From: Blastocatellia bacterium
GTDB lineage: Bacteria > Acidobacteriota > Blastocatellia > HR10 > J050
Length of the DNA stretch: 41,954 nucleotides
Reading direction: 5' to 3'
Assembly: GCA_025054955.1 (NCBI GenBank)
Contig: JANWZE010000038.1
Coordinates: forward strand, 1 to 41,954
Shown: positions 1 through 41,954 of the stretch, piece by piece
Layout: each line of letters opens with the position of its first letter
How positions within the stretch are numbered: the first letter of the stretch is position 1
Program-made: the position numbers and the translations under genes
The notes under the pieces: model-generated
What the model was told of the DNA's origin: nothing
Databases searched by the model: none
The model's input: only the letters and a program-made list of their open reading frames with translations

Positions 1-9
1 TTTCCTATA

Positions 10-137
10 ATACAGGGGTTGGGGGCAAAAAATACAGGGGTTGGGGGCAAGCAATTTCCTACTAATACAGGGGTTGGGGGCAAGAAATACAGGGGTTGGG
101 GACAAGAGCTCAAAAAAAATACAGGGGTTGGGGGCAA
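10..137 (+). repeat. Iteron array of a replication origin
   Basis: Five direct copies of a 19-bp iteron (ATACAGGGGTTGGGGGCAA) start at 10, 32, 65, 87 and 119. The copy at 87 has one change, GGGGAC for GGGGGC. Start-to-start spacings are 22, 33, 22 and 32 bp, close to whole helical turns, so the sites would lie roughly on one face of the DNA. A secondary motif, AATTTCCTA, follows copies 2 and 5 and a related TTTCCTATA precedes copy 1, so the array may continue left of the window. Direct iterons just upstream of a Rep gene are the classic binding sites of plasmid and chromid initiators. That Rep binds here is inferred. Confidence 0.85.
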
Positions 138-177
138 GCAATTTCCTATGCTTAGACGGGAATCGAGACCATGAATT

Positions 178-395
178 TACAACTTAGTAATCACGACATG
201 TAGCTAATAAATTGATAAAACTAATGTTATATGAAGCAAAAATTTTTTCAGTTTTTTCGCATTTTTCTTCAAGCAAATTCCTATTTTTGGCACAAATTTT
301 GCAATTGTTGTATATGTTGTTGTTGTATTGTTGGTGTTGTTTGGTGTGTGCAATCAATTTGTTTGTTTGTGTGTTGTTTGTTTGTTGATTCATGA
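178..395. other. A+T-rich and G/T-rich stretch, candidate origin unwinding region
   Basis: Positions 178-300 are strongly A+T-rich with runs such as AAAAATTTTTT. Positions about 303-390 are made almost only of G and T on the + strand, with short GTT and GTTT repeats. No convincing gene is seen, although a run of codons is open on the - strand. Placement between iterons and rep fits the helix-opening part of an iteron origin. No perfect DnaA box (TTATCCACA) was found; CTAACCACA near 399 matches 7 of 9. The role is inferred. Confidence 0.45.
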
Positions 396-430
396 GGCTG
401 CTAACCACACTCCGACCCCCGTTTATAGCA

Positions 431-510
431 AGACAGGGTTGTTGGTGGTATACAGGATCGGCTAGAATTACCGCCACACTACGAGGACAGGCCACTATGA
501 GGGGAGGTAA
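431..510 (+). promoter_or_regulatory. Putative rep promoter and ribosome binding site with partial iterons
   Basis: A -10-like TAGAAT (463-468) lies 18 bp after TTGTTG (439-444), a weak -35. Two partial iteron matches, ACAGGGTTGTTGG (about 433-445) and ATACAGG (450-456), overlap this region, as expected if Rep represses its own promoter. GGGGAGGT (501-508) is a good Shine-Dalgarno sequence for the ATG at 519. Promoter and autoregulation are inferred from motif placement only. Confidence 0.35.
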
Positions 511-518
511 CAAAGACA

Positions 519-2054
519 ATGCCAACCAGTGAAAAAAGGAAACGAACCCAACGAACCAAATTGAAAAAGGCTCCACGAACGACCAAGGAGACATCCGATC
601 TCCCCTTGTTTCCCGAAGTCCTTCGACAGGGAAAAGACGAGATGAACCTGGCCACATTCCCAATGGCCGCTCTGTACACGCACGTTCCTTCAGGAGCGAG
701 GTCGCTCAAGTTTGAGGACACGATCATTGGCAAAAATGGCAAGTTGGTGAAGCGAACCTGGACAATTCAAGGCGGTTCAGAAGCGGGATTGCCGACGGCC
801 ACCGACGAGGATGTGTATGTGGCGTTGATGGAGTTGACGCAGCGGCAGGGATTTGACAAGCAACAGGTCTTATTTTCCCGCTACGATTTGTTGAAGCGGC
901 TTGGTTGGTGCATTTGCGGAAAGTGCTACGCCAGACTAGATGAATCGCTTGTCCGGTTGAGCAACGTCACATTCCATGCGCGCAACGCGTTTTGGGACAA
1001 TGAAGCGAAATCGTATGTGACGGCGGCGTTCACGTTGATACAGGGCTATCACATTTATGAAGAGGTCACGGGGCGCAAGACTGAGCGCGATCAGCCGCAT
1101 AGCTGGATCATGTGGAGCGATCAGTTGTATAAGAGCTTCAAGAGTGGCTATCTGAAGTTCCTTGATACCAACCTGTATTTTTCTTTGCGCACGTCTACGG
1201 CGCGACGGCTGTACCGCTACTTGGATCGTCACTTCGGGCGGAACGATCGCTTCACGATAGACATCTTCCAACTCGCTCACGAGCACTTGGGCATCAGTCG
1301 CAATTTCCAGTTCATTTCGGAAATCGTGCGCAAGCTCGAGCCGGCGCTGGAAGAGTTGGTTGAGAAGTCATACTTGGCTAGTTGGGAGGTTAAGGGGCGG
1401 ACGATCGGTTTTCTGCGCAGTCCGCACGCGCGGCATGAACCGTTCGACACGACAGCCGAAGACTTCCCTGAAACGATTGACCTACCGTTTGACGCAGTTC
1501 GTGTCGTTGACGAGAATCTTGAGGAGCGTGTTGAGGAACAGGCTGAATGGCTGACGAAGCAATTAGTCGAGCGCGGCGTGACGCCGAGGGAGGCCAAGAA
1601 GCTCGTGGAGTCGCACTGGGGAGAGTTCGGTAAAATTCGGCTGGCTGTCGAGTATTTCGACTCGTTGATGGAGCAAGGGGGGGTTGGCATTAAAAATCCT
1701 GGAGGCTTCCTAGTGAGTTTAATCCGGGAAGGGAATTCCTTAGCGGCGGCGCAGCAGGCGCCTGCGGCCAAGCATGATGCCAAGCTCCAGTTGTTGTTGG
1801 ATGAAATGATGTACAACGAGTACATCGAGCAGCAGGTAGACCAATACATTGCCTCGCTGCCTGCTGGGCAAATGGCTATGCTCGTGGAAGCCAAGAAGCA
1901 AGAGTTTTTGGCCAGCGATAAATCGAGCACGTACCGCAGGTGGAAAAAAGAGGTGTTTGACGAGTATGCAACAGTTTTTTGCCGAAAGGATATTGCCATG
2001 CGCCTTGGCTTGCCGGATTTTGCCACGTGGCAAGCCAGACGCAGCGCCTCATGA
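519..2054 (+). CDS. Replication initiator protein (RepA/RPA family)
   Basis: 511-residue protein that looks like a plasmid-type replication initiator of the 'replication initiator protein A' group. The N-terminus is very basic (KRKRTQRTKLKKAPR). Residues about 45-305 form the conserved region, with the family-like stretch LKFLDTNLYFSLRTSTARRL followed by a winged-helix-like segment (FQLAHEHLGISRNFQFISEI). The C-terminal part (about 340-400) contains a second conserved block ending in NPGGFLVSLIREG, common in Rep proteins. The start is supported by GGGGAGGT 10 bp upstream. It should bind the iterons just upstream and open the origin. No parA/parB partition genes are visible in the window. The family assignment comes from recognisable motifs; the exact family needs a profile search. 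Confidence 0.85.
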   Translation: MPTSEKRKRTQRTKLKKAPRTTKETSDLPLFPEVLRQGKDEMNLATFPMAALYTHVPSGARSLKFEDTIIGKNGKLVKRTWTIQGGSEAGLPTATDEDVYVALMELTQRQGFDKQQVLFSRYDLLKRLGWCICGKCYARLDESLVRLSNVTFHARNAFWDNEAKSYVTAAFTLIQGYHIYEEVTGRKTERDQPHSWIMWSDQLYKSFKSGYLKFLDTNLYFSLRTSTARRLYRYLDRHFGRNDRFTIDIFQLAHEHLGISRNFQFISEIVRKLEPALEELVEKSYLASWEVKGRTIGFLRSPHARHEPFDTTAEDFPETIDLPFDAVRVVDENLEERVEEQAEWLTKQLVERGVTPREAKKLVESHWGEFGKIRLAVEYFDSLMEQGGVGIKNPGGFLVSLIREGNSLAAAQQAPAAKHDAKLQLLLDEMMYNEYIEQQVDQYIASLPAGQMAMLVEAKKQEFLASDKSSTYRRWKKEVFDEYATVFCRKDIAMRLGLPDFATWQARRSAS

Positions 2055-2154
2055 GAGAGTCGGACCAGGTTGGGCGCTCGGCACGAAAATGGAACCAGTC
2101 AGCCTCCAGAAACGTGTCGTTAGGCTACTAGTGGCTTGGATTCAGTGGTAAGAT

Positions 2155-2754
2155 ATGCGGGTGGACATGATAGCTGTGCGAACCAATTTAGCGACCCGTC
2201 CCTACGCCAACCGCCGGCTCATCAGCTTGGGGCTCGTGCTGGTGATTGTGTTGGGTGGTTGGCTGAGCCGTTTATTTCTGGAGCAGCTTGAAGCAACACG
2301 CCGCATGACGCGCGCGCTTGAGGCAGAAGCGCAGACTCAACAACGGCGTATTGCAGAACTGCGTAAGCGGATTCCGGCGCCAGTGAAGCCCGATGAGTTG
2401 TCGCCGCAGCAAATCGAGCTAATTACGGCGGCCTCGTCGTTGATTGAGCGACGGGTTTTTCCTTGGTCGCGTCTCCTGAGGGACTTGGAAACCCATCTGG
2501 GGGACAATGTGCGACTGACACGGATCAACGTCACGCTGGCCAATCCGGAGAGGATTGATGCGCTGAGGCCAGGCACCTCGCCGATGCAGGTTTCGATGAC
2601 GGTGGTTGGTCGCCAACTCGATGATGTGTTGGATATGATGAGGTCGCTGCAAAACACGGGCCGATTTAGTCGCTTGCAATCGAAGAAGCAGATGATTGTT
2701 GAAGGAACGCAGGAGATCGAATACGAGGTCGAGATGCTATACACGCCCCGATAG
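2155..2754 (+). CDS. pilN: PilN/GspL-like inner-membrane assembly protein
   Basis: 199 residues. A short cytoplasmic head (RTNLATRPYANRR) is followed by one membrane segment (about 22-42), a coiled-coil-like stretch (about 45-75) and a ferredoxin-like periplasmic domain, the layout of PilN / GspL C-terminal proteins. It is the first gene of the secretion/pilus operon and lies 100 bp after rep, so read-through from rep is possible. PilN normally binds PilM in the cytoplasm and PilO in the membrane; both partners are encoded here. An alternative ATG at 2167 would remove four residues. No clear ribosome binding site precedes either start. Confidence 0.75.
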   Translation: MRVDMIAVRTNLATRPYANRRLISLGLVLVIVLGGWLSRLFLEQLEATRRMTRALEAEAQTQQRRIAELRKRIPAPVKPDELSPQQIELITAASSLIERRVFPWSRLLRDLETHLGDNVRLTRINVTLANPERIDALRPGTSPMQVSMTVVGRQLDDVLDMMRSLQNTGRFSRLQSKKQMIVEGTQEIEYEVEMLYTPR

Positions 2755-2806
2755 CCGCTGGCTGCCAGGTGTTGGCGAAACGTTGCGGCGGAAGGGCACT
2801 GACAAT

Positions 2807-2860
2807 CGGAGGAAATCCGAAATGTTTCGGATTTGGGATTTCGGATTTCCCTCGAAGAGG
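2807..2860 (-). repeat. Heptad palindromic element, copy 1 (5'-truncated)
   Basis: Core (ATGTTTCGGATTTGGG) and A-type end hairpin CCCTCGAAGAGG; the B end is missing. It lies between pilN and pilO. Confidence 0.8.
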
Positions 2861-2873
2861 TTGAGGTGAGCTG

Positions 2874-3554
2874 ATGACTGATTTTGTTTTGAGATCGCAC
2901 GCATTGCATCGGGCCGCTCGGATCGGCCCTTGGCAGGTCGTGTTGGCCTCTCTTGCGATCATCAGCATGGGCGCGGCAGGTTTCTTTTATGTGCAAAACA
3001 GGCTGGCTGAGCAACAGCTCAATCAAGCTCAGGCGCGATACCAACAAGATCAAGCGACGCTCAATCAGTTGACCGAGCGGGTGAAAGAGATCGAGGCCCT
3101 TGAAAAAATTGATGTGCCTACGCCTGAGGCGATTCGCGCCAGTCTGGTCAAGTTTCAGGAGACATATCTATCCCCTGCGGAGACTGCTCAATTGCGCGCG
3201 ATTCGGGAAGTCAATCAGTTGGCCAAACAAAGTGGTGTTCTTGTCACAGAGATCAATTTCACAGCCATTGAGCAGCGGGCATTGCAAGGGGAAGCGGAAG
3301 GCGTCAAGAGCGCCAAGTCATTGTTTCCCGGGTTGGAGATGTCGTTCACAGTTGAGGGCAGCTACAGTAGTGTGCGGCAGTTTTTGGCTTCATTGGAGCG
3401 AAGTCGCGTCTTCATCATCGTTGATGCGCTGGAGCTGAAGAGCGTGGAGTCATCTGCTTCAGATGGACGAGGTCGCCAAGCCGGAGCTGCCACCGATCAA
3501 GTGATTGCATTAGGTCTCAAGCTGGCGGTGTATTATCAACGCGAGGTGTCATGA
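2874..3554 (+). CDS. pilO: PilO/GspM-like assembly protein
   Basis: 226 residues: one membrane segment (about 22-44), a coiled coil (about 45-85) and a compact periplasmic domain, typical of PilO/GspM. It follows pilN and overlaps the next gene by 4 bp (ATGA), suggesting coupled translation. PilO pairs with PilN to form the periplasmic alignment complex that links the inner-membrane platform to the secretin. The ribosome binding site (GAGGTGAG) lies just after the end of repeat copy 1. Confidence 0.75.
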   Translation: MTDFVLRSHALHRAARIGPWQVVLASLAIISMGAAGFFYVQNRLAEQQLNQAQARYQQDQATLNQLTERVKEIEALEKIDVPTPEAIRASLVKFQETYLSPAETAQLRAIREVNQLAKQSGVLVTEINFTAIEQRALQGEAEGVKSAKSLFPGLEMSFTVEGSYSSVRQFLASLERSRVFIIVDALELKSVESSASDGRGRQAGAATDQVIALGLKLAVYYQREVS

Positions 3555-4558
3555 CAAAAGAGAGAAAAGTTTTGCTAGGCTTATTAGCAGTGGCTGCTGG
3601 CGTCTTGCTGGTAGACCGATTTATTTTGTCTGATCAGGCGACCGGATCAACGGCCACGAACACAGCGAGGGCGTCAGCGCCGCCTGGCGGAAATCAAGCC
3701 AACCGCAAACCCTCTTCGAGGGAAATCCGAAATCCCAAATCCGAAGTCCGAAACGGTTCGGATTTGGGATTTCGTGCTTCGGATTTCCCCGCAGGGGCTT
3801 CTGAGGTCGAGCAGGGGTATCGTCCGTTGCCGTTGCACGTGCTGGCTCGGCGCGATGGTGTCACGGAGCAAGCGAGTCGAAACGTGTTTGTTTATTACGT
3901 GCCGCCGCCGCCACCGGTCAAACCGCCGCCACCGCCGCCACCGCCGCCGCTGGCGATTTACTCGCTGGAGCCACATTCGGTTTACGCCAGGACAAAAGAT
4001 TTCACGCTTACGGTCAAGGGCGCTCGGTTTCCCGAAGACGCGCAGATCGTTGTCAATGGGCGTCCTCTGAAGACGGAGCGCGTCAGCGAGGTCGAGCTGA
4101 GGGCCACTGTTGACAAGCGGATGATTGCCACGGCTGCGCCGCTTCAAGTGATGGTTAGGAATTCGACTGGAGAGCTCTACTCGAACCAATTGACGCTGGC
4201 TGTTCAAGAGCCAGAGCCACCGCGATACCGCTACCTTGGCCGTGTTGATGATCTTGTGTTCTTGCTCAAGAGTGATAACGAGCGCCTGGTGGCTCGCCTC
4301 AATGGCCAGTTGGTGGAGAACCGCTGGCTTGTCACGCAGGTATCGGCCGAGCGCGTTGTGCTCAAGGATGTGACATTGGATATCCTGCACACGCTGCCGA
4401 TCGAAGACGCGGACGCAAGCCCAGGCGGTCAAGTTGGCGGCGTGCTTAGTCCGAACCAGGGCAACATCAATCGCGGCCGTAATCCACGTTCAAACGTGAG
4501 GGTGACGGATATGCAGCCGGCAGAACCGGTCTCAGCCGAGGATGAAGAACCGCGATGA
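3551..4558 (+). CDS. GspC/PilP-like secretin-linking protein with IPT/TIG-like domain and an in-frame repeat
   Basis: 335 residues. Residues 5-25 form a membrane anchor. Residues 54-83 are encoded by a copy of the heptad palindromic element inserted in frame. A proline tract (VPPPPPVKPPPPPPPPP) follows near residues 117-133. Residues about 135-218 resemble an IPT/TIG immunoglobulin-like domain (LTVKGARFPEDAQIVVNG). Residues about 222-285 (RYLGRVDDLVFLL...) look like the GspC/PilP homology region that contacts the secretin. The gene overlaps pilO and the next gene by ATGA junctions. Role inferred: inner-membrane protein reaching through the periplasm to GspD. The TIG insertion and the repeat-encoded linker are unusual for the family. 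Confidence 0.6.
   Translation: MTKERKVLLGLLAVAAGVLLVDRFILSDQATGSTATNTARASAPPGGNQANRKPSSREIRNPKSEVRNGSDLGFRASDFPAGASEVEQGYRPLPLHVLARRDGVTEQASRNVFVYYVPPPPPVKPPPPPPPPPLAIYSLEPHSVYARTKDFTLTVKGARFPEDAQIVVNGRPLKTERVSEVELRATVDKRMIATAAPLQVMVRNSTGELYSNQLTLAVQEPEPPRYRYLGRVDDLVFLLKSDNERLVARLNGQLVENRWLVTQVSAERVVLKDVTLDILHTLPIEDADASPGGQVGGVLSPNQGNINRGRNPRSNVRVTDMQPAEPVSAEDEEPR
3710..3797 (+). repeat. Heptad palindromic element, copy 2 (inside coding sequence)
   Basis: Complete 88-bp copy, A end to B end, fully inside the GspC/PilP-like gene and translated without a stop. It encodes residues 54-83, in the linker between the membrane anchor and the proline tract. Confidence 0.95.
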
Positions 4559-5559
4559 GAGGTGAAGCATTGCCCCTGCGGGGAAATTCGAAATCCCCAA
4601 TCCGAAACGTTTCGAATTTCGATATTCGGATTTCGGATTTCCCTCCAACAGGGTCTCAGGCAGGTTACATGCTGATTGTTACGCTCGGTATGCTCACCGT
4701 GTTTTTGGTGCTGGCTGCCGGCATTGCGCCGTCGGTGGCGCAAGAGTTGCGGCGCGAACGTGAGACGGAGATGCTCTTTCGGGGGCAGCAGATTGTTGAC
4801 GCCATTGGGCGGTATAGGATTTTGGCTCAGCGCATCATGGCCGCTGGCGGCGCTGAGCAGCAGCCGCCTGTCGTGCCAGGAGGACAAGCTGTGCCTGGCG
4901 CGGTCGGATTCGGTTGGCCGCAATCGTTGGAGCAATTGGTTGATGGCGTCAACGTGCGCGGCTCCACGCGCAAAGTGCGCCTGCTTCGACCATTCGCATT
5001 GAAGGACCCGGTCAACGGCAACAAACCGTGGCGACCGGTCGGATTCAATGATGAGGCATTACGGGAATTTCTGGAGGCGTACTTTGAGACGATGGGTCAG
5101 CCGCTCTCGGTTTGGCCGCCACAGTTTCGCATGCAGTATTTGGGCAATACGGTTGAGTTGGGTCGAGGCGACAGCGGCAGCGCCCGCGGCAGGGCGCCTT
5201 CTGCGTTCAGGGGACCGGCCACTGATGGACAGGATGCTCAGCCACGCTACATCTTCGGTGTGGTGAGTGAAAGCGACGAGGAGCCACTGCGGGATTATTA
5301 CGGCCTGGAGCGGTATAACCGATGGGTCTTCGCGTTTATCCCTGAGCTGCAGTCGGTCCCGGCGGATATGGACAAACAGATCGAAATGCTCAGCCGCGAA
5401 GTGATATATCCGACGGACCCGCTGGCTTTGAGGCAACTGGGCGGGGCATTTCGGCCGATCGCTCCGGTTGGACAGGTGCCTGGCCAAGCGCCTCCGGGCG
5501 GAGCGGCCAACGCTCCAGGTCCTGCAACGCCACCCAGCGGCAAACCGCCGATTCGATGA
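4555..5559 (+). CDS. Pseudopilin-like protein with repeat-encoded leader
   Basis: 334 residues. The start ATG overlaps the previous stop (ATGA). The likely prepilin-type site is G37|Y38 (QAG|YMLIVTLGM), followed by a hydrophobic N-helix and a charged segment (QELRRERETEMLFRGQQIVD). Position +5 is Val rather than the usual Glu, as in GspK-type minor pseudopilins. Size also fits GspK better than GspG, but the family is not established. The body (about 60-300) is unassigned and the C-terminus is proline-rich. Residues 7-33 of the leader are exactly one copy of the heptad element. No ATG, GTG or TTG occurs in frame between the repeat and Y38, so the repeat must be translated unless initiation is at the internal ATG 4669, which would remove the cleavage site. 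Confidence 0.6.
   Translation: MRGEALPLRGNSKSPIRNVSNFDIRISDFPPTGSQAGYMLIVTLGMLTVFLVLAAGIAPSVAQELRRERETEMLFRGQQIVDAIGRYRILAQRIMAAGGAEQQPPVVPGGQAVPGAVGFGWPQSLEQLVDGVNVRGSTRKVRLLRPFALKDPVNGNKPWRPVGFNDEALREFLEAYFETMGQPLSVWPPQFRMQYLGNTVELGRGDSGSARGRAPSAFRGPATDGQDAQPRYIFGVVSESDEEPLRDYYGLERYNRWVFAFIPELQSVPADMDKQIEMLSREVIYPTDPLALRQLGGAFRPIAPVGQVPGQAPPGGAANAPGPATPPSGKPPIR
4573..4653 (-). repeat. Heptad palindromic element, copy 3 (inside coding sequence)
   Basis: Complete 81-bp copy (27 codons), B end first, with a variant A end (CCCTCCAACAGGG). It encodes leader residues 7-33 of the pseudopilin-like protein. Confidence 0.9.
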
Positions 5560-5563
5560 GGCT

Positions 5564-6775
5564 ATGGCGACATTCATTTGCCGATTAGGAACGCCGATGG
5601 GCGAGATTTTAACGCGCACGATGGATGCCGCGTCAGAAGATGAAGTGCGGCTGCGCTTGTCGCGCGAGGGCTACCATATCTTCTCGATCAAGCGCGAGCG
5701 TGATGTGTTCAGGTTATGGTCAGGCCGGCCGCGGCGTCTGAAGCTGGAGCCGTTTCTCCATTTCAACCAACAATTGGCCGCGCTGATTCAAGCTGGACTG
5801 CCGATTTTGCAGGCCATTTCTTTGTTAGCCAAACGTCAAACGAATCCAGCGTTGCGCCACGTATTGAAGCAGATCGAAGCGCGCATTCGCGAGGGAACGC
5901 CGATGTCAGAAGCGTTTGCCGCGCAAGGTGACGTCTTCCCGAAGTTGTACACGGCCTCGTTGCTGGCCGGTGAGAAATCGGGCAATCTGGACGGCGTGTT
6001 AACCCGGTATATCGCTTACACCAAGCAGGTGCTTTCGCTGAAGCGGAAAGTGCGCCAGGCGATGACCTATCCGGTTCTGCTCATTGTGGCGTTGATTGGG
6101 CTGGTCGGCGTAATGACGAGTTTTGTGATTCCGCGATTTGCCATCATCTACAGGGATTTTGGCACGGAGTTGCCGACGATCACCCAGATGGTGCTGGCCG
6201 CCGGCGAAGCCACACAACGGAATTTATACTGGCTGTTTCCGGCGTTGGTCGCTGCGATTGCTGCTTTGTTCATCTGGCGTCGGACCAGTCGTGGCCGTGA
6301 GCTGATTGACGGATTGCTGCTGAAGGTGCCGCTGGTGGGTCAAATCATTCGCGATGCCACCACAGCGCAGTTAGGCCGGAGTTTGGCCACGTTGTTGCAA
6401 GGCGGCGTGACGCTGGTTGAATCGTTTCGCATCGCCAACGAGACGATCACCAATCGCGCGCTGGCGCGACTGAGCGCGCCTGTTTTGCCGCGCATTCGCG
6501 AAGGGCAGTCTTTTTCTGAGAGCCTGGAGCAAGCCGGCTGGCTGTCGCCGTTGGCGATTGATATGGTTCGCGTCGGCGAGCGTTCAGGCAGTTTGAAAGA
6601 AATGCTGGAAGAGTTGGCCAGTTTCTACGACGCTGAACTGGAGCTGCAACTGAATCAGTTGACCGCGCTAATTCAGCCGGTGGTGTTGATCTTGATGGCG
6701 GGGCTTGTTGTGATTGTTTTGCTGGCCATGTATCTTCCGTTGTTCAGCTTGTTATCGTCATTAGGGAATGTATGA
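5564..6775 (+). CDS. gspF: Type II secretion / type IV pilus platform protein GspF (PilC)
   Basis: 403-residue polytopic inner-membrane platform protein. It begins MATFICRLGTPMGEILT, the usual GspF opening, 4 bp after the previous stop, so I reject a longer frame starting at 5468. Two GspF domains are visible, about residues 65-190 (QQLAALIQAGLPILQAI, ...LLAGEKSGNLDGVL) and 270-395 (LGRSLATLLQGGVTLVES, ...VGERSGSLKEML), with three membrane segments near 170-190, 220-240 and 375-400. The stop overlaps the start of gspE (ATGA). It works with the GspE ATPase to extract and polymerise pseudopilins. Confidence 0.92.
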   Translation: MATFICRLGTPMGEILTRTMDAASEDEVRLRLSREGYHIFSIKRERDVFRLWSGRPRRLKLEPFLHFNQQLAALIQAGLPILQAISLLAKRQTNPALRHVLKQIEARIREGTPMSEAFAAQGDVFPKLYTASLLAGEKSGNLDGVLTRYIAYTKQVLSLKRKVRQAMTYPVLLIVALIGLVGVMTSFVIPRFAIIYRDFGTELPTITQMVLAAGEATQRNLYWLFPALVAAIAALFIWRRTSRGRELIDGLLLKVPLVGQIIRDATTAQLGRSLATLLQGGVTLVESFRIANETITNRALARLSAPVLPRIREGQSFSESLEQAGWLSPLAIDMVRVGERSGSLKEMLEELASFYDAELELQLNQLTALIQPVVLILMAGLVVIVLLAMYLPLFSLLSSLGNV

Positions 6776-8427
6776 GCACTGAAGTCAATTTTGACGCTCT
6801 CATCGGCGGGCCGGATACGGCGGCCGCGCCGCCGGAAACGCCTGAGCAGGAGCAGGCGCGGGCGCGGCAACTGGCCGAGCGGTATCGTTTGCCGTTTGTT
6901 GATCTGACACAAGTCCGATTGGATCAGGAATTGCTTCACGTCTTGCCGGTCGAGGTGATGATTCAGTATCGCTTTGTGCCGCTGCGGCGTGAAAACGGGC
7001 ATCTGGTGATCGCGATTGCCGATCCGACGGCGCTGGACAAAGTGGATGAGATCGCCTCGCGTCTACGCAGTCGGGTGAAGCTGGCAGTGGCCACACCATC
7101 GGCGATTGACGCTGTGCTGACGCGTGGCGATGCCTCGCAGCGTGTGCTGGATGAAACGACGCAGCACTTGCGCGTGTCGCTCGTGCGGGAAACCGATCAA
7201 GGCGAGGAAGACCTTGATCTAGACCGTCTGACCGGCGACAAGCAGATGAGTCCGATTGTCAAGTTGGTGGACTCGGTTGTGTTGACGGCGCTGGAGCGCC
7301 GCGCCAGCGACATTCACATTGAGACGCGCGCCAACGATGTGTTCATCAAGTATCGTATTGACGGCGCGCTTTACCCGGCTGGCCCGCCCATTGACATTCA
7401 ACATCATCAGACAATCATCTCCCGCATCAAGGTGATGTCGGAGTTGGATATTGCCGAACGTCGTGTGCCGCAAGATGGGCGCTTCCGTGTGCGCGTGCGC
7501 GGACGGACCATTGACTTTCGCGTCTCGATCATGCCCACGATTCACGGGGAAGATGCCGTCATTCGTATTCTGGACAAGGAACAGATCAACGAGCAGTTCC
7601 GCGATCTGCGCTTGAGCGTGCTTGGATTCGAGGAGGATGATCTAGCTCGTTTTCGCCGGTTCATCAAAGAGCCTTACGGTATGATCCTGGTCACTGGGCC
7701 GACCGGCTCAGGCAAGACGACGACGCTTTATGCTTCGCTCAATGAAATTCGCAATGAAGAAGACAAAATTATCACGCTGGAAGACCCGGTGGAGTACCAA
7801 CTGCAAGGCGTCACGCAAATCCAGGTCAACGAGAAAAAGGGATTGACCTTTGCGCGCGGGCTGCGTTCGATTCTACGTCACGATCCGGACAAGATCATGG
7901 TCGGCGAAATTCGCGATTCAGAGACAGCGCAGATTGCCATCCAATCGGCGCTGACCGGCCACTTGGTGTTCACGACGGTGCATGCCAACAACGTCATTGA
8001 TGTGATTGGACGATTCTTGAACATGGGCGTTGAACCCTACAACTTCGTTGGCGCGCTCAACTGTGTGTTGGCTCAACGGCTGGTGCGCGTGCTTTGCAGT
8101 CAGTGCAAGAGAACCTACCGGCCGACCGATCAAGAGTTGGTGGAATCGGGACTGAATCCCGAACAGTATCGTCATTACACATACTATGAGATCGGCGGTT
8201 GCGACGCCTGCAACTGGACCGGGTATCGCGGCCGCACGGCGATTCATGAGTTGCTTGACATGAGTGACACGATACGCGAGCTGATCATCGAGCGCCGGCC
8301 TGGCTCGGAGATTCGGCGGGCAGCGCAAGCTGAAGGCCTGCGTTCGCTGCGTCAGTCGGCGGTACGAAAGGTGCTCGCCGGCGTGACGACGCTACGGGAG
8401 ATCAACCGCGTGACATTTGTCGAATAG
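6772..8427 (+). CDS. gspE: Type II secretion / pilus assembly ATPase GspE (PilB)
   Basis: 551-residue hexameric secretion ATPase. The N-terminal MshE-type domain spans about 30-135. The ATPase core has Walker A GPTGSGKT (309-316), an Asp box with ITLEDPVEYQ, Walker B IMVGEIRD (about 375-382) and His-box residues (FTTVHANN). A zinc-binding tetracysteine is formed by C442, C445, C477 and C480. It overlaps gspF by 4 bp. Sequence alone does not separate GspE from PilB; no PilT retraction ATPase is in the window, which mildly favours a secretion role. Confidence 0.93.
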   Translation: MSTEVNFDALIGGPDTAAAPPETPEQEQARARQLAERYRLPFVDLTQVRLDQELLHVLPVEVMIQYRFVPLRRENGHLVIAIADPTALDKVDEIASRLRSRVKLAVATPSAIDAVLTRGDASQRVLDETTQHLRVSLVRETDQGEEDLDLDRLTGDKQMSPIVKLVDSVVLTALERRASDIHIETRANDVFIKYRIDGALYPAGPPIDIQHHQTIISRIKVMSELDIAERRVPQDGRFRVRVRGRTIDFRVSIMPTIHGEDAVIRILDKEQINEQFRDLRLSVLGFEEDDLARFRRFIKEPYGMILVTGPTGSGKTTTLYASLNEIRNEEDKIITLEDPVEYQLQGVTQIQVNEKKGLTFARGLRSILRHDPDKIMVGEIRDSETAQIAIQSALTGHLVFTTVHANNVIDVIGRFLNMGVEPYNFVGALNCVLAQRLVRVLCSQCKRTYRPTDQELVESGLNPEQYRHYTYYEIGGCDACNWTGYRGRTAIHELLDMSDTIRELIIERRPGSEIRRAAQAEGLRSLRQSAVRKVLAGVTTLREINRVTFVE

Positions 8428-8430
8428 GAT

Positions 8431-8511
8431 CCCTCTTGGAGGGAAATCCGAAATCCAAAGCACGAAATCCGAAACGATTGGGATTTGGGATTTCGGATTT
8501 CCCCGCAGGGG
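8431..8511 (+). repeat. Heptad palindromic element, copy 4
   Basis: Complete 81-bp copy, A end (loop variant CCCTCTTGGAGGG) to B end, immediately after the gspE stop. Its B end continues into the tail block at 8512. Confidence 0.95.
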
Positions 8512-8592
8512 TTACGGATCACGGATCACAAATTCTGTGCTAAGCTGTGTGATCTATGGTTTCATTCCACAGATTACGGATCGAGGAACCAT
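8512..8592 (+). repeat. Tail block of the heptad element (GGATCAC units plus unique part)
   Basis: Starts TTACGGATCACGGATCAC, continues with AATTCTGTGCTAAGCTGTGT and ends near ATTACGGATCGAGG. An inverted, closely related copy lies at 33793-33897. Both abut the B end of a heptad element. Confidence 0.8.
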
Positions 8593-8613
8593 AAGGCAAG
8601 AATGGAAGGCGTT

Positions 8614-11130
8614 ATGAAAAGATGGATCGTTGTAGTCTTAGTATGCGGGTTATCCATGCCGGTGCCGGCTGGCGCGGCCAGTGGTAAGAAGCACTACCGA
8701 CAAGCAGTGGCGCTGGAGAATGAGAAGAAATACGATCAAGCGGCTGAGGCCTACATGCTGGCGCTGAGCCTGGAGCCGGATAATCTGGTCTACCGGATCG
8801 CCTACCAACGCACGGCGACGCAAGCATCGGTCATGCTGGTGCGGCAAGGGCGCGAGGCGCTGGAGCAAGGGCGCTATGAAGAGGCCTACAATCTCTTTCG
8901 TCGCGCCTACCAGTTCGATAAAACCAATGAGCTGGCCAAGGACTTAGCCGAACGAGCGCTCGACTTGCAACGGAAAGCCGATGGGCTCGCGCCGGCGCCT
9001 CTGACGGAAACGCCCTATGGCGCGTCAATACCGATCATCGGTCCCAATCCGCACAGCGCGAGCCAACAACGCCCAACAATTCCATCGGCCAAGGACGCAA
9101 CGAAAGACGACACGACGCTTTCACCGCTGTACCAGGTTCAAGACATCACACGGGCCAATGATGAGCTGGAGAACCACATTCGCGATCTGGCCGAGCGCAT
9201 CGGGCTGAACATTGTCTTCGATTCGTCGTTCCGTTCGCGCAAAATGCCGTTCAGAATGAAGAACGTGACGATTCCACAAGCGCTCGATACGCTGTTGATG
9301 AGCAACAATCTGTTCTTCGAGCCGATCAACGACAACACGTTGCTGGTGGCCATTGACAACACAGCCAATCGCGCGCGACTCCAACAAATGAGCGTGCAAA
9401 CGTTTTACCTGAAAAATTCCGATGAACAGACGGTGCAAACGATTCAAACCAACCTTTCGGCGCTCTTTGGGCAAAAGGTCATGGTCGTGCCTAATGCGCA
9501 GTTGCGTTCGCTAACTGTCCGCACGACTCCCGAAACGCTCAAGCTGGTCGGCAACATCATCCGGGCGCTGGACAAAGACAAACCTGAGGTGCTGATTGAT
9601 GTCAGTATCTATGAGGTGTCGCGCAACGATTTACTGGAGATCGGAAATCAATTGCTCTATGAGGGCTTTTTGCCGTCTGGTTCATCGGTGCCGACGCGCC
9701 CCAGCACGCTCAGCAACCTGGCGATCACGGCCGGGCAGGTTATCACCGAGCAACGGCTGGCGCTGGCTATTCCCACCAGCATTCTGCGCATCTTGCAGAC
9801 GCGCGGCAATAGCAAGCTGATTGACAGCATTCAAGTGCATGCGCTCGACGGGCAACAAGTCAGAGCCAATGTTGGCCAGCGCATCCCGATTCAGACGGCG
9901 TCGTTTCCTTCCAGTTTCGCCACGACCACACAGACGCAACCCAACCAGCCGCCGAATCAAAACCAAGGCGGATTTCTGGGCGGCGCGTTTGGTCTGGGTG
10001 TGCCGCAGATTGAATATCAAGACGTTGGCTTAAACATTCAAATCACGCCGACCATTTACACTGACGATGACATCAAGTTGGAGATGGAAATTGAAACATC
10101 CGGCGTGGCGGCTGGTGGCACGACGTTGACACCCATCTTCACGCAGCGGCGTCTGAAGAGCGTCGCGACAGTGCAAACGGGGCAAGCGGCCATGATGGCG
10201 GCGGTGGCGCAAAATCGGAAAGAGACAAGTCGAGGCGGATTGCCAGTGCTTGGCTTTTTGCCGGTCATCGGGCGATTCTTCAGCATCCCGACCGACCGAA
10301 CAGCTTCCACTGACCTGTTAATCACGGTTACGCCGCACGTGATTCGCTCAGCGGACATTCGTGAGGAAGATCAGTTAGCCATGTCATCCGGTTTGCAACT
10401 GATGGGGCTGTCCGATACGATCCAATCGTTTTTGGAAAAGCGTGAGCAAGCGCGTCGAGGACGCCAGTCAACCGACGTGACGCAGAAGGCCGCCGCGGCC
10501 GAGAACAAGCCAAAGCCGGCGGGCAGCGAATCGCCGGCCGGCGCTTCGCCTGCGCTGATGGGCGCTTTGTCGCCCTCAGACACGCAGATTTTGACAAACG
10601 ATCAGCGCGCCCTGGTTCCTGCCTTGACGCAATCGGCGCTGACGCAGAGCAGTGCAACGCCAAACGTCGCATCAAACCCGCTCGATACGAAACGCGCGGA
10701 CGCCGGTACGCTGGCCTTCATGCTTTACTCAGACACGCATCAGCCAAAGGTCGGTCAAAAGCTCAGCGTGACCGTTGTGGCGCAAGCGAAGGAACCGATC
10801 GGGCAGGGCAGTTTTGTCATTCACTACAGTCCGGCGATCTGGCGACTGGCGCAAGTCACCCAGAGTGATGTGCCGATGGCCGATGGCCGATACCCCGCTG
10901 TCTCGGTCAATCAAACCACTGATGGAATGGTCGAGATTCTGGTGCGGATGCCGGAGGGCATGGCCACGAGGCCTGCGCCGGTACCGTTGGCGCGGCTGGT
11001 GTTTGAGGTGGTCGGCGCCGGAGAGAGCGTGATAGCCGTGGCCACAGAGGCGACGATGTTTGTCTCGCCTGATGGCCGCTCGTTCACCTGTACAGCTCAG
11101 CCACTATCGCTGAAGACAGTGGGTCGCTAG
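8614..11130 (+). CDS. gspD: Secretin GspD/PilQ with N-terminal TPRs and C-terminal cohesin-like domain
   Basis: 838 residues from the ATG at 8614, which has GGAAGG just upstream and opens a signal peptide (MKRWIVVVLVCGLSMPVPAG). A longer in-frame extension to 8485 is repeat sequence and is not chosen. Residues about 25-125 form TPR-like helices (QAAEAYMLALSLEPDN). N0/STN and N1 domains follow (about 195-345; FRMKNVTIPQALDTLLMSNN). The secretin core is about 390-572, with the hallmark LPVLGFLPVIGRFF near 542-556 and LLITVTPHVIRS. After a low-complexity linker, residues about 695-838 resemble a cohesin domain (GQGSFVIHYSPAIWRLAQV). It forms the outer-membrane pore. The TPR and cohesin additions suggest self-sufficient targeting and external or periplasmic binding, which is inference. 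Confidence 0.9.
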   Translation: MKRWIVVVLVCGLSMPVPAGAASGKKHYRQAVALENEKKYDQAAEAYMLALSLEPDNLVYRIAYQRTATQASVMLVRQGREALEQGRYEEAYNLFRRAYQFDKTNELAKDLAERALDLQRKADGLAPAPLTETPYGASIPIIGPNPHSASQQRPTIPSAKDATKDDTTLSPLYQVQDITRANDELENHIRDLAERIGLNIVFDSSFRSRKMPFRMKNVTIPQALDTLLMSNNLFFEPINDNTLLVAIDNTANRARLQQMSVQTFYLKNSDEQTVQTIQTNLSALFGQKVMVVPNAQLRSLTVRTTPETLKLVGNIIRALDKDKPEVLIDVSIYEVSRNDLLEIGNQLLYEGFLPSGSSVPTRPSTLSNLAITAGQVITEQRLALAIPTSILRILQTRGNSKLIDSIQVHALDGQQVRANVGQRIPIQTASFPSSFATTTQTQPNQPPNQNQGGFLGGAFGLGVPQIEYQDVGLNIQITPTIYTDDDIKLEMEIETSGVAAGGTTLTPIFTQRRLKSVATVQTGQAAMMAAVAQNRKETSRGGLPVLGFLPVIGRFFSIPTDRTASTDLLITVTPHVIRSADIREEDQLAMSSGLQLMGLSDTIQSFLEKREQARRGRQSTDVTQKAAAAENKPKPAGSESPAGASPALMGALSPSDTQILTNDQRALVPALTQSALTQSSATPNVASNPLDTKRADAGTLAFMLYSDTHQPKVGQKLSVTVVAQAKEPIGQGSFVIHYSPAIWRLAQVTQSDVPMADGRYPAVSVNQTTDGMVEILVRMPEGMATRPAPVPLARLVFEVVGAGESVIAVATEATMFVSPDGRSFTCTAQPLSLKTVGR

Positions 11131-11139
11131 TGATGCCGA

Positions 11140-11220
11140 CCCCTGCTGGGAAATCCGAAGCACGAAATCCCAAATCCGAAACGTTTCGGATTTCGATATT
11201 CGGATTTCCCTCGAAGAGGG
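11140..11220 (-). repeat. Heptad palindromic element, copy 5
   Basis: Complete 81-bp copy, B end (CCCCTGCTGGG) to A end, filling the gspD-gspG gap. Its A end supplies GAAGAGGG directly before the gspG start. Confidence 0.95.
11213..11220 (+). promoter_or_regulatory. Ribosome binding site formed by the repeat end
   Basis: GAAGAGGG, the distal half of the A-type hairpin, lies 3 nt before the ATG at 11224. It is the only purine-rich Shine-Dalgarno candidate there; the spacing is short if pairing uses the last G residues but acceptable if it uses GAAGAGG. Confidence 0.4.
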
Positions 11221-11223
11221 CTA

Positions 11224-11712
11224 ATGAATCAAAAAGGGTTCACATTGCTGGAATTGATCGTCACCATCTTGATCCTGACGATCTTCACTGGCGCCGTCAT
11301 TCCGGTGGCCAGAAACACAATCAAGCGGCAAAAAGAGATCGAGCTGCGCCGCGCGTTGCGCGAGCTGCGCACGGCGTTGGATCGGTATCGGCAGATTGCC
11401 GATGCCGGCTTGATTAAGTCAACCGAAATCTCTCCGACCGATCAATGCATGGGCGGACAGATTGGTACCGGCTGCTATCCAAAGCGATTGGAGGATCTGG
11501 TTGAAGGTGTGCCGCTGTCTCGTGGCGTTGATCGTAAGATCAAGTTGCTCAGGAAAATTCCTATTGATCCAATGACCGGCAAAGCCGAGTGGGGAAAGCG
11601 CTCGTTTAGCGACGATCCGCAGTCTCAAAGCTGGAGCGGCCTGAACATTTTCGATGTCTATTCGCTTAGCGACGGCACGGCTTTGGATGGCACAAAATAT
11701 CGAGATTGGTAG
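11224..11712 (+). CDS. gspG: GspG-like pseudopilin
   Basis: 162 residues with a classic type IV prepilin leader of five residues (MNQKG|FTLLELIVTILIL) including Glu at +5. After the N-helix the soluble part carries GspG-like features, including KIPIDPMTGKAEWG and a C-terminal FDVYSLSDGTALDGTKYRDW, the typical GspG end (VYSGSDGTALDGTPYRDW-like). Prepilin peptidase would cleave after Gly5; no such peptidase gene is in the window. It lies 6 bp before a second pseudopilin gene. Confidence 0.88.
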   Translation: MNQKGFTLLELIVTILILTIFTGAVIPVARNTIKRQKEIELRRALRELRTALDRYRQIADAGLIKSTEISPTDQCMGGQIGTGCYPKRLEDLVEGVPLSRGVDRKIKLLRKIPIDPMTGKAEWGKRSFSDDPQSQSWSGLNIFDVYSLSDGTALDGTKYRDW

Positions 11713-11718
11713 GGCGTC

Positions 11719-12210
11719 ATGACCAAGATGGAATCCAACAAGCCCCTGCGGGGAAATCCCAAGCACGAAATCCGAAATTCGAAACGTTTCGGATTTCGGA
11801 TTTGGGATTTCGGATTTCCCTCAAAGAGGGCTCGCGGTTTCACATTGCTTGAATTGATCATTGTGCTGGTGGTCATCTCGGTCTTGCTCTCGGTAGCCAT
11901 TCCGCGCTATCAGGAAACGATTCGAGCAGCCAAGGAGAGCGTGCTCAAACAGAATTTGTATTTAATGCGTCGGCAGATCGAAGCGTTCGCTGCTGACAAC
12001 GGACGTTACCCGGACTCGCTTCAGCAACTTGTCGAGAAAGGCTACTTGCGAGAGATTCCGCTGGACCCGATTACCGATTCGCGGGAAACGTGGCAGGAGA
12101 TCAGAGAAGACAGCACCGGCCTTGGCTCGACCAGTCAACCGGGGATTGTGGATGTGCGCAGTGGCGCGGAGGGCGAATCATTGGAAGGGAAGCCCTATAG
12201 TGAATTGTGA
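11719..12210 (+). CDS. Second GspG-like pseudopilin with a 40-residue repeat-encoded leader
   Basis: 163 residues. The prepilin site is RARG40|FTLLELIIVLVVISVLL, with Glu at +5. A soluble domain with NLYLMRRQIEAFAADNGRYP and IPLDPITDSRETWQE follows, as in GspG. The C-terminus (VDVRSGAEGESLEGKPYSEL) parallels the GspG end. The leader is far longer than the five residues of its neighbour because it contains a full heptad element (about residues 9-37). The only usual start codons before the cleavage site are ATG 11719 and ATG 11728, both upstream of the element, so the element must be translated if the gene works. Cleavage would then discard it. Confidence 0.85.
   Translation: MTKMESNKPLRGNPKHEIRNSKRFGFRIWDFGFPSKRARGFTLLELIIVLVVISVLLSVAIPRYQETIRAAKESVLKQNLYLMRRQIEAFAADNGRYPDSLQQLVEKGYLREIPLDPITDSRETWQEIREDSTGLGSTSQPGIVDVRSGAEGESLEGKPYSEL
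11743..11830 (-). repeat. Heptad palindromic element, copy 6 (inside coding sequence)
   Basis: Complete 88-bp copy, B end to A end (loop variant CCCTCAAAGAGGG), inside the leader region of the second GspG-like gene. Confidence 0.95.
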
Positions 12211-12252
12211 ACGAGTGAAGCTGTGTTTCTTGCGTCGTTGACGCTGCCGAAG

Positions 12253-12340
12253 CCCTCTTCGAGGGAACTTCCAAATCCCAAATCGGAAATCCGAAACGTT
12301 TGGGATTTCGGATTTGGGATTTCGGATTTCCCCGTAGGGG
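12253..12340 (+). repeat. Heptad palindromic element, copy 7
   Basis: Complete 88-bp copy, A end to B end (loop variant CCCCGTAGGGG), between the second pseudopilin and the PilM-like gene. Confidence 0.95.
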
Positions 12341-12363
12341 CGTAGCGATCACTCAAGTGTCGT

Positions 12364-13305
12364 ATGAAAAGCCAGATTTCACGCATCGTCAGTTTTTTCA
12401 CAGCGCCTGTGTTCCCGCGTCGAGCGATCAGCATTGAAGCGCAGCAGGTCGCGGTCGCCGCTGTTGGCAGAAAACGTGGGGCTATCGCTGTCACTCATGC
12501 AGCCATCCAGCCACTGCCCACAGGCCTGATTGAGCCGCGTTTCACCGAGCTCAACATCAAGGACAAAGACCGGGTCAGTCACGCCGTGGCTCAGGCATTG
12601 GAGAAAGCGGGACTGAAGCGTGAACGGCGTTGGTCATTGGCGATTCCTCGCAAGGCGACGCGCACCTTCATTGTGCATCTGGACGATGCCCCGGCCTCCA
12701 ACAGAGACCGAATGGAAATGCTCGAATGGAAAGTCGAACGGTTGTTGGAAGTCGCTTTGTCAGACCTGACGGCGGCGTTCCAACGATTGCAGTCAACAAA
12801 TGGTCAGGAACGCTACTTGGCGGTCGTCGCTTCCAATGAGGTCGTGGCGTCGTACGAAGCTGTTCTGGCGTCGCTCAATATCACTGCTGGCTTTGTGCTC
12901 CCTGCGCACCTGGCCGAAGCGGCATGGCTTCAGCTCTGGCCAACCGAGCGCGATGCTCTGTTATTTGCTGCCGAGCCGGATCATCTGACGGTCATATTCA
13001 TGCGGCAGGGCGATTTCCTCTCATTGCGTTCGGTCGAACTGGTTGGCGAAAGTCTTGCTGATGAGATTCACCGGACGCTGGTCTACTACTTGGACAAGCT
13101 CGCTCCGCACGGCCTGCCGCAGTTGGATACGATTTTGCTGATCGGCTCTCTGCTCAACGTCAATCAGGTCGTTGCTTCCTGCCGCGATCTGTTCCCGATG
13201 GAGCAACAGCCGACTGTTCGCACGTTGCGGGATGAGCGACTCAGTCATGAGATCAGTTGGGAAACAGTGGCTGGCGCTGCTGGACTGGCTGCCATGGGAT
13301 TGTGA
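12364..13305 (+). CDS. pilM: PilM-like actin-fold assembly protein
   Basis: 313 residues resembling the PilM / GspL cytoplasmic domain: RRAISIEAQQVAVAAV near the N-terminus as the first phosphate-loop-like strand, WSLAIPRKATRTFIVHLDD, LEWKVERLLEV, a second half with LLFAAEPDHLTVIFMRQGDFLSLRS, and a terminal AAGAAGLAAMGL helix as in PilM. It should bind the N-terminus of PilN on the cytoplasmic side. Unusually, it is last in the operon rather than first (pilMNOPQ). The two upstream gaps are filled by heptad elements. Confidence 0.7.
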   Translation: MKSQISRIVSFFTAPVFPRRAISIEAQQVAVAAVGRKRGAIAVTHAAIQPLPTGLIEPRFTELNIKDKDRVSHAVAQALEKAGLKRERRWSLAIPRKATRTFIVHLDDAPASNRDRMEMLEWKVERLLEVALSDLTAAFQRLQSTNGQERYLAVVASNEVVASYEAVLASLNITAGFVLPAHLAEAAWLQLWPTERDALLFAAEPDHLTVIFMRQGDFLSLRSVELVGESLADEIHRTLVYYLDKLAPHGLPQLDTILLIGSLLNVNQVVASCRDLFPMEQQPTVRTLRDERLSHEISWETVAGAAGLAAMGL

Positions 13306-13316
13306 GATCACGGTAG

Positions 13317-13436
13317 CCCCTGCGGGGAAATCCGAAATCCCAAATCCGAAATCCCAAACGTTTCGGATTTGGGATTTGGGATTTGGGATTTGGAAGTTCC
13401 CTCGAAGAGAGCTTGGGATTTCCCTCAAACAGGAGG
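13317..13436 (-). repeat. Heptad palindromic element, copy 8 (95 bp plus duplicated A end)
   Basis: B end at 13317, A end (CCCTCGAAGAGAG) ending 13411: 95 bp, one 7-nt unit longer than the 88-bp form. A further A-like end follows at 13412-13436 after CTTGGGATTT. Upstream, GATCACGGTAG abuts the B end. Confidence 0.9.
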
Positions 13437-13449
13437 GCGGAGGAGAGTG

Positions 13450-14244
13450 ATGAAACGGATGGCAATGTTATGTCTCGTCGCGTGGCTGAGCGCGCCGGTG
13501 GCGCTCTCTCAAGGATTACTGGAAAGCGCCTTGACAGGGAAGGCGACGATTGTTGACCTGACACACAAACTCTCGTCGGCAATTCCGTATTGGCCGGGGC
13601 CTGCCTACAAGCCATTTCACTTCGAGACCATCGCCACGCTGGAGAAGGACGGCGTTTACTCTGGCGCCTTCTGCATGGCCGAACACATGGGCACGCATGT
13701 TGACGCGCCGAACCACTTTGAAGCCGGGCAGGCCTCGATTGATGCGCTGCCGTTACAACACTTGATCGCGCCGGCAGCCGTCATTGATGTCAGACAACAG
13801 GTGGCCCGAGACCCCGATTATCGCCTCACGGTTGATGACTTGAAGCGTTGGGAAAAGAAGCATGGCCGCGTTCCCAGAAATGCGCTCGTTTGTTTGTACA
13901 CCGGTTGGGATGCCCGTTGGAGCGATCCCATTGCTTATCGTCATCAGGACGAACAACAGGTGATGCACTTCCCAGGGTTTTCCGCAGAGGTCGCCGAATT
14001 TCTCGTCACTCAACGTCACATTCGTGGCATCGGTATTGACACGTTGAGCGTGGACTACGGCCCGTCGAAAGATTTCATCGTGCATCACATCATGAATCGG
14101 GCTGGAAAGTACCACCTGGAGAACCTGGCCAATTTGGGCCGACTTCCTGCCACAGGCGCAGTCATCATTGCGGCGCCGATCCCGATTGACAATGGCTCCG
14201 GCGCGCCGGCCCGCGTGTTTGCCATCGTCCGTCGTTCGCCGTAG
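13450..14244 (+). CDS. Secreted cyclase-family (kynurenine formamidase-like) hydrolase
   Basis: 264 residues. A signal peptide (MKRMAMLCLVAWLSAPVALS) points to export. The metal-binding signature of the cyclase/KynB family is present as H79-M-G-T-H83-V-D85-A-P-N-H89. The start is set at 13450 because the upstream in-frame codons are heptad-element sequence and AGGAGAG lies just before this ATG. Family members hydrolyse amide or ester bonds with divalent metals (for example N-formylkynurenine); the substrate here is unknown. No kynurenine-pathway genes are nearby. Confidence 0.8.
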   Translation: MKRMAMLCLVAWLSAPVALSQGLLESALTGKATIVDLTHKLSSAIPYWPGPAYKPFHFETIATLEKDGVYSGAFCMAEHMGTHVDAPNHFEAGQASIDALPLQHLIAPAAVIDVRQQVARDPDYRLTVDDLKRWEKKHGRVPRNALVCLYTGWDARWSDPIAYRHQDEQQVMHFPGFSAEVAEFLVTQRHIRGIGIDTLSVDYGPSKDFIVHHIMNRAGKYHLENLANLGRLPATGAVIIAAPIPIDNGSGAPARVFAIVRRSP

Positions 14245-14275
14245 GATTTCAGTCAATGCGCAACACCAGTGACCT

Positions 14276-15481
14276 ATGCTGATGACCGCTTTTTACATTC
14301 TGGCGCTGCTGGCTGTGATTCAAGGTCTCATTGCCTTGATGGAAGGAATTCGCTACTGGCAATATGTTCGCTCAAACCTGGCTGAGCTGCCCGCTGATTA
14401 CCTGCCAAAAGTCGCTGTCGTGGTGCCGTGTAAAGGGCTTGAGACAGATTTCCGCGAGAATATCTTGTCATTGCTCGGACAGGACTACCCCGACTATGAG
14501 ATCATTTTCGTGACCGAGGCAGACACCGATCCGGCGTATCGTCAACTGGCCGGCATTCTGCAGGAACAGAGTTTTCCTCACGCCGTGTTGATCACGGCTG
14601 GTCTTGCTCAGTCACGCTCGCAGAAAATTCACAACCTGCTCGTTGGGTTGGAGTACGTGTCTGACGACGTGGAAGTCTTCGCTTTCGCCGATGCTGATGC
14701 TACGCCAACAAGCTTCTGGCTCCGCTGGCTTGTGGCGCCGCTGGCTGATCCAACCGTTGGGGCGACAACCGGCTATCGGTGGTACGTCCCGGCGCGCGGC
14801 AATGCTCCATCTCTGTTGCGATCACTCTGGAATGCCACCATTGTGACTGCATTGGGGCCGCATCAACGAAATTTTTCCTGGGGCGGCTCGATGGCTATTC
14901 GTCGCAGAACATTTCAGTCAGTCGGTGTATCTGAGCGGTGGGTTAATGCCTGCGCCGATGATTACGCCTTAAGCCGCGCTGTCAAAGAGCAAGGCCTGTA
15001 TGTTCGATTTGTTCCCGCCTGCTTGTTGCCCTCACGCGGCCCGTGCTCGTTGGCCGAGCTGCTTCGGTTTACCACGCGCCAGATGATCATCACCCGCGTT
15101 TACTGGCCGGCATTGTGGTGGCTGGCGCTGGTTTCCAATCTGTTGTTTTTCGCTGTTTTTTATGGTGGCATAGGAATTTGGTTATGGCGCTGGTGGGCGG
15201 GACTGGACGTGGGCGCCGTACCGTGGATTGTGACGTTCATCTACCTGCTCGGTTTGCTCAAAAGCCTGTTCAGACAGAAGGCTGTCGAACTCGTGTTGAA
15301 AGAGCATCGGGCGGAATTGAAACGGTATCGGTTGGCTTATTGGTTGCTCTATCCACTGGCCAACTTGATCTTCCTCTACAACCTGATCGTCTCCGCGGTC
15401 AGCCGTGTGATCGAGTGGCGCGGCGTCCGCTACAAACTCGTCTCGCCAACGCAGACGTGGATTGTGGATCGTGGCTCGTGA
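14276..15481 (+). CDS. Membrane glycosyltransferase, ceramide glucosyltransferase-like (GT21/GT2)
   Basis: 401 residues with an N-terminal membrane helix (4-25), a GT-A domain (about 45-260) and three to four C-terminal membrane helices. Motifs: VAVVVPCKGLE (nucleotide-binding strand), FADADA (DxD), CADDYALSRAVKEQG (catalytic Asp pair) and RQMIITRVYW resembling the Q/RxxRW motif. This layout matches ceramide glucosyltransferase / HpnI-type enzymes, which transfer a sugar from a nucleotide sugar to a lipid. Acceptor and sugar are not predictable here. The C-terminus runs into GTG-rich heptad sequence (IVDRGS), so the last residues may be repeat-derived. Confidence 0.75.
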   Translation: MLMTAFYILALLAVIQGLIALMEGIRYWQYVRSNLAELPADYLPKVAVVVPCKGLETDFRENILSLLGQDYPDYEIIFVTEADTDPAYRQLAGILQEQSFPHAVLITAGLAQSRSQKIHNLLVGLEYVSDDVEVFAFADADATPTSFWLRWLVAPLADPTVGATTGYRWYVPARGNAPSLLRSLWNATIVTALGPHQRNFSWGGSMAIRRRTFQSVGVSERWVNACADDYALSRAVKEQGLYVRFVPACLLPSRGPCSLAELLRFTTRQMIITRVYWPALWWLALVSNLLFFAVFYGGIGIWLWRWWAGLDVGAVPWIVTFIYLLGLLKSLFRQKAVELVLKEHRAELKRYRLAYWLLYPLANLIFLYNLIVSAVSRVIEWRGVRYKLVSPTQTWIVDRGS

Positions 15482-15509
15482 TTCGTGGCTCGTGGACCGT
15501 GGTCCGTAG
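15470..15509 (-). repeat. Degenerate tail-type 7-nt units (TCGTGGC/TCGTGAT)
   Basis: Run of GTGGATCGTGGCTCGTGATT-like units overlapping the end of the glycosyltransferase gene and running into the A end of copy 9. Confidence 0.55.
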
Positions 15510-15648
15510 CCCTCTTCGAGGGAAATCCCAAGCCCTCTTCGAGGGAAATCCGAAGCACGAAATCCCAAATCCGAACCGTTTCGGATTTCGATATTCGGAT
15601 TTCGGATTTCCCCGCAGAGGTTATGGATCACGAGTCACGAATCCCGGA
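15510..15648 (+). repeat. Heptad palindromic element, copy 9, with duplicated A end and tail
   Basis: An extra 23-bp A-end unit (15510-15532) precedes a complete 88-bp element (15533-15620, B end CCCCGCAGAGG). The B end continues into a short GGATCAC-type tail (15621-15648) that overlaps the folE start region. Confidence 0.9.
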
Positions 15649-16240
15649 CAATGAAGAGATGACAAACGACAAGAGACAGGAAACAAGCGAACAAATTGCG
15701 CAACGCCTGCGAGAGATCATCCGGCTACTCGGACTGAATGAGGCCGACCCAGAATTACAACGAACGCCGGAGCGCATCGCTCGGTTATACGCAGAGCTAT
15801 TTTGTGGCGTCAGTGAACCGCCGCCCGACATCAGTGTCACGGACAACCCGCATCTGTCTGGCGAGATGATCTTGATCCGCGATTTGCCGTTTCATTCGAT
15901 GTGTATTCACCACTTCATTCCGTTCTTTGGCGCCGCTCACGTCGCATACGTGCCGAGAGAGAAAATAGCTGGCCTCAGCAGCATCGCGCGCGTGCTGCGC
16001 CATTTTGCCAGTCAGCCACAGCTTCAGGAGCGCATGACGAACGCCATCGCGGATCACATCCAAGCGACGTTGCAACCAGAAGGTGTCATCGTGCATGTGC
16101 GGGCGCGGCACTTGTGTATGGAAATGCGTGGCGAGCGCGTGCCCGGCTGGGTGGAGACGACCGCCGCCCGCTGGGTCTTTCAAAAGGGTCCGCTACGGGA
16201 TGAATTTTTCGCCCGATTGAAGAACGGACCGGCAGTTTAA
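15623..16240 (+). CDS. folE: GTP cyclohydrolase I
   Basis: 205 residues from ATG 15623, or 193 from ATG 15659. The frame is open further upstream only through heptad-element sequence. It converts GTP to 7,8-dihydroneopterin triphosphate, the first step toward folate or tetrahydrobiopterin. Zinc ligands are visible: C94 and H97 in MCIHHFIPFFG, and C165 in ARHLCMEMRG. Other family blocks are AHVAYVPREKIAGLSSIARV and TNAIADHIQ. The usual Glu after the first Cys (CEHH) is Ile here. The first residues from 15623 (MDHESRIPD) come from the tail of a repeat, so 15659 may be the ancestral start. It is convergent with the permease operon. Confidence 0.92.
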   Translation: MDHESRIPDNEEMTNDKRQETSEQIAQRLREIIRLLGLNEADPELQRTPERIARLYAELFCGVSEPPPDISVTDNPHLSGEMILIRDLPFHSMCIHHFIPFFGAAHVAYVPREKIAGLSSIARVLRHFASQPQLQERMTNAIADHIQATLQPEGVIVHVRARHLCMEMRGERVPGWVETTAARWVFQKGPLRDEFFARLKNGPAV

Positions 16241-16374
16241 CCCTCTTCAGCCCTCTTCGAGGGAAATTCCAAATCCGAAGCACGAAATCCGAAACGTTTG
16301 GGATTTCGGATTTCGTGCTTGGGATTTCCCCGCAGGGGCTTGGGATTTCCCCGCAGGGGTTACGAATCACGAAA
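16241..16374 (+). repeat. Heptad palindromic element, copy 10, in a convergent gene gap
   Basis: Complete 88-bp element (16251-16338) with a partial extra A end (16241-16250), an extra 21-bp B end (16339-16359) and a short tail (TTACGAATCACG) to 16374. It fills the whole space between the folE stop and the oppC stop, so its hairpins could end transcription from both sides. Confidence 0.92.
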
Positions 16375-17460
16375 TTATCCCCATTCCGAGGGGCGTGTGC
16401 GCGAGCGCGGGTCGAGCCAGTCGCGGACCGCGTCGCCAAGCGCGTTGAACGTCAGCACGGTCACCAGGATGGCCACGCCCGGCATGAGTATCCACCAATC
16501 GTTGAGCAGGACAGGCAGTTCCCGCGCCGCGCTCAACATGTTGCCCCAGCTCGGTTGAGGCTCCTGGATGCCCACGCCGAGAAACGACAGGGCTGCTTCA
16601 CCGAGAATGAACGAAGGCACAATAATCGTGGCTTGCACAAGCGCCGGCGTCAGCGCATTGGGCAGGATATGATGGCGGATCACCCAGCTATCTGGCGCTC
16701 CAACCGCCTTGGCAGAAACGACAAATTCGCGGCTCATCAACGTCAGCACATTGCTCCTGACCAAGCGGGAGACTTCCGGCCAACTGACAAGGGCAAAGAT
16801 GGCGATCAGTATGGCCAATGTCTGAGCATAGGAAATGTCGAGCGGAAACGCCGCGCGTAAAGCGAGAATCAGAAAGATCGCCGGGATGGATTGAACAAGC
16901 TCGCCAAGCCTCATCAACACAGCGTCCACACGACCGCCAAAGTAGCCTGACACGCCCCCAATGGAGACTCCCAGCACGAGCGCGACAACCAGACTGCTCA
17001 GCGCAATACTGAGCGTGACGCGGCAGCCATATACCAACCGTGAAAACACGTCGCGTCCCAACCGGTCTGTGCCCAACAGGTGCACGCGGGTTGTCGTCGG
17101 CTGTAGGGTGTTGGCAGTCACCTGCTGTTGATTTGGCACTTGCAGACCGAACAGATGAAGCGAGCCTTCAAATACGCCCAGCAGCTTATACGAATCGCCT
17201 CGAACGAAGAATGCCAGAGGATAACGCTCTTGTCGGTTTTCGGTGTAGTGCCGGCCTGGCACACTCAGGTCGCGTTGCACCGCGTATACGAAGGGACGAA
17301 GATGGAACCGGCCATGCTCATCAATGAAGCGAATGGGCATCGGCGGCAAGCCGATGAATGGCCGGTGTTGCGTGCGAACGTCGTAAGGAGCGATGAATTC
17401 GCCAAACATGGCGCCGACAGCCAGTAGGCTGAGCCAGAGCATGATGAGCCATCTCTTCAT
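16375..17460 (-). CDS. Peptide/nickel-type ABC transporter permease (OppC/DppC-like)
   Basis: 361 residues. An N-terminal membrane helix is followed by an unusually long periplasmic insert (about 25-130) before the permease core (about 145-340). The EAA loop is EFVVSAKAVGAPDSWVIRHH, the coupling helix for the ATPase. It lies 72 bp downstream of the OppB-like gene in the same direction. The complex would import oligopeptides or related solutes together with the binding protein encoded divergently at 18705. No ATPase gene is in the window. Confidence 0.88.
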   Translation of the reverse strand: MKRWLIMLWLSLLAVGAMFGEFIAPYDVRTQHRPFIGLPPMPIRFIDEHGRFHLRPFVYAVQRDLSVPGRHYTENRQERYPLAFFVRGDSYKLLGVFEGSLHLFGLQVPNQQQVTANTLQPTTTRVHLLGTDRLGRDVFSRLVYGCRVTLSIALSSLVVALVLGVSIGGVSGYFGGRVDAVLMRLGELVQSIPAIFLILALRAAFPLDISYAQTLAILIAIFALVSWPEVSRLVRSNVLTLMSREFVVSAKAVGAPDSWVIRHHILPNALTPALVQATIIVPSFILGEAALSFLGVGIQEPQPSWGNMLSAARELPVLLNDWWILMPGVAILVTVLTFNALGDAVRDWLDPRSRTRPSEWG

Positions 17461-17532
17461 CGCGTTCCGTTCAGTTGATGCGCAATGGGAACATGGATGC
17501 GTTGTCCAATCGGCGTAGTGGATTCCACTGGT

Positions 17533-18507
17533 TCAGTAATTCAATTCCAGTTTGGCTCTTGGATCGTTCAAACCGAGCAGCACATCAGCAATCAGGTTGC
17601 CCACGATCAGCATCGCTGAAGCAACCATGACCGATGCCATGACAACGTACATGTCGCGTGACAACACGGCCTCGACGGTCAATTTGCCCATGCCGGGCCA
17701 CGCCATGACGGTTTCGACGAGCGCCGAGCCGCTTAACAAATTTCCTATCGAGTAGCCAAACAACGTGATGATCGGATTCAATGCAGCGCGCAGCGCGTGC
17801 TTGACGACAACGGTTGTTTCCCTGAGTCCTTTGGCGCGGGCGCTGCGCACGAAATCTTCTTCCAGCACATCCAGCAAGTTGGCTCGCATCTGGCGTAAGT
17901 AGACAGCCAACGGCGCCACGCTCAGGATCAGGGCTGGCAAGATCAGATGGTGCGCTGCGTCCATGAGGCGTTCCAACCAGTTCATTTGTTCGGCGTGCCT
18001 GGAGTATTGGCCGCCGATGGGGAACCAGCCAGTTTGAGCAGCCAGCACGAGCGCTAACAGCGCCAGAAAGATTCGCGGCGTAGAGAGCGAGATCATCGCC
18101 ACCCACCCCGTGATTCGATCCACCCAGCCGCCCCGTCGCACGGCGGCCACCACGCCCAGCGGGATGCCCACCACCAGAGCGATGAGCGTCGCGCTCAGGG
18201 AAAGCGTCAACGTGTTGAGCAGCGCCGGCGCCATCAACGTGGCGACCGGTGTCTGGTACTGAAAGGAGACGCCAAAATCACCGCGCAAAAGTCCACTGAG
18301 CCAGTGGCCGTACCGCAATGGGACGGGCAGGTCTAAACCCAACCGCTGACGCAACGCCTCAATGGTCTCAGGCGAGACGTTTGGCCGTTCCAGCAACTCC
18401 GCCAACGGGTCACCTGGCGTCAAGGCGATGATGAAAAAGCTGAGCAGAGAAACCCCTAGCAGCAGCGGAATCGCTTGCAGGACTCGTTTGACTAATAACC
18501 TAACCAT
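17533..18507 (-). CDS. Peptide/nickel-type ABC transporter permease (OppB/DppB-like)
   Basis: 324 residues with six predicted membrane helices. The N-terminus MVRLLVKRVLQAIPLLLGVS and the motif FFIIALTPGDPLAELL are typical of OppB/DppB. The EAA-type loop is EDFVRSARAKGLRETTVVVK and the C-terminus ends DPRAKLELNY. It is the promoter-proximal gene of the oppB-oppC pair and is divergent from the binding-protein gene across a 197-bp intergenic region. Confidence 0.9.
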   Translation of the reverse strand: MVRLLVKRVLQAIPLLLGVSLLSFFIIALTPGDPLAELLERPNVSPETIEALRQRLGLDLPVPLRYGHWLSGLLRGDFGVSFQYQTPVATLMAPALLNTLTLSLSATLIALVVGIPLGVVAAVRRGGWVDRITGWVAMISLSTPRIFLALLALVLAAQTGWFPIGGQYSRHAEQMNWLERLMDAAHHLILPALILSVAPLAVYLRQMRANLLDVLEEDFVRSARAKGLRETTVVVKHALRAALNPIITLFGYSIGNLLSGSALVETVMAWPGMGKLTVEAVLSRDMYVVMASVMVASAMLIVGNLIADVLLGLNDPRAKLELNY

Positions 18508-18704
18508 GGTGGCGATACGGCAACCGTTCAGTCCGTTGCCGATCGCCTATCATCGGGCGCTTGCGCAGAGCCACGACGAGCGACAGCAACGTTTCTTTTT
18601 CCTTGCGTGTGGCCTATAATCTATGCCCGCGTGCTGGGAAAGTCAATTAAGAACGTGACCCACCCATATTAGCAGTTTGGTGTGGCCGTTGACCAAAGAC
18701 CGAT
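18508..18704 (+). promoter_or_regulatory. Divergent promoter region between permease and binding-protein genes
   Basis: TATAAT at 18615-18620 is a perfect -10 hexamer for the + strand gene, about 85 bp before its ATG. The matching -35 (TTTCTT at 18592, spacing 17) is weak. No - strand promoter could be fixed by eye. Confidence 0.4.
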
Positions 18705-20429
18705 ATGAAAAAGACCTTGCGACTGCTCACGCTTTTGACGCTCGTGCTGGCCGGTAGCTGCGCGCGGACGAACGAGCCAACCAATCAACTGACAACTGGA
18801 CCGCAATTCGGTGGACGGCTCGTCATTGCGCAACTGAACGGCCCAAGGACGTTCAACCCACTGTTCACTGACGACAATGAAAGCTTGACGGTGCTCAGCT
18901 TGTTACAAGCAACGCTGATCCGCATCAATCGGCAGACACAACAAACGGAATTAGACCTGGCTGCGTCGGCTGATTTTTCACCTGACGGGCGTGTCTTGAC
19001 GATGCGGCTGCGCCCTGATTTGAAATTCTCCGATGGTCACCCGCTCACGGCGGAGGATGTCGTGTTTACATTCCAGGTGATCTATGACCCCACCATCCCT
19101 TCGTCGGTTGCTGACATTTTGAAAATTGGTGGGCGACCGATCCAGGTTGAAGCCATCAACGATCGCACCATCCGGTTTACTTTTCCTGAGGTCGTGGCTG
19201 CTGCTGAGCGATTGTTTGACGTGGTCAATGTTTTACCGAAGCACATCCTGGAAGCGGCCTATCGAGCCGGCAAACTGAAAGAAGCGTGGAATGTTTCAAC
19301 GCCACCCGATCAAATCGTGGGCACCGGGCCGTTTCGGGTGCAGGCCTACGAGCCTGGTCAACGATTGACGTTAATCAGGAACCCTTACTACTGGAGACGC
19401 GACGAGCAGGGCAGAGCACTGCCGTACTTAGATGGCATTGATCTGCTGATTGTGCCGGACAAGAACACGCAGCTTTTGAAGTTCCAGCAAGGCCAATTGG
19501 ATATGTTCTATCCGGTGCAAGCGGAGCAAGTGGCAACATTACAGCCGCTGGTTCAACAGGGGGACGTGGCCCTCCATGATTTAGGATCAAGTTTGATCGC
19601 GGAATTACTCTGGTTTAATCTCAATCCGGGACACACTCAACAGGGCAAGCCGCTGGTTGATCCGGTCAAGGCTCGATGGTTCCATCGTGTCGAATTTCGT
19701 CGAGCGGTGGCCATGGCCATTGATCGTCAGGCGATCGTTGATACGGTCTTTTCTGGCAGGGCAACGGCTCTGTCTAGCTTCGTCTCTCCGGGCGAGACGC
19801 AGTGGTATGATGCTCAGCTTGCGCCACTCCGTTACGCTGCCGACCAGGCGGCAAAGCTGCTGGAGCAAATCGGTCTGGTGGATCGCGATGGCGACGGGGT
19901 CCGCGAGGATGCAGAGGGTCATCCGGTGCGGTTCACGCTCATCACCAATACCAACCCGTTGAGGCAAAAGATCGGCTTGCTCATCCAGCAGGATTTGAAG
20001 AAAGTTGGCCTTGAGGTCGTCTTTGTGCCCATCGAAAGTAGCGCGCTACAGGACAAGATTTACAACAAACGCGATTATGAAGCGTGCCTGTTTTCACTCC
20101 AGAGCGGCGATACAGACCCCAATTCCAAACAGAACTTCCTGTTGAGCAGTGGCAGTTTGCACTACTGGCATCCGCGACAGAAAAAGCCGGCCACGCCGTG
20201 GGAAGCAGAAATTGATCAGTTGATGGCCGAGCAAGCGCGAACGATTGATCCGGTTGCTCGCAAGGCTCTCTTTAATCGCGTTCAGCGCCTGATGGCTGAA
20301 CAGATGCCGGTCATTCCACTGGTCGCGCGCAATATGGTGACGGCAGCCCGGCAACGCGTCGGTCATCTCAAGCCGGGCATCCTTTGGGATCATCTGCTGT
20401 GGAACGCTGAGGAGTTATACATCCGTTAG
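18705..20429 (+). CDS. Peptide-type ABC transporter substrate-binding lipoprotein
   Basis: 574 residues of the SBP_bac_5 (OppA/DppA) type. The N-terminus is a lipoprotein signal (LLTLVLAGSC, Cys at about 20), so it should be anchored in a membrane facing the periplasm. Family signatures include LKFSDGHPLTAEDVVFTFQ, VGTGPFRVQAYEPGQRLTLI and FRRAVAMAIDRQAIVDTVFSG. It is divergent from the oppB-oppC permeases and presumably delivers substrate to them. The solute could be a peptide, or nickel or a sugar in other members. Confidence 0.93.
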   Translation: MKKTLRLLTLLTLVLAGSCARTNEPTNQLTTGPQFGGRLVIAQLNGPRTFNPLFTDDNESLTVLSLLQATLIRINRQTQQTELDLAASADFSPDGRVLTMRLRPDLKFSDGHPLTAEDVVFTFQVIYDPTIPSSVADILKIGGRPIQVEAINDRTIRFTFPEVVAAAERLFDVVNVLPKHILEAAYRAGKLKEAWNVSTPPDQIVGTGPFRVQAYEPGQRLTLIRNPYYWRRDEQGRALPYLDGIDLLIVPDKNTQLLKFQQGQLDMFYPVQAEQVATLQPLVQQGDVALHDLGSSLIAELLWFNLNPGHTQQGKPLVDPVKARWFHRVEFRRAVAMAIDRQAIVDTVFSGRATALSSFVSPGETQWYDAQLAPLRYAADQAAKLLEQIGLVDRDGDGVREDAEGHPVRFTLITNTNPLRQKIGLLIQQDLKKVGLEVVFVPIESSALQDKIYNKRDYEACLFSLQSGDTDPNSKQNFLLSSGSLHYWHPRQKKPATPWEAEIDQLMAEQARTIDPVARKALFNRVQRLMAEQMPVIPLVARNMVTAARQRVGHLKPGILWDHLLWNAEELYIR

Positions 20430-20450
20430 CGCACCCGCCATGTTCGATAG

Positions 20451-20554
20451 CCCCTGCGGGGAAATCCGAAATCCGAAGCACGAAATCCGAAACGTTTCGG
20501 ATTTGGGATTTCGGATTTCCCTCGAAGAGGGCTTGGGATTTCCCTGGAAGAGGG
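20451..20554 (-). repeat. Heptad palindromic element, copy 11, with duplicated A end
   Basis: Complete 81-bp element (20451-20531, B end to A end) plus an extra 23-bp A-end unit (20532-20554, CCCTGGAAGAGGG). Confidence 0.93.
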
Positions 20555-20805
20555 CCGGCATACCTTTACGGTTCGGTCATCTGGATGTAGAATTGCGGCC
20601 TAAACAAAATTGGCAAGCATGATTGGCGAGGGGCTACGATTGGGCACACGAAAGCACCATGCCAGCGGCAGTCGGCCGGCAAGCCGCAACGTCAAACCAA
20701 TGAAGGTTGGCCATCCAAGCGCGTGGTCCTGCGTTGATCGCCGCGTCATTCACCTGGCGTGAGAATGCGCGACAGATTGCCTGACTAGAAACTGGAGCAA
20801 CGAAC
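20555..20805. other. Non-coding gap before the dehydrogenase pair
   Basis: Together with copy 11 this makes a 376-bp interval without a convincing gene. GGAG nine bases before the ATG at 20806 is the likely ribosome binding site. I could not fix a promoter. Confidence 0.5.
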
Positions 20806-21834
20806 ATGATGCGAGCAAGCATGCTGATTCGGCCGGGTCAACTGGAGCTGTGTGAGGTTGAAAAGCCAAGCCCAGGGCCAGGCGAGGTTGTGGTCAAAGT
20901 CAAGTCAGCGTTGACCTGTGGGATGGACCTCAAGGCATTTTTGCGCGGGCATCCCAGAGTTTCTATGCCGACGTTGTTCGGTCATGAGTTTTCAGGTGAA
21001 GTGGCTGAAGTGGGCCGAGAGGTCAAGAAGTTCCGCGAGGGCGACCATGTGATGTCGGTCCCTTCGGCGCCGTGTGGCGCTTGCTATTTTTGTATGCGGG
21101 GCCAAGACAACCTGTGTGAAATGACGAGGCAGTTCAAAGTTGTCGGCGCATTTGCTGAGTATATTTGTGTGCCTTCGCACATCGTCGCGCAAAACATGTA
21201 TGCCAAGCCGGCTCATCTGTCATTCAAAGAGGCAGCCTTGTTGGAGCCGTTGGCCTGCGTGCTGCATGGGTTCGATCAGTTTTCATTGCACCAGGATGAT
21301 ACCGTTGTGGTGATCGGCGCCGGCGCCATGGGGTTGCTCCACCTGGCGATTTTGCGGACGTTGGGCGTGGAGAATGTCATCCTGATTGGACGGCGCGCCT
21401 ATCGGCTCCGCTTGGCCCGTGAATTGGGCGCCAAGCATGTCGTTGACGCCACACAGACGGATGGTCTGGAGTATGTCCGCGATGTCACAGGCGGTCATGG
21501 CGCTGATGTTGTCATTGAGTGCACGGGCAAGCCAGAGGTATGGGAATCGGCCATCGGGATGGTACGGCGCAGTGGACAGGTGGTGTTGTTTGGCGGCTGC
21601 CCGTCAGGCACGAAAGTATCGGTTGACACAGGCCGCTTGCACTATGATCAAATCACCTTGCGCAGCCCATTCCATTACACCCGAGCGGCGGTGCGGCGTT
21701 CCTACGATGTGCTCAGCAGCGGCTTGCAAGCCGCTCGACAACTGATCACTGCTGAGTATCCGCTGGAGCAATTGCCCAAAGTCTTCTCGCTGCTGCGTCA
21801 GGGCGACTGCGTCAAGTATGCGGTCGTTCCCTGA
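20806..21834 (+). CDS. Zinc-dependent alcohol dehydrogenase family protein (MDR), first of two
   Basis: 342 residues. Catalytic zinc ligands C38, H60 and E61 (FGHE) are present, and the structural zinc lobe has C90, C93, C96 and C104 (CGACYFCMRGQDNLC). A Rossmann motif VIGAGAMGLLHLA follows near 164-176. The overall style is like sorbitol or threonine dehydrogenases, which oxidise secondary alcohols with NAD(P). The substrate is unknown. A paralogue follows 63 bp downstream in the same direction, suggesting a joint pathway or two subunits. Confidence 0.88.
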   Translation: MMRASMLIRPGQLELCEVEKPSPGPGEVVVKVKSALTCGMDLKAFLRGHPRVSMPTLFGHEFSGEVAEVGREVKKFREGDHVMSVPSAPCGACYFCMRGQDNLCEMTRQFKVVGAFAEYICVPSHIVAQNMYAKPAHLSFKEAALLEPLACVLHGFDQFSLHQDDTVVVIGAGAMGLLHLAILRTLGVENVILIGRRAYRLRLARELGAKHVVDATQTDGLEYVRDVTGGHGADVVIECTGKPEVWESAIGMVRRSGQVVLFGGCPSGTKVSVDTGRLHYDQITLRSPFHYTRAAVRRSYDVLSSGLQAARQLITAEYPLEQLPKVFSLLRQGDCVKYAVVP

Positions 21835-21897
21835 GAGGCCAACGGTGGGCGGCCAGTTGCGACTCACACTGCTGTGGCCGAGCACGGACCTCGCACG

Positions 21898-22950
21898 ATG
21901 AAGGTTGCGCGACTCTACAAATTCAACGATGTCCGCGTTGAGGAGATGCCTATCCCTGACGTTGGCCCTGGCGATGCGCTGGTGCGCACCACAGCATGTG
22001 GTATTTGCTCCGGCGATGTGCTTGATTGGTACATCGAAAAGAAAGCGCCGCTGGTGCTTGGTCATGAGCCAGTCGGTGTGATCGTCGCCGTAGGGCCCAA
22101 CGTGAAGGATTTTGCCGTTGGCGATCGTGTGTTCGTACACCACCATGCGCCGTGCACAACCTGCCGCTACTGTCGCCGAGGCTCCTACAGCATGTGCGCG
22201 ACGTGGCGCCGGTCGAACATTGTGCCCGGCGGCATTGCCGAGTTTTTCCTCGTTCCCGAGCACAATCTGCAACAGGACACGCTCAAGCTGCCGGCCAACG
22301 TCCATGATGAAGATGGCGTATTGATTGAACCGACGGCCTGCGTCGTCAAGTCACTTCGCCGGGCCGGTCTTCAAACTGGAGATGTGGTGCTCATCATTGG
22401 ATTAGGTGTGATGGGGTTGTTGCATGTGCTGCTGGCGCGAGAGTACGGAGCAGGGACGATCATCGGCGCCGATTTAGTCGCGTCCCGTTGCCAGCGGGCG
22501 TTGCAGTTGGGCGCTGATTACGTGGTCAACGTGTCGCGGGAAAATCTGATCGAATGGGTTCACATGATCACCGAAGGCATCATGGCTGACGTGGTGATTG
22601 TTGGGCCGGGCAGCCTGCAAGCGATGCAAACCGGCCTAGCCTGCGCAGGGAAGGGCAGCACCGTGTTGCTTTTCACGCCGGCTGCGCCGCAGCAGATGCT
22701 GGCCGTCGAACCATACAAGCTCTACATGGACGAAATCAGTTTGGTCGCCAGTTATTCTTGTGGCCCTGACGATACTCGTGAAGCGTTGGCGCTTGTGCAG
22801 AAAGGCGTGGTGAGAGCCGAAAAGCTTGTGACCCATCGGTTCACCATCGAAGAGACGCCGCTGGCCTACCGGGCTATGGCCGCTGCGCAAGAGACGATTA
22901 AAGCGATCATCACCTTCCCGAACGCGCGTCAGGCCGGGACCTCAGGCTAA
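21898..22950 (+). CDS. Zinc-dependent alcohol dehydrogenase family protein (MDR), second of two
   Basis: 350 residues from ATG 21898; a GTG at 21874 would add eight unlikely residues. Catalytic zinc ligands C37, H56 and E57 and structural cysteines C86, C89, C92 and C100 are intact. The Rossmann region is VLIIGLGVMGLLHVL. It is clearly a diverged relative of the gene upstream rather than a recent duplicate. Its stop codon TAA lies inside the terminal inverted repeat of the element at 22947-23083, so its 3' end was probably set by that insertion. Confidence 0.88.
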   Translation: MKVARLYKFNDVRVEEMPIPDVGPGDALVRTTACGICSGDVLDWYIEKKAPLVLGHEPVGVIVAVGPNVKDFAVGDRVFVHHHAPCTTCRYCRRGSYSMCATWRRSNIVPGGIAEFFLVPEHNLQQDTLKLPANVHDEDGVLIEPTACVVKSLRRAGLQTGDVVLIIGLGVMGLLHVLLAREYGAGTIIGADLVASRCQRALQLGADYVVNVSRENLIEWVHMITEGIMADVVIVGPGSLQAMQTGLACAGKGSTVLLFTPAAPQQMLAVEPYKLYMDEISLVASYSCGPDDTREALALVQKGVVRAEKLVTHRFTIEETPLAYRAMAAAQETIKAIITFPNARQAGTSG

Positions 22951-23083
22951 GTAACGTGACAAAAGTTCGGGGCGTTTTTGGGGTGCTGCGACCTGTCGCA
23001 GCTTTGGCTGCGAAAGCAGTGACACGTCACCGCACTCCAAAACTGCCCCCAAAATGTCCCAGGACTTTTGTCCGCCCACTTAG
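22947..23083. mobile_element. MITE-like element, 137 bp, with terminal inverted repeats
   Basis: Both ends begin CTAAGT and, after five variable bases, GACAAAAGT; imperfect pairing continues for about 38 bp (GGGGCGTTTTTGGGG against GGGACATTTTGGGGG). The middle holds a perfect hairpin TCGCAGC-TTTG-GCTGCGA (22996-23013) and GTGACACGTCAC (23019-23030). There is no coding capacity, so a non-autonomous transposon or a folded regulatory element is likely. No flanking target duplication was evident. Confidence 0.6.
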
Positions 23084-23108
23084 GAATTCGCGTTGAAGCG
23101 GGCTGAGT

Positions 23109-23341
23109 TTACTCTTTACCAACAAGATTCTCCTTGTGCCACTGGCTCAACAGGAACTCCCAGAATAGCGTCGCCGCCCAAGATAACGACACAGGTCAGG
23201 CCACCTTCGCCACACTTCTTCCGGCGAAGTGAACGCCCAGACATCCGTGTCGCGAGCTTCACCGAGCAGCTTAGCCAACAACCGGGTTCGCTCGGCAGGC
23301 GATGCTGTCTTCAATTGCTGCCTGAACTCCGCTACCGTCAT
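23109..23341 (-). pseudogene. Small uncharacterised protein gene, probably frameshifted
   Basis: The frame from ATG 23341 reads MTVAEFRQQLKTASPAERTR and continues with well-formed protein-like sequence to LGRRR, then ends quickly in YSGSSC at 23147. Changing frame near 23165 gives FWEFLLSQWHKENLVGKE and a stop at 23109, a plausible natural C-terminus. I therefore read it as a gene of about 75 residues with a one-base indel, real or a sequencing error. No function is known to me. A further open stretch upstream on the same strand (about 23575-23352, without a start codon) may be the remnant of a partner gene. Confidence 0.45.
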
Positions 23342-24119
23342 CGGCCCGTCTCACTGGAAATAGGGGATAGCCGATGGATCATTGAGATTGGTTGAAAGAG
23401 AAACGCTCACCTGAGCCTCCACTGAAGACACATGATCGCAAAGCGCGAGGATACGACTTTGCCATGCCCTTAGCAAGCCGGTAGCCGTTTCGACAGTGGT
23501 GAGTGAAAAGATGGAGTCGCTTCCCCAGAAAGCCCTGGCAGTGCGCGCCTCTGGCGTGGTTGTTGTTTACTTGAAGCGGATGGTCCCAGGTCTTCATCGT
23601 TCGTGGTGTGCTGCTCATGGACGTTCCCCTGTGTTTGTCGAGCTAGTCAAAAGATTTGTTGACAAAAAAAAAGACGGACAGCGATATGTTAGTGCGCGTA
23701 AACACACATCGCTCCATGCAGAATTAGAAGCAAGATTGTGTAGGAGAAGCGTACGGATCAAGGGACATTCGAAGCTGTACAGGGCATTTTGGCTGATCTG
23801 GATGCACAGATTCAGCACATTGGGGATAAGACCCGCGAAGGCCTCACTCGTGGCGCGATTCAGTCGAGCGATCCTCATGTTGCCACACGTGTCGAGGGTT
23901 TGGTTAGACGCTCCCGCCAGCAGCTTGGCCAACTACGCGCTGAGTTCCTTCGGACCCGGTCGCCTGATTCGGTCATTCCAGCAGCGATGGAGCTGTTCCA
24001 AGAGTTTGGGCGGGAATTTGAACTGTTGGACTTGCAGGTTGATGAAGCTATTACTGAACGTGATCTCGATGAATTGTCAGGATGCGCGAAGCGTCGTGCA
24101 ACAGCCTTCCGGCCCCAGG
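23342..24119. other. Degraded stretch with coding-like fragments
   Basis: No intact gene is seen in these 778 bp. Two pieces look protein-coding but broken. On the - strand, about 23575-23352 is open and ends at a stop just before the small gene at 23341. On the + strand, about 23744-24090 reads as a helical protein fragment (GILADLDAQIQHIGDKTREG, ...FGREFELLDLQVDEAITERD) without a good start. The latter may begin at TTG 23789. Neither is recognised. Confidence 0.35.
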
Positions 24120-24740
24120 ATCTCCACCACCGATTTCTACCAACTCGGAACCTCCTTCAATGCGCGACGGGTTTCTTTGAGCGCCGACCTGTTCCTCATT
24201 GATCGCTCGAATGAGCAAGTCTATATTCCCGATGACGGAAGCATCGAATTCCAAGGGCCGAGCCGGGCGTATGGAGTTGAGGCGAAAACGTCTATCCAAA
24301 TCACGCGCCACCTGGCCTTCAACGCCGGGCTAACCCGCGTCGGGAATGCCTTCTTCCGGGGCACGTCGCCACGAGTCTATGTGGACAGTGCGCCGCACGT
24401 TGTCTCCAATGCTGCCTTGACGCTCAGTGACTGGCATGGCTTCAGCGGCTCACTGCGATTTCGTTACATCAATAGCTACCGATTGGACGGCGAAGATCCC
24501 GGCATTCGCGCTTCTGGTCTCAGCGTGCTGGACTTCAGTTTGGTCAAGCGAATCCGGCGCTGGCTGGATGTCAACCTGGCGGTGGATAATCTCACGGACA
24601 AAGTTTACTACGAGATGCAGAATTATTTCGAATCGCGGCTACGACCCGGCGATCCGATCATAGCGCGGATTCATGGCACGCCCGGCTACCCGATCACGGT
24701 GACGGTTGGATTGACCTTCCGCTTGTTCGCCAAGGATTAG
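24120..24740 (+). pseudogene. C-terminal remnant of a TonB-dependent receptor
   Basis: About 206 residues read as the last beta strands of an outer-membrane TonB-dependent receptor: TTDFYQLGTSFNARRVSLSA, YGVEAKTSIQITRHLAFNAG, LSDWHGFSGSLRFRYI, LDVNLAVDNLTDKVYYE, and a terminal amphipathic strand TVTVGLTFRLF. The signal peptide, plug domain and most of the barrel are missing. The frame happens to be open back to 23496, but the upstream residues are not receptor-like. I read it as a truncated leftover of a rearrangement. Confidence 0.75.
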
Positions 24741-25212
24741 CCCGGAGGTCCTTGTTTAACGTCCCTGGGAGCGCCTGCTTCCAGCGGGCCCATTCCTGGC
24801 CACGCCAGGCCGGTTCGGGTACCCGCGCTCCCAGGAAAGGCCATTCTTCTTCTGCCCTCACACCGAGCCTGGTCAGAACCCCTGATGAGTCACCGAAGCT
24901 GATCATCGAAGAGAACGATCAGGTGGAGGAGGTCAGCAGCTATTACTTCCGGGTGGAAAGACGATGAGGCGATGGGTCGCGTGGGCTGGTGGCGCTCAAC
25001 CTCAGCTTGAACGCTGTTACACTAACTCGCATTTCAAAAGTAAGAGTGGTCTTCAGATCGCGATAAATCGGCCTCTGGCAGGGGCCTCCTACATTCTTGG
25101 TGAATTGCACATTGGTATGAGCGCGGCGAGCCAACGCGGCGCCGGTGGTCGGATCGTCGCTGGTTACAGAAGCGCGATGTGCCATGCTATAATGCTGGCC
25201 AGAGGAAAATGT
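24741..25212. other. Non-coding gap with nested hairpin
   Basis: A 72-bp nested inverted repeat follows the receptor remnant: outer arms CCTGGGAGCGC (24764-24774) and GCGCTCCCAGG (24825-24835), inner hairpin CCTGGC-CAC-GCCAGG (24795-24809). It could act as a terminator-like or mobile palindrome. The rest holds no convincing gene. A TATAAT at about 25188-25193 lies 20 bp before the next ribosome binding site. Confidence 0.5.
25170..25209 (+). promoter_or_regulatory. Putative promoter and ribosome binding site of the small-protein/nucleotidyltransferase pair
   Basis: TATAAT (about 25188-25193) is a perfect -10; TTACAG 18 bp upstream is a weak -35. AGAGGAAAA just before the ATG at 25213 is the ribosome binding site. 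Confidence 0.4.
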
Positions 25213-25425
25213 ATGGTAACGACGACGAAGTCCCGCAGGCTGGATCAACCGACGATGACGTTGGAGCCTGATCCGGTCATTGAGGCGTACAAAAAGGACG
25301 TGGACCGTACCCTCATTCGGGAGAATCTCAAGCTCTCGGTGCAGCAACGCATCGAGAATTTGATGAAGCTGCAGGAGTTTGTCGAGGAACTGCGGCGCGC
25401 CGGCCGGAAATTGAAAGAGCCATGA
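25213..25425 (+). CDS. Small helical protein paired with a nucleotidyltransferase
   Basis: 70 residues from ATG 25213 (AGAGGAAAA upstream); the longer in-frame extension lacks support. The sequence is charged and mostly helical (DPVIEAYKKDVDRTLIRENL, SVQQRIENLMKLQEFVEELR), without membrane segments or known catalytic motifs. Its stop overlaps the start of the next gene (ATGA), so the two are translationally coupled. Position and size resemble an antitoxin or regulatory partner, but this is inference; I do not recognise an established family. Confidence 0.6.
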   Translation: MVTTTKSRRLDQPTMTLEPDPVIEAYKKDVDRTLIRENLKLSVQQRIENLMKLQEFVEELRRAGRKLKEP

Positions 25426-25910
25426 TCACTGAGTTTGATCAACTGATCCCACGGCTGGTAACAGCCCAGGTTGAGTTTATTATTGTGGGTGGCGCCGCGG
25501 CGGCGGTTCACGGCTCCGCCCGCGCCACTGAGGATTTGGATATCGTGTATCGGCGGACTCCAGAGAATGTATCGCGCTTGGTTGACGCGCTGGCTCCGCT
25601 GCAGCCGTATCTGCGTGGCGCGCCTCCCGGATTGCCGTTCCGGTGGGAGGAGCGGACCATCTGGAATGGTCTGAACTTCACCCTCGTCACCTCGCTGGGA
25701 GCAATTGATTTACTCGGCGAGATTACCGGCGGCGGCGGTTATGAGGATCTGCTCCCGGACTCGGAGCGGATCCGACTGTTTGGCGTTGAGTGTTTGTGCC
25801 TCGGCCTGGAACGTCTCATTCAGGTTAAGCGGGCCGCCGGTCGTCCGAGAGACTTGGAAGTCATCGCCGAGTTGGAAGCGATTTTAGAAGAGCGAGCCCA
25901 TGATGCCTAA
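25422..25910 (+). CDS. Nucleotidyltransferase-fold protein (AbiEii/MNT-like)
   Basis: 162 residues. The N-terminus shows the nucleotidyltransferase signature G23-G24, H30, R34-A-T-E-D38-L-D40, in which the DxD pair should bind metal and nucleotide. The third acidic position may lie in the FTLVTSLGAIDLLGEITG region (D about 97). The C-terminal helix (LERLIQVKRAAGRPRDLEVI) with K/R-rich residues is typical of stand-alone nucleotidyltransferases in toxin-antitoxin or AbiE-like modules. It lies directly downstream of a 70-residue partner. Target and activity are unknown. Confidence 0.75.
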   Translation: MITEFDQLIPRLVTAQVEFIIVGGAAAAVHGSARATEDLDIVYRRTPENVSRLVDALAPLQPYLRGAPPGLPFRWEERTIWNGLNFTLVTSLGAIDLLGEITGGGGYEDLLPDSERIRLFGVECLCLGLERLIQVKRAAGRPRDLEVIAELEAILEERAHDA

Positions 25911-26258
25911 CCTGGATCAGCTCCCACCTTCTGGCGCCTGTCTCAGTAACCAGATCGACCGGGTTCCCTATTGAATGGTCGCGGATGGCGATGCGTTGGT
26001 TCACGGCGACGTTATTCTCCACGACCACCGTGCCATCGGGAAAGCGCGCTCGAACGGTCGCCGTCGCTCATCGTCTTCTGGAGCCCGGTCCAATCCGTGG
26101 ATGACACGGATTTTCGCGGATCAAAAAAACAATTCTTCATATAGACCCTACCGCCTTCCTGAGCATGGTAAAGGACTTCCCTTGGTGTTTAATGAGTCCT
26201 ACCTCCTGAATAGAGCAATATGCCCATAGGAGCTTTCTCGTCAGTTCTGCCAGGGCGT
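25911..26258. other. Gap with a possible ASPIC/UnbV-like remnant on the - strand
   Basis: On the - strand, about 26067-25925 reads TVRARFPDGTVVVENN followed by VAVNQRIAIRDHS, similar in style to the C-terminus of ASPIC/UnbV repeat proteins. No start or flanking domain remains. The rest, including an A-rich run near 26127, shows nothing I can assign. Confidence 0.3.
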
Positions 26259-26992
26259 TCACTGCCTGGTGCGGAACACGCCTCTGCCACCGGTTCCGGC
26301 AAAAAGCCGACCTGAGCGATTCAGCGCCAGAGCGTGGATAGAAACTCCCGGCAAGCCGGCGCTGGAATCGCCCCAGGCGTTGCTGTTGGCGCGCAGGTGG
26401 TAGACGCCGCCGGACAAGGACAATCCAGCAAACACATCAGCCGCCCTGTTCACCGCCAGCGCAAGGATAAAGAAAAACCCAGGCGGAGGCGTCAGGCCGG
26501 TATTGACCGGCTGCCAACTGTTCCCATTATTGCGGGAACGGAAGATGCCACCGTGTGTCCCGGCAAAGATGTCGCCAGTGAATTTGACGACGAAAGCGCT
26601 GACATTCAGATTCGTCAGGCCGGTATTGACCGGCTGCCACGTCTGCCCATTATCCCTCGAGCGAAATACCCCGCCGCCAACTGTTCCGGCAAACACATCT
26701 CCGGCAGCGTTCACCGCCAACGCATGGAGATCGACACTGGTCAGGCCGTGTGAATGGCGGTCCAGGAGTCACCATCATCGGTGGAGCGGAACACGCCGCC
26801 ATTCGTCCCAGCAAATATATCCCCACCAGCATTCACTGTCAGTGCCCGGACATGCCCGCCCCACGGCCCGTTGGTTGGCTCCCAAGTAATCACCCCTTGC
26901 GAGAACCCCTCGATGTGCAGGGTTGCCGCAACTAAAACTGTCACCATAGTTACAACAAAAATCTTGCTCCAATGGTTTGTCAGCCTTTTCAC
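26259..26992 (-). pseudogene. Secreted beta-propeller (BNR/sialidase-type repeat) protein gene with a frameshift
   Basis: Start GTG 26992 is supported by AAGGAGG about 6 bp upstream. A signal segment (IFVVTMVTVLVAATLHIEGF) is followed by repeated blades such as DIFAGTNGGVFRSTDDGDSW, DVFAGTVGGGVFRSRDNGQT and DIFAGTHGGIFRSRNNGNSW. The frame stops at 26741 (AIHTA) but one added base there restores GLTSVDLHALAVNAAGDVFA, so a single-base deletion splits an otherwise intact gene of about 243 codons. It could be a sequencing error. Such propellers occur in exported proteins of unknown ligand. Confidence 0.7.
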
Positions 26993-27048
26993 TTTCGCCT
27001 CCTTGCTGGAGGGTGGCAAATTTTTGGAGAAATTGGCCACCCCGGATG

Positions 27049-28701
27049 TCACTTGCCGATGGTCGCCGTCCCTCCGTGAGCGAACACTGTCAGCCTCTTG
27101 GCGAACGTCAGCGTTTCGGGATAGGAGCCACCTTTGATCTTGATCCGCGCTCCATCCCAGGCCAAGCTGTTGGCCTCGCCGACCGTGTTGAACGGCTTAT
27201 TGGATTCGCCTGTCTCCGGACCAAATAAGTTGGTGCGATCCACGTGGATGGTGCCGCCCATCTTGAGCCAGCGTTGAATGATCGGAAACGTCGTCTCGAA
27301 CTCGCCGTAGAAGATTTTGAATTCGTCTCTGTTGTCGCAATTGATATTCTCATCACCACAATCGGCCGGATCAGGGCAGCAGGGCCCGTACAGTTGCCCG
27401 GCCAGTTGTCCAGCGCTGTTGAAGACACCTGAACCGCTCGATCCGCTTTGGGTGAGTCCTTTGTCCATGTCGTAGAAGTCGTAATCAGACGGGTCTGCAC
27501 AGAAAGTGCAGCCGCCGCAGACACCGACGGGACTCACAAAAACGGCTCGCTTCCAGCTCCCAGCGGGATGGTGAATACCGTGAGCCGTTTCGGGATGGCC
27601 AGTCGTCCAGCCGGCCAGCCCGACGCCCGGAGGCAGGGTCCCATTGAGGCGGATGAAGGTCATGTCGTTGCCGCCGTCATCGGGGTTGGATTCGAGCAGC
27701 TTGCCACCGGTGTTGCGCGGTAGTGACATGTAATTGGGAAGCGATCCCCCGCACGAGTTACGTTGCCAGAACCATACAACCTCCAGCGTGTTGGTGACGG
27801 CCTGTGTGCTGATACAATGGTACGCCGTGAGGAAGTATGGCACAAATGTCTCGTCGTCAAGGTCATTAAGAAGCGTACCGGTGCAGACAACTCCTTGACC
27901 ACCCGCTATGAAATTCATCTGCCCCGTTGCGTCACGCGCAAATGGATTGACAGACTCACACATCACGTCGAGGTGGCAGGATAGTTGTTGGGGTGCCGCC
28001 ACTCCTGCTTGGCCTTGAACCAACCCTGCCGGGTCCTTGTCAAAGTGCAGGATTTCAGCCACCTCAAGTTGTGGCTCATCGGTTCCGGACACTTCGATGA
28101 ACGCCGTATCGCCAGGCAGCGAGGCAGTCCAGAACTCACCGGTCCCGTCCGATCCCTTTCCAGTGAACGGGCCACGCACGATCAGGCCGTCTGCATCACG
28201 GGCGTAGACGATAACTGACCCTTCACCCACATCAAAGTTCGTGAAGTGAAGGCGGAGACCGAACGCGCCAGGAGACCGGATGGCCAACGTCCACAGGTTG
28301 CCTCCGTTGGGTAATGCATTCCGCAGCGCGGAATTCTTGATCAAGAGCGGAACTGCGCCGATGGATCGAACCAGACCCACGCGGAGTGGGCCTGGACGTA
28401 CATGGGCATACTTCTTGGCCGCCGCTTGGTCCGCCGCGGCAATCTGTTCTGGACTCACCGGACCCAGGTCATAGACATTGCGCCCTTCCTGGAACGCGTC
28501 GGCCAAGTGGAGACTGATCGGCGCGGGCGCCTGTTTCGCCGCCGCCTGCACATCCATAGGAACTCGCTCAGGAAACGCTTCATGAGTGACCTTCTCAGTT
28601 TTCTGCGCCCACGCATCGGTGACCAGAACCAGGACCAGGACCAGGAAAGTCATGGGTATATTCATGCCAAATGTGTCTTTCTTCCAAATGTTCATAGCCA
28701 T
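27049..28701 (-). CDS. Secreted trypsin-like serine protease (lysyl endopeptidase-like) with beta-helix-like tail
   Basis: 550 residues from ATG 28701, which has AAAGGAGG upstream; the longer frame is rejected. Signal peptide about 10-32 (NIPMTFLVLVLVLVTDAWAQ). A prodomain-like region to about 255 is followed by a protease domain with the triad H295 (LTAYHC), D346 (GNDMTFIRL) and S422 (GSSGSGVF). Several cysteines (SCHLDVMC, CGGCTFCADPSD, CCPDPADCGDENINC) suggest disulphides, as in lysyl endopeptidases. The last 70 residues (NKPFNTVGEANSLAWDGARI and GGSYPETLTF) resemble the first turns of a right-handed beta-helix domain, possibly a surface-binding or truncated region. Confidence 0.75.
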   Translation of the reverse strand: MAMNIWKKDTFGMNIPMTFLVLVLVLVTDAWAQKTEKVTHEAFPERVPMDVQAAAKQAPAPISLHLADAFQEGRNVYDLGPVSPEQIAAADQAAAKKYAHVRPGPLRVGLVRSIGAVPLLIKNSALRNALPNGGNLWTLAIRSPGAFGLRLHFTNFDVGEGSVIVYARDADGLIVRGPFTGKGSDGTGEFWTASLPGDTAFIEVSGTDEPQLEVAEILHFDKDPAGLVQGQAGVAAPQQLSCHLDVMCESVNPFARDATGQMNFIAGGQGVVCTGTLLNDLDDETFVPYFLTAYHCISTQAVTNTLEVVWFWQRNSCGGSLPNYMSLPRNTGGKLLESNPDDGGNDMTFIRLNGTLPPGVGLAGWTTGHPETAHGIHHPAGSWKRAVFVSPVGVCGGCTFCADPSDYDFYDMDKGLTQSGSSGSGVFNSAGQLAGQLYGPCCPDPADCGDENINCDNRDEFKIFYGEFETTFPIIQRWLKMGGTIHVDRTNLFGPETGESNKPFNTVGEANSLAWDGARIKIKGGSYPETLTFAKRLTVFAHGGTATIGK

Positions 28702-28801
28702 CGTTCCTCCTTTGCTCCATTCCTTAATACGCTGAATGCTGAACGCTGAATAATGAACGGATTCAGGCATCTGTTTTTCATTCATCATTCTGCATTCATC
28801 G
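28702..28801. other. Intergenic region with short GCTGAATGCTGAA-type repeats
   Basis: Between the protease and the GIGT-repeat protein genes lies about 100 bp with TGAATG/TGAACG direct repeats (28731-28757) and a diverged TTCATTCATCATTC segment (28780-28795). No gene or clear terminator. Confidence 0.4.
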
Positions 28802-30538
28802 TTACTGGAGCGACACCAGGACCAGCACCAGCCCTTTGCCGCGCTTCAGCTCCGTCATCGCCTTGCCGATGATCGCACCCTGAGCCTTTTTGTGATTGGT
28901 GACCTTCATGGCGTGACCCGGCGTGTCGGAGGTGGTCAGCAGATTGCCGGGTTCGATTGCGCCATAAGATGCATCGGCCCAGCAGTAGACCCGACCCGTC
29001 AGCGACACGGGCAGCGAGCCGTCGGCCACTGTGCCTTCCTGCTTCAGGGTCAGACCGGGATTGATCCCGTTGGCCCCGCTGATAATGCCAGCGACGGTGC
29101 GGTCGTAGGCTTTGTCGGCGAGCCGCAGGCGTCCGGGTTGCTCTGGATCAATGGCGACGACCATGCCAGGCTCGATGGTCTCGGCCCGGCTGACTTCGAA
29201 TGGCTCGGCCAGGTCGCTGCCGCCAGTGATTTGGAGCACGGAGACGGTGACGTTGCCGCTGGAATCAATGCGCATCCGCTCAGCCCCGTTCGTCCTGAAC
29301 GTCATCTCATTGGTCGTGCCTAGATAGGCGATCTGTCCGGGTACCGCATCGGCTGACGTAAGGAAATTGATGGCGCCCAGAAAGGTTGGGGATGAGGCAT
29401 TGTTTTTGAGTTCGAGCACCGAGCCAAAGCTACTGCTGGACGTCGTGAGCCGGGCAACCCCTTGGGTAGCCAATACTTCCAGTTGCCGAGTCGGGATCAC
29501 CGGCCCGATGCCGAGCTTGCCTTCCTCCGTGAGAACCATTGATGGTAGGCTGAGAAAACCTCCTGGGGCCCCGGCATAAAAAAGCAGGGACTTGGCGTCG
29601 GTGGAAACGCCAAAACCATGAAAATTATTGCCGGCTGAGTTTTGGAAAACCGCCAGTTTTCTCCCAATGCTTGATCCTAAATCGAGAAGATGCTGCGGTG
29701 TTGTCGTCCCGATGCCGACGTTGCCCAGGTTATCAACAATAAAATCGAATGAAGGTGAACGTCCGCCCCTCTTGACAGCAAAAGACGGAGACGAAGGGTT
29801 AATAAGTTGGTGAATCTCAAATGTTGCCTGCGGTGCCATCGTCCCAATGCCGATTTTGGTGCCATTATCAAACATGATCGAATCGAGCGTGGCGACGCCT
29901 CGGCTGTCGAATTTAGCAACAAAATTGGGTGTGCCTTGCGGGGCTGCGGCCGTCGTGCTGGCAGTTGCCGGCGTCTCTTCTTCTTTCACTGCGTCCACGC
30001 CTTTCGCTCCCTCCACATCACTTGGAAACCCCACCGGCACGCCAATCAAACTCCATCGCTCCTGCTGGGCGAAGATCGCGTACGGCGTGGGCGTCAGCCG
30101 CTGACGCGGTGACAGCACCGTGTACAACTCGCTACCGCCACTCGGGCGCACGGCGATTTTCAGCCAACTTTCTTGGCCCTCAACAGCGGCGTGGCCAAAG
30201 TCCAATTTCACTTTAAATAACCCGTTGGTCAGAACGATGCCCTCGTGGACGATTGAACCGAGTTCATCACCCCCCGTCTGCGCCGTGTACAAGGTGAACT
30301 GAAAGTCATAGGTGCCACTCGCGGGCACGCCACCGTCTTTCAGTTGGCCTTGGTAGATGAACGCGGTTTGGGTCAGAGCGTGGTTGAAGTCTTTTTCCTC
30401 ACGCTGTTGCCCTTTGTGGTCGGCAAATGTTGTCTGGGTCAGAGCAGGCCCGAAAGCCAGCCCGACCCAGAGCAGCACAACCAAGAATGTTCGGTGCTCG
30501 CGCACCGGTAAAGATCGAATCAGTGATGTCGTTTTCAT
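28802..30538 (-). CDS. Large secreted surface or fibre-like protein with GIGT repeats
   Basis: 578 residues from ATG 30538 (AAAGGAG at a good distance upstream). Signal peptide about 15-40 (TFLVVLLWVGLAFGPALTQT). Residues about 60-160 form a jelly-roll-like N-terminal domain (FIYQGQLKDGGVPASGTYDF). The middle has repeats such as KIGIGTMAPQATFEI and NVGIGTTTPQHLLDL with loops typical of bacterial adhesins and phage-tail-like fibres. The C-terminus (SDLAEPFEVS, EPGMVVAIDPEQPGRLRLAD, LTGRVYCWADASYGAIEPGN) resembles a terminal domain of such proteins. Function unknown; likely exported and trimeric. Confidence 0.65.
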   Translation of the reverse strand: MKTTSLIRSLPVREHRTFLVVLLWVGLAFGPALTQTTFADHKGQQREEKDFNHALTQTAFIYQGQLKDGGVPASGTYDFQFTLYTAQTGGDELGSIVHEGIVLTNGLFKVKLDFGHAAVEGQESWLKIAVRPSGGSELYTVLSPRQRLTPTPYAIFAQQERWSLIGVPVGFPSDVEGAKGVDAVKEEETPATASTTAAAPQGTPNFVAKFDSRGVATLDSIMFDNGTKIGIGTMAPQATFEIHQLINPSSPSFAVKRGGRSPSFDFIVDNLGNVGIGTTTPQHLLDLGSSIGRKLAVFQNSAGNNFHGFGVSTDAKSLLFYAGAPGGFLSLPSMVLTEEGKLGIGPVIPTRQLEVLATQGVARLTTSSSSFGSVLELKNNASSPTFLGAINFLTSADAVPGQIAYLGTTNEMTFRTNGAERMRIDSSGNVTVSVLQITGGSDLAEPFEVSRAETIEPGMVVAIDPEQPGRLRLADKAYDRTVAGIISGANGINPGLTLKQEGTVADGSLPVSLTGRVYCWADASYGAIEPGNLLTTSDTPGHAMKVTNHKKAQGAIIGKAMTELKRGKGLVLVLVSLQ

Positions 30539-30738
30539 GATGTTCATCTCCTTTCTTAAAATTTGCGTTCTTCCCAAAATCACCAGGAGCCAGTGTTCAG
30601 TGATCAGTGTTCAGTAGTTCTACTGGCCACTGAGTTTCATGAGGCGTCGGCCTGGTGGCCCAGAGCGAAGCGGAAGAACCATGGGTTTCAATCCTCACCC
30701 AAGCCACCAGTGGCCCGTATGGTGTTATCTTCCCAGCT

Positions 30739-31320
30739 TCATTTCGGGACCGTCGCCCTCTTGAGACTCAAGACATACATCGTCCCAGGCAACAATGTAC
30801 CGGGGGCATCGCTGAAACCATACATGACCCCATTGGCGCACTGCGGCGCTTGAATAGTCCGCTGCGCCCCATTGGCGAAGGTGAGCGTGATTCGATGATC
30901 GAGCAGGCTGATGCTCACCCCCAGTTGGTCGGTCGCATCTGGGTCGAACGGAAATGGCCCCGCGCCGAATCCACCCGCGCAGTTCGTTTGGTGCCACTCC
31001 CGGTCGTCAACGAAGCGTTTTCCACTGCCTCTCAAGAAACCAATGCCCGCGAATGTGCTCAGATCGAGCGTGCCTTTGGTGTAAGTTGACATTTGGGTGG
31101 CGGTTTCAGAAGAGCTAGCTCTGTAATGAGAGACCATTTCGAAAGCGACAACGTTTTCTGGAGCTGCTTGAGCCCATTGAGCGAACTCTTGCAAGTACGC
31201 ATTACATTGGGCGCGAGCGACGCTGGGAGTCGCAGCAATAAACAAGCCCACAAGGGCAAAGGTGATGGGTTTGATCATTCGCATCAAAATGTGTGAAAGT
31301 GATGGGTTCCTGAGTGTCAT
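30739..31320 (-). CDS. Small secreted protein of unknown function
   Basis: 193 residues; AAAGGAGG precedes ATG 31320 by about 5 bp. Signal peptide about 15-38 (MIKPITFALVGLFIAATPSV) with cleavage after ARAQ. The mature part has few motifs; its C-terminus (ITLTFANGAQRTIQ ... GVMYGFSDAPGTLLPG) shares an LxFxNG ... YGFS(D/E)A.PG pattern with the protein at 31757-32662. No function recognised. It is the most upstream gene of the - strand secreted-protein cassette. Confidence 0.6.
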   Translation of the reverse strand: MTLRNPSLSHILMRMIKPITFALVGLFIAATPSVARAQCNAYLQEFAQWAQAAPENVVAFEMVSHYRASSSETATQMSTYTKGTLDLSTFAGIGFLRGSGKRFVDDREWHQTNCAGGFGAGPFPFDPDATDQLGVSISLLDHRITLTFANGAQRTIQAPQCANGVMYGFSDAPGTLLPGTMYVLSLKRATVPK

Positions 31321-31348
31321 AGGTCCTCCTTTGTTGTATATTGCAGCC
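31321..31348. other. Left junction of the truncated ABC ATPase
   Basis: The ribosome binding site of the - strand secreted gene (TCCTCCTTTGTTG) is followed directly by the ABC ATPase fragment, with no room for the missing N-terminal half. This marks a rearrangement breakpoint. Confidence 0.45.
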
Positions 31349-31525
31349 GGCCGATGAGCCGACCAGCGCGCTGGATACCAAAACCGGCGCCGAAATCATG
31401 GCCCTCTTCGACCGGCTTCATGAACAGGGCAATGCCATCATTGTGGTCACATACGAGCCGTCGGTGGCCGAGCACGCGCATCGCATCATTCACCTCAGAG
31501 ACGGTCAAATCGAAAAAGAGCAACG
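31349..31525 (+). pseudogene. C-terminal fragment of an ABC transporter ATPase (MacB/LolD-type)
   Basis: About 58 residues begin inside Walker B/D-loop (ADEPTSALDTKTGAEIMALF) and run through the H-loop region and end (HRIIHLRDGQIEKEQ). In intact enzymes a His ends the switch motif (VTH or VTHE); here VTYEPS has Tyr. Walker A and the signature motif are missing, so it cannot be functional. It ends in a truncated heptad element. Confidence 0.8.
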
Positions 31526-31528
31526 TCA

Positions 31529-31585
31529 CCCTCTTCGAGGGAAATCCGCCAGCCCGAATATCGAAATCCCAAACGTTTCGAATTG
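31529..31585 (+). repeat. Heptad palindromic element, copy 12 (3'-truncated)
   Basis: A end and left arm to AAACGTTTCGAATT; the right arm and B end are missing. It is the only copy between about 20.6 and 32.9 kb and it sits directly after the ABC ATPase fragment. Confidence 0.85.
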
Positions 31586-31756
31586 ATCTGATATTTGACT
31601 GTCATTGTTCGATCCCTCCTTAATGGCCACAGAGTCACAAAGCCACGGCGGTATTTCATTCCAATGACGCCTCTGTAGGCTCGGTAGCTCGATGACCTCC
31701 TTCTCTGATCGAAATTCATAGTCCAGTGTCACCTTCCACCTGGAACAAGACACTGC
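31586..31756. other. Non-coding gap
   Basis: About 170 bp without a convincing gene, including a GGCCACAGAGTCACAAAGCC segment typical of intergenic repeats. Nothing else could be assigned. Confidence 0.35.
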
Positions 31757-32662
31757 TCAGGGCAGCGGAATGTTTTCCACCTTGAACGGAACGATCTTCA
31801 AAGAAGCTGGCGTGGCCAAGTAGATGACAAGTTGCGCATCAGGGCCGGGCACGGCCTCGCTGAACCCGTAGGCCACCAGCGCTCCTGAGCGGGTGCGACT
31901 GTGTGTTTCAATGGGCTTGCCTTGGCCGTTTTGGAACGCCAGATCAACTACCCGCCCATCAGGATCTTCAATCACAAAGTACAGGCTGTTTTCGTCCGCG
32001 GACATCATCCCGCCAAAGATCCCTTGAACCAATTGAGCGAAGGCTTCAGCGATCTTCTCGCCTGCCTCCTGTTTCTTCTCGATTTCCTTTTTCTTGGCTT
32101 CCAACCCTTCTTGAGTCATGTAGGTGATCTGAACGTTCCACTGTTTCAGCGCCGGTGATTGGAGGGGTTCGTTGGCCCGCGCCATAAATCGCTTCTCGAT
32201 GATCACACCGCCATTGGCCTGCGTGGGTTGAAAGAGTTCGACTTCCCCTTCCAGCAATTTGATGAACTTGGCGCTGCGGGCCGGGTTTTTCAATTTGATG
32301 GTCTTTTCGAGGCTGGTCTTCTGTTCGGTGCTGATCCCCTCGAGCGGGGGCGAGGCTTTGTCTTCTTTGAGCAGGTCACGACCGGTGTCATCACTGGCGG
32401 ACTTAATGCGAATGGCCCGAAGGCCAGCCGATTCAGCGACTGCATCGCCGATGATCTTGAGCTCAACTTCACACTCGGCGAAGAATTGGCCGGTCGTGCG
32501 TTTGTCGGTAATATCACCGACCATCACGCGAACATCCGGCGCGCCGTGTTGTGCGTCCGTGCTCGGTGCGATGACGAGACACAGTCCACCAACCCAAGCG
32601 CAGAGAAATGCGCCAAGCCGCCGGATGGATTTCGTTCTCAAAAGAGGTGCCGCCATTCTCAT
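31757..32662 (-). CDS. Secreted protein of unknown function
   Basis: 301 residues from ATG 32662 (GAGGGAGA just upstream; ATGs at 32674 and 32656 are alternatives). Signal peptide: RRLGAFLCAWVGGLCLVIAP with cleavage near STDAQ. The body contains a charged helical stretch (GLEAKKKEIEKKQEAGEKIA) and a C-terminal domain with VVDLAFQNGQGKPIE and VAYGFSEAVPGPDAQ, similar in pattern to the secreted protein at 30739-31320. No catalytic motif is seen. It likely faces the periplasm or outside. Confidence 0.6.
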   Translation of the reverse strand: MRMAAPLLRTKSIRRLGAFLCAWVGGLCLVIAPSTDAQHGAPDVRVMVGDITDKRTTGQFFAECEVELKIIGDAVAESAGLRAIRIKSASDDTGRDLLKEDKASPPLEGISTEQKTSLEKTIKLKNPARSAKFIKLLEGEVELFQPTQANGGVIIEKRFMARANEPLQSPALKQWNVQITYMTQEGLEAKKKEIEKKQEAGEKIAEAFAQLVQGIFGGMMSADENSLYFVIEDPDGRVVDLAFQNGQGKPIETHSRTRSGALVAYGFSEAVPGPDAQLVIYLATPASLKIVPFKVENIPLP

Positions 32663-32820
32663 TCTCTCCCTCATCAAAGTCGCCTCAGCGTCATGAAGAC
32701 CCAGCATAGCCCGTTTTGAGATCGGGCATAAGCGCATGATCATGCATTTTTTCGGGGGAATTACTGCCTCAAGCGAGAAAAAGGGTCAGTTCATGCGCCA
32801 CCCAGTTCAGGCCTCAGGCC

Positions 32821-32921
32821 TAGAGCGATTTTCAATTAGCTTGGGGGCCCCGCATCCTGCGGGTTGATGAACGCTGCAAGCGTACGCTCCCAAGACAAAC
32901 TCATTCGCAAACCGCTCTAAA
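32821..32921. repeat. MITE-like element with AGAGCGRTTT ends
   Basis: Ends TAGAGCGATTTTC (left) and, on the other strand, TAGAGCGGTTTGCG (right) are inverted repeats. Inside are a CCCCGCATCCTGCGGG hairpin and GCTGCAAGCGTACGCTCCC. The GGGAGCG motif also opens the nested hairpin at 24764, hinting at a related family. Confidence 0.5.
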
Positions 32922-32937
32922 ACCCAGAAGACAGCAG

Positions 32938-33024
32938 CCCCTGCGGGGAAATCCGAAATTCCAAATCCGAAATCCAAATGTTTGGAATTTCGGATTTCGT
33001 GCTTGGGATTTCCCTCGAAGAGGG
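32938..33024 (-). repeat. Heptad palindromic element, copy 13
   Basis: 87-bp copy (one base short of 88), B end to A end, just downstream of the response regulator gene. Confidence 0.92.
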
Positions 33025-33047
33025 TCTCGTGGTCTGATGTCTGAAGG

Positions 33048-33698
33048 CTAGGAGATGAGGCCGCTTTTGAGGGCTTTGCGCACGGCCTCGGATTTGGAGT
33101 GAACTTGGAGTTTAACGTAGACGCTGCGGATATATTTGCGGACGGTATTGATGCTGATGTTCAGTTGATTGGCCGCCGCCTGGTAGGTCGCGCCTTTGGA
33201 TAAGAGTTCCAGCAGGCGACTCTCTTGCGGCATGAGGCGATACTCAGGCTGTTCTGGCAGTCCCGTTTCTTGAATCAGCCGGACGACTTTCCGTGCGATC
33301 CCCGGCGACATCGGCGAGCCGCCCTCATGGGCTTCCCGGATGGCATCCAACAGCTTCGCCGGCGGCGTGTTCTTCAACAAATATCCACAGGCTCCATTGC
33401 ACAGCGACTCGAAGACTCTCTCCTCATCTTCGTAGATCGTGAGCATCAAGACCTGCATGTTAGGGAATCGTTCTTTCAGAAGACGAACGCCTTCAGAGCC
33501 AGACATTCCCGGTAGGTGAATATCCAGCAGCAGGACGTCAGGCACCTCTCGGTCAATCAGTCGCAGTCCCTCTTCTACCGAACCAAAGGCCGCGATACAG
33601 CGATACCCCGGTGTGCCGTTAATAAGAGCGCTCAAGCCGTCGCGCACCACTCGGTCGTCTTCGATCAGGACCACGCGGGTTGACTCGGTTGTTTGCAT
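33048..33698 (-). CDS. NarL/FixJ-family response regulator
   Basis: 216 residues. Receiver domain (about 7-125) with acidic pocket E13-D14-D15, phospho-acceptor D59 (VLLLDIHLPGMSG), T/S switch in MLTIYEDEE and K in GYLLKNTPP. LuxR-type helix-turn-helix (about 150-212) includes LLELLSKGATYQAAANQLNI and TVRKYIRSVYVKLQVHS. It lies downstream of the large sensor kinase on the same strand and is presumably its partner; targets are unknown. Confidence 0.93.
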   Translation of the reverse strand: MQTTESTRVVLIEDDRVVRDGLSALINGTPGYRCIAAFGSVEEGLRLIDREVPDVLLLDIHLPGMSGSEGVRLLKERFPNMQVLMLTIYEDEERVFESLCNGACGYLLKNTPPAKLLDAIREAHEGGSPMSPGIARKVVRLIQETGLPEQPEYRLMPQESRLLELLSKGATYQAAANQLNISINTVRKYIRSVYVKLQVHSKSEAVRKALKSGLIS

Positions 33699-33792
33699 AC
33701 GGCGCTATCCAGGATGAAACGTGATAGTAACCAAATTCAATGGCGCTCCACAAGCGCATGTTCATGCACCGAGTGATCCGTTTTCTCTGTCT

Positions 33793-33897
33793 GTTGTCAT
33801 TTTTGGGGGGCGCATTCCGTGATCCGTGATCCGTAGAATAGAGCCACAGATTACACAGATTAGCACAGAATTCGTGATCCATGATTCGTGACCGTAA
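33793..33897 (-). repeat. Tail block of the heptad element, inverted copy
   Basis: On the - strand it reads TTACGGTCACGAATCATGG, then CACGAATTCTGTGCTAATCT and ends with GGATCACGGATCACGG. It matches the block at 8512-8592 and abuts the B end of copy 14. Confidence 0.8.
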
Positions 33898-33983
33898 TCC
33901 CTGCGGGGAAATCTGAAATTCCAAATCCGAAATCCCAAACGTTTCGGATTTCGGATTTCGTGCTTCGAATTTCCCCGCAGGGG
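33898..33983. repeat. Heptad palindromic element, copy 14 (two B ends)
   Basis: The only complete copy with B-type hairpins on both sides (first base variant, TCCCTGCGGGG, and CCCCGCAGGGG). Its 86 bp equals 88 minus the 2-bp difference between A and B ends, so the core length is the standard one. Confidence 0.9.
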
Positions 33984-33998
33984 CTGAGCGCCAAAGGA

Positions 33999-36900
33999 CT
34001 AACGTAGCGGCACCGTCAAAGTGAGCCGCGTTCCGTGGCCCGGCGTGGAATCAATTCGCAACTGACCGCCAAGCTGGGCGGTTCGCACTCGCATGTTCTC
34101 TAACCCGTGTCCCTGACGAATTTGTCTCCCACCATCTTCTTCGACGAATCCGCGCCCATTATCGGCTATCTCCGCTTGCAATTGGCTCTCCGTGATGGTG
34201 ATGGTGAGCCGGACTGACGTGCAATCAGCATAGCGCACGATGTTGTTGATGGCCTCCTTGAAGATCAAATACAAGTGGCGGCGCTGCTCCAGCGTCAGCT
34301 TCACCTTCTCCGGGTCCGATGGCATTTGAATCTCACAAGCGATGCCTTTGGTTTCCAGCACCTGCGAGGCGAGGTTGGCGATGCGAAGAATGACGTTGCT
34401 GAGATCATCGTGCCGAGGATCAATGGACCAGACAATATCGCTCATCGTGCCCACCAACTCGCGTGCCATCTCGGCGATCTGAGTCAACATCTGAGCCGAT
34501 TCCGGACGGGTGACTGTATTGTGCTGTTTGACCACCTCGCTGAGAATGGCGATTCGTGACAGGCTGGCGCCGATGTCGTCGTGCAGGTCGGTGGCAATGC
34601 GTGTGCGCACTCGCTCCAGTTCGAGCAACCGAGCGACGCGGTAACGATGGATGGCATAAATCACCAACCCAATGACTGTCACCATCAGTGTCAGAAACCA
34701 CCAGCGCTGCCAGATTGGCGGAAGGATGGTGAAGGAAACCGTGGCCGGCGTTGGGCTGGCCACGCCGTCGGCGCTGACGGCACGCACCAGAAAACGATAC
34801 GTGCCGGGTGATAATTTCGCGTAATGGACTGTGCGTTGATCGGTCGGCGCGCTCCAGTCTTGGTCAGCGCCTTCCAACTTGTACTGATAGCGTAAGAGTC
34901 CGCCCGCAGCAGAACTGAGTCCGAAGAAATCAATTTGAATTTGATTTTGATCCGGCCCGATCTCCAGGATAGAGACGGCGCTTTGCCCGAAGACGGAAAT
35001 AGGGTGACTGATTCCTCCGATCCTGAGGCCGCTGATGAACGCCGGGGACGGAGAAGCCGGCCGGTCAGGTTGGGGCGTGAGCCGTGATAATCCTCTGATC
35101 GTGCCGAACCAGAGGTTACCTTTTCGGTCACGGTACGCTGAAAGGACTTGTGCGGCCGCCAGCCCATCCGCCGTGGTGTAGCGCCTGACGTGGCCGGTCT
35201 GCGGATCGAGCCGTCCGATCCCCATCGTGGCGCCGAAGTAGATACGCCCCTGCTCGTCCTCTGTGATCGCGCCGAACTGGGTCATCGCTTCAAAGCTGCC
35301 CGCCAGCGCGTTGGCCACCGTAGTCCTGGCAAAGTGTGGCCGCTCCGCGGTGGGATCAGCGACGTAGTACAACCCATTCGGAGCCGCCAGTGATATCCAG
35401 AGCCGACCCGCGAGGTCGCGGTGGATCGCAAAGACCGTGCGACCAACGAGACCCTCCTTTGAAGTAAACAAGGTGAAACGGCCGGCTCGGTATCGCGCGA
35501 GACCGCCGCCGAAGAATCCGATCCACACATTGGCTGAATTGTCCTCGCCGAAGGCCGATACTCTCTCCAACCTCGGCAATCCATCAGCGTCAGAGTAACG
35601 ATGGAACAACCCGGTCGCTCGCTCCCAACGAGTCACCACCTCGCGGTCAGGAGCGAAAGTGCCGATCCAGATGTCTCCGCGCGAGTCCTCAAACAGGCGA
35701 GTCACGTCATTGCCGGCCAGCCCATCGCGCGTCGTGTAGACCGCTTTGGGAGGTGTGTGCGCCAATTGCTCGAACCGGCGCACCTGCGGGAAACGATACA
35801 ATCCATCGCTGGTAGCGATCCACCATTCACCCGTGCGGTCCTTAAGGATTTGATGGTACGTGCGCCAGTCAGCATCCGTGATGTGTTTTGGCAGCTTTGG
35901 CTTGACCGAGGTGAAACCCCGGCCATCGAAGCGATGAATCCGCCAGCCGTCACCCCAGCAGTACAAATCCCCTGCCGCGTCTTCGAAGATAGTGGCGTAT
36001 TGATCCGACCACAGGCCGTCGGCTTTCGTGTAGGTGACTAATCCAGCTCCCGCCAGCATCATCGCGCCCGCCGAGAACGTGGCGATCCACAGATTGCCGG
36101 CAATATCTTCAGCCATCGAGAGGGACAAGTTTTCGTTTACCCCCTGCGCGGTTGAATACGTCTTGAACCGTCGGCTATCGAACTCGGTCAGATAGCCGCC
36201 TGTGGTGATCATGTAAAACTTCCCGTCGGAGAGCTGCCTGACGGCGAGCACTTCGTTGCTGCCCAATCCATCCGCAACGGTCAACCATCGCGCCTGGCCG
36301 GGCCTGACGGGCAATTGAACATCAGACAGTTCTGACGGGGATGGCGTGCGGTTCTTGATCAGCGTCAGCCACAACGCGCGATGCCTGGCCTGCGTCGCTG
36401 ATGCGGGTAATGGTTTCAACACAATCAACCCCGCCTGATGACTGATCCACACTCTGCCCTCCTCGTCTTTGAACAACGACCAGACCGTGTCTGTGCCGGT
36501 GGGTGATGGCCGAAGGTCATAGTGGATCATTTGCCCATCAGGCAGGCGACGCACCAGACCATACTTGGTGCCGATCCACAAGCTGCCCTCGGCATCTTCG
36601 GTGATCGCCCAAACCTGCACAAGGGCGTCGGGATAGCGCATGATGCCCAGCGCGACCGGGACGAATGATGTTTCGCCATGAGCCCGGTCCAGCGCAAACA
36701 AGCCGCCATCAGTCCCAGCCCAGATGCTCCCCCTGCGGTCTTCATACAAAACATTCACGCGATTACTCACGGCCATATCGCCGACTGGGTAGACGGTAAA
36801 GAGGCTCTCTGTCTCACGGGGCTTCTCTCTGACTCGAATTTCAGACGGTGGATACTTGGGAGATTGATTGAAGCGACACGCACCACTGCCATTGGTGGCC

Positions 36901-37205
36901 GCCCAGTATTCCCCCTGGCGCGTTTCCAGAAAATCGTTGAATGATTGAACGAAGCCCTCGTTCAACCGGTAGGTGGTGAATCGTTGTCCATCGAATCGGC
37001 TGAGACCGTCGAGCGTGCAGAACCACAAAAATCCTTGTGAATCCCGCACGATGCGTTTGACGCGATCGTGCGCCAGTCCGTCGTCGGTGGTGTAGTATCT
37101 GATCGGCAATCGCTCGGCTCGGACAGGAGTCAGCCCTGCCAGGTGCAGACCGAGCCCCAGCGCGACACAAACAATGATGACCTCCTCCCAGTGACCTCCG
37201 CGCAT
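33999..37205 (-). CDS. Sensor histidine kinase with two-component-regulator propeller domain
   Basis: 1068 residues from ATG 37205; the frame is open to a TTG at 37253, which would add 16 residues. The signal region VIIVCVALGLGLHLAGLTPV exports the N-terminus. Residues about 35-740 form repeated propeller blades (GFLWFCTLDGLSRFDG, GSLWIGTKYGLVRRLPDG, GDIWIGTFAPDREVV), followed by a Y_Y_Y-type domain (YQYKLEGADQDWSAPTD ... GTYRFLVRAV). One membrane helix (about 835-855) leads to a HisKA_3 dimerisation helix with H875 in DLHDDIGASLSRI and an HATPase domain (FKEAINNIVRYA, ADNGRGF, GHGLENMRVRT). It should sense an external ligand and phosphorylate the neighbouring NarL-type regulator. Confidence 0.92.
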   Translation of the reverse strand: MRGGHWEEVIIVCVALGLGLHLAGLTPVRAERLPIRYYTTDDGLAHDRVKRIVRDSQGFLWFCTLDGLSRFDGQRFTTYRLNEGFVQSFNDFLETRQGEYWAATNGSGACRFNQSPKYPPSEIRVREKPRETESLFTVYPVGDMAVSNRVNVLYEDRRGSIWAGTDGGLFALDRAHGETSFVPVALGIMRYPDALVQVWAITEDAEGSLWIGTKYGLVRRLPDGQMIHYDLRPSPTGTDTVWSLFKDEEGRVWISHQAGLIVLKPLPASATQARHRALWLTLIKNRTPSPSELSDVQLPVRPGQARWLTVADGLGSNEVLAVRQLSDGKFYMITTGGYLTEFDSRRFKTYSTAQGVNENLSLSMAEDIAGNLWIATFSAGAMMLAGAGLVTYTKADGLWSDQYATIFEDAAGDLYCWGDGWRIHRFDGRGFTSVKPKLPKHITDADWRTYHQILKDRTGEWWIATSDGLYRFPQVRRFEQLAHTPPKAVYTTRDGLAGNDVTRLFEDSRGDIWIGTFAPDREVVTRWERATGLFHRYSDADGLPRLERVSAFGEDNSANVWIGFFGGGLARYRAGRFTLFTSKEGLVGRTVFAIHRDLAGRLWISLAAPNGLYYVADPTAERPHFARTTVANALAGSFEAMTQFGAITEDEQGRIYFGATMGIGRLDPQTGHVRRYTTADGLAAAQVLSAYRDRKGNLWFGTIRGLSRLTPQPDRPASPSPAFISGLRIGGISHPISVFGQSAVSILEIGPDQNQIQIDFFGLSSAAGGLLRYQYKLEGADQDWSAPTDQRTVHYAKLSPGTYRFLVRAVSADGVASPTPATVSFTILPPIWQRWWFLTLMVTVIGLVIYAIHRYRVARLLELERVRTRIATDLHDDIGASLSRIAILSEVVKQHNTVTRPESAQMLTQIAEMARELVGTMSDIVWSIDPRHDDLSNVILRIANLASQVLETKGIACEIQMPSDPEKVKLTLEQRRHLYLIFKEAINNIVRYADCTSVRLTITITESQLQAEIADNGRGFVEEDGGRQIRQGHGLENMRVRTAQLGGQLRIDSTPGHGTRLTLTVPLR

Positions 37206-37276
37206 AAATTCCACCACGCGGGAACGAACGGGTAATGCTATTGTATGTGCCAAGGCCGGTCAAGGAGCCACGGAAG

Positions 37277-37364
37277 CCCCTCCGGGGAAATCCGAAATTC
37301 GAAGCACGAAATCCCAAACGTTTCGGATTTGGGATTTCGTGCTTCGGATTTCCCGCGAAGAGGG
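37277..37364 (-). repeat. Heptad palindromic element, copy 15
   Basis: Complete 88-bp copy, B end (loop variant CCCCTCCGGGG) to A end (CCCGCGAAGAGGG), between gltS and the sensor kinase gene. Confidence 0.92.
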
Positions 37365-37376
37365 TGCTGTCGCCGG

Positions 37377-38621
37377 TTACTTGAACAGGTTGGCCATCGT
37401 GGTAATGATCAGCGCGTTGGTGAAATCAATCAGAAAGGCGCCGACGATTGAAACGACTAAGTAGGCGCGCGGGGCTGCGCCGAATTTTTCCACTAGCGCG
37501 TCCATGCACGCGATTGCATTGGCTGCCGTGCCCAGCATGAACCCGAGGAACCCACTAGCCATCACGGCTGACTCATAGTCCCGACCCATCAGATGAAACG
37601 AGACAACATAAGCCACCGCAACAGTGATGAGGACCTGGGCCAGCAAGATGACGAGCAGAGGAAGCGCCAGGTTTACCAGCTCCCAGAGCTTCAGATTCAT
37701 CAAGGCCATCGAGATGAACAGCGACAACGAGATGTTGCCAATCGCTTCAGCGTTGGCGGGCGAAAGGTGGATGAACTTGAAGCGGTCATCAAGATTACGG
37801 AATAAGGCTGCAACAATCATTGCGCCGATATAAGCCGGCAGCACGATGCCTTTGGCGCTGATCCACTTGCCGATGATCGAACCGATGCCCATGGCGATAG
37901 CGACGATCATCAGGCTACGCAGCACATCAGATTTTTCCGCCCCTTCTTCATAGATTGACCCGTTGTCAACAGATGAAACCTCGGGCGCAATGGGCGGGGC
38001 TGGTACTGCCGATGGCGCATGCATTCTCGGTGAGTGCTTGAGCAGGCGGTATCGTTCAACCAGGCGAGTTCCAAGTGGGCCGCCCAGCAGGCCACCCGAC
38101 GTGATACCGAACGTTGCTGAAGCCAATCCCAAGGTGGTGGCGCCGCTGATGCCGAGTTGTTCGAACGTCGGGCCAAAAGCGAGGCTGGTAGCAGGCCCGC
38201 CGGTCAGACTGACCGACCCGGCAATGATGCCCAGCAGCGGATGCAAGTGAAACAATCGGGCCAGCGCGATGCCGACAAGATTTTGTACAACGGCTAACAG
38301 ACTGGCCAAGCCAAAGAAGACGAGCACTTGCCAGCCGCCACGTTTGATGAGCTGAAGGCTTGCGTTCAATCCAACCGTCGTGAAGAACGCGATCATCAGC
38401 AGATCGCGCAGCGTCAGGTCCATCTCCACGTTAACGACGCGGTCTCGCAACGTCAAAAACACAATTGAGCAGAGCAATCCGCCAATGACGGCTGCGGGAA
38501 TGTTCAATCGGTCGAGCCAGCTCAGCCGACGCTTCAGGCTGATGCCTACCATCAACACTACGGCGGCCAGTGCCAGCGTTTGAATGACGTCCATTTTGAT
38601 GTGAATTGGGAGTGCGTTCAT
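37377..38621 (-). CDS. gltS: Sodium/glutamate symporter GltS
   Basis: 414 residues, ten or more membrane segments. Family features include LNIPAAVIGGLLCSIVFL near the N-terminus and two re-entrant-loop motifs, GSVSLTGGPATSLAFGPTF and GFLGFMLGTAANAIACMDAL. The ATG at 38621 overlaps the stop of the upstream hydrolase (ATGA), indicating coupled translation; a start at 38594 (MDVIQTL) is also possible. It couples sodium entry to glutamate uptake. Confidence 0.9.
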   Translation of the reverse strand: MNALPIHIKMDVIQTLALAAVVLMVGISLKRRLSWLDRLNIPAAVIGGLLCSIVFLTLRDRVVNVEMDLTLRDLLMIAFFTTVGLNASLQLIKRGGWQVLVFFGLASLLAVVQNLVGIALARLFHLHPLLGIIAGSVSLTGGPATSLAFGPTFEQLGISGATTLGLASATFGITSGGLLGGPLGTRLVERYRLLKHSPRMHAPSAVPAPPIAPEVSSVDNGSIYEEGAEKSDVLRSLMIVAIAMGIGSIIGKWISAKGIVLPAYIGAMIVAALFRNLDDRFKFIHLSPANAEAIGNISLSLFISMALMNLKLWELVNLALPLLVILLAQVLITVAVAYVVSFHLMGRDYESAVMASGFLGFMLGTAANAIACMDALVEKFGAAPRAYLVVSIVGAFLIDFTNALIITTMANLFK

Positions 38622-39244
38622 CGGGTGAAGTAATCAGTGATGGCGTCGGCCAGCGGCTCGAGCTTGCGATGAAAAAAATGATCAGCGCCTTCGACCCAAA
38701 CCAGTTCCTTCGGTTCCGGGATCGTCAAGAGCAGGGCTTGCATGCACTCGATTGAGCCAAATTCGTCCTCGCTGCCTTGAATGAAGAGTTTTGGTTTTGT
38801 GCAGTTCACGAGAAAAGAAAAGTCATTCATATTGACCGGCATTCCAATGCCGATCAGGTGAGAGACGCGCCCGTGCTGCGCGCCAACGGCTAGCCCGACC
38901 CATGCGCCGAATGAGAAGCCAGCCAGAACGATTTCAATCTGGGGGTACTGCTGGTTCAGGTAATCAATGGCCGCCTGCACATCAGCTCGTTCGCCATGAC
39001 CGTAATCATACGAGCCGGTGCTACGGCCGACGCCGCGAAAGTTAAAGCGCAAGACCACCATGCCCAGTTGGTGCAGAGCGCGGCCTGCGCGAAATACGAC
39101 TTTGTTATGCATGCTGCCGCCATATTGTGGATGCGGGTGACACACAATCGCGCCACGCGCCACGCGAGTTTGTGCATGAGCAGGCGGCGTCCAAAGAATG
39201 CCTTCAAGCATTACTCCTGCTGATGACGGAAAACGTACCTGCAT
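38618..39244 (-). CDS. Alpha/beta hydrolase (dienelactone-hydrolase-like)
   Basis: 208 residues from ATG 39244 (MQVRFPSSAGVMLEGILW); the frame is open 42 codons further upstream but those residues come from intergenic sequence. Motifs: CHPHPQYGGSMHNKVV (oxyanion side), nucleophile elbow GFSFGAW (Ser), acid in QGSEDEFG and His in GADHFFH. The HPHP..GG style matches a subgroup of small cytoplasmic esterases of unknown substrate. It shares an operon with gltS through an ATGA overlap. Confidence 0.82.
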   Translation of the reverse strand: MQVRFPSSAGVMLEGILWTPPAHAQTRVARGAIVCHPHPQYGGSMHNKVVFRAGRALHQLGMVVLRFNFRGVGRSTGSYDYGHGERADVQAAIDYLNQQYPQIEIVLAGFSFGAWVGLAVGAQHGRVSHLIGIGMPVNMNDFSFLVNCTKPKLFIQGSEDEFGSIECMQALLLTIPEPKELVWVEGADHFFHRKLEPLADAITDYFTR

Positions 39245-39364
39245 GGTTGATGAGCGGACATTGTGTCTTATCCGGTCGGTCAAGGCAACACCACAACCAG
39301 TCAAGGAAGGATCGAAGCCGTACAAAAATCCTACAGTCCGTGGACCGTGGACCAGAGAAAGCTC

Positions 39365-39455
39365 AAGCACGAAATCCGAAATTCGAAACGTTTGGGATTT
39401 CGGATTTGAAATTTCAGATTTCCCCGCAGGGGTTACCGATCACGAATCACGAATA
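39365..39455 (+). repeat. Heptad palindromic element, copy 16 (5'-truncated) with tail
   Basis: The A end is missing; the core and B end (39422-39432) are intact and continue into a GTTACCGATCACGAATCACG tail to about 39455. Confidence 0.88.
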
Positions 39456-39552
39456 AGTTCATCCTGCAATTTTTTTGAGACAGTTGACTTCTTTTTGAAT
39501 TTCTGGAGAATCACTCGTGTGCTAGTGAACATTACCAAGGATAGAAACGGCG

Positions 39553-39685
39553 CCCTCTTCGAGGGAAATCCCAAGCCCTCTTCGAGGGAAATCCGAAGCA
39601 CGAAATCCCAAATCCGAAACGTTTCGGATTTCGTGCTTCGAATTTCGGAATTTCCCCGCAGGGGCTTGGGATTTTCCCGCAGGGG
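39553..39685 (+). repeat. Heptad palindromic element, copy 17, both ends duplicated
   Basis: Extra A unit of 23 bp (39553-39575), main element 39576-39664 (89 bp), extra B unit of 21 bp (39665-39685). It lies just before the peptidase ribosome binding site. Confidence 0.93.
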
Positions 39686-39708
39686 CGCACGGGCTATGGG
39701 AGGGAGAC

Positions 39709-41604
39709 ATGAAAACGCGCTATTGGCTCGTAATTGCTTTAGTCATTGTCACGATGGGGTTGGCTTTGAGGGTGACCTCTTCGGAGTACGGCGACAAACG
39801 AACGTTCGTCGTGTCTGCGATCACGCCGCAAGAACTCTACTGGCATATTCGCTACCTGGCTTCTGATGATTTGAAGGGACGATTCACCGGCACGCCTGAA
39901 GCGCGGGAAGCGGCTCGCTACATTGCTGATGAGTTCCGCTCGTATGGAGTGAAGCCGTTGGGCGATGCCGTCGGCAGCAGCTACTTTCAGACGTTCCCCT
40001 TTATTGCTGGCGTGAAATTAGGGGAGAAGAACCATCTGTCATCGAACATGGCCGGTCGCGCACGGCAGTGGACGCTCAAACAGGATTTCATGCCGATGGC
40101 GTTTTCTGCGCCGATGTCGGTTGAAGGTGAAGTGGTGTTTGCCGGCTATGGCATTTCGGCCACAGACCTCGGGTATGACGATTATGCCGGAATAGAGGTG
40201 GCCGGTCGCATCGTCATGGTGCTGCGGCACTCGCCTGAAGGGGATCATCCGCACAGCCGATTTGAGCGACATGCCAGTTTGCGGGCCAAGGCCTTGATGG
40301 CGCGTCAGCGGGGAGCCAGGGCGATTATCTTCATCGCCGACGACGAGGATTTCAAGAACAACAAGCTGGCGCAGTTGGAATTTGATTACAGCTTTTCTGA
40401 TGCCGGCATTGTGGCTGTGGGCGTGAGCCGTCAACTGGCTCGCGAGTGGATCGCATCCAGTGGGGCTAACCTGGATGAGTTGCAGAATCAAATCAACCAG
40501 CAGCAGAAGCCCAGTTCGCGGGTGCTCACGGGCGTGACAGCCAGCGTGCAGGTTGATCTGGTGAAGGACACGCAGCCGGCTGACAATGTCATCGGCTACA
40601 TCGAGGGCAACGATCCAAATCTGAAGCACGAGGTTGTCATTATCGGCGCTCATTATGATCATCTTGGGTTAGGTGGGCCAAGCTCGCTTGCGCCGCAGCA
40701 ACGTGGCGAAGTGCATAACGGCGCTGATGACAATGCGTCAGGCACGGCTGGGTTACTGGAATTAGCGCAGCTTTGCGCGGCTCGACGGTCTGAACTCAAG
40801 CGCAGTCTGTTATTCATCGCGTTTTCCGGCGAAGAAGAGGGATTGCTCGGATCAAACTATTACGTCAAACATCCGGTCATTCCGTTGGAGCGCACCATTG
40901 CCATGCTCAACATGGATATGATCGGGCGGCTCAAGGAGAACACGTTGAACGTGCAGGGTGTTGGCACGTCGCCGCAATGGCCTGCCTTGTTGGAAGAAGT
41001 CAATCGTGACTTATCGCAGCCGGCTGCCGGTTCATCGCCCGAATCACGGATCACGAATCACGACCCAGGGACCACGAGGTTCACGTTGAAGCTCACTTCT
41101 GACGGAGCCGGTCCAAGCGATCATGCAGCATTTTATCTGAAAGACATCCCCGTCTTGTTCTTCTTCACCGGCACGCATAGCGACTATCACAAGCCATCGG
41201 ATGATTTCGACAAGATCAATGCCGAAGGGCAAGCGCGTGTGGTTCAGTTCATTTACGACACGTTGATGAAGATTCAGGCGCTACCGACGCGACCATCGTT
41301 CACCAAGACGCAATCGTCTGAGATGGGCCGCCGCGGTTTCCGCGTCACGTTCGGGGTGATGCCTGATTATGCCGAAGAGGCAGAGGGCATGAAGATTTCC
41401 GGCGTGCGCGAAGGCAGCGCGGCTGAGAAAGCTGGTTTGAAGGCCGGCGATGTGCTGGTTCGCATTGGCGCCACCAAGATCAAAAACGTCCATGATTACA
41501 TGTTTGTGCTTGGCGAATTGAAAGCCGGCGAAGCCGTCGAGGTCGAAGTCATCAGAGAGGGGCGACGGTTGGTATTTAATGTTGTGCCCGAAAAGAGAAA
41601 CTGA
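39709..41604 (+). CDS. M28-family zinc aminopeptidase with PA and PDZ domains
   Basis: 631 residues; GGGAGGGAG lies just before the ATG. N-terminal membrane anchor or signal (WLVIALVIVTMGLALRV). A PA domain is inserted (about 140-260; VEGEVVFAGYGISATDLGYD). Zinc and catalytic residues of M28: H315 (GAHYDHLG), D340 (NGADDNASG), E375/E376 (FSGEEEGLLG), D403 (LNMDMIG) and H494 (GTHSDYHKPSDD). A PDZ domain (about 540-628; GVREGSAAEKAGLKAGDVLV) ends the protein. Residues about 445-457 (ESRITNHDPGTTR) are encoded by a GGATCAC/GAATCAC heptad tract between conserved segments. It probably trims peptides in the periplasm. Confidence 0.92.
   Translation: MKTRYWLVIALVIVTMGLALRVTSSEYGDKRTFVVSAITPQELYWHIRYLASDDLKGRFTGTPEAREAARYIADEFRSYGVKPLGDAVGSSYFQTFPFIAGVKLGEKNHLSSNMAGRARQWTLKQDFMPMAFSAPMSVEGEVVFAGYGISATDLGYDDYAGIEVAGRIVMVLRHSPEGDHPHSRFERHASLRAKALMARQRGARAIIFIADDEDFKNNKLAQLEFDYSFSDAGIVAVGVSRQLAREWIASSGANLDELQNQINQQQKPSSRVLTGVTASVQVDLVKDTQPADNVIGYIEGNDPNLKHEVVIIGAHYDHLGLGGPSSLAPQQRGEVHNGADDNASGTAGLLELAQLCAARRSELKRSLLFIAFSGEEEGLLGSNYYVKHPVIPLERTIAMLNMDMIGRLKENTLNVQGVGTSPQWPALLEEVNRDLSQPAAGSSPESRITNHDPGTTRFTLKLTSDGAGPSDHAAFYLKDIPVLFFFTGTHSDYHKPSDDFDKINAEGQARVVQFIYDTLMKIQALPTRPSFTKTQSSEMGRRGFRVTFGVMPDYAEEAEGMKISGVREGSAAEKAGLKAGDVLVRIGATKIKNVHDYMFVLGELKAGEAVEVEVIREGRRLVFNVVPEKRN
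41041..41079 (+). repeat. Tail-type heptad tract inside the M28 peptidase gene
   Basis: GAATCAC-GGATCAC-GAATCAC-GACCCAG units continue the reading frame. Three 7-nt units are 21 bp (seven codons), which keeps the frame. Confidence 0.7.
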
Positions 41605-41607
41605 AAA

Positions 41608-41695
41608 CCCTCTTCGAGGGAAATTCCAAGCACGAAATCCCAAATCCGAAACGTTTCGGATTTCGTGCTTCGGGTTTCGGATTTCCCCGCAGGGG
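41608..41695 (+). repeat. Heptad palindromic element, copy 18, in a convergent gene gap
   Basis: Complete 88-bp copy filling the space between the peptidase stop (41604) and the kinase stop (41696). Its hairpins could serve as a two-way terminator. Confidence 0.95.
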
Positions 41696-41954
41696 CTAGG
41701 GTTCTTGTCTCAGTCGAATGGTAAAGGTCGTTCCCTGGTTGGGCTGGCTTTCAACGCTGATCTGCCCGTGATGAGCTTCGATGATTTTCTGCACGGAGGC
41801 AAGACCTAAGCCGGTCCCGTGCGTTTTGGTGCTGAAGAATGGATCGAAGATTTTGTCAAGGATGTCAGGCCCGATGCCCACGCCGGTGTCGCGGATGGCA
41901 TACTCGATGAACGTAGCGGGGGCCTCGCCAGCGCTTATATCGCCGTTGTCGGAG
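41696..41954 (-). CDS. C-terminal part of a sensor histidine kinase (partial, continues past the window)
   Basis: The last 85 residues of an HATPase domain are visible: G1 box DTGVGIGPD, F box IFDPFFSTK, G2 box GTGLGLA, and an end ISVESQPNQGTTFTIRL. The spacing is typical of PAS- or HisKA-type kinases (NtrB-like). The N-terminal sensor and the phospho-acceptor His lie outside the window, so signal and partner are unknown. The stop TAG abuts the B end of copy 18. Confidence 0.9.
   Translation of the reverse strand, partial: SDNGDISAGEAPATFIEYAIRDTGVGIGPDILDKIFDPFFSTKTHGTGLGLASVQKIIEAHHGQISVESQPNQGTTFTIRLRQEP

Follow-up and report, generated by a model that had tools for sequence, protein, structure and literature searches.

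The palindromic elements of Rickettsia (RPE-1 to RPE-3) and Wolbachia are found in many copies and lie in frame within unrelated genes, which are not destroyed by them (PMC3767692, PMC10969869). REPINs consist of two inverted end modules and a spacer, form one long single-stranded DNA hairpin, and are present in many dispersed copies and in clusters (PMC3116915). PARCELs are palindromic stretches of protein-coding DNA that are apparently spreading (PMC2996958), and the TAACTGA repeats of Beggiatoaceae are 7-bp units that are reiterated and scattered over a bacterial genome (PMC4679880).

The window considered here is a stretch of 41,954 nucleotides, positions 1 to 41,954 of contig JANWZE010000038.1 (C38) in the draft assembly GCA_025054955.1 of a Blastocatellia bacterium. 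It contains about 18 copies or part copies of a short palindrome, one of which lies within a PilP/GspC-like gene. The arms of this palindrome are built of 7-bp units; reiterated, dispersed units of this length are also found in the cyanobacterial STRR sequences. However, the TAACTGA and STRR repeats are direct arrays, whereas here the heptamers form inverted arms that are flanked by mini-hairpins. In PARCELs, domains of 25 residues follow one another in tandem within ORFs that have no assigned function, in contrast to the single insertions in unrelated conserved genes described below. With the Rickettsia and Wolbachia elements the family shares its similar size, palindromic structure, high copy number, and in-frame location in pre-existing unrelated genes, but it differs in the heptamer arms, the terminal mini-hairpins, the bacterial class, and the restriction to a part of one genome. 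In addition, of the RPEs first reported, almost half were intragenic, whereas the copies here are mostly intergenic. The initial annotation had compared the PilP copy with the Rickettsia elements in concept, a likeness that holds, and the same element is found in frame in several other genes. It is a likeness of behavior, and the element cannot be classed as one of the RPEs. The inverted end modules and the single long hairpin of similar size are features of REPINs, but the 7-bp-unit arms, the intragenic copies, and the lack of a copy-flanked RAYT gene are not. A tally of the flanks outside the copy ends shows no fixed tetranucleotide that would correspond to the GTAG/CGTC tag of REPINs.

The copy in the PilP/GspC-like gene has the following organization.

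3551 to 4558, plus strand: host gene for a PilP/GspC-like inner-membrane protein, syntenic with the relative G001
3710 to 3797, plus strand: repeat copy of 88 bp, in frame in the PilP/GspC-like gene, residues 54 to 83
3710 to 3722, plus strand: terminal mini-hairpin A, CCCTC-TTC-GAGGG (sequence and family consensus)
3723 to 3750, plus strand: left arm, four 7-bp units, AAATCCG AAATCCC AAATCCG AAGTCCG
3751 to 3758, plus strand: center, AAACGGTT (family consensus, AAACGTTT)
3759 to 3786, plus strand: right arm, inverted 7-bp units, CGGATTT GGGATTT CGTGCTT CGGATTT
3787 to 3797, plus strand: terminal mini-hairpin B, CCCC-GCA-GGGG (sequence and family consensus)

The same order, mini-hairpin A, 7-bp units, center, inverted units, and mini-hairpin B, is typical of the whole family. 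An arm usually contains three or four units (AAATCCG, AAATCCC, AAATTCG, AAGCACG, AATATCG, and others), and the arms are imperfect because their units vary from arm to arm and from copy to copy. The commonest lengths, 88 and 81 bp, are one unit apart. Tandem extra half-elements or additional terminal units are present in some copies, and a check for terminal inverted repeats shows that the ends are two similar yet distinct mini-hairpins. A nested second form with longer outer ends is found on contigs C47, C40, C130, and C116 and once in another genome, G005, and C26:14300-14800 (L192) contains a long tandem run of half-elements in which a complete center is absent. A second heptamer motif, (GAATCAC/GGATCAC)n, is located at positions 8499 to 8531, 15608 to 15640, 39420 to 39452, and 41031 to 41063 of the window; it often directly adjoins end B of the copies, and one of its strands has stop codons.

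Assignment of the host protein as PilP/GspC-like rests on gene order and on its layout (helix, linker, Pro-rich tract, and C-terminal domains), as it has no Pfam match. The initial annotation placed the 88-bp copy at residues 54 to 83, between the membrane anchor and the proline tract, and this is exact: the repeat lies inside the ORF at 3551 to 4558, after the N-terminal membrane helix and before the proline tract. It is 92 to 95% identical in DNA sequence to copies elsewhere, with BLAST E values down to 4e-37 and a covariance-model E value of 1.8e-26, and as single-stranded DNA it folds with -31.6 kcal/mol (z = -7.3), values that are far beyond chance. The repeat segment is absent from all 14 aligned homologues. 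The linker from the helix to the RPLPL motif is 63 residues long here, 53 to 54 in the same-family genomes G001 and G002, and 33 to 40 in seven other members of the order; subtracting the repeat of about 30 residues leaves about 33, which is inside the homologue range. Five more distant homologues have neither RPLPL nor the segment, and their distance from the helix to N-[IV]-F is 54 to 67 residues versus 84 here. Thus, the linkers of the homologues are shorter, and the finding that by the initial annotation would have marked the region as ancestral, an unrelated segment of the same length in all orthologues, was not made. The PilP relatives, from the class Blastocatellia of the Acidobacteriota, have genomes of 2.6 to 9.6 Mb, much above the size of Rickettsia genomes.

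An ancestral functional linker that resembles the repeats by accident would fit the two closest homologues, whose linkers are merely 9 to 10 residues shorter. However, these linkers are unrelated in sequence and come from genomes with only about 45% identity in PilP, no homologue has related sequence at this place, and the near-identical copies elsewhere are intergenic or lie in unrelated genes. The homologue comparison already contradicts such a linker, and this reading is extremely improbable. In PilP the repeat is truly inserted in frame, as in several other cases in this genome, and the 88 bp very probably belong to a non-autonomous palindromic element whose multiplication took place mainly in one genome part of about 190 kb. 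A clean strain-level empty site was not seen among the PilP homologues aligned. The 30-residue tract would be a tolerated spacer with no functional domain, and it is presumably harmless, since both the ORF and the operon are intact. The AlphaFold model of PilP, computed from the single sequence, has a pLDDT of 46 and is too poor to show disorder of the insert.

The other copies in the window are as follows.

2800 to 2860, no strand assigned: partial copy between PilN- and PilO-like genes
4570 to 4654, minus strand: second copy, overlapping the start of a pseudopilin-like gene (4555 to 5559)
8430 to 8511, plus strand: copy between GspE/PilB-like and secretin genes
11140 to 11221, minus strand: copy (covariance model)
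11743 to 11831, minus strand: copy (covariance model)
12252 to 12340, plus strand: copy (covariance model)
13317 to 13412, minus strand: copy (covariance model)
15532 to 15620, plus strand: copy with a tandem extra terminal hairpin unit, upstream of a FolE-like gene
16250 to 16338, plus strand: copy with a tandem extra terminal unit
20451 to 20532, minus strand: copy with an extra terminal unit
31530 to 31575, plus strand: half copy, left half only
32938 to 33025, minus strand: copy (covariance model)
33895 to 33983, plus strand: copy with mini-hairpin B at both ends
37277 to 37365, minus strand: copy (covariance model)
39344 to 39435, plus strand: copy with a degenerate left end
39575 to 39664, plus strand: copy with a tandem extra terminal unit
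41607 to 41695, plus strand: copy (covariance model)

The first 16 kb or so of the window (15.7 kb) are colinear with G001, and the nine copies located there break none of the genes. The PilN-PilO spacer is 125 bp long here and 19 bp in G001, a difference of 106 bp. In this comparison of spacer lengths with G001 it is the only clear empty site, the other spacers being similar in length and unrelated in sequence.

At least five further genes contain an in-frame copy with both flanks matching one family, and the element is tolerated in frame in these apparently working genes. The DUF4388-Roadblock gene (C65:420) has 28 residues that are missing from both same-family orthologues. In the sulfatase-like gene (C5:16306), residues 506 to 533 are missing from a paralogue that is located about 4 kb away in the same genome and is 47% identical. 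The N-terminal half of BchH (C102:9210) shows an insertion relative to ChlH with a net gap of 19 residues, the C-terminal half (C102:6793) matches ChlH on both sides of the copy, and in ChlD (C102:5398) the copy separates the AAA and VWA domains. BchH is divided here between two ORFs next to ChlD (L054, positions 6539 to 10655 of C102), the one for the C-terminal half lying upstream of that for the N-terminal half; a ChlD-like gene was looked for in nine other genomes of the order and found in none of them. A squalene-cyclase-like ORF (C5:11404), which has a Pfam match on one flank and is present in no relative, likely carries an in-frame copy as well. Copies are likely found also in leader or signal-peptide regions, namely at position 4570 of the window, where the copy read in frame forms the N-terminal leader of the pseudopilin-like gene, at C134:20365, and at C102:43726. 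CtaA (C134:21836) was dropped as an intragenic case, because the ChlD-like sequence beyond the copy indicates a junction.

The heptamer arms explain why genes tolerate the element. As 7 is not a multiple of 3, all three frames of a strand run through the same seven codons in an array of heptamers; for AAATCCG the two strands give the cycles (KSEIRNP)n and (RISDFGF)n. With one seven-codon cycle per strand, most copies have no stop codon in any frame. The initial annotation had described the core as lacking stop codons in several frames, but the copy at 3710 to 3797 is open in all six. The same is true of 39 of 71 copies, compared with 0.42% of background windows from the same contigs and 0.03% of shuffled copies. 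Special selection for openness was considered and found unneeded: if random heptamers are repeated in tandem, half of them give arrays that are open in all six frames, so that the design suffices.

The size of the family, its other intragenic copies, and its regional confinement lay beyond the reach of the initial annotation. A covariance model built from 15 window copies matches the genome 149 times; almost all of these matches pair up as opposite strands of the same palindromes, which corresponds to at least about 75 places and establishes that the element has multiplied. Its spread is local: about 70 of the roughly 75 copies are found on C38 (the window), C102, C134, C5, C43, and C65, which together comprise 188 kb of 4.69 Mb. 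The center motif occurs 85 times in these six contigs versus 3 times in about 546 kb of other sampled contigs, counts in which one copy may be counted twice, and two of the three outside motifs are on a contig adjoining C102. A foreign origin of the repeat-rich contigs was rejected, as their base composition equals that of the rest of the genome. The ends of C98 and C43, C5 and C134, C65 and C38, and C102 and C117 overlap, and a 508-bp end segment is common to C43 and C102 (93%). Among 162 genomes of the class, the family is numerous only in that of the window (G000); G005, from another family of the order, has one good copy, G004 has weak copies, and same-family genomes have none. The copy at 3710 to 3797 has no match in plasmid and phage collections, Rfam searches show no family match at the gathering score, and the DNA pattern CCTCTTCGAGGGAAATYCSAA is absent from viral contigs. 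Its one match in GTDB, in a search from which the genome of the window may have been absent, was put down to chance, as no palindrome follows it.

The window also contains iterons, TACAGGGGTTGGGGGCAAG, at positions 5 to 148, which adjoin a gene for a RepA-type initiator (519 to 2054; Pfam RPA and TrfA). G001 and G002 have different iterons with the same order of the RepA and pil genes, and their contigs break there too. A plasmid-type or second-chromosome origin of this region is possible. Confinement to one region that holds the RepA gene and iterons, like the mostly intergenic location of the copies, could mean that the repeats are kept for a function, for instance in the control of mRNA stability by RNA hairpins at operon junctions or as sites for protein binding on one replicon. 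However, the arm units vary freely, RNAalifold finds no compensatory base pairs, copies lie inside unrelated genes, and same-family genomes lack them, which makes retention for function quite improbable.

No target-site duplication above expectation was found for k = 2 to 5 in 31 simple copies (for k = 2, 1 observed versus 1.3 expected). The two Y1-type transposase genes (PF01797) of the genome, on C135 and C75, have no copies nearby, and none of the approximately 44 ORFs of the region that were scanned matches a transposase family in Pfam. The gene on C135 (L046 / L188), which is Y1/RAYT-like, is surrounded on both sides by other short palindromes in tandem, CCAGACGTGAAACGTCTGG and GGCCGCGCAAGCGGCC, which likely represent a separate REP system. 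As both a target duplication and a linked transposase were looked for and not found, the mechanism of copying can only be inferred. The compact inverted-repeat structure, similar ends, and presence in both orientations at distinct scattered sites would suit a classical MITE with mini-hairpins as terminal inverted repeats and a DDE transposase that is now lost or elsewhere. Yet the target-site duplication is absent, a full-length parent element was not seen, and the spread is local, so that a MITE appears improbable.

Local spread is also evident from the relationships between copies, as for 27 of 64 copies the nearest relative is found on the same contig, versus 12.9 expected (p 0.0002). In addition, segments that are 96 to 98% identical end at, or start just past, a copy (C134:21836-22061 with C102:5538-5666 and C134:16479-16991 with C65:1-514). 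These look as if copies may act as recombination points, through rearrangement, although a strain variant or misassembly may produce the same picture. Together with the homology of contig ends as far as a copy, the tandem half-elements, the extra terminal units, and the 7-bp units shuffled between copies, the shared contigs of nearest relatives might reflect heptamer slippage and template switching, with spread by local recombination or gene conversion and no transposition at all. However, complete elements with two mini-hairpins occupy many single sites that are unrelated to each other, some of them within genes that have no element in their homologues, and gene conversion alone cannot produce a new site. 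Such an origin is somewhat unlikely.

Copying through a single-stranded hairpin, as proposed for REPINs and for IS200/IS605-type elements, would fit the hairpin itself, the distinct end mini-hairpins, the half-elements in tandem, the fact that targets are not duplicated, and the local spread. It is a real possibility, if slightly less likely than not, and would involve either an enzyme acting in trans or replication-linked template switching. Insertions would have landed all over the region, and selection would have retained the intergenic copies and those in linkers and loops with a net length that is a multiple of three.

A separate family is found in G082, from the same class. It is unrelated in sequence but has the same heptamer-palindrome design, with AAGTCCC / GGGACTT units at about 40 places; the copies inspected are intergenic, e.g., in the accB/accC spacer. 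A description of heptamer-built palindromes was not found in the open-access literature, which is not proof of absence. Tentatively, such palindromes might represent a general, undescribed kind of mobile repeat that has arisen at least twice, here and in G082. If so, stop-free heptamer units would let an element enter coding DNA in any frame and in either orientation. Intragenic in-frame palindromic repeats are best known from Rickettsia and Wolbachia, and the present case extends them to an unrelated class with larger genomes. The regional confinement of the family also leads one to ask what keeps small repeats from spreading further, and a simple structural reason for the tolerance of genes would make the origin of new protein segments from such repeats testable.

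Follow-up and report, generated by a model that had tools for sequence, protein, structure and literature searches.

A heptamer-armed palindromic element in the leader of a Blastocatellia pseudopilin and its probable kinship to S23 loci

Introduction

REPINs are miniature mobile DNAs built of paired hairpins. The Rickettsia palindromic elements (RPEs) are palindromes of ~150 bp, present in many copies, that lie in frame in protein-coding genes (Ogata et al. 2000, 2002, reviewed in PMC10969869). In Coxiella, the intervening sequence (IVS) of the 23S rRNA has terminal inverted repeats and an ORF for S23p, with tandem heptamers (GACAGAT) just before it; a mobility role was proposed for the IVS ORF in 1993, and S23p seems not to be produced in this organism (PMC4990558). 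Heptanucleotide repeats, among them those of Calothrix, GGGAATC in Xanthomonas and GGGGA(T/C)T in Nostoc, are over-represented in cyanobacteria and little studied, according to the parts of PMC4692102 used here.

We analyzed a window of 41,954 nucleotides on contig C38 in the genome (G000) of a Blastocatellia bacterium (Acidobacteriota), in which an element with features of each of these systems lies in the leader of a T2SS pseudopilin gene.

The 88-bp element in the gspG2 leader

Two GspG-like pseudopilin genes are adjacent on the forward strand of the window. The first, gspG1 (11224-11712), has a leader of five residues (MNQKG^FTLLEL), while the second, gspG2 (11719-12210; 163 residues), has a leader of 40 residues (11719-11838), its start reading MTKMESNKPLRGNPKHEIRNSKRFGFRIWDFGFPSKRARG^FTLLELIIV. 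The cleavage motif G^FTLLELIIV, a Pfam N_methyl match at residues 36-60 and a mature part 72-74% identical to the nearest relatives identify the latter. By repeat search and profile match, positions 11743-11830 of the forward strand are a complete 88-bp palindromic inverted-repeat element, read in frame at codons 9-37 of the leader. Hence, the translation, the repeat family and the N_methyl match bear out the preliminary description, which had placed a full element in this long leader and noted the short one of its neighbor.

The element reads CCCCTGCGGGG-AAATCC..AAACGTTT..GGATTT-CCCTCAAAGAGGG. Its termini are small hairpins, CCCCTGCGGGG at one end and CCCTC-AAA-GAGGG at the other, and its inverted arms are made up of the 7-bp units AAATCCG, AAATCCC and AAGCACG, which meet at AAACGTTT. 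The family consensus runs from CCCC-TGC-GGGG through inverted 7-bp-unit arms joined at AAACGTTT to CCCTC-GAA-GAGGG, the boundaries beyond CCCC...GGG being fuzzy. The RNA of the leader copy folds with a minimum free energy of -60.6 kcal/mol over 151 nt (z = -4.7) and its DNA with z = -5.4; in both cases none of the shuffles folds equally well, indicating that the palindrome is not a product of chance. An Rfam search of the window returned no match.

The only in-frame ATG, GTG or TTG starts of gspG2 are at 11719 and 11728, both 5' of the element as the preliminary description had it, and from the end of the element to GFTLLE the frame has none. The homologous region shared with the nearest relatives begins at, or just past, the end of the element. 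Further upstream, an ATG at 11687 (11687-11722, forward strand) opens the reading frame MAQNIEIGRAS, which then runs into a stop; since relatives use an overlapping start, it is likely the remnant of an ancestral one, and translation now probably starts at 11719 or 11728 instead. The stop, together with a Shine-Dalgarno sequence before ATG 11719 that reads as a weak TAGGG, could also be taken to mean that gspG2 uses a non-standard start inside or after the element, or that the gene is decaying, so that the element would be effectively intergenic and no long leader would exist. We consider this unlikely: there is no start codon after the element, the mature GspG2 is intact and well conserved, and eight other genomes with arrays at this site have in-frame starts only before or within the array. 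We therefore favor a leader that would be translated from ATG 11719 or 11728 and then cut by prepilin peptidase.

Copies in the window and the genome

The window holds ~18 copies of the 88-bp family. In addition to the leader copy, profile matches place one at 11140-11220 (forward), ending a few bases before the gspG1 ATG, one between gspE and the secretin gene (8431-8511, reverse), one between gspG2 and a PilM-like gene (12253-12340, reverse) and one downstream of the latter (13317-13410, forward). Others match the profile on the forward strand at 20451-20531, 32938-33024 and 37277-37364, and on the reverse strand at 15533-15620, 16251-16338 (with a duplicated end module), 33906-33983, 39576-39664 (with duplicated end modules) and 41608-41695. 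Two more are read within genes: 3710-3797 (reverse) in frame in the linker of the GspC-like ORF 3551-4558, and 4573-4653 (forward), which encodes N-terminal residues of ORF 4555-5559 in frame. We take the last of these to be the first of the two insertions in removable leaders of one operon that had been described. For that ORF no Pfam pilin match was obtained and the residue at +5 is not Glu, so that it is a plausible, GspK-like, but putative pseudopilin.

Another family of short repeats (GATCACGAATCACGA / TTCGTGATCCGTG) is seen in the window at 8511-8540, 15480-15510, 16360-16380, 33860-33897, 39432-39455 and 41031-41063, in many cases directly adjoining the 88-bp element. The contig end (5-148) carries direct repeats of ~22-33 nt (AATACAGGGGTTGGGGGCAA).

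Across the 4.69-Mb genome a 22-nt core with at most three mismatches yields 74 matches, compared with none for the reversed control pattern; the copy census combines such pattern searches with selected stretches, which were picked partly for holding copies. The dispersed copies lie on several contigs and are 86-96% identical to the query. In the stretches examined, 69 of 74 long copies fall on five contigs with a combined share of 3.9% of the genome (C5, C38, C43, C102 and C134), of which C5 and C134 share an exact overlap of 141 bp at an element copy and are accordingly neighbors. Contamination was considered as a cause of this clustering and is not favored, as the pseudopilin operon is single-copy in the genome, the assembly is 99.5% complete and 0.3% contaminated, and the GC content of the element-rich contigs is much like that elsewhere.

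The core, which reaches up to 73 matches per strand in G000, has no match in either of the two same-family genomes, G001 and G002, which points to an expansion that was probably both recent and lineage-specific. Among 162 genomes of the class, one good full-length copy was found outside this genome, the few others being weak 22-nt matches. This single well-preserved copy (L175; G005:C24:16670) comes from a different genus within the order, one without S23, and might have been acquired by horizontal transfer.

Thus, the family presents itself as gene-less 88-bp units with inverted arms in ~74 dispersed core copies, as would be expected of MITEs. In the flanks of 48 full copies, target-site duplications were not seen above the level of shuffled pairs; hence, we term the element MITE-like only and its transposition putative. 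No transposase gene is linked to the element, and within the loci examined the two Y1 transposase (Y1_Tnp) loci of the genome lack the element ends. The latter observation bears on an alternative in which the repeats are REPINs, i.e. paired REP hairpins moved by a Y1 (RAYT/IS200-like) transposase, with any S23 connection being secondary. The small terminal hairpins, their inverted pairing, the lack of a target-site duplication and the presence of two candidate RAYT genes would all fit it; however, neither Y1 locus has the ends, and arms of 7-bp units and a match to an S23 locus (see below) are not REPIN features, making this improbable. We give far less credence still to the simple-sequence expansion of a heptamer by slippage, with the inverted arms owed to chance or to a local inversion. 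The number of 7-bp units does differ among copies and composite copies with duplicated end modules do occur, but slippage fits poorly with ends that are fixed, hairpin termini that are conserved and not part of the repeat, the high identity of the dispersed copies and an empty paralogous site.

Reading through the element

Most copies of the family are free or nearly free of stops in six frames. Zero stops in any of the six frames are seen in 44 of 73 long copies as against 1.4% of random 88-nt windows, and the full copies contain 58 six-frame stops in total as against ~560 in shuffles. We considered this openness as proof of selection; it is weakened as such by the fact that ~50% of circular heptamers drawn at random have no stop on either strand, so that the repeat itself may account for it.

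Insertions in open frames, comparable to those of the RPEs, recur in genes beyond the three T2SS cases (window 11743, 4573 and 3710). For instance, copies lie in frame inside a domain of two CobN/Mg-chelatase (CobN/BchH-type) ORFs (C102:6794 and C102:9214) and in the linker of a BchI/BchD-like fusion (C102:5409). A sulfatase-like gene (C5:16307) likewise holds an in-frame copy, and its paralog on the same contig preserves the empty site (VDSSALYP versus VDAT[27 aa]ANALYP). Taken together, copies are found in either orientation, in intergenic DNA as well as midway through enzyme genes, and some of the contigs that bear them have no connection with pili.

The chelatase region of C102 (L125:4215-10655) comprises a BchI-VWA fusion and a CobN/BchH-type chelatase whose N-terminal half (8361-10655) comes after the C-terminal one (ORF 6488-8401). 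These genes raised the question of phototrophy, which was set aside as no PsaA/PsaB-type reaction center was found in the genome.

The same leader site in relatives

In many relatives gspG2 apparently starts within the end of the adjacent gspG1 (e.g. MERSIVIGK overlapping ...KYSDW*). As a consequence, the sole stretch not needed in any mature protein is that which runs from the gspG1 stop codon to the first codons of mature GspG2. Since it codes solely for a removable leader, a stop-free insert in the right frame adds ~29 residues that prepilin peptidase would remove.

We observed period-7 arrays in the GspG2 leader of eight other genomes (G010, G011, G017, G019, G025, G027, G041 and G053) beside that of the window. 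These inserts occupy the same spot, from the gspG1 stop to the start of the mature GspG2, and are unrelated in sequence; their units differ in all but the congeners G017 and G025, implying at least eight lineages. The leader of G003 was left out of this count, as its array has period 8 rather than 7: this leader (L202 / L012) consists of GGCCCCTC units that encode a SSAPRLLG peptide. It indicates that heptamer arrays are not alone in entering the GspG2 leader.

The comparison of orthologous operons that had been suggested as a check gives a divided answer. On one side, elsewhere in the class, G015 has a short and empty leader space (MERSIVIGKLRQAK^GFSLLE), while its congener G041 has the same start followed by a heptamer palindrome (MERSIVIGK-SILDFRFWILDS...SIQNPKSKIQNQK^GFSLLE), and leaders of 14 residues are possible in most members of g4, a genus of the same order as the window genome (G004, G005 and G007-G009). 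On the other, the same-family genomes G001 and G002 have possible leaders of 33-39 residues without any array, which counts in part against the preliminary reading, as long leaders free of the repeat had been named there as refuting it.

Of 43 arrays in 424 kb, 10 fall in the GspG2 leader, taken as 150 nt in each genome; this is 29-fold above a uniform expectation, and the excess is ~3-fold if arrays are confined to a rough intergenic space that was assumed to be 12%. Such arrays are present in 9 of 28 S23-positive genomes and in none of 17 S23-negative ones (Fisher p = 0.009), or, counted by genus, in 7 of 16 versus 0 of 9 (p = 0.027), kinship being only partly corrected for in either comparison.

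The repeated targeting of one leader by roughly three times the intergenic expectation might be read as a sign of a selected regulatory role at gspG2, with the hairpin at codons 9-37 slowing translation or providing an RNase III site that tunes the pseudopilin level. The very stable fold of the RNA would suit such a role, and the stems of the 23S rRNA IVS are RNase III substrates in Coxiella (PMC4990558). However, the leader sequences vary by genome, most relatives have none and copies of the same family sit in unrelated places in either orientation; we therefore regard regulation as improbable. Accordingly, of the two options raised in the preliminary description, a shared role through slowed translation or a 5' hairpin finds no positive support given both orientations, the varied contexts and leader inserts that differ by genome. 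Repeated tolerance is well upheld: the GspC-like linker and the beginning of ORF 4555 carry in-frame copies of the family as well, and unrelated heptamer arrays recur in orthologous GspG2 leaders.

Linkage to S23 genes

A profile search recovered half-elements on further contigs of the genome. On C103 an S23 gene (PF05635, 23S rRNA IVP) is enclosed by two of them as arms, the left arm matching positions 1-42 of the element model and the right arm positions 25-88 or 43-88. On C6, half-elements flank what reads as a decayed copy of the C103 S23 gene. No ORF belongs to the window element itself, and the related C103 locus alone has the S23 gene between the inverted repeats; its matching left and right arms make it a candidate parent, of putative mobility, for the 88-bp form.

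To place this locus in context, we consider 71 S23 loci of Blastocatellia. In 82% of them the flanks are mutually inverted repeats (score of at least 18), as compared with 3.9% of swapped flanks, 0.1% of random windows and none of 30 PIN-domain loci. In the periodicity of the S23 flanks, lags 7 and 14 alone are in excess, and this signal is gone past ~180-240 nt. In cyanobacterial plasmids, 13 of 14 S23 loci score at least 17 and ~12 of 14 have a clear 7-bp unit; hence, the period of the window element (AAATCCG/AAATCCC/AAGCACG) is that of both the Blastocatellia and the cyanobacterial S23 loci. Along the same lines, the T2SS regions contain 43 period-7 blocks in 424 kb of S23-positive genomes and one in 312 kb of S23-negative genomes, with kinship again only partly corrected for. 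In the literature that we covered, mostly in non-subscription journals, we did not find a general rule of period-7 inverted arms stated for S23 genes.

The GxxExxY genes (PF13366, PDDEXK_3), which had been meant as a second control, proved unsuitable on account of arms of their own, leaving the PIN genes as the clean control. At loci L278-L307, 26 of 30 lie between inverted arms with units of ~8-11 nt, such as ACGCAGAG, and not 7. Inverted arms are therefore not unique to S23, and the GxxExxY loci are possibly a second class of armed element. At three cyanobacterial plasmid loci (L265, L269 and L274) armed S23 genes were seen inside CRISPR-cas operons (cas6-S23-cas4, cas10-S23-cmr3), a placement that could lead surveys of gene co-occurrence to class S23/IVP as CRISPR-associated.

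In light of the above, we interpret the leader insert, with reasonable though not full confidence, as a MITE-like element without a gene, derived from an S23/heptamer element, that was inserted and tolerated in the removable gspG2 leader. The 88-bp form would have arisen from a longer S23-bearing element by loss of the S23 gene; S23, or some host enzyme, may drive its movement; and one copy would have landed between the gspG1 stop codon and the first mature GspG2 codons, where its being translatable, and its removal together with the leader of the prepilin, would explain why it is tolerated. A broader proposal, which we offer tentatively and hold to be rather less probable than its opposite, is that the four-helix-bundle S23 proteins are markers, and perhaps drivers, of a widespread group of mobile elements with freely varying arms of 7-bp units, of which cyanobacterial and other heptanucleotide repeats, rRNA IVSs and translatable palindromes are members or remnants.

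Comparison with known systems

The present case extends the in-frame insertion of short palindromes into proteins to a further lineage, and the GspG2 leader amounts to a natural experiment in which unrelated arrays have entered one disposable leader time and again. Should the S23 link hold, it would join three subjects, namely heptanucleotide repeats, the function of the S23/IVP protein and the origin of the 23S rRNA IVS. For annotators, repeat-derived N-termini and linkers are to be expected in genomes of this kind.

Among the described systems, REPIN/RAYT (PMC3116915) resembles the 88-bp family in its paired hairpins, and target-site duplications are likewise not detected here; the 88-bp element differs in having long heptamer arms and in having neither a linked RAYT nor, within the loci examined, a cognate Y1 transposase that shares its termini. 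The heptanucleotide repeats are, as here, dispersed arrays of 7-bp units, some of them inverted; they are described as simple repeats or G-quadruplex motifs, with no link to S23 or mobile elements drawn in the parts of that source used here (PMC4692102). With the 23S rRNA IVSs that carry an S23p ORF, in Coxiella and Leptospira, the S23 loci share the S23 ORF between inverted repeats, whereas the copies here are dispersed outside rRNA and the window element is gene-less and lies in a coding leader. By description, the RPEs offer a likeness in being short, multi-copy palindromes in frame within genes, as is true of the 88-bp element; the latter differs from them in belonging to another lineage and in its arms of 7-bp units, its hairpin ends and its S23-bearing relative.
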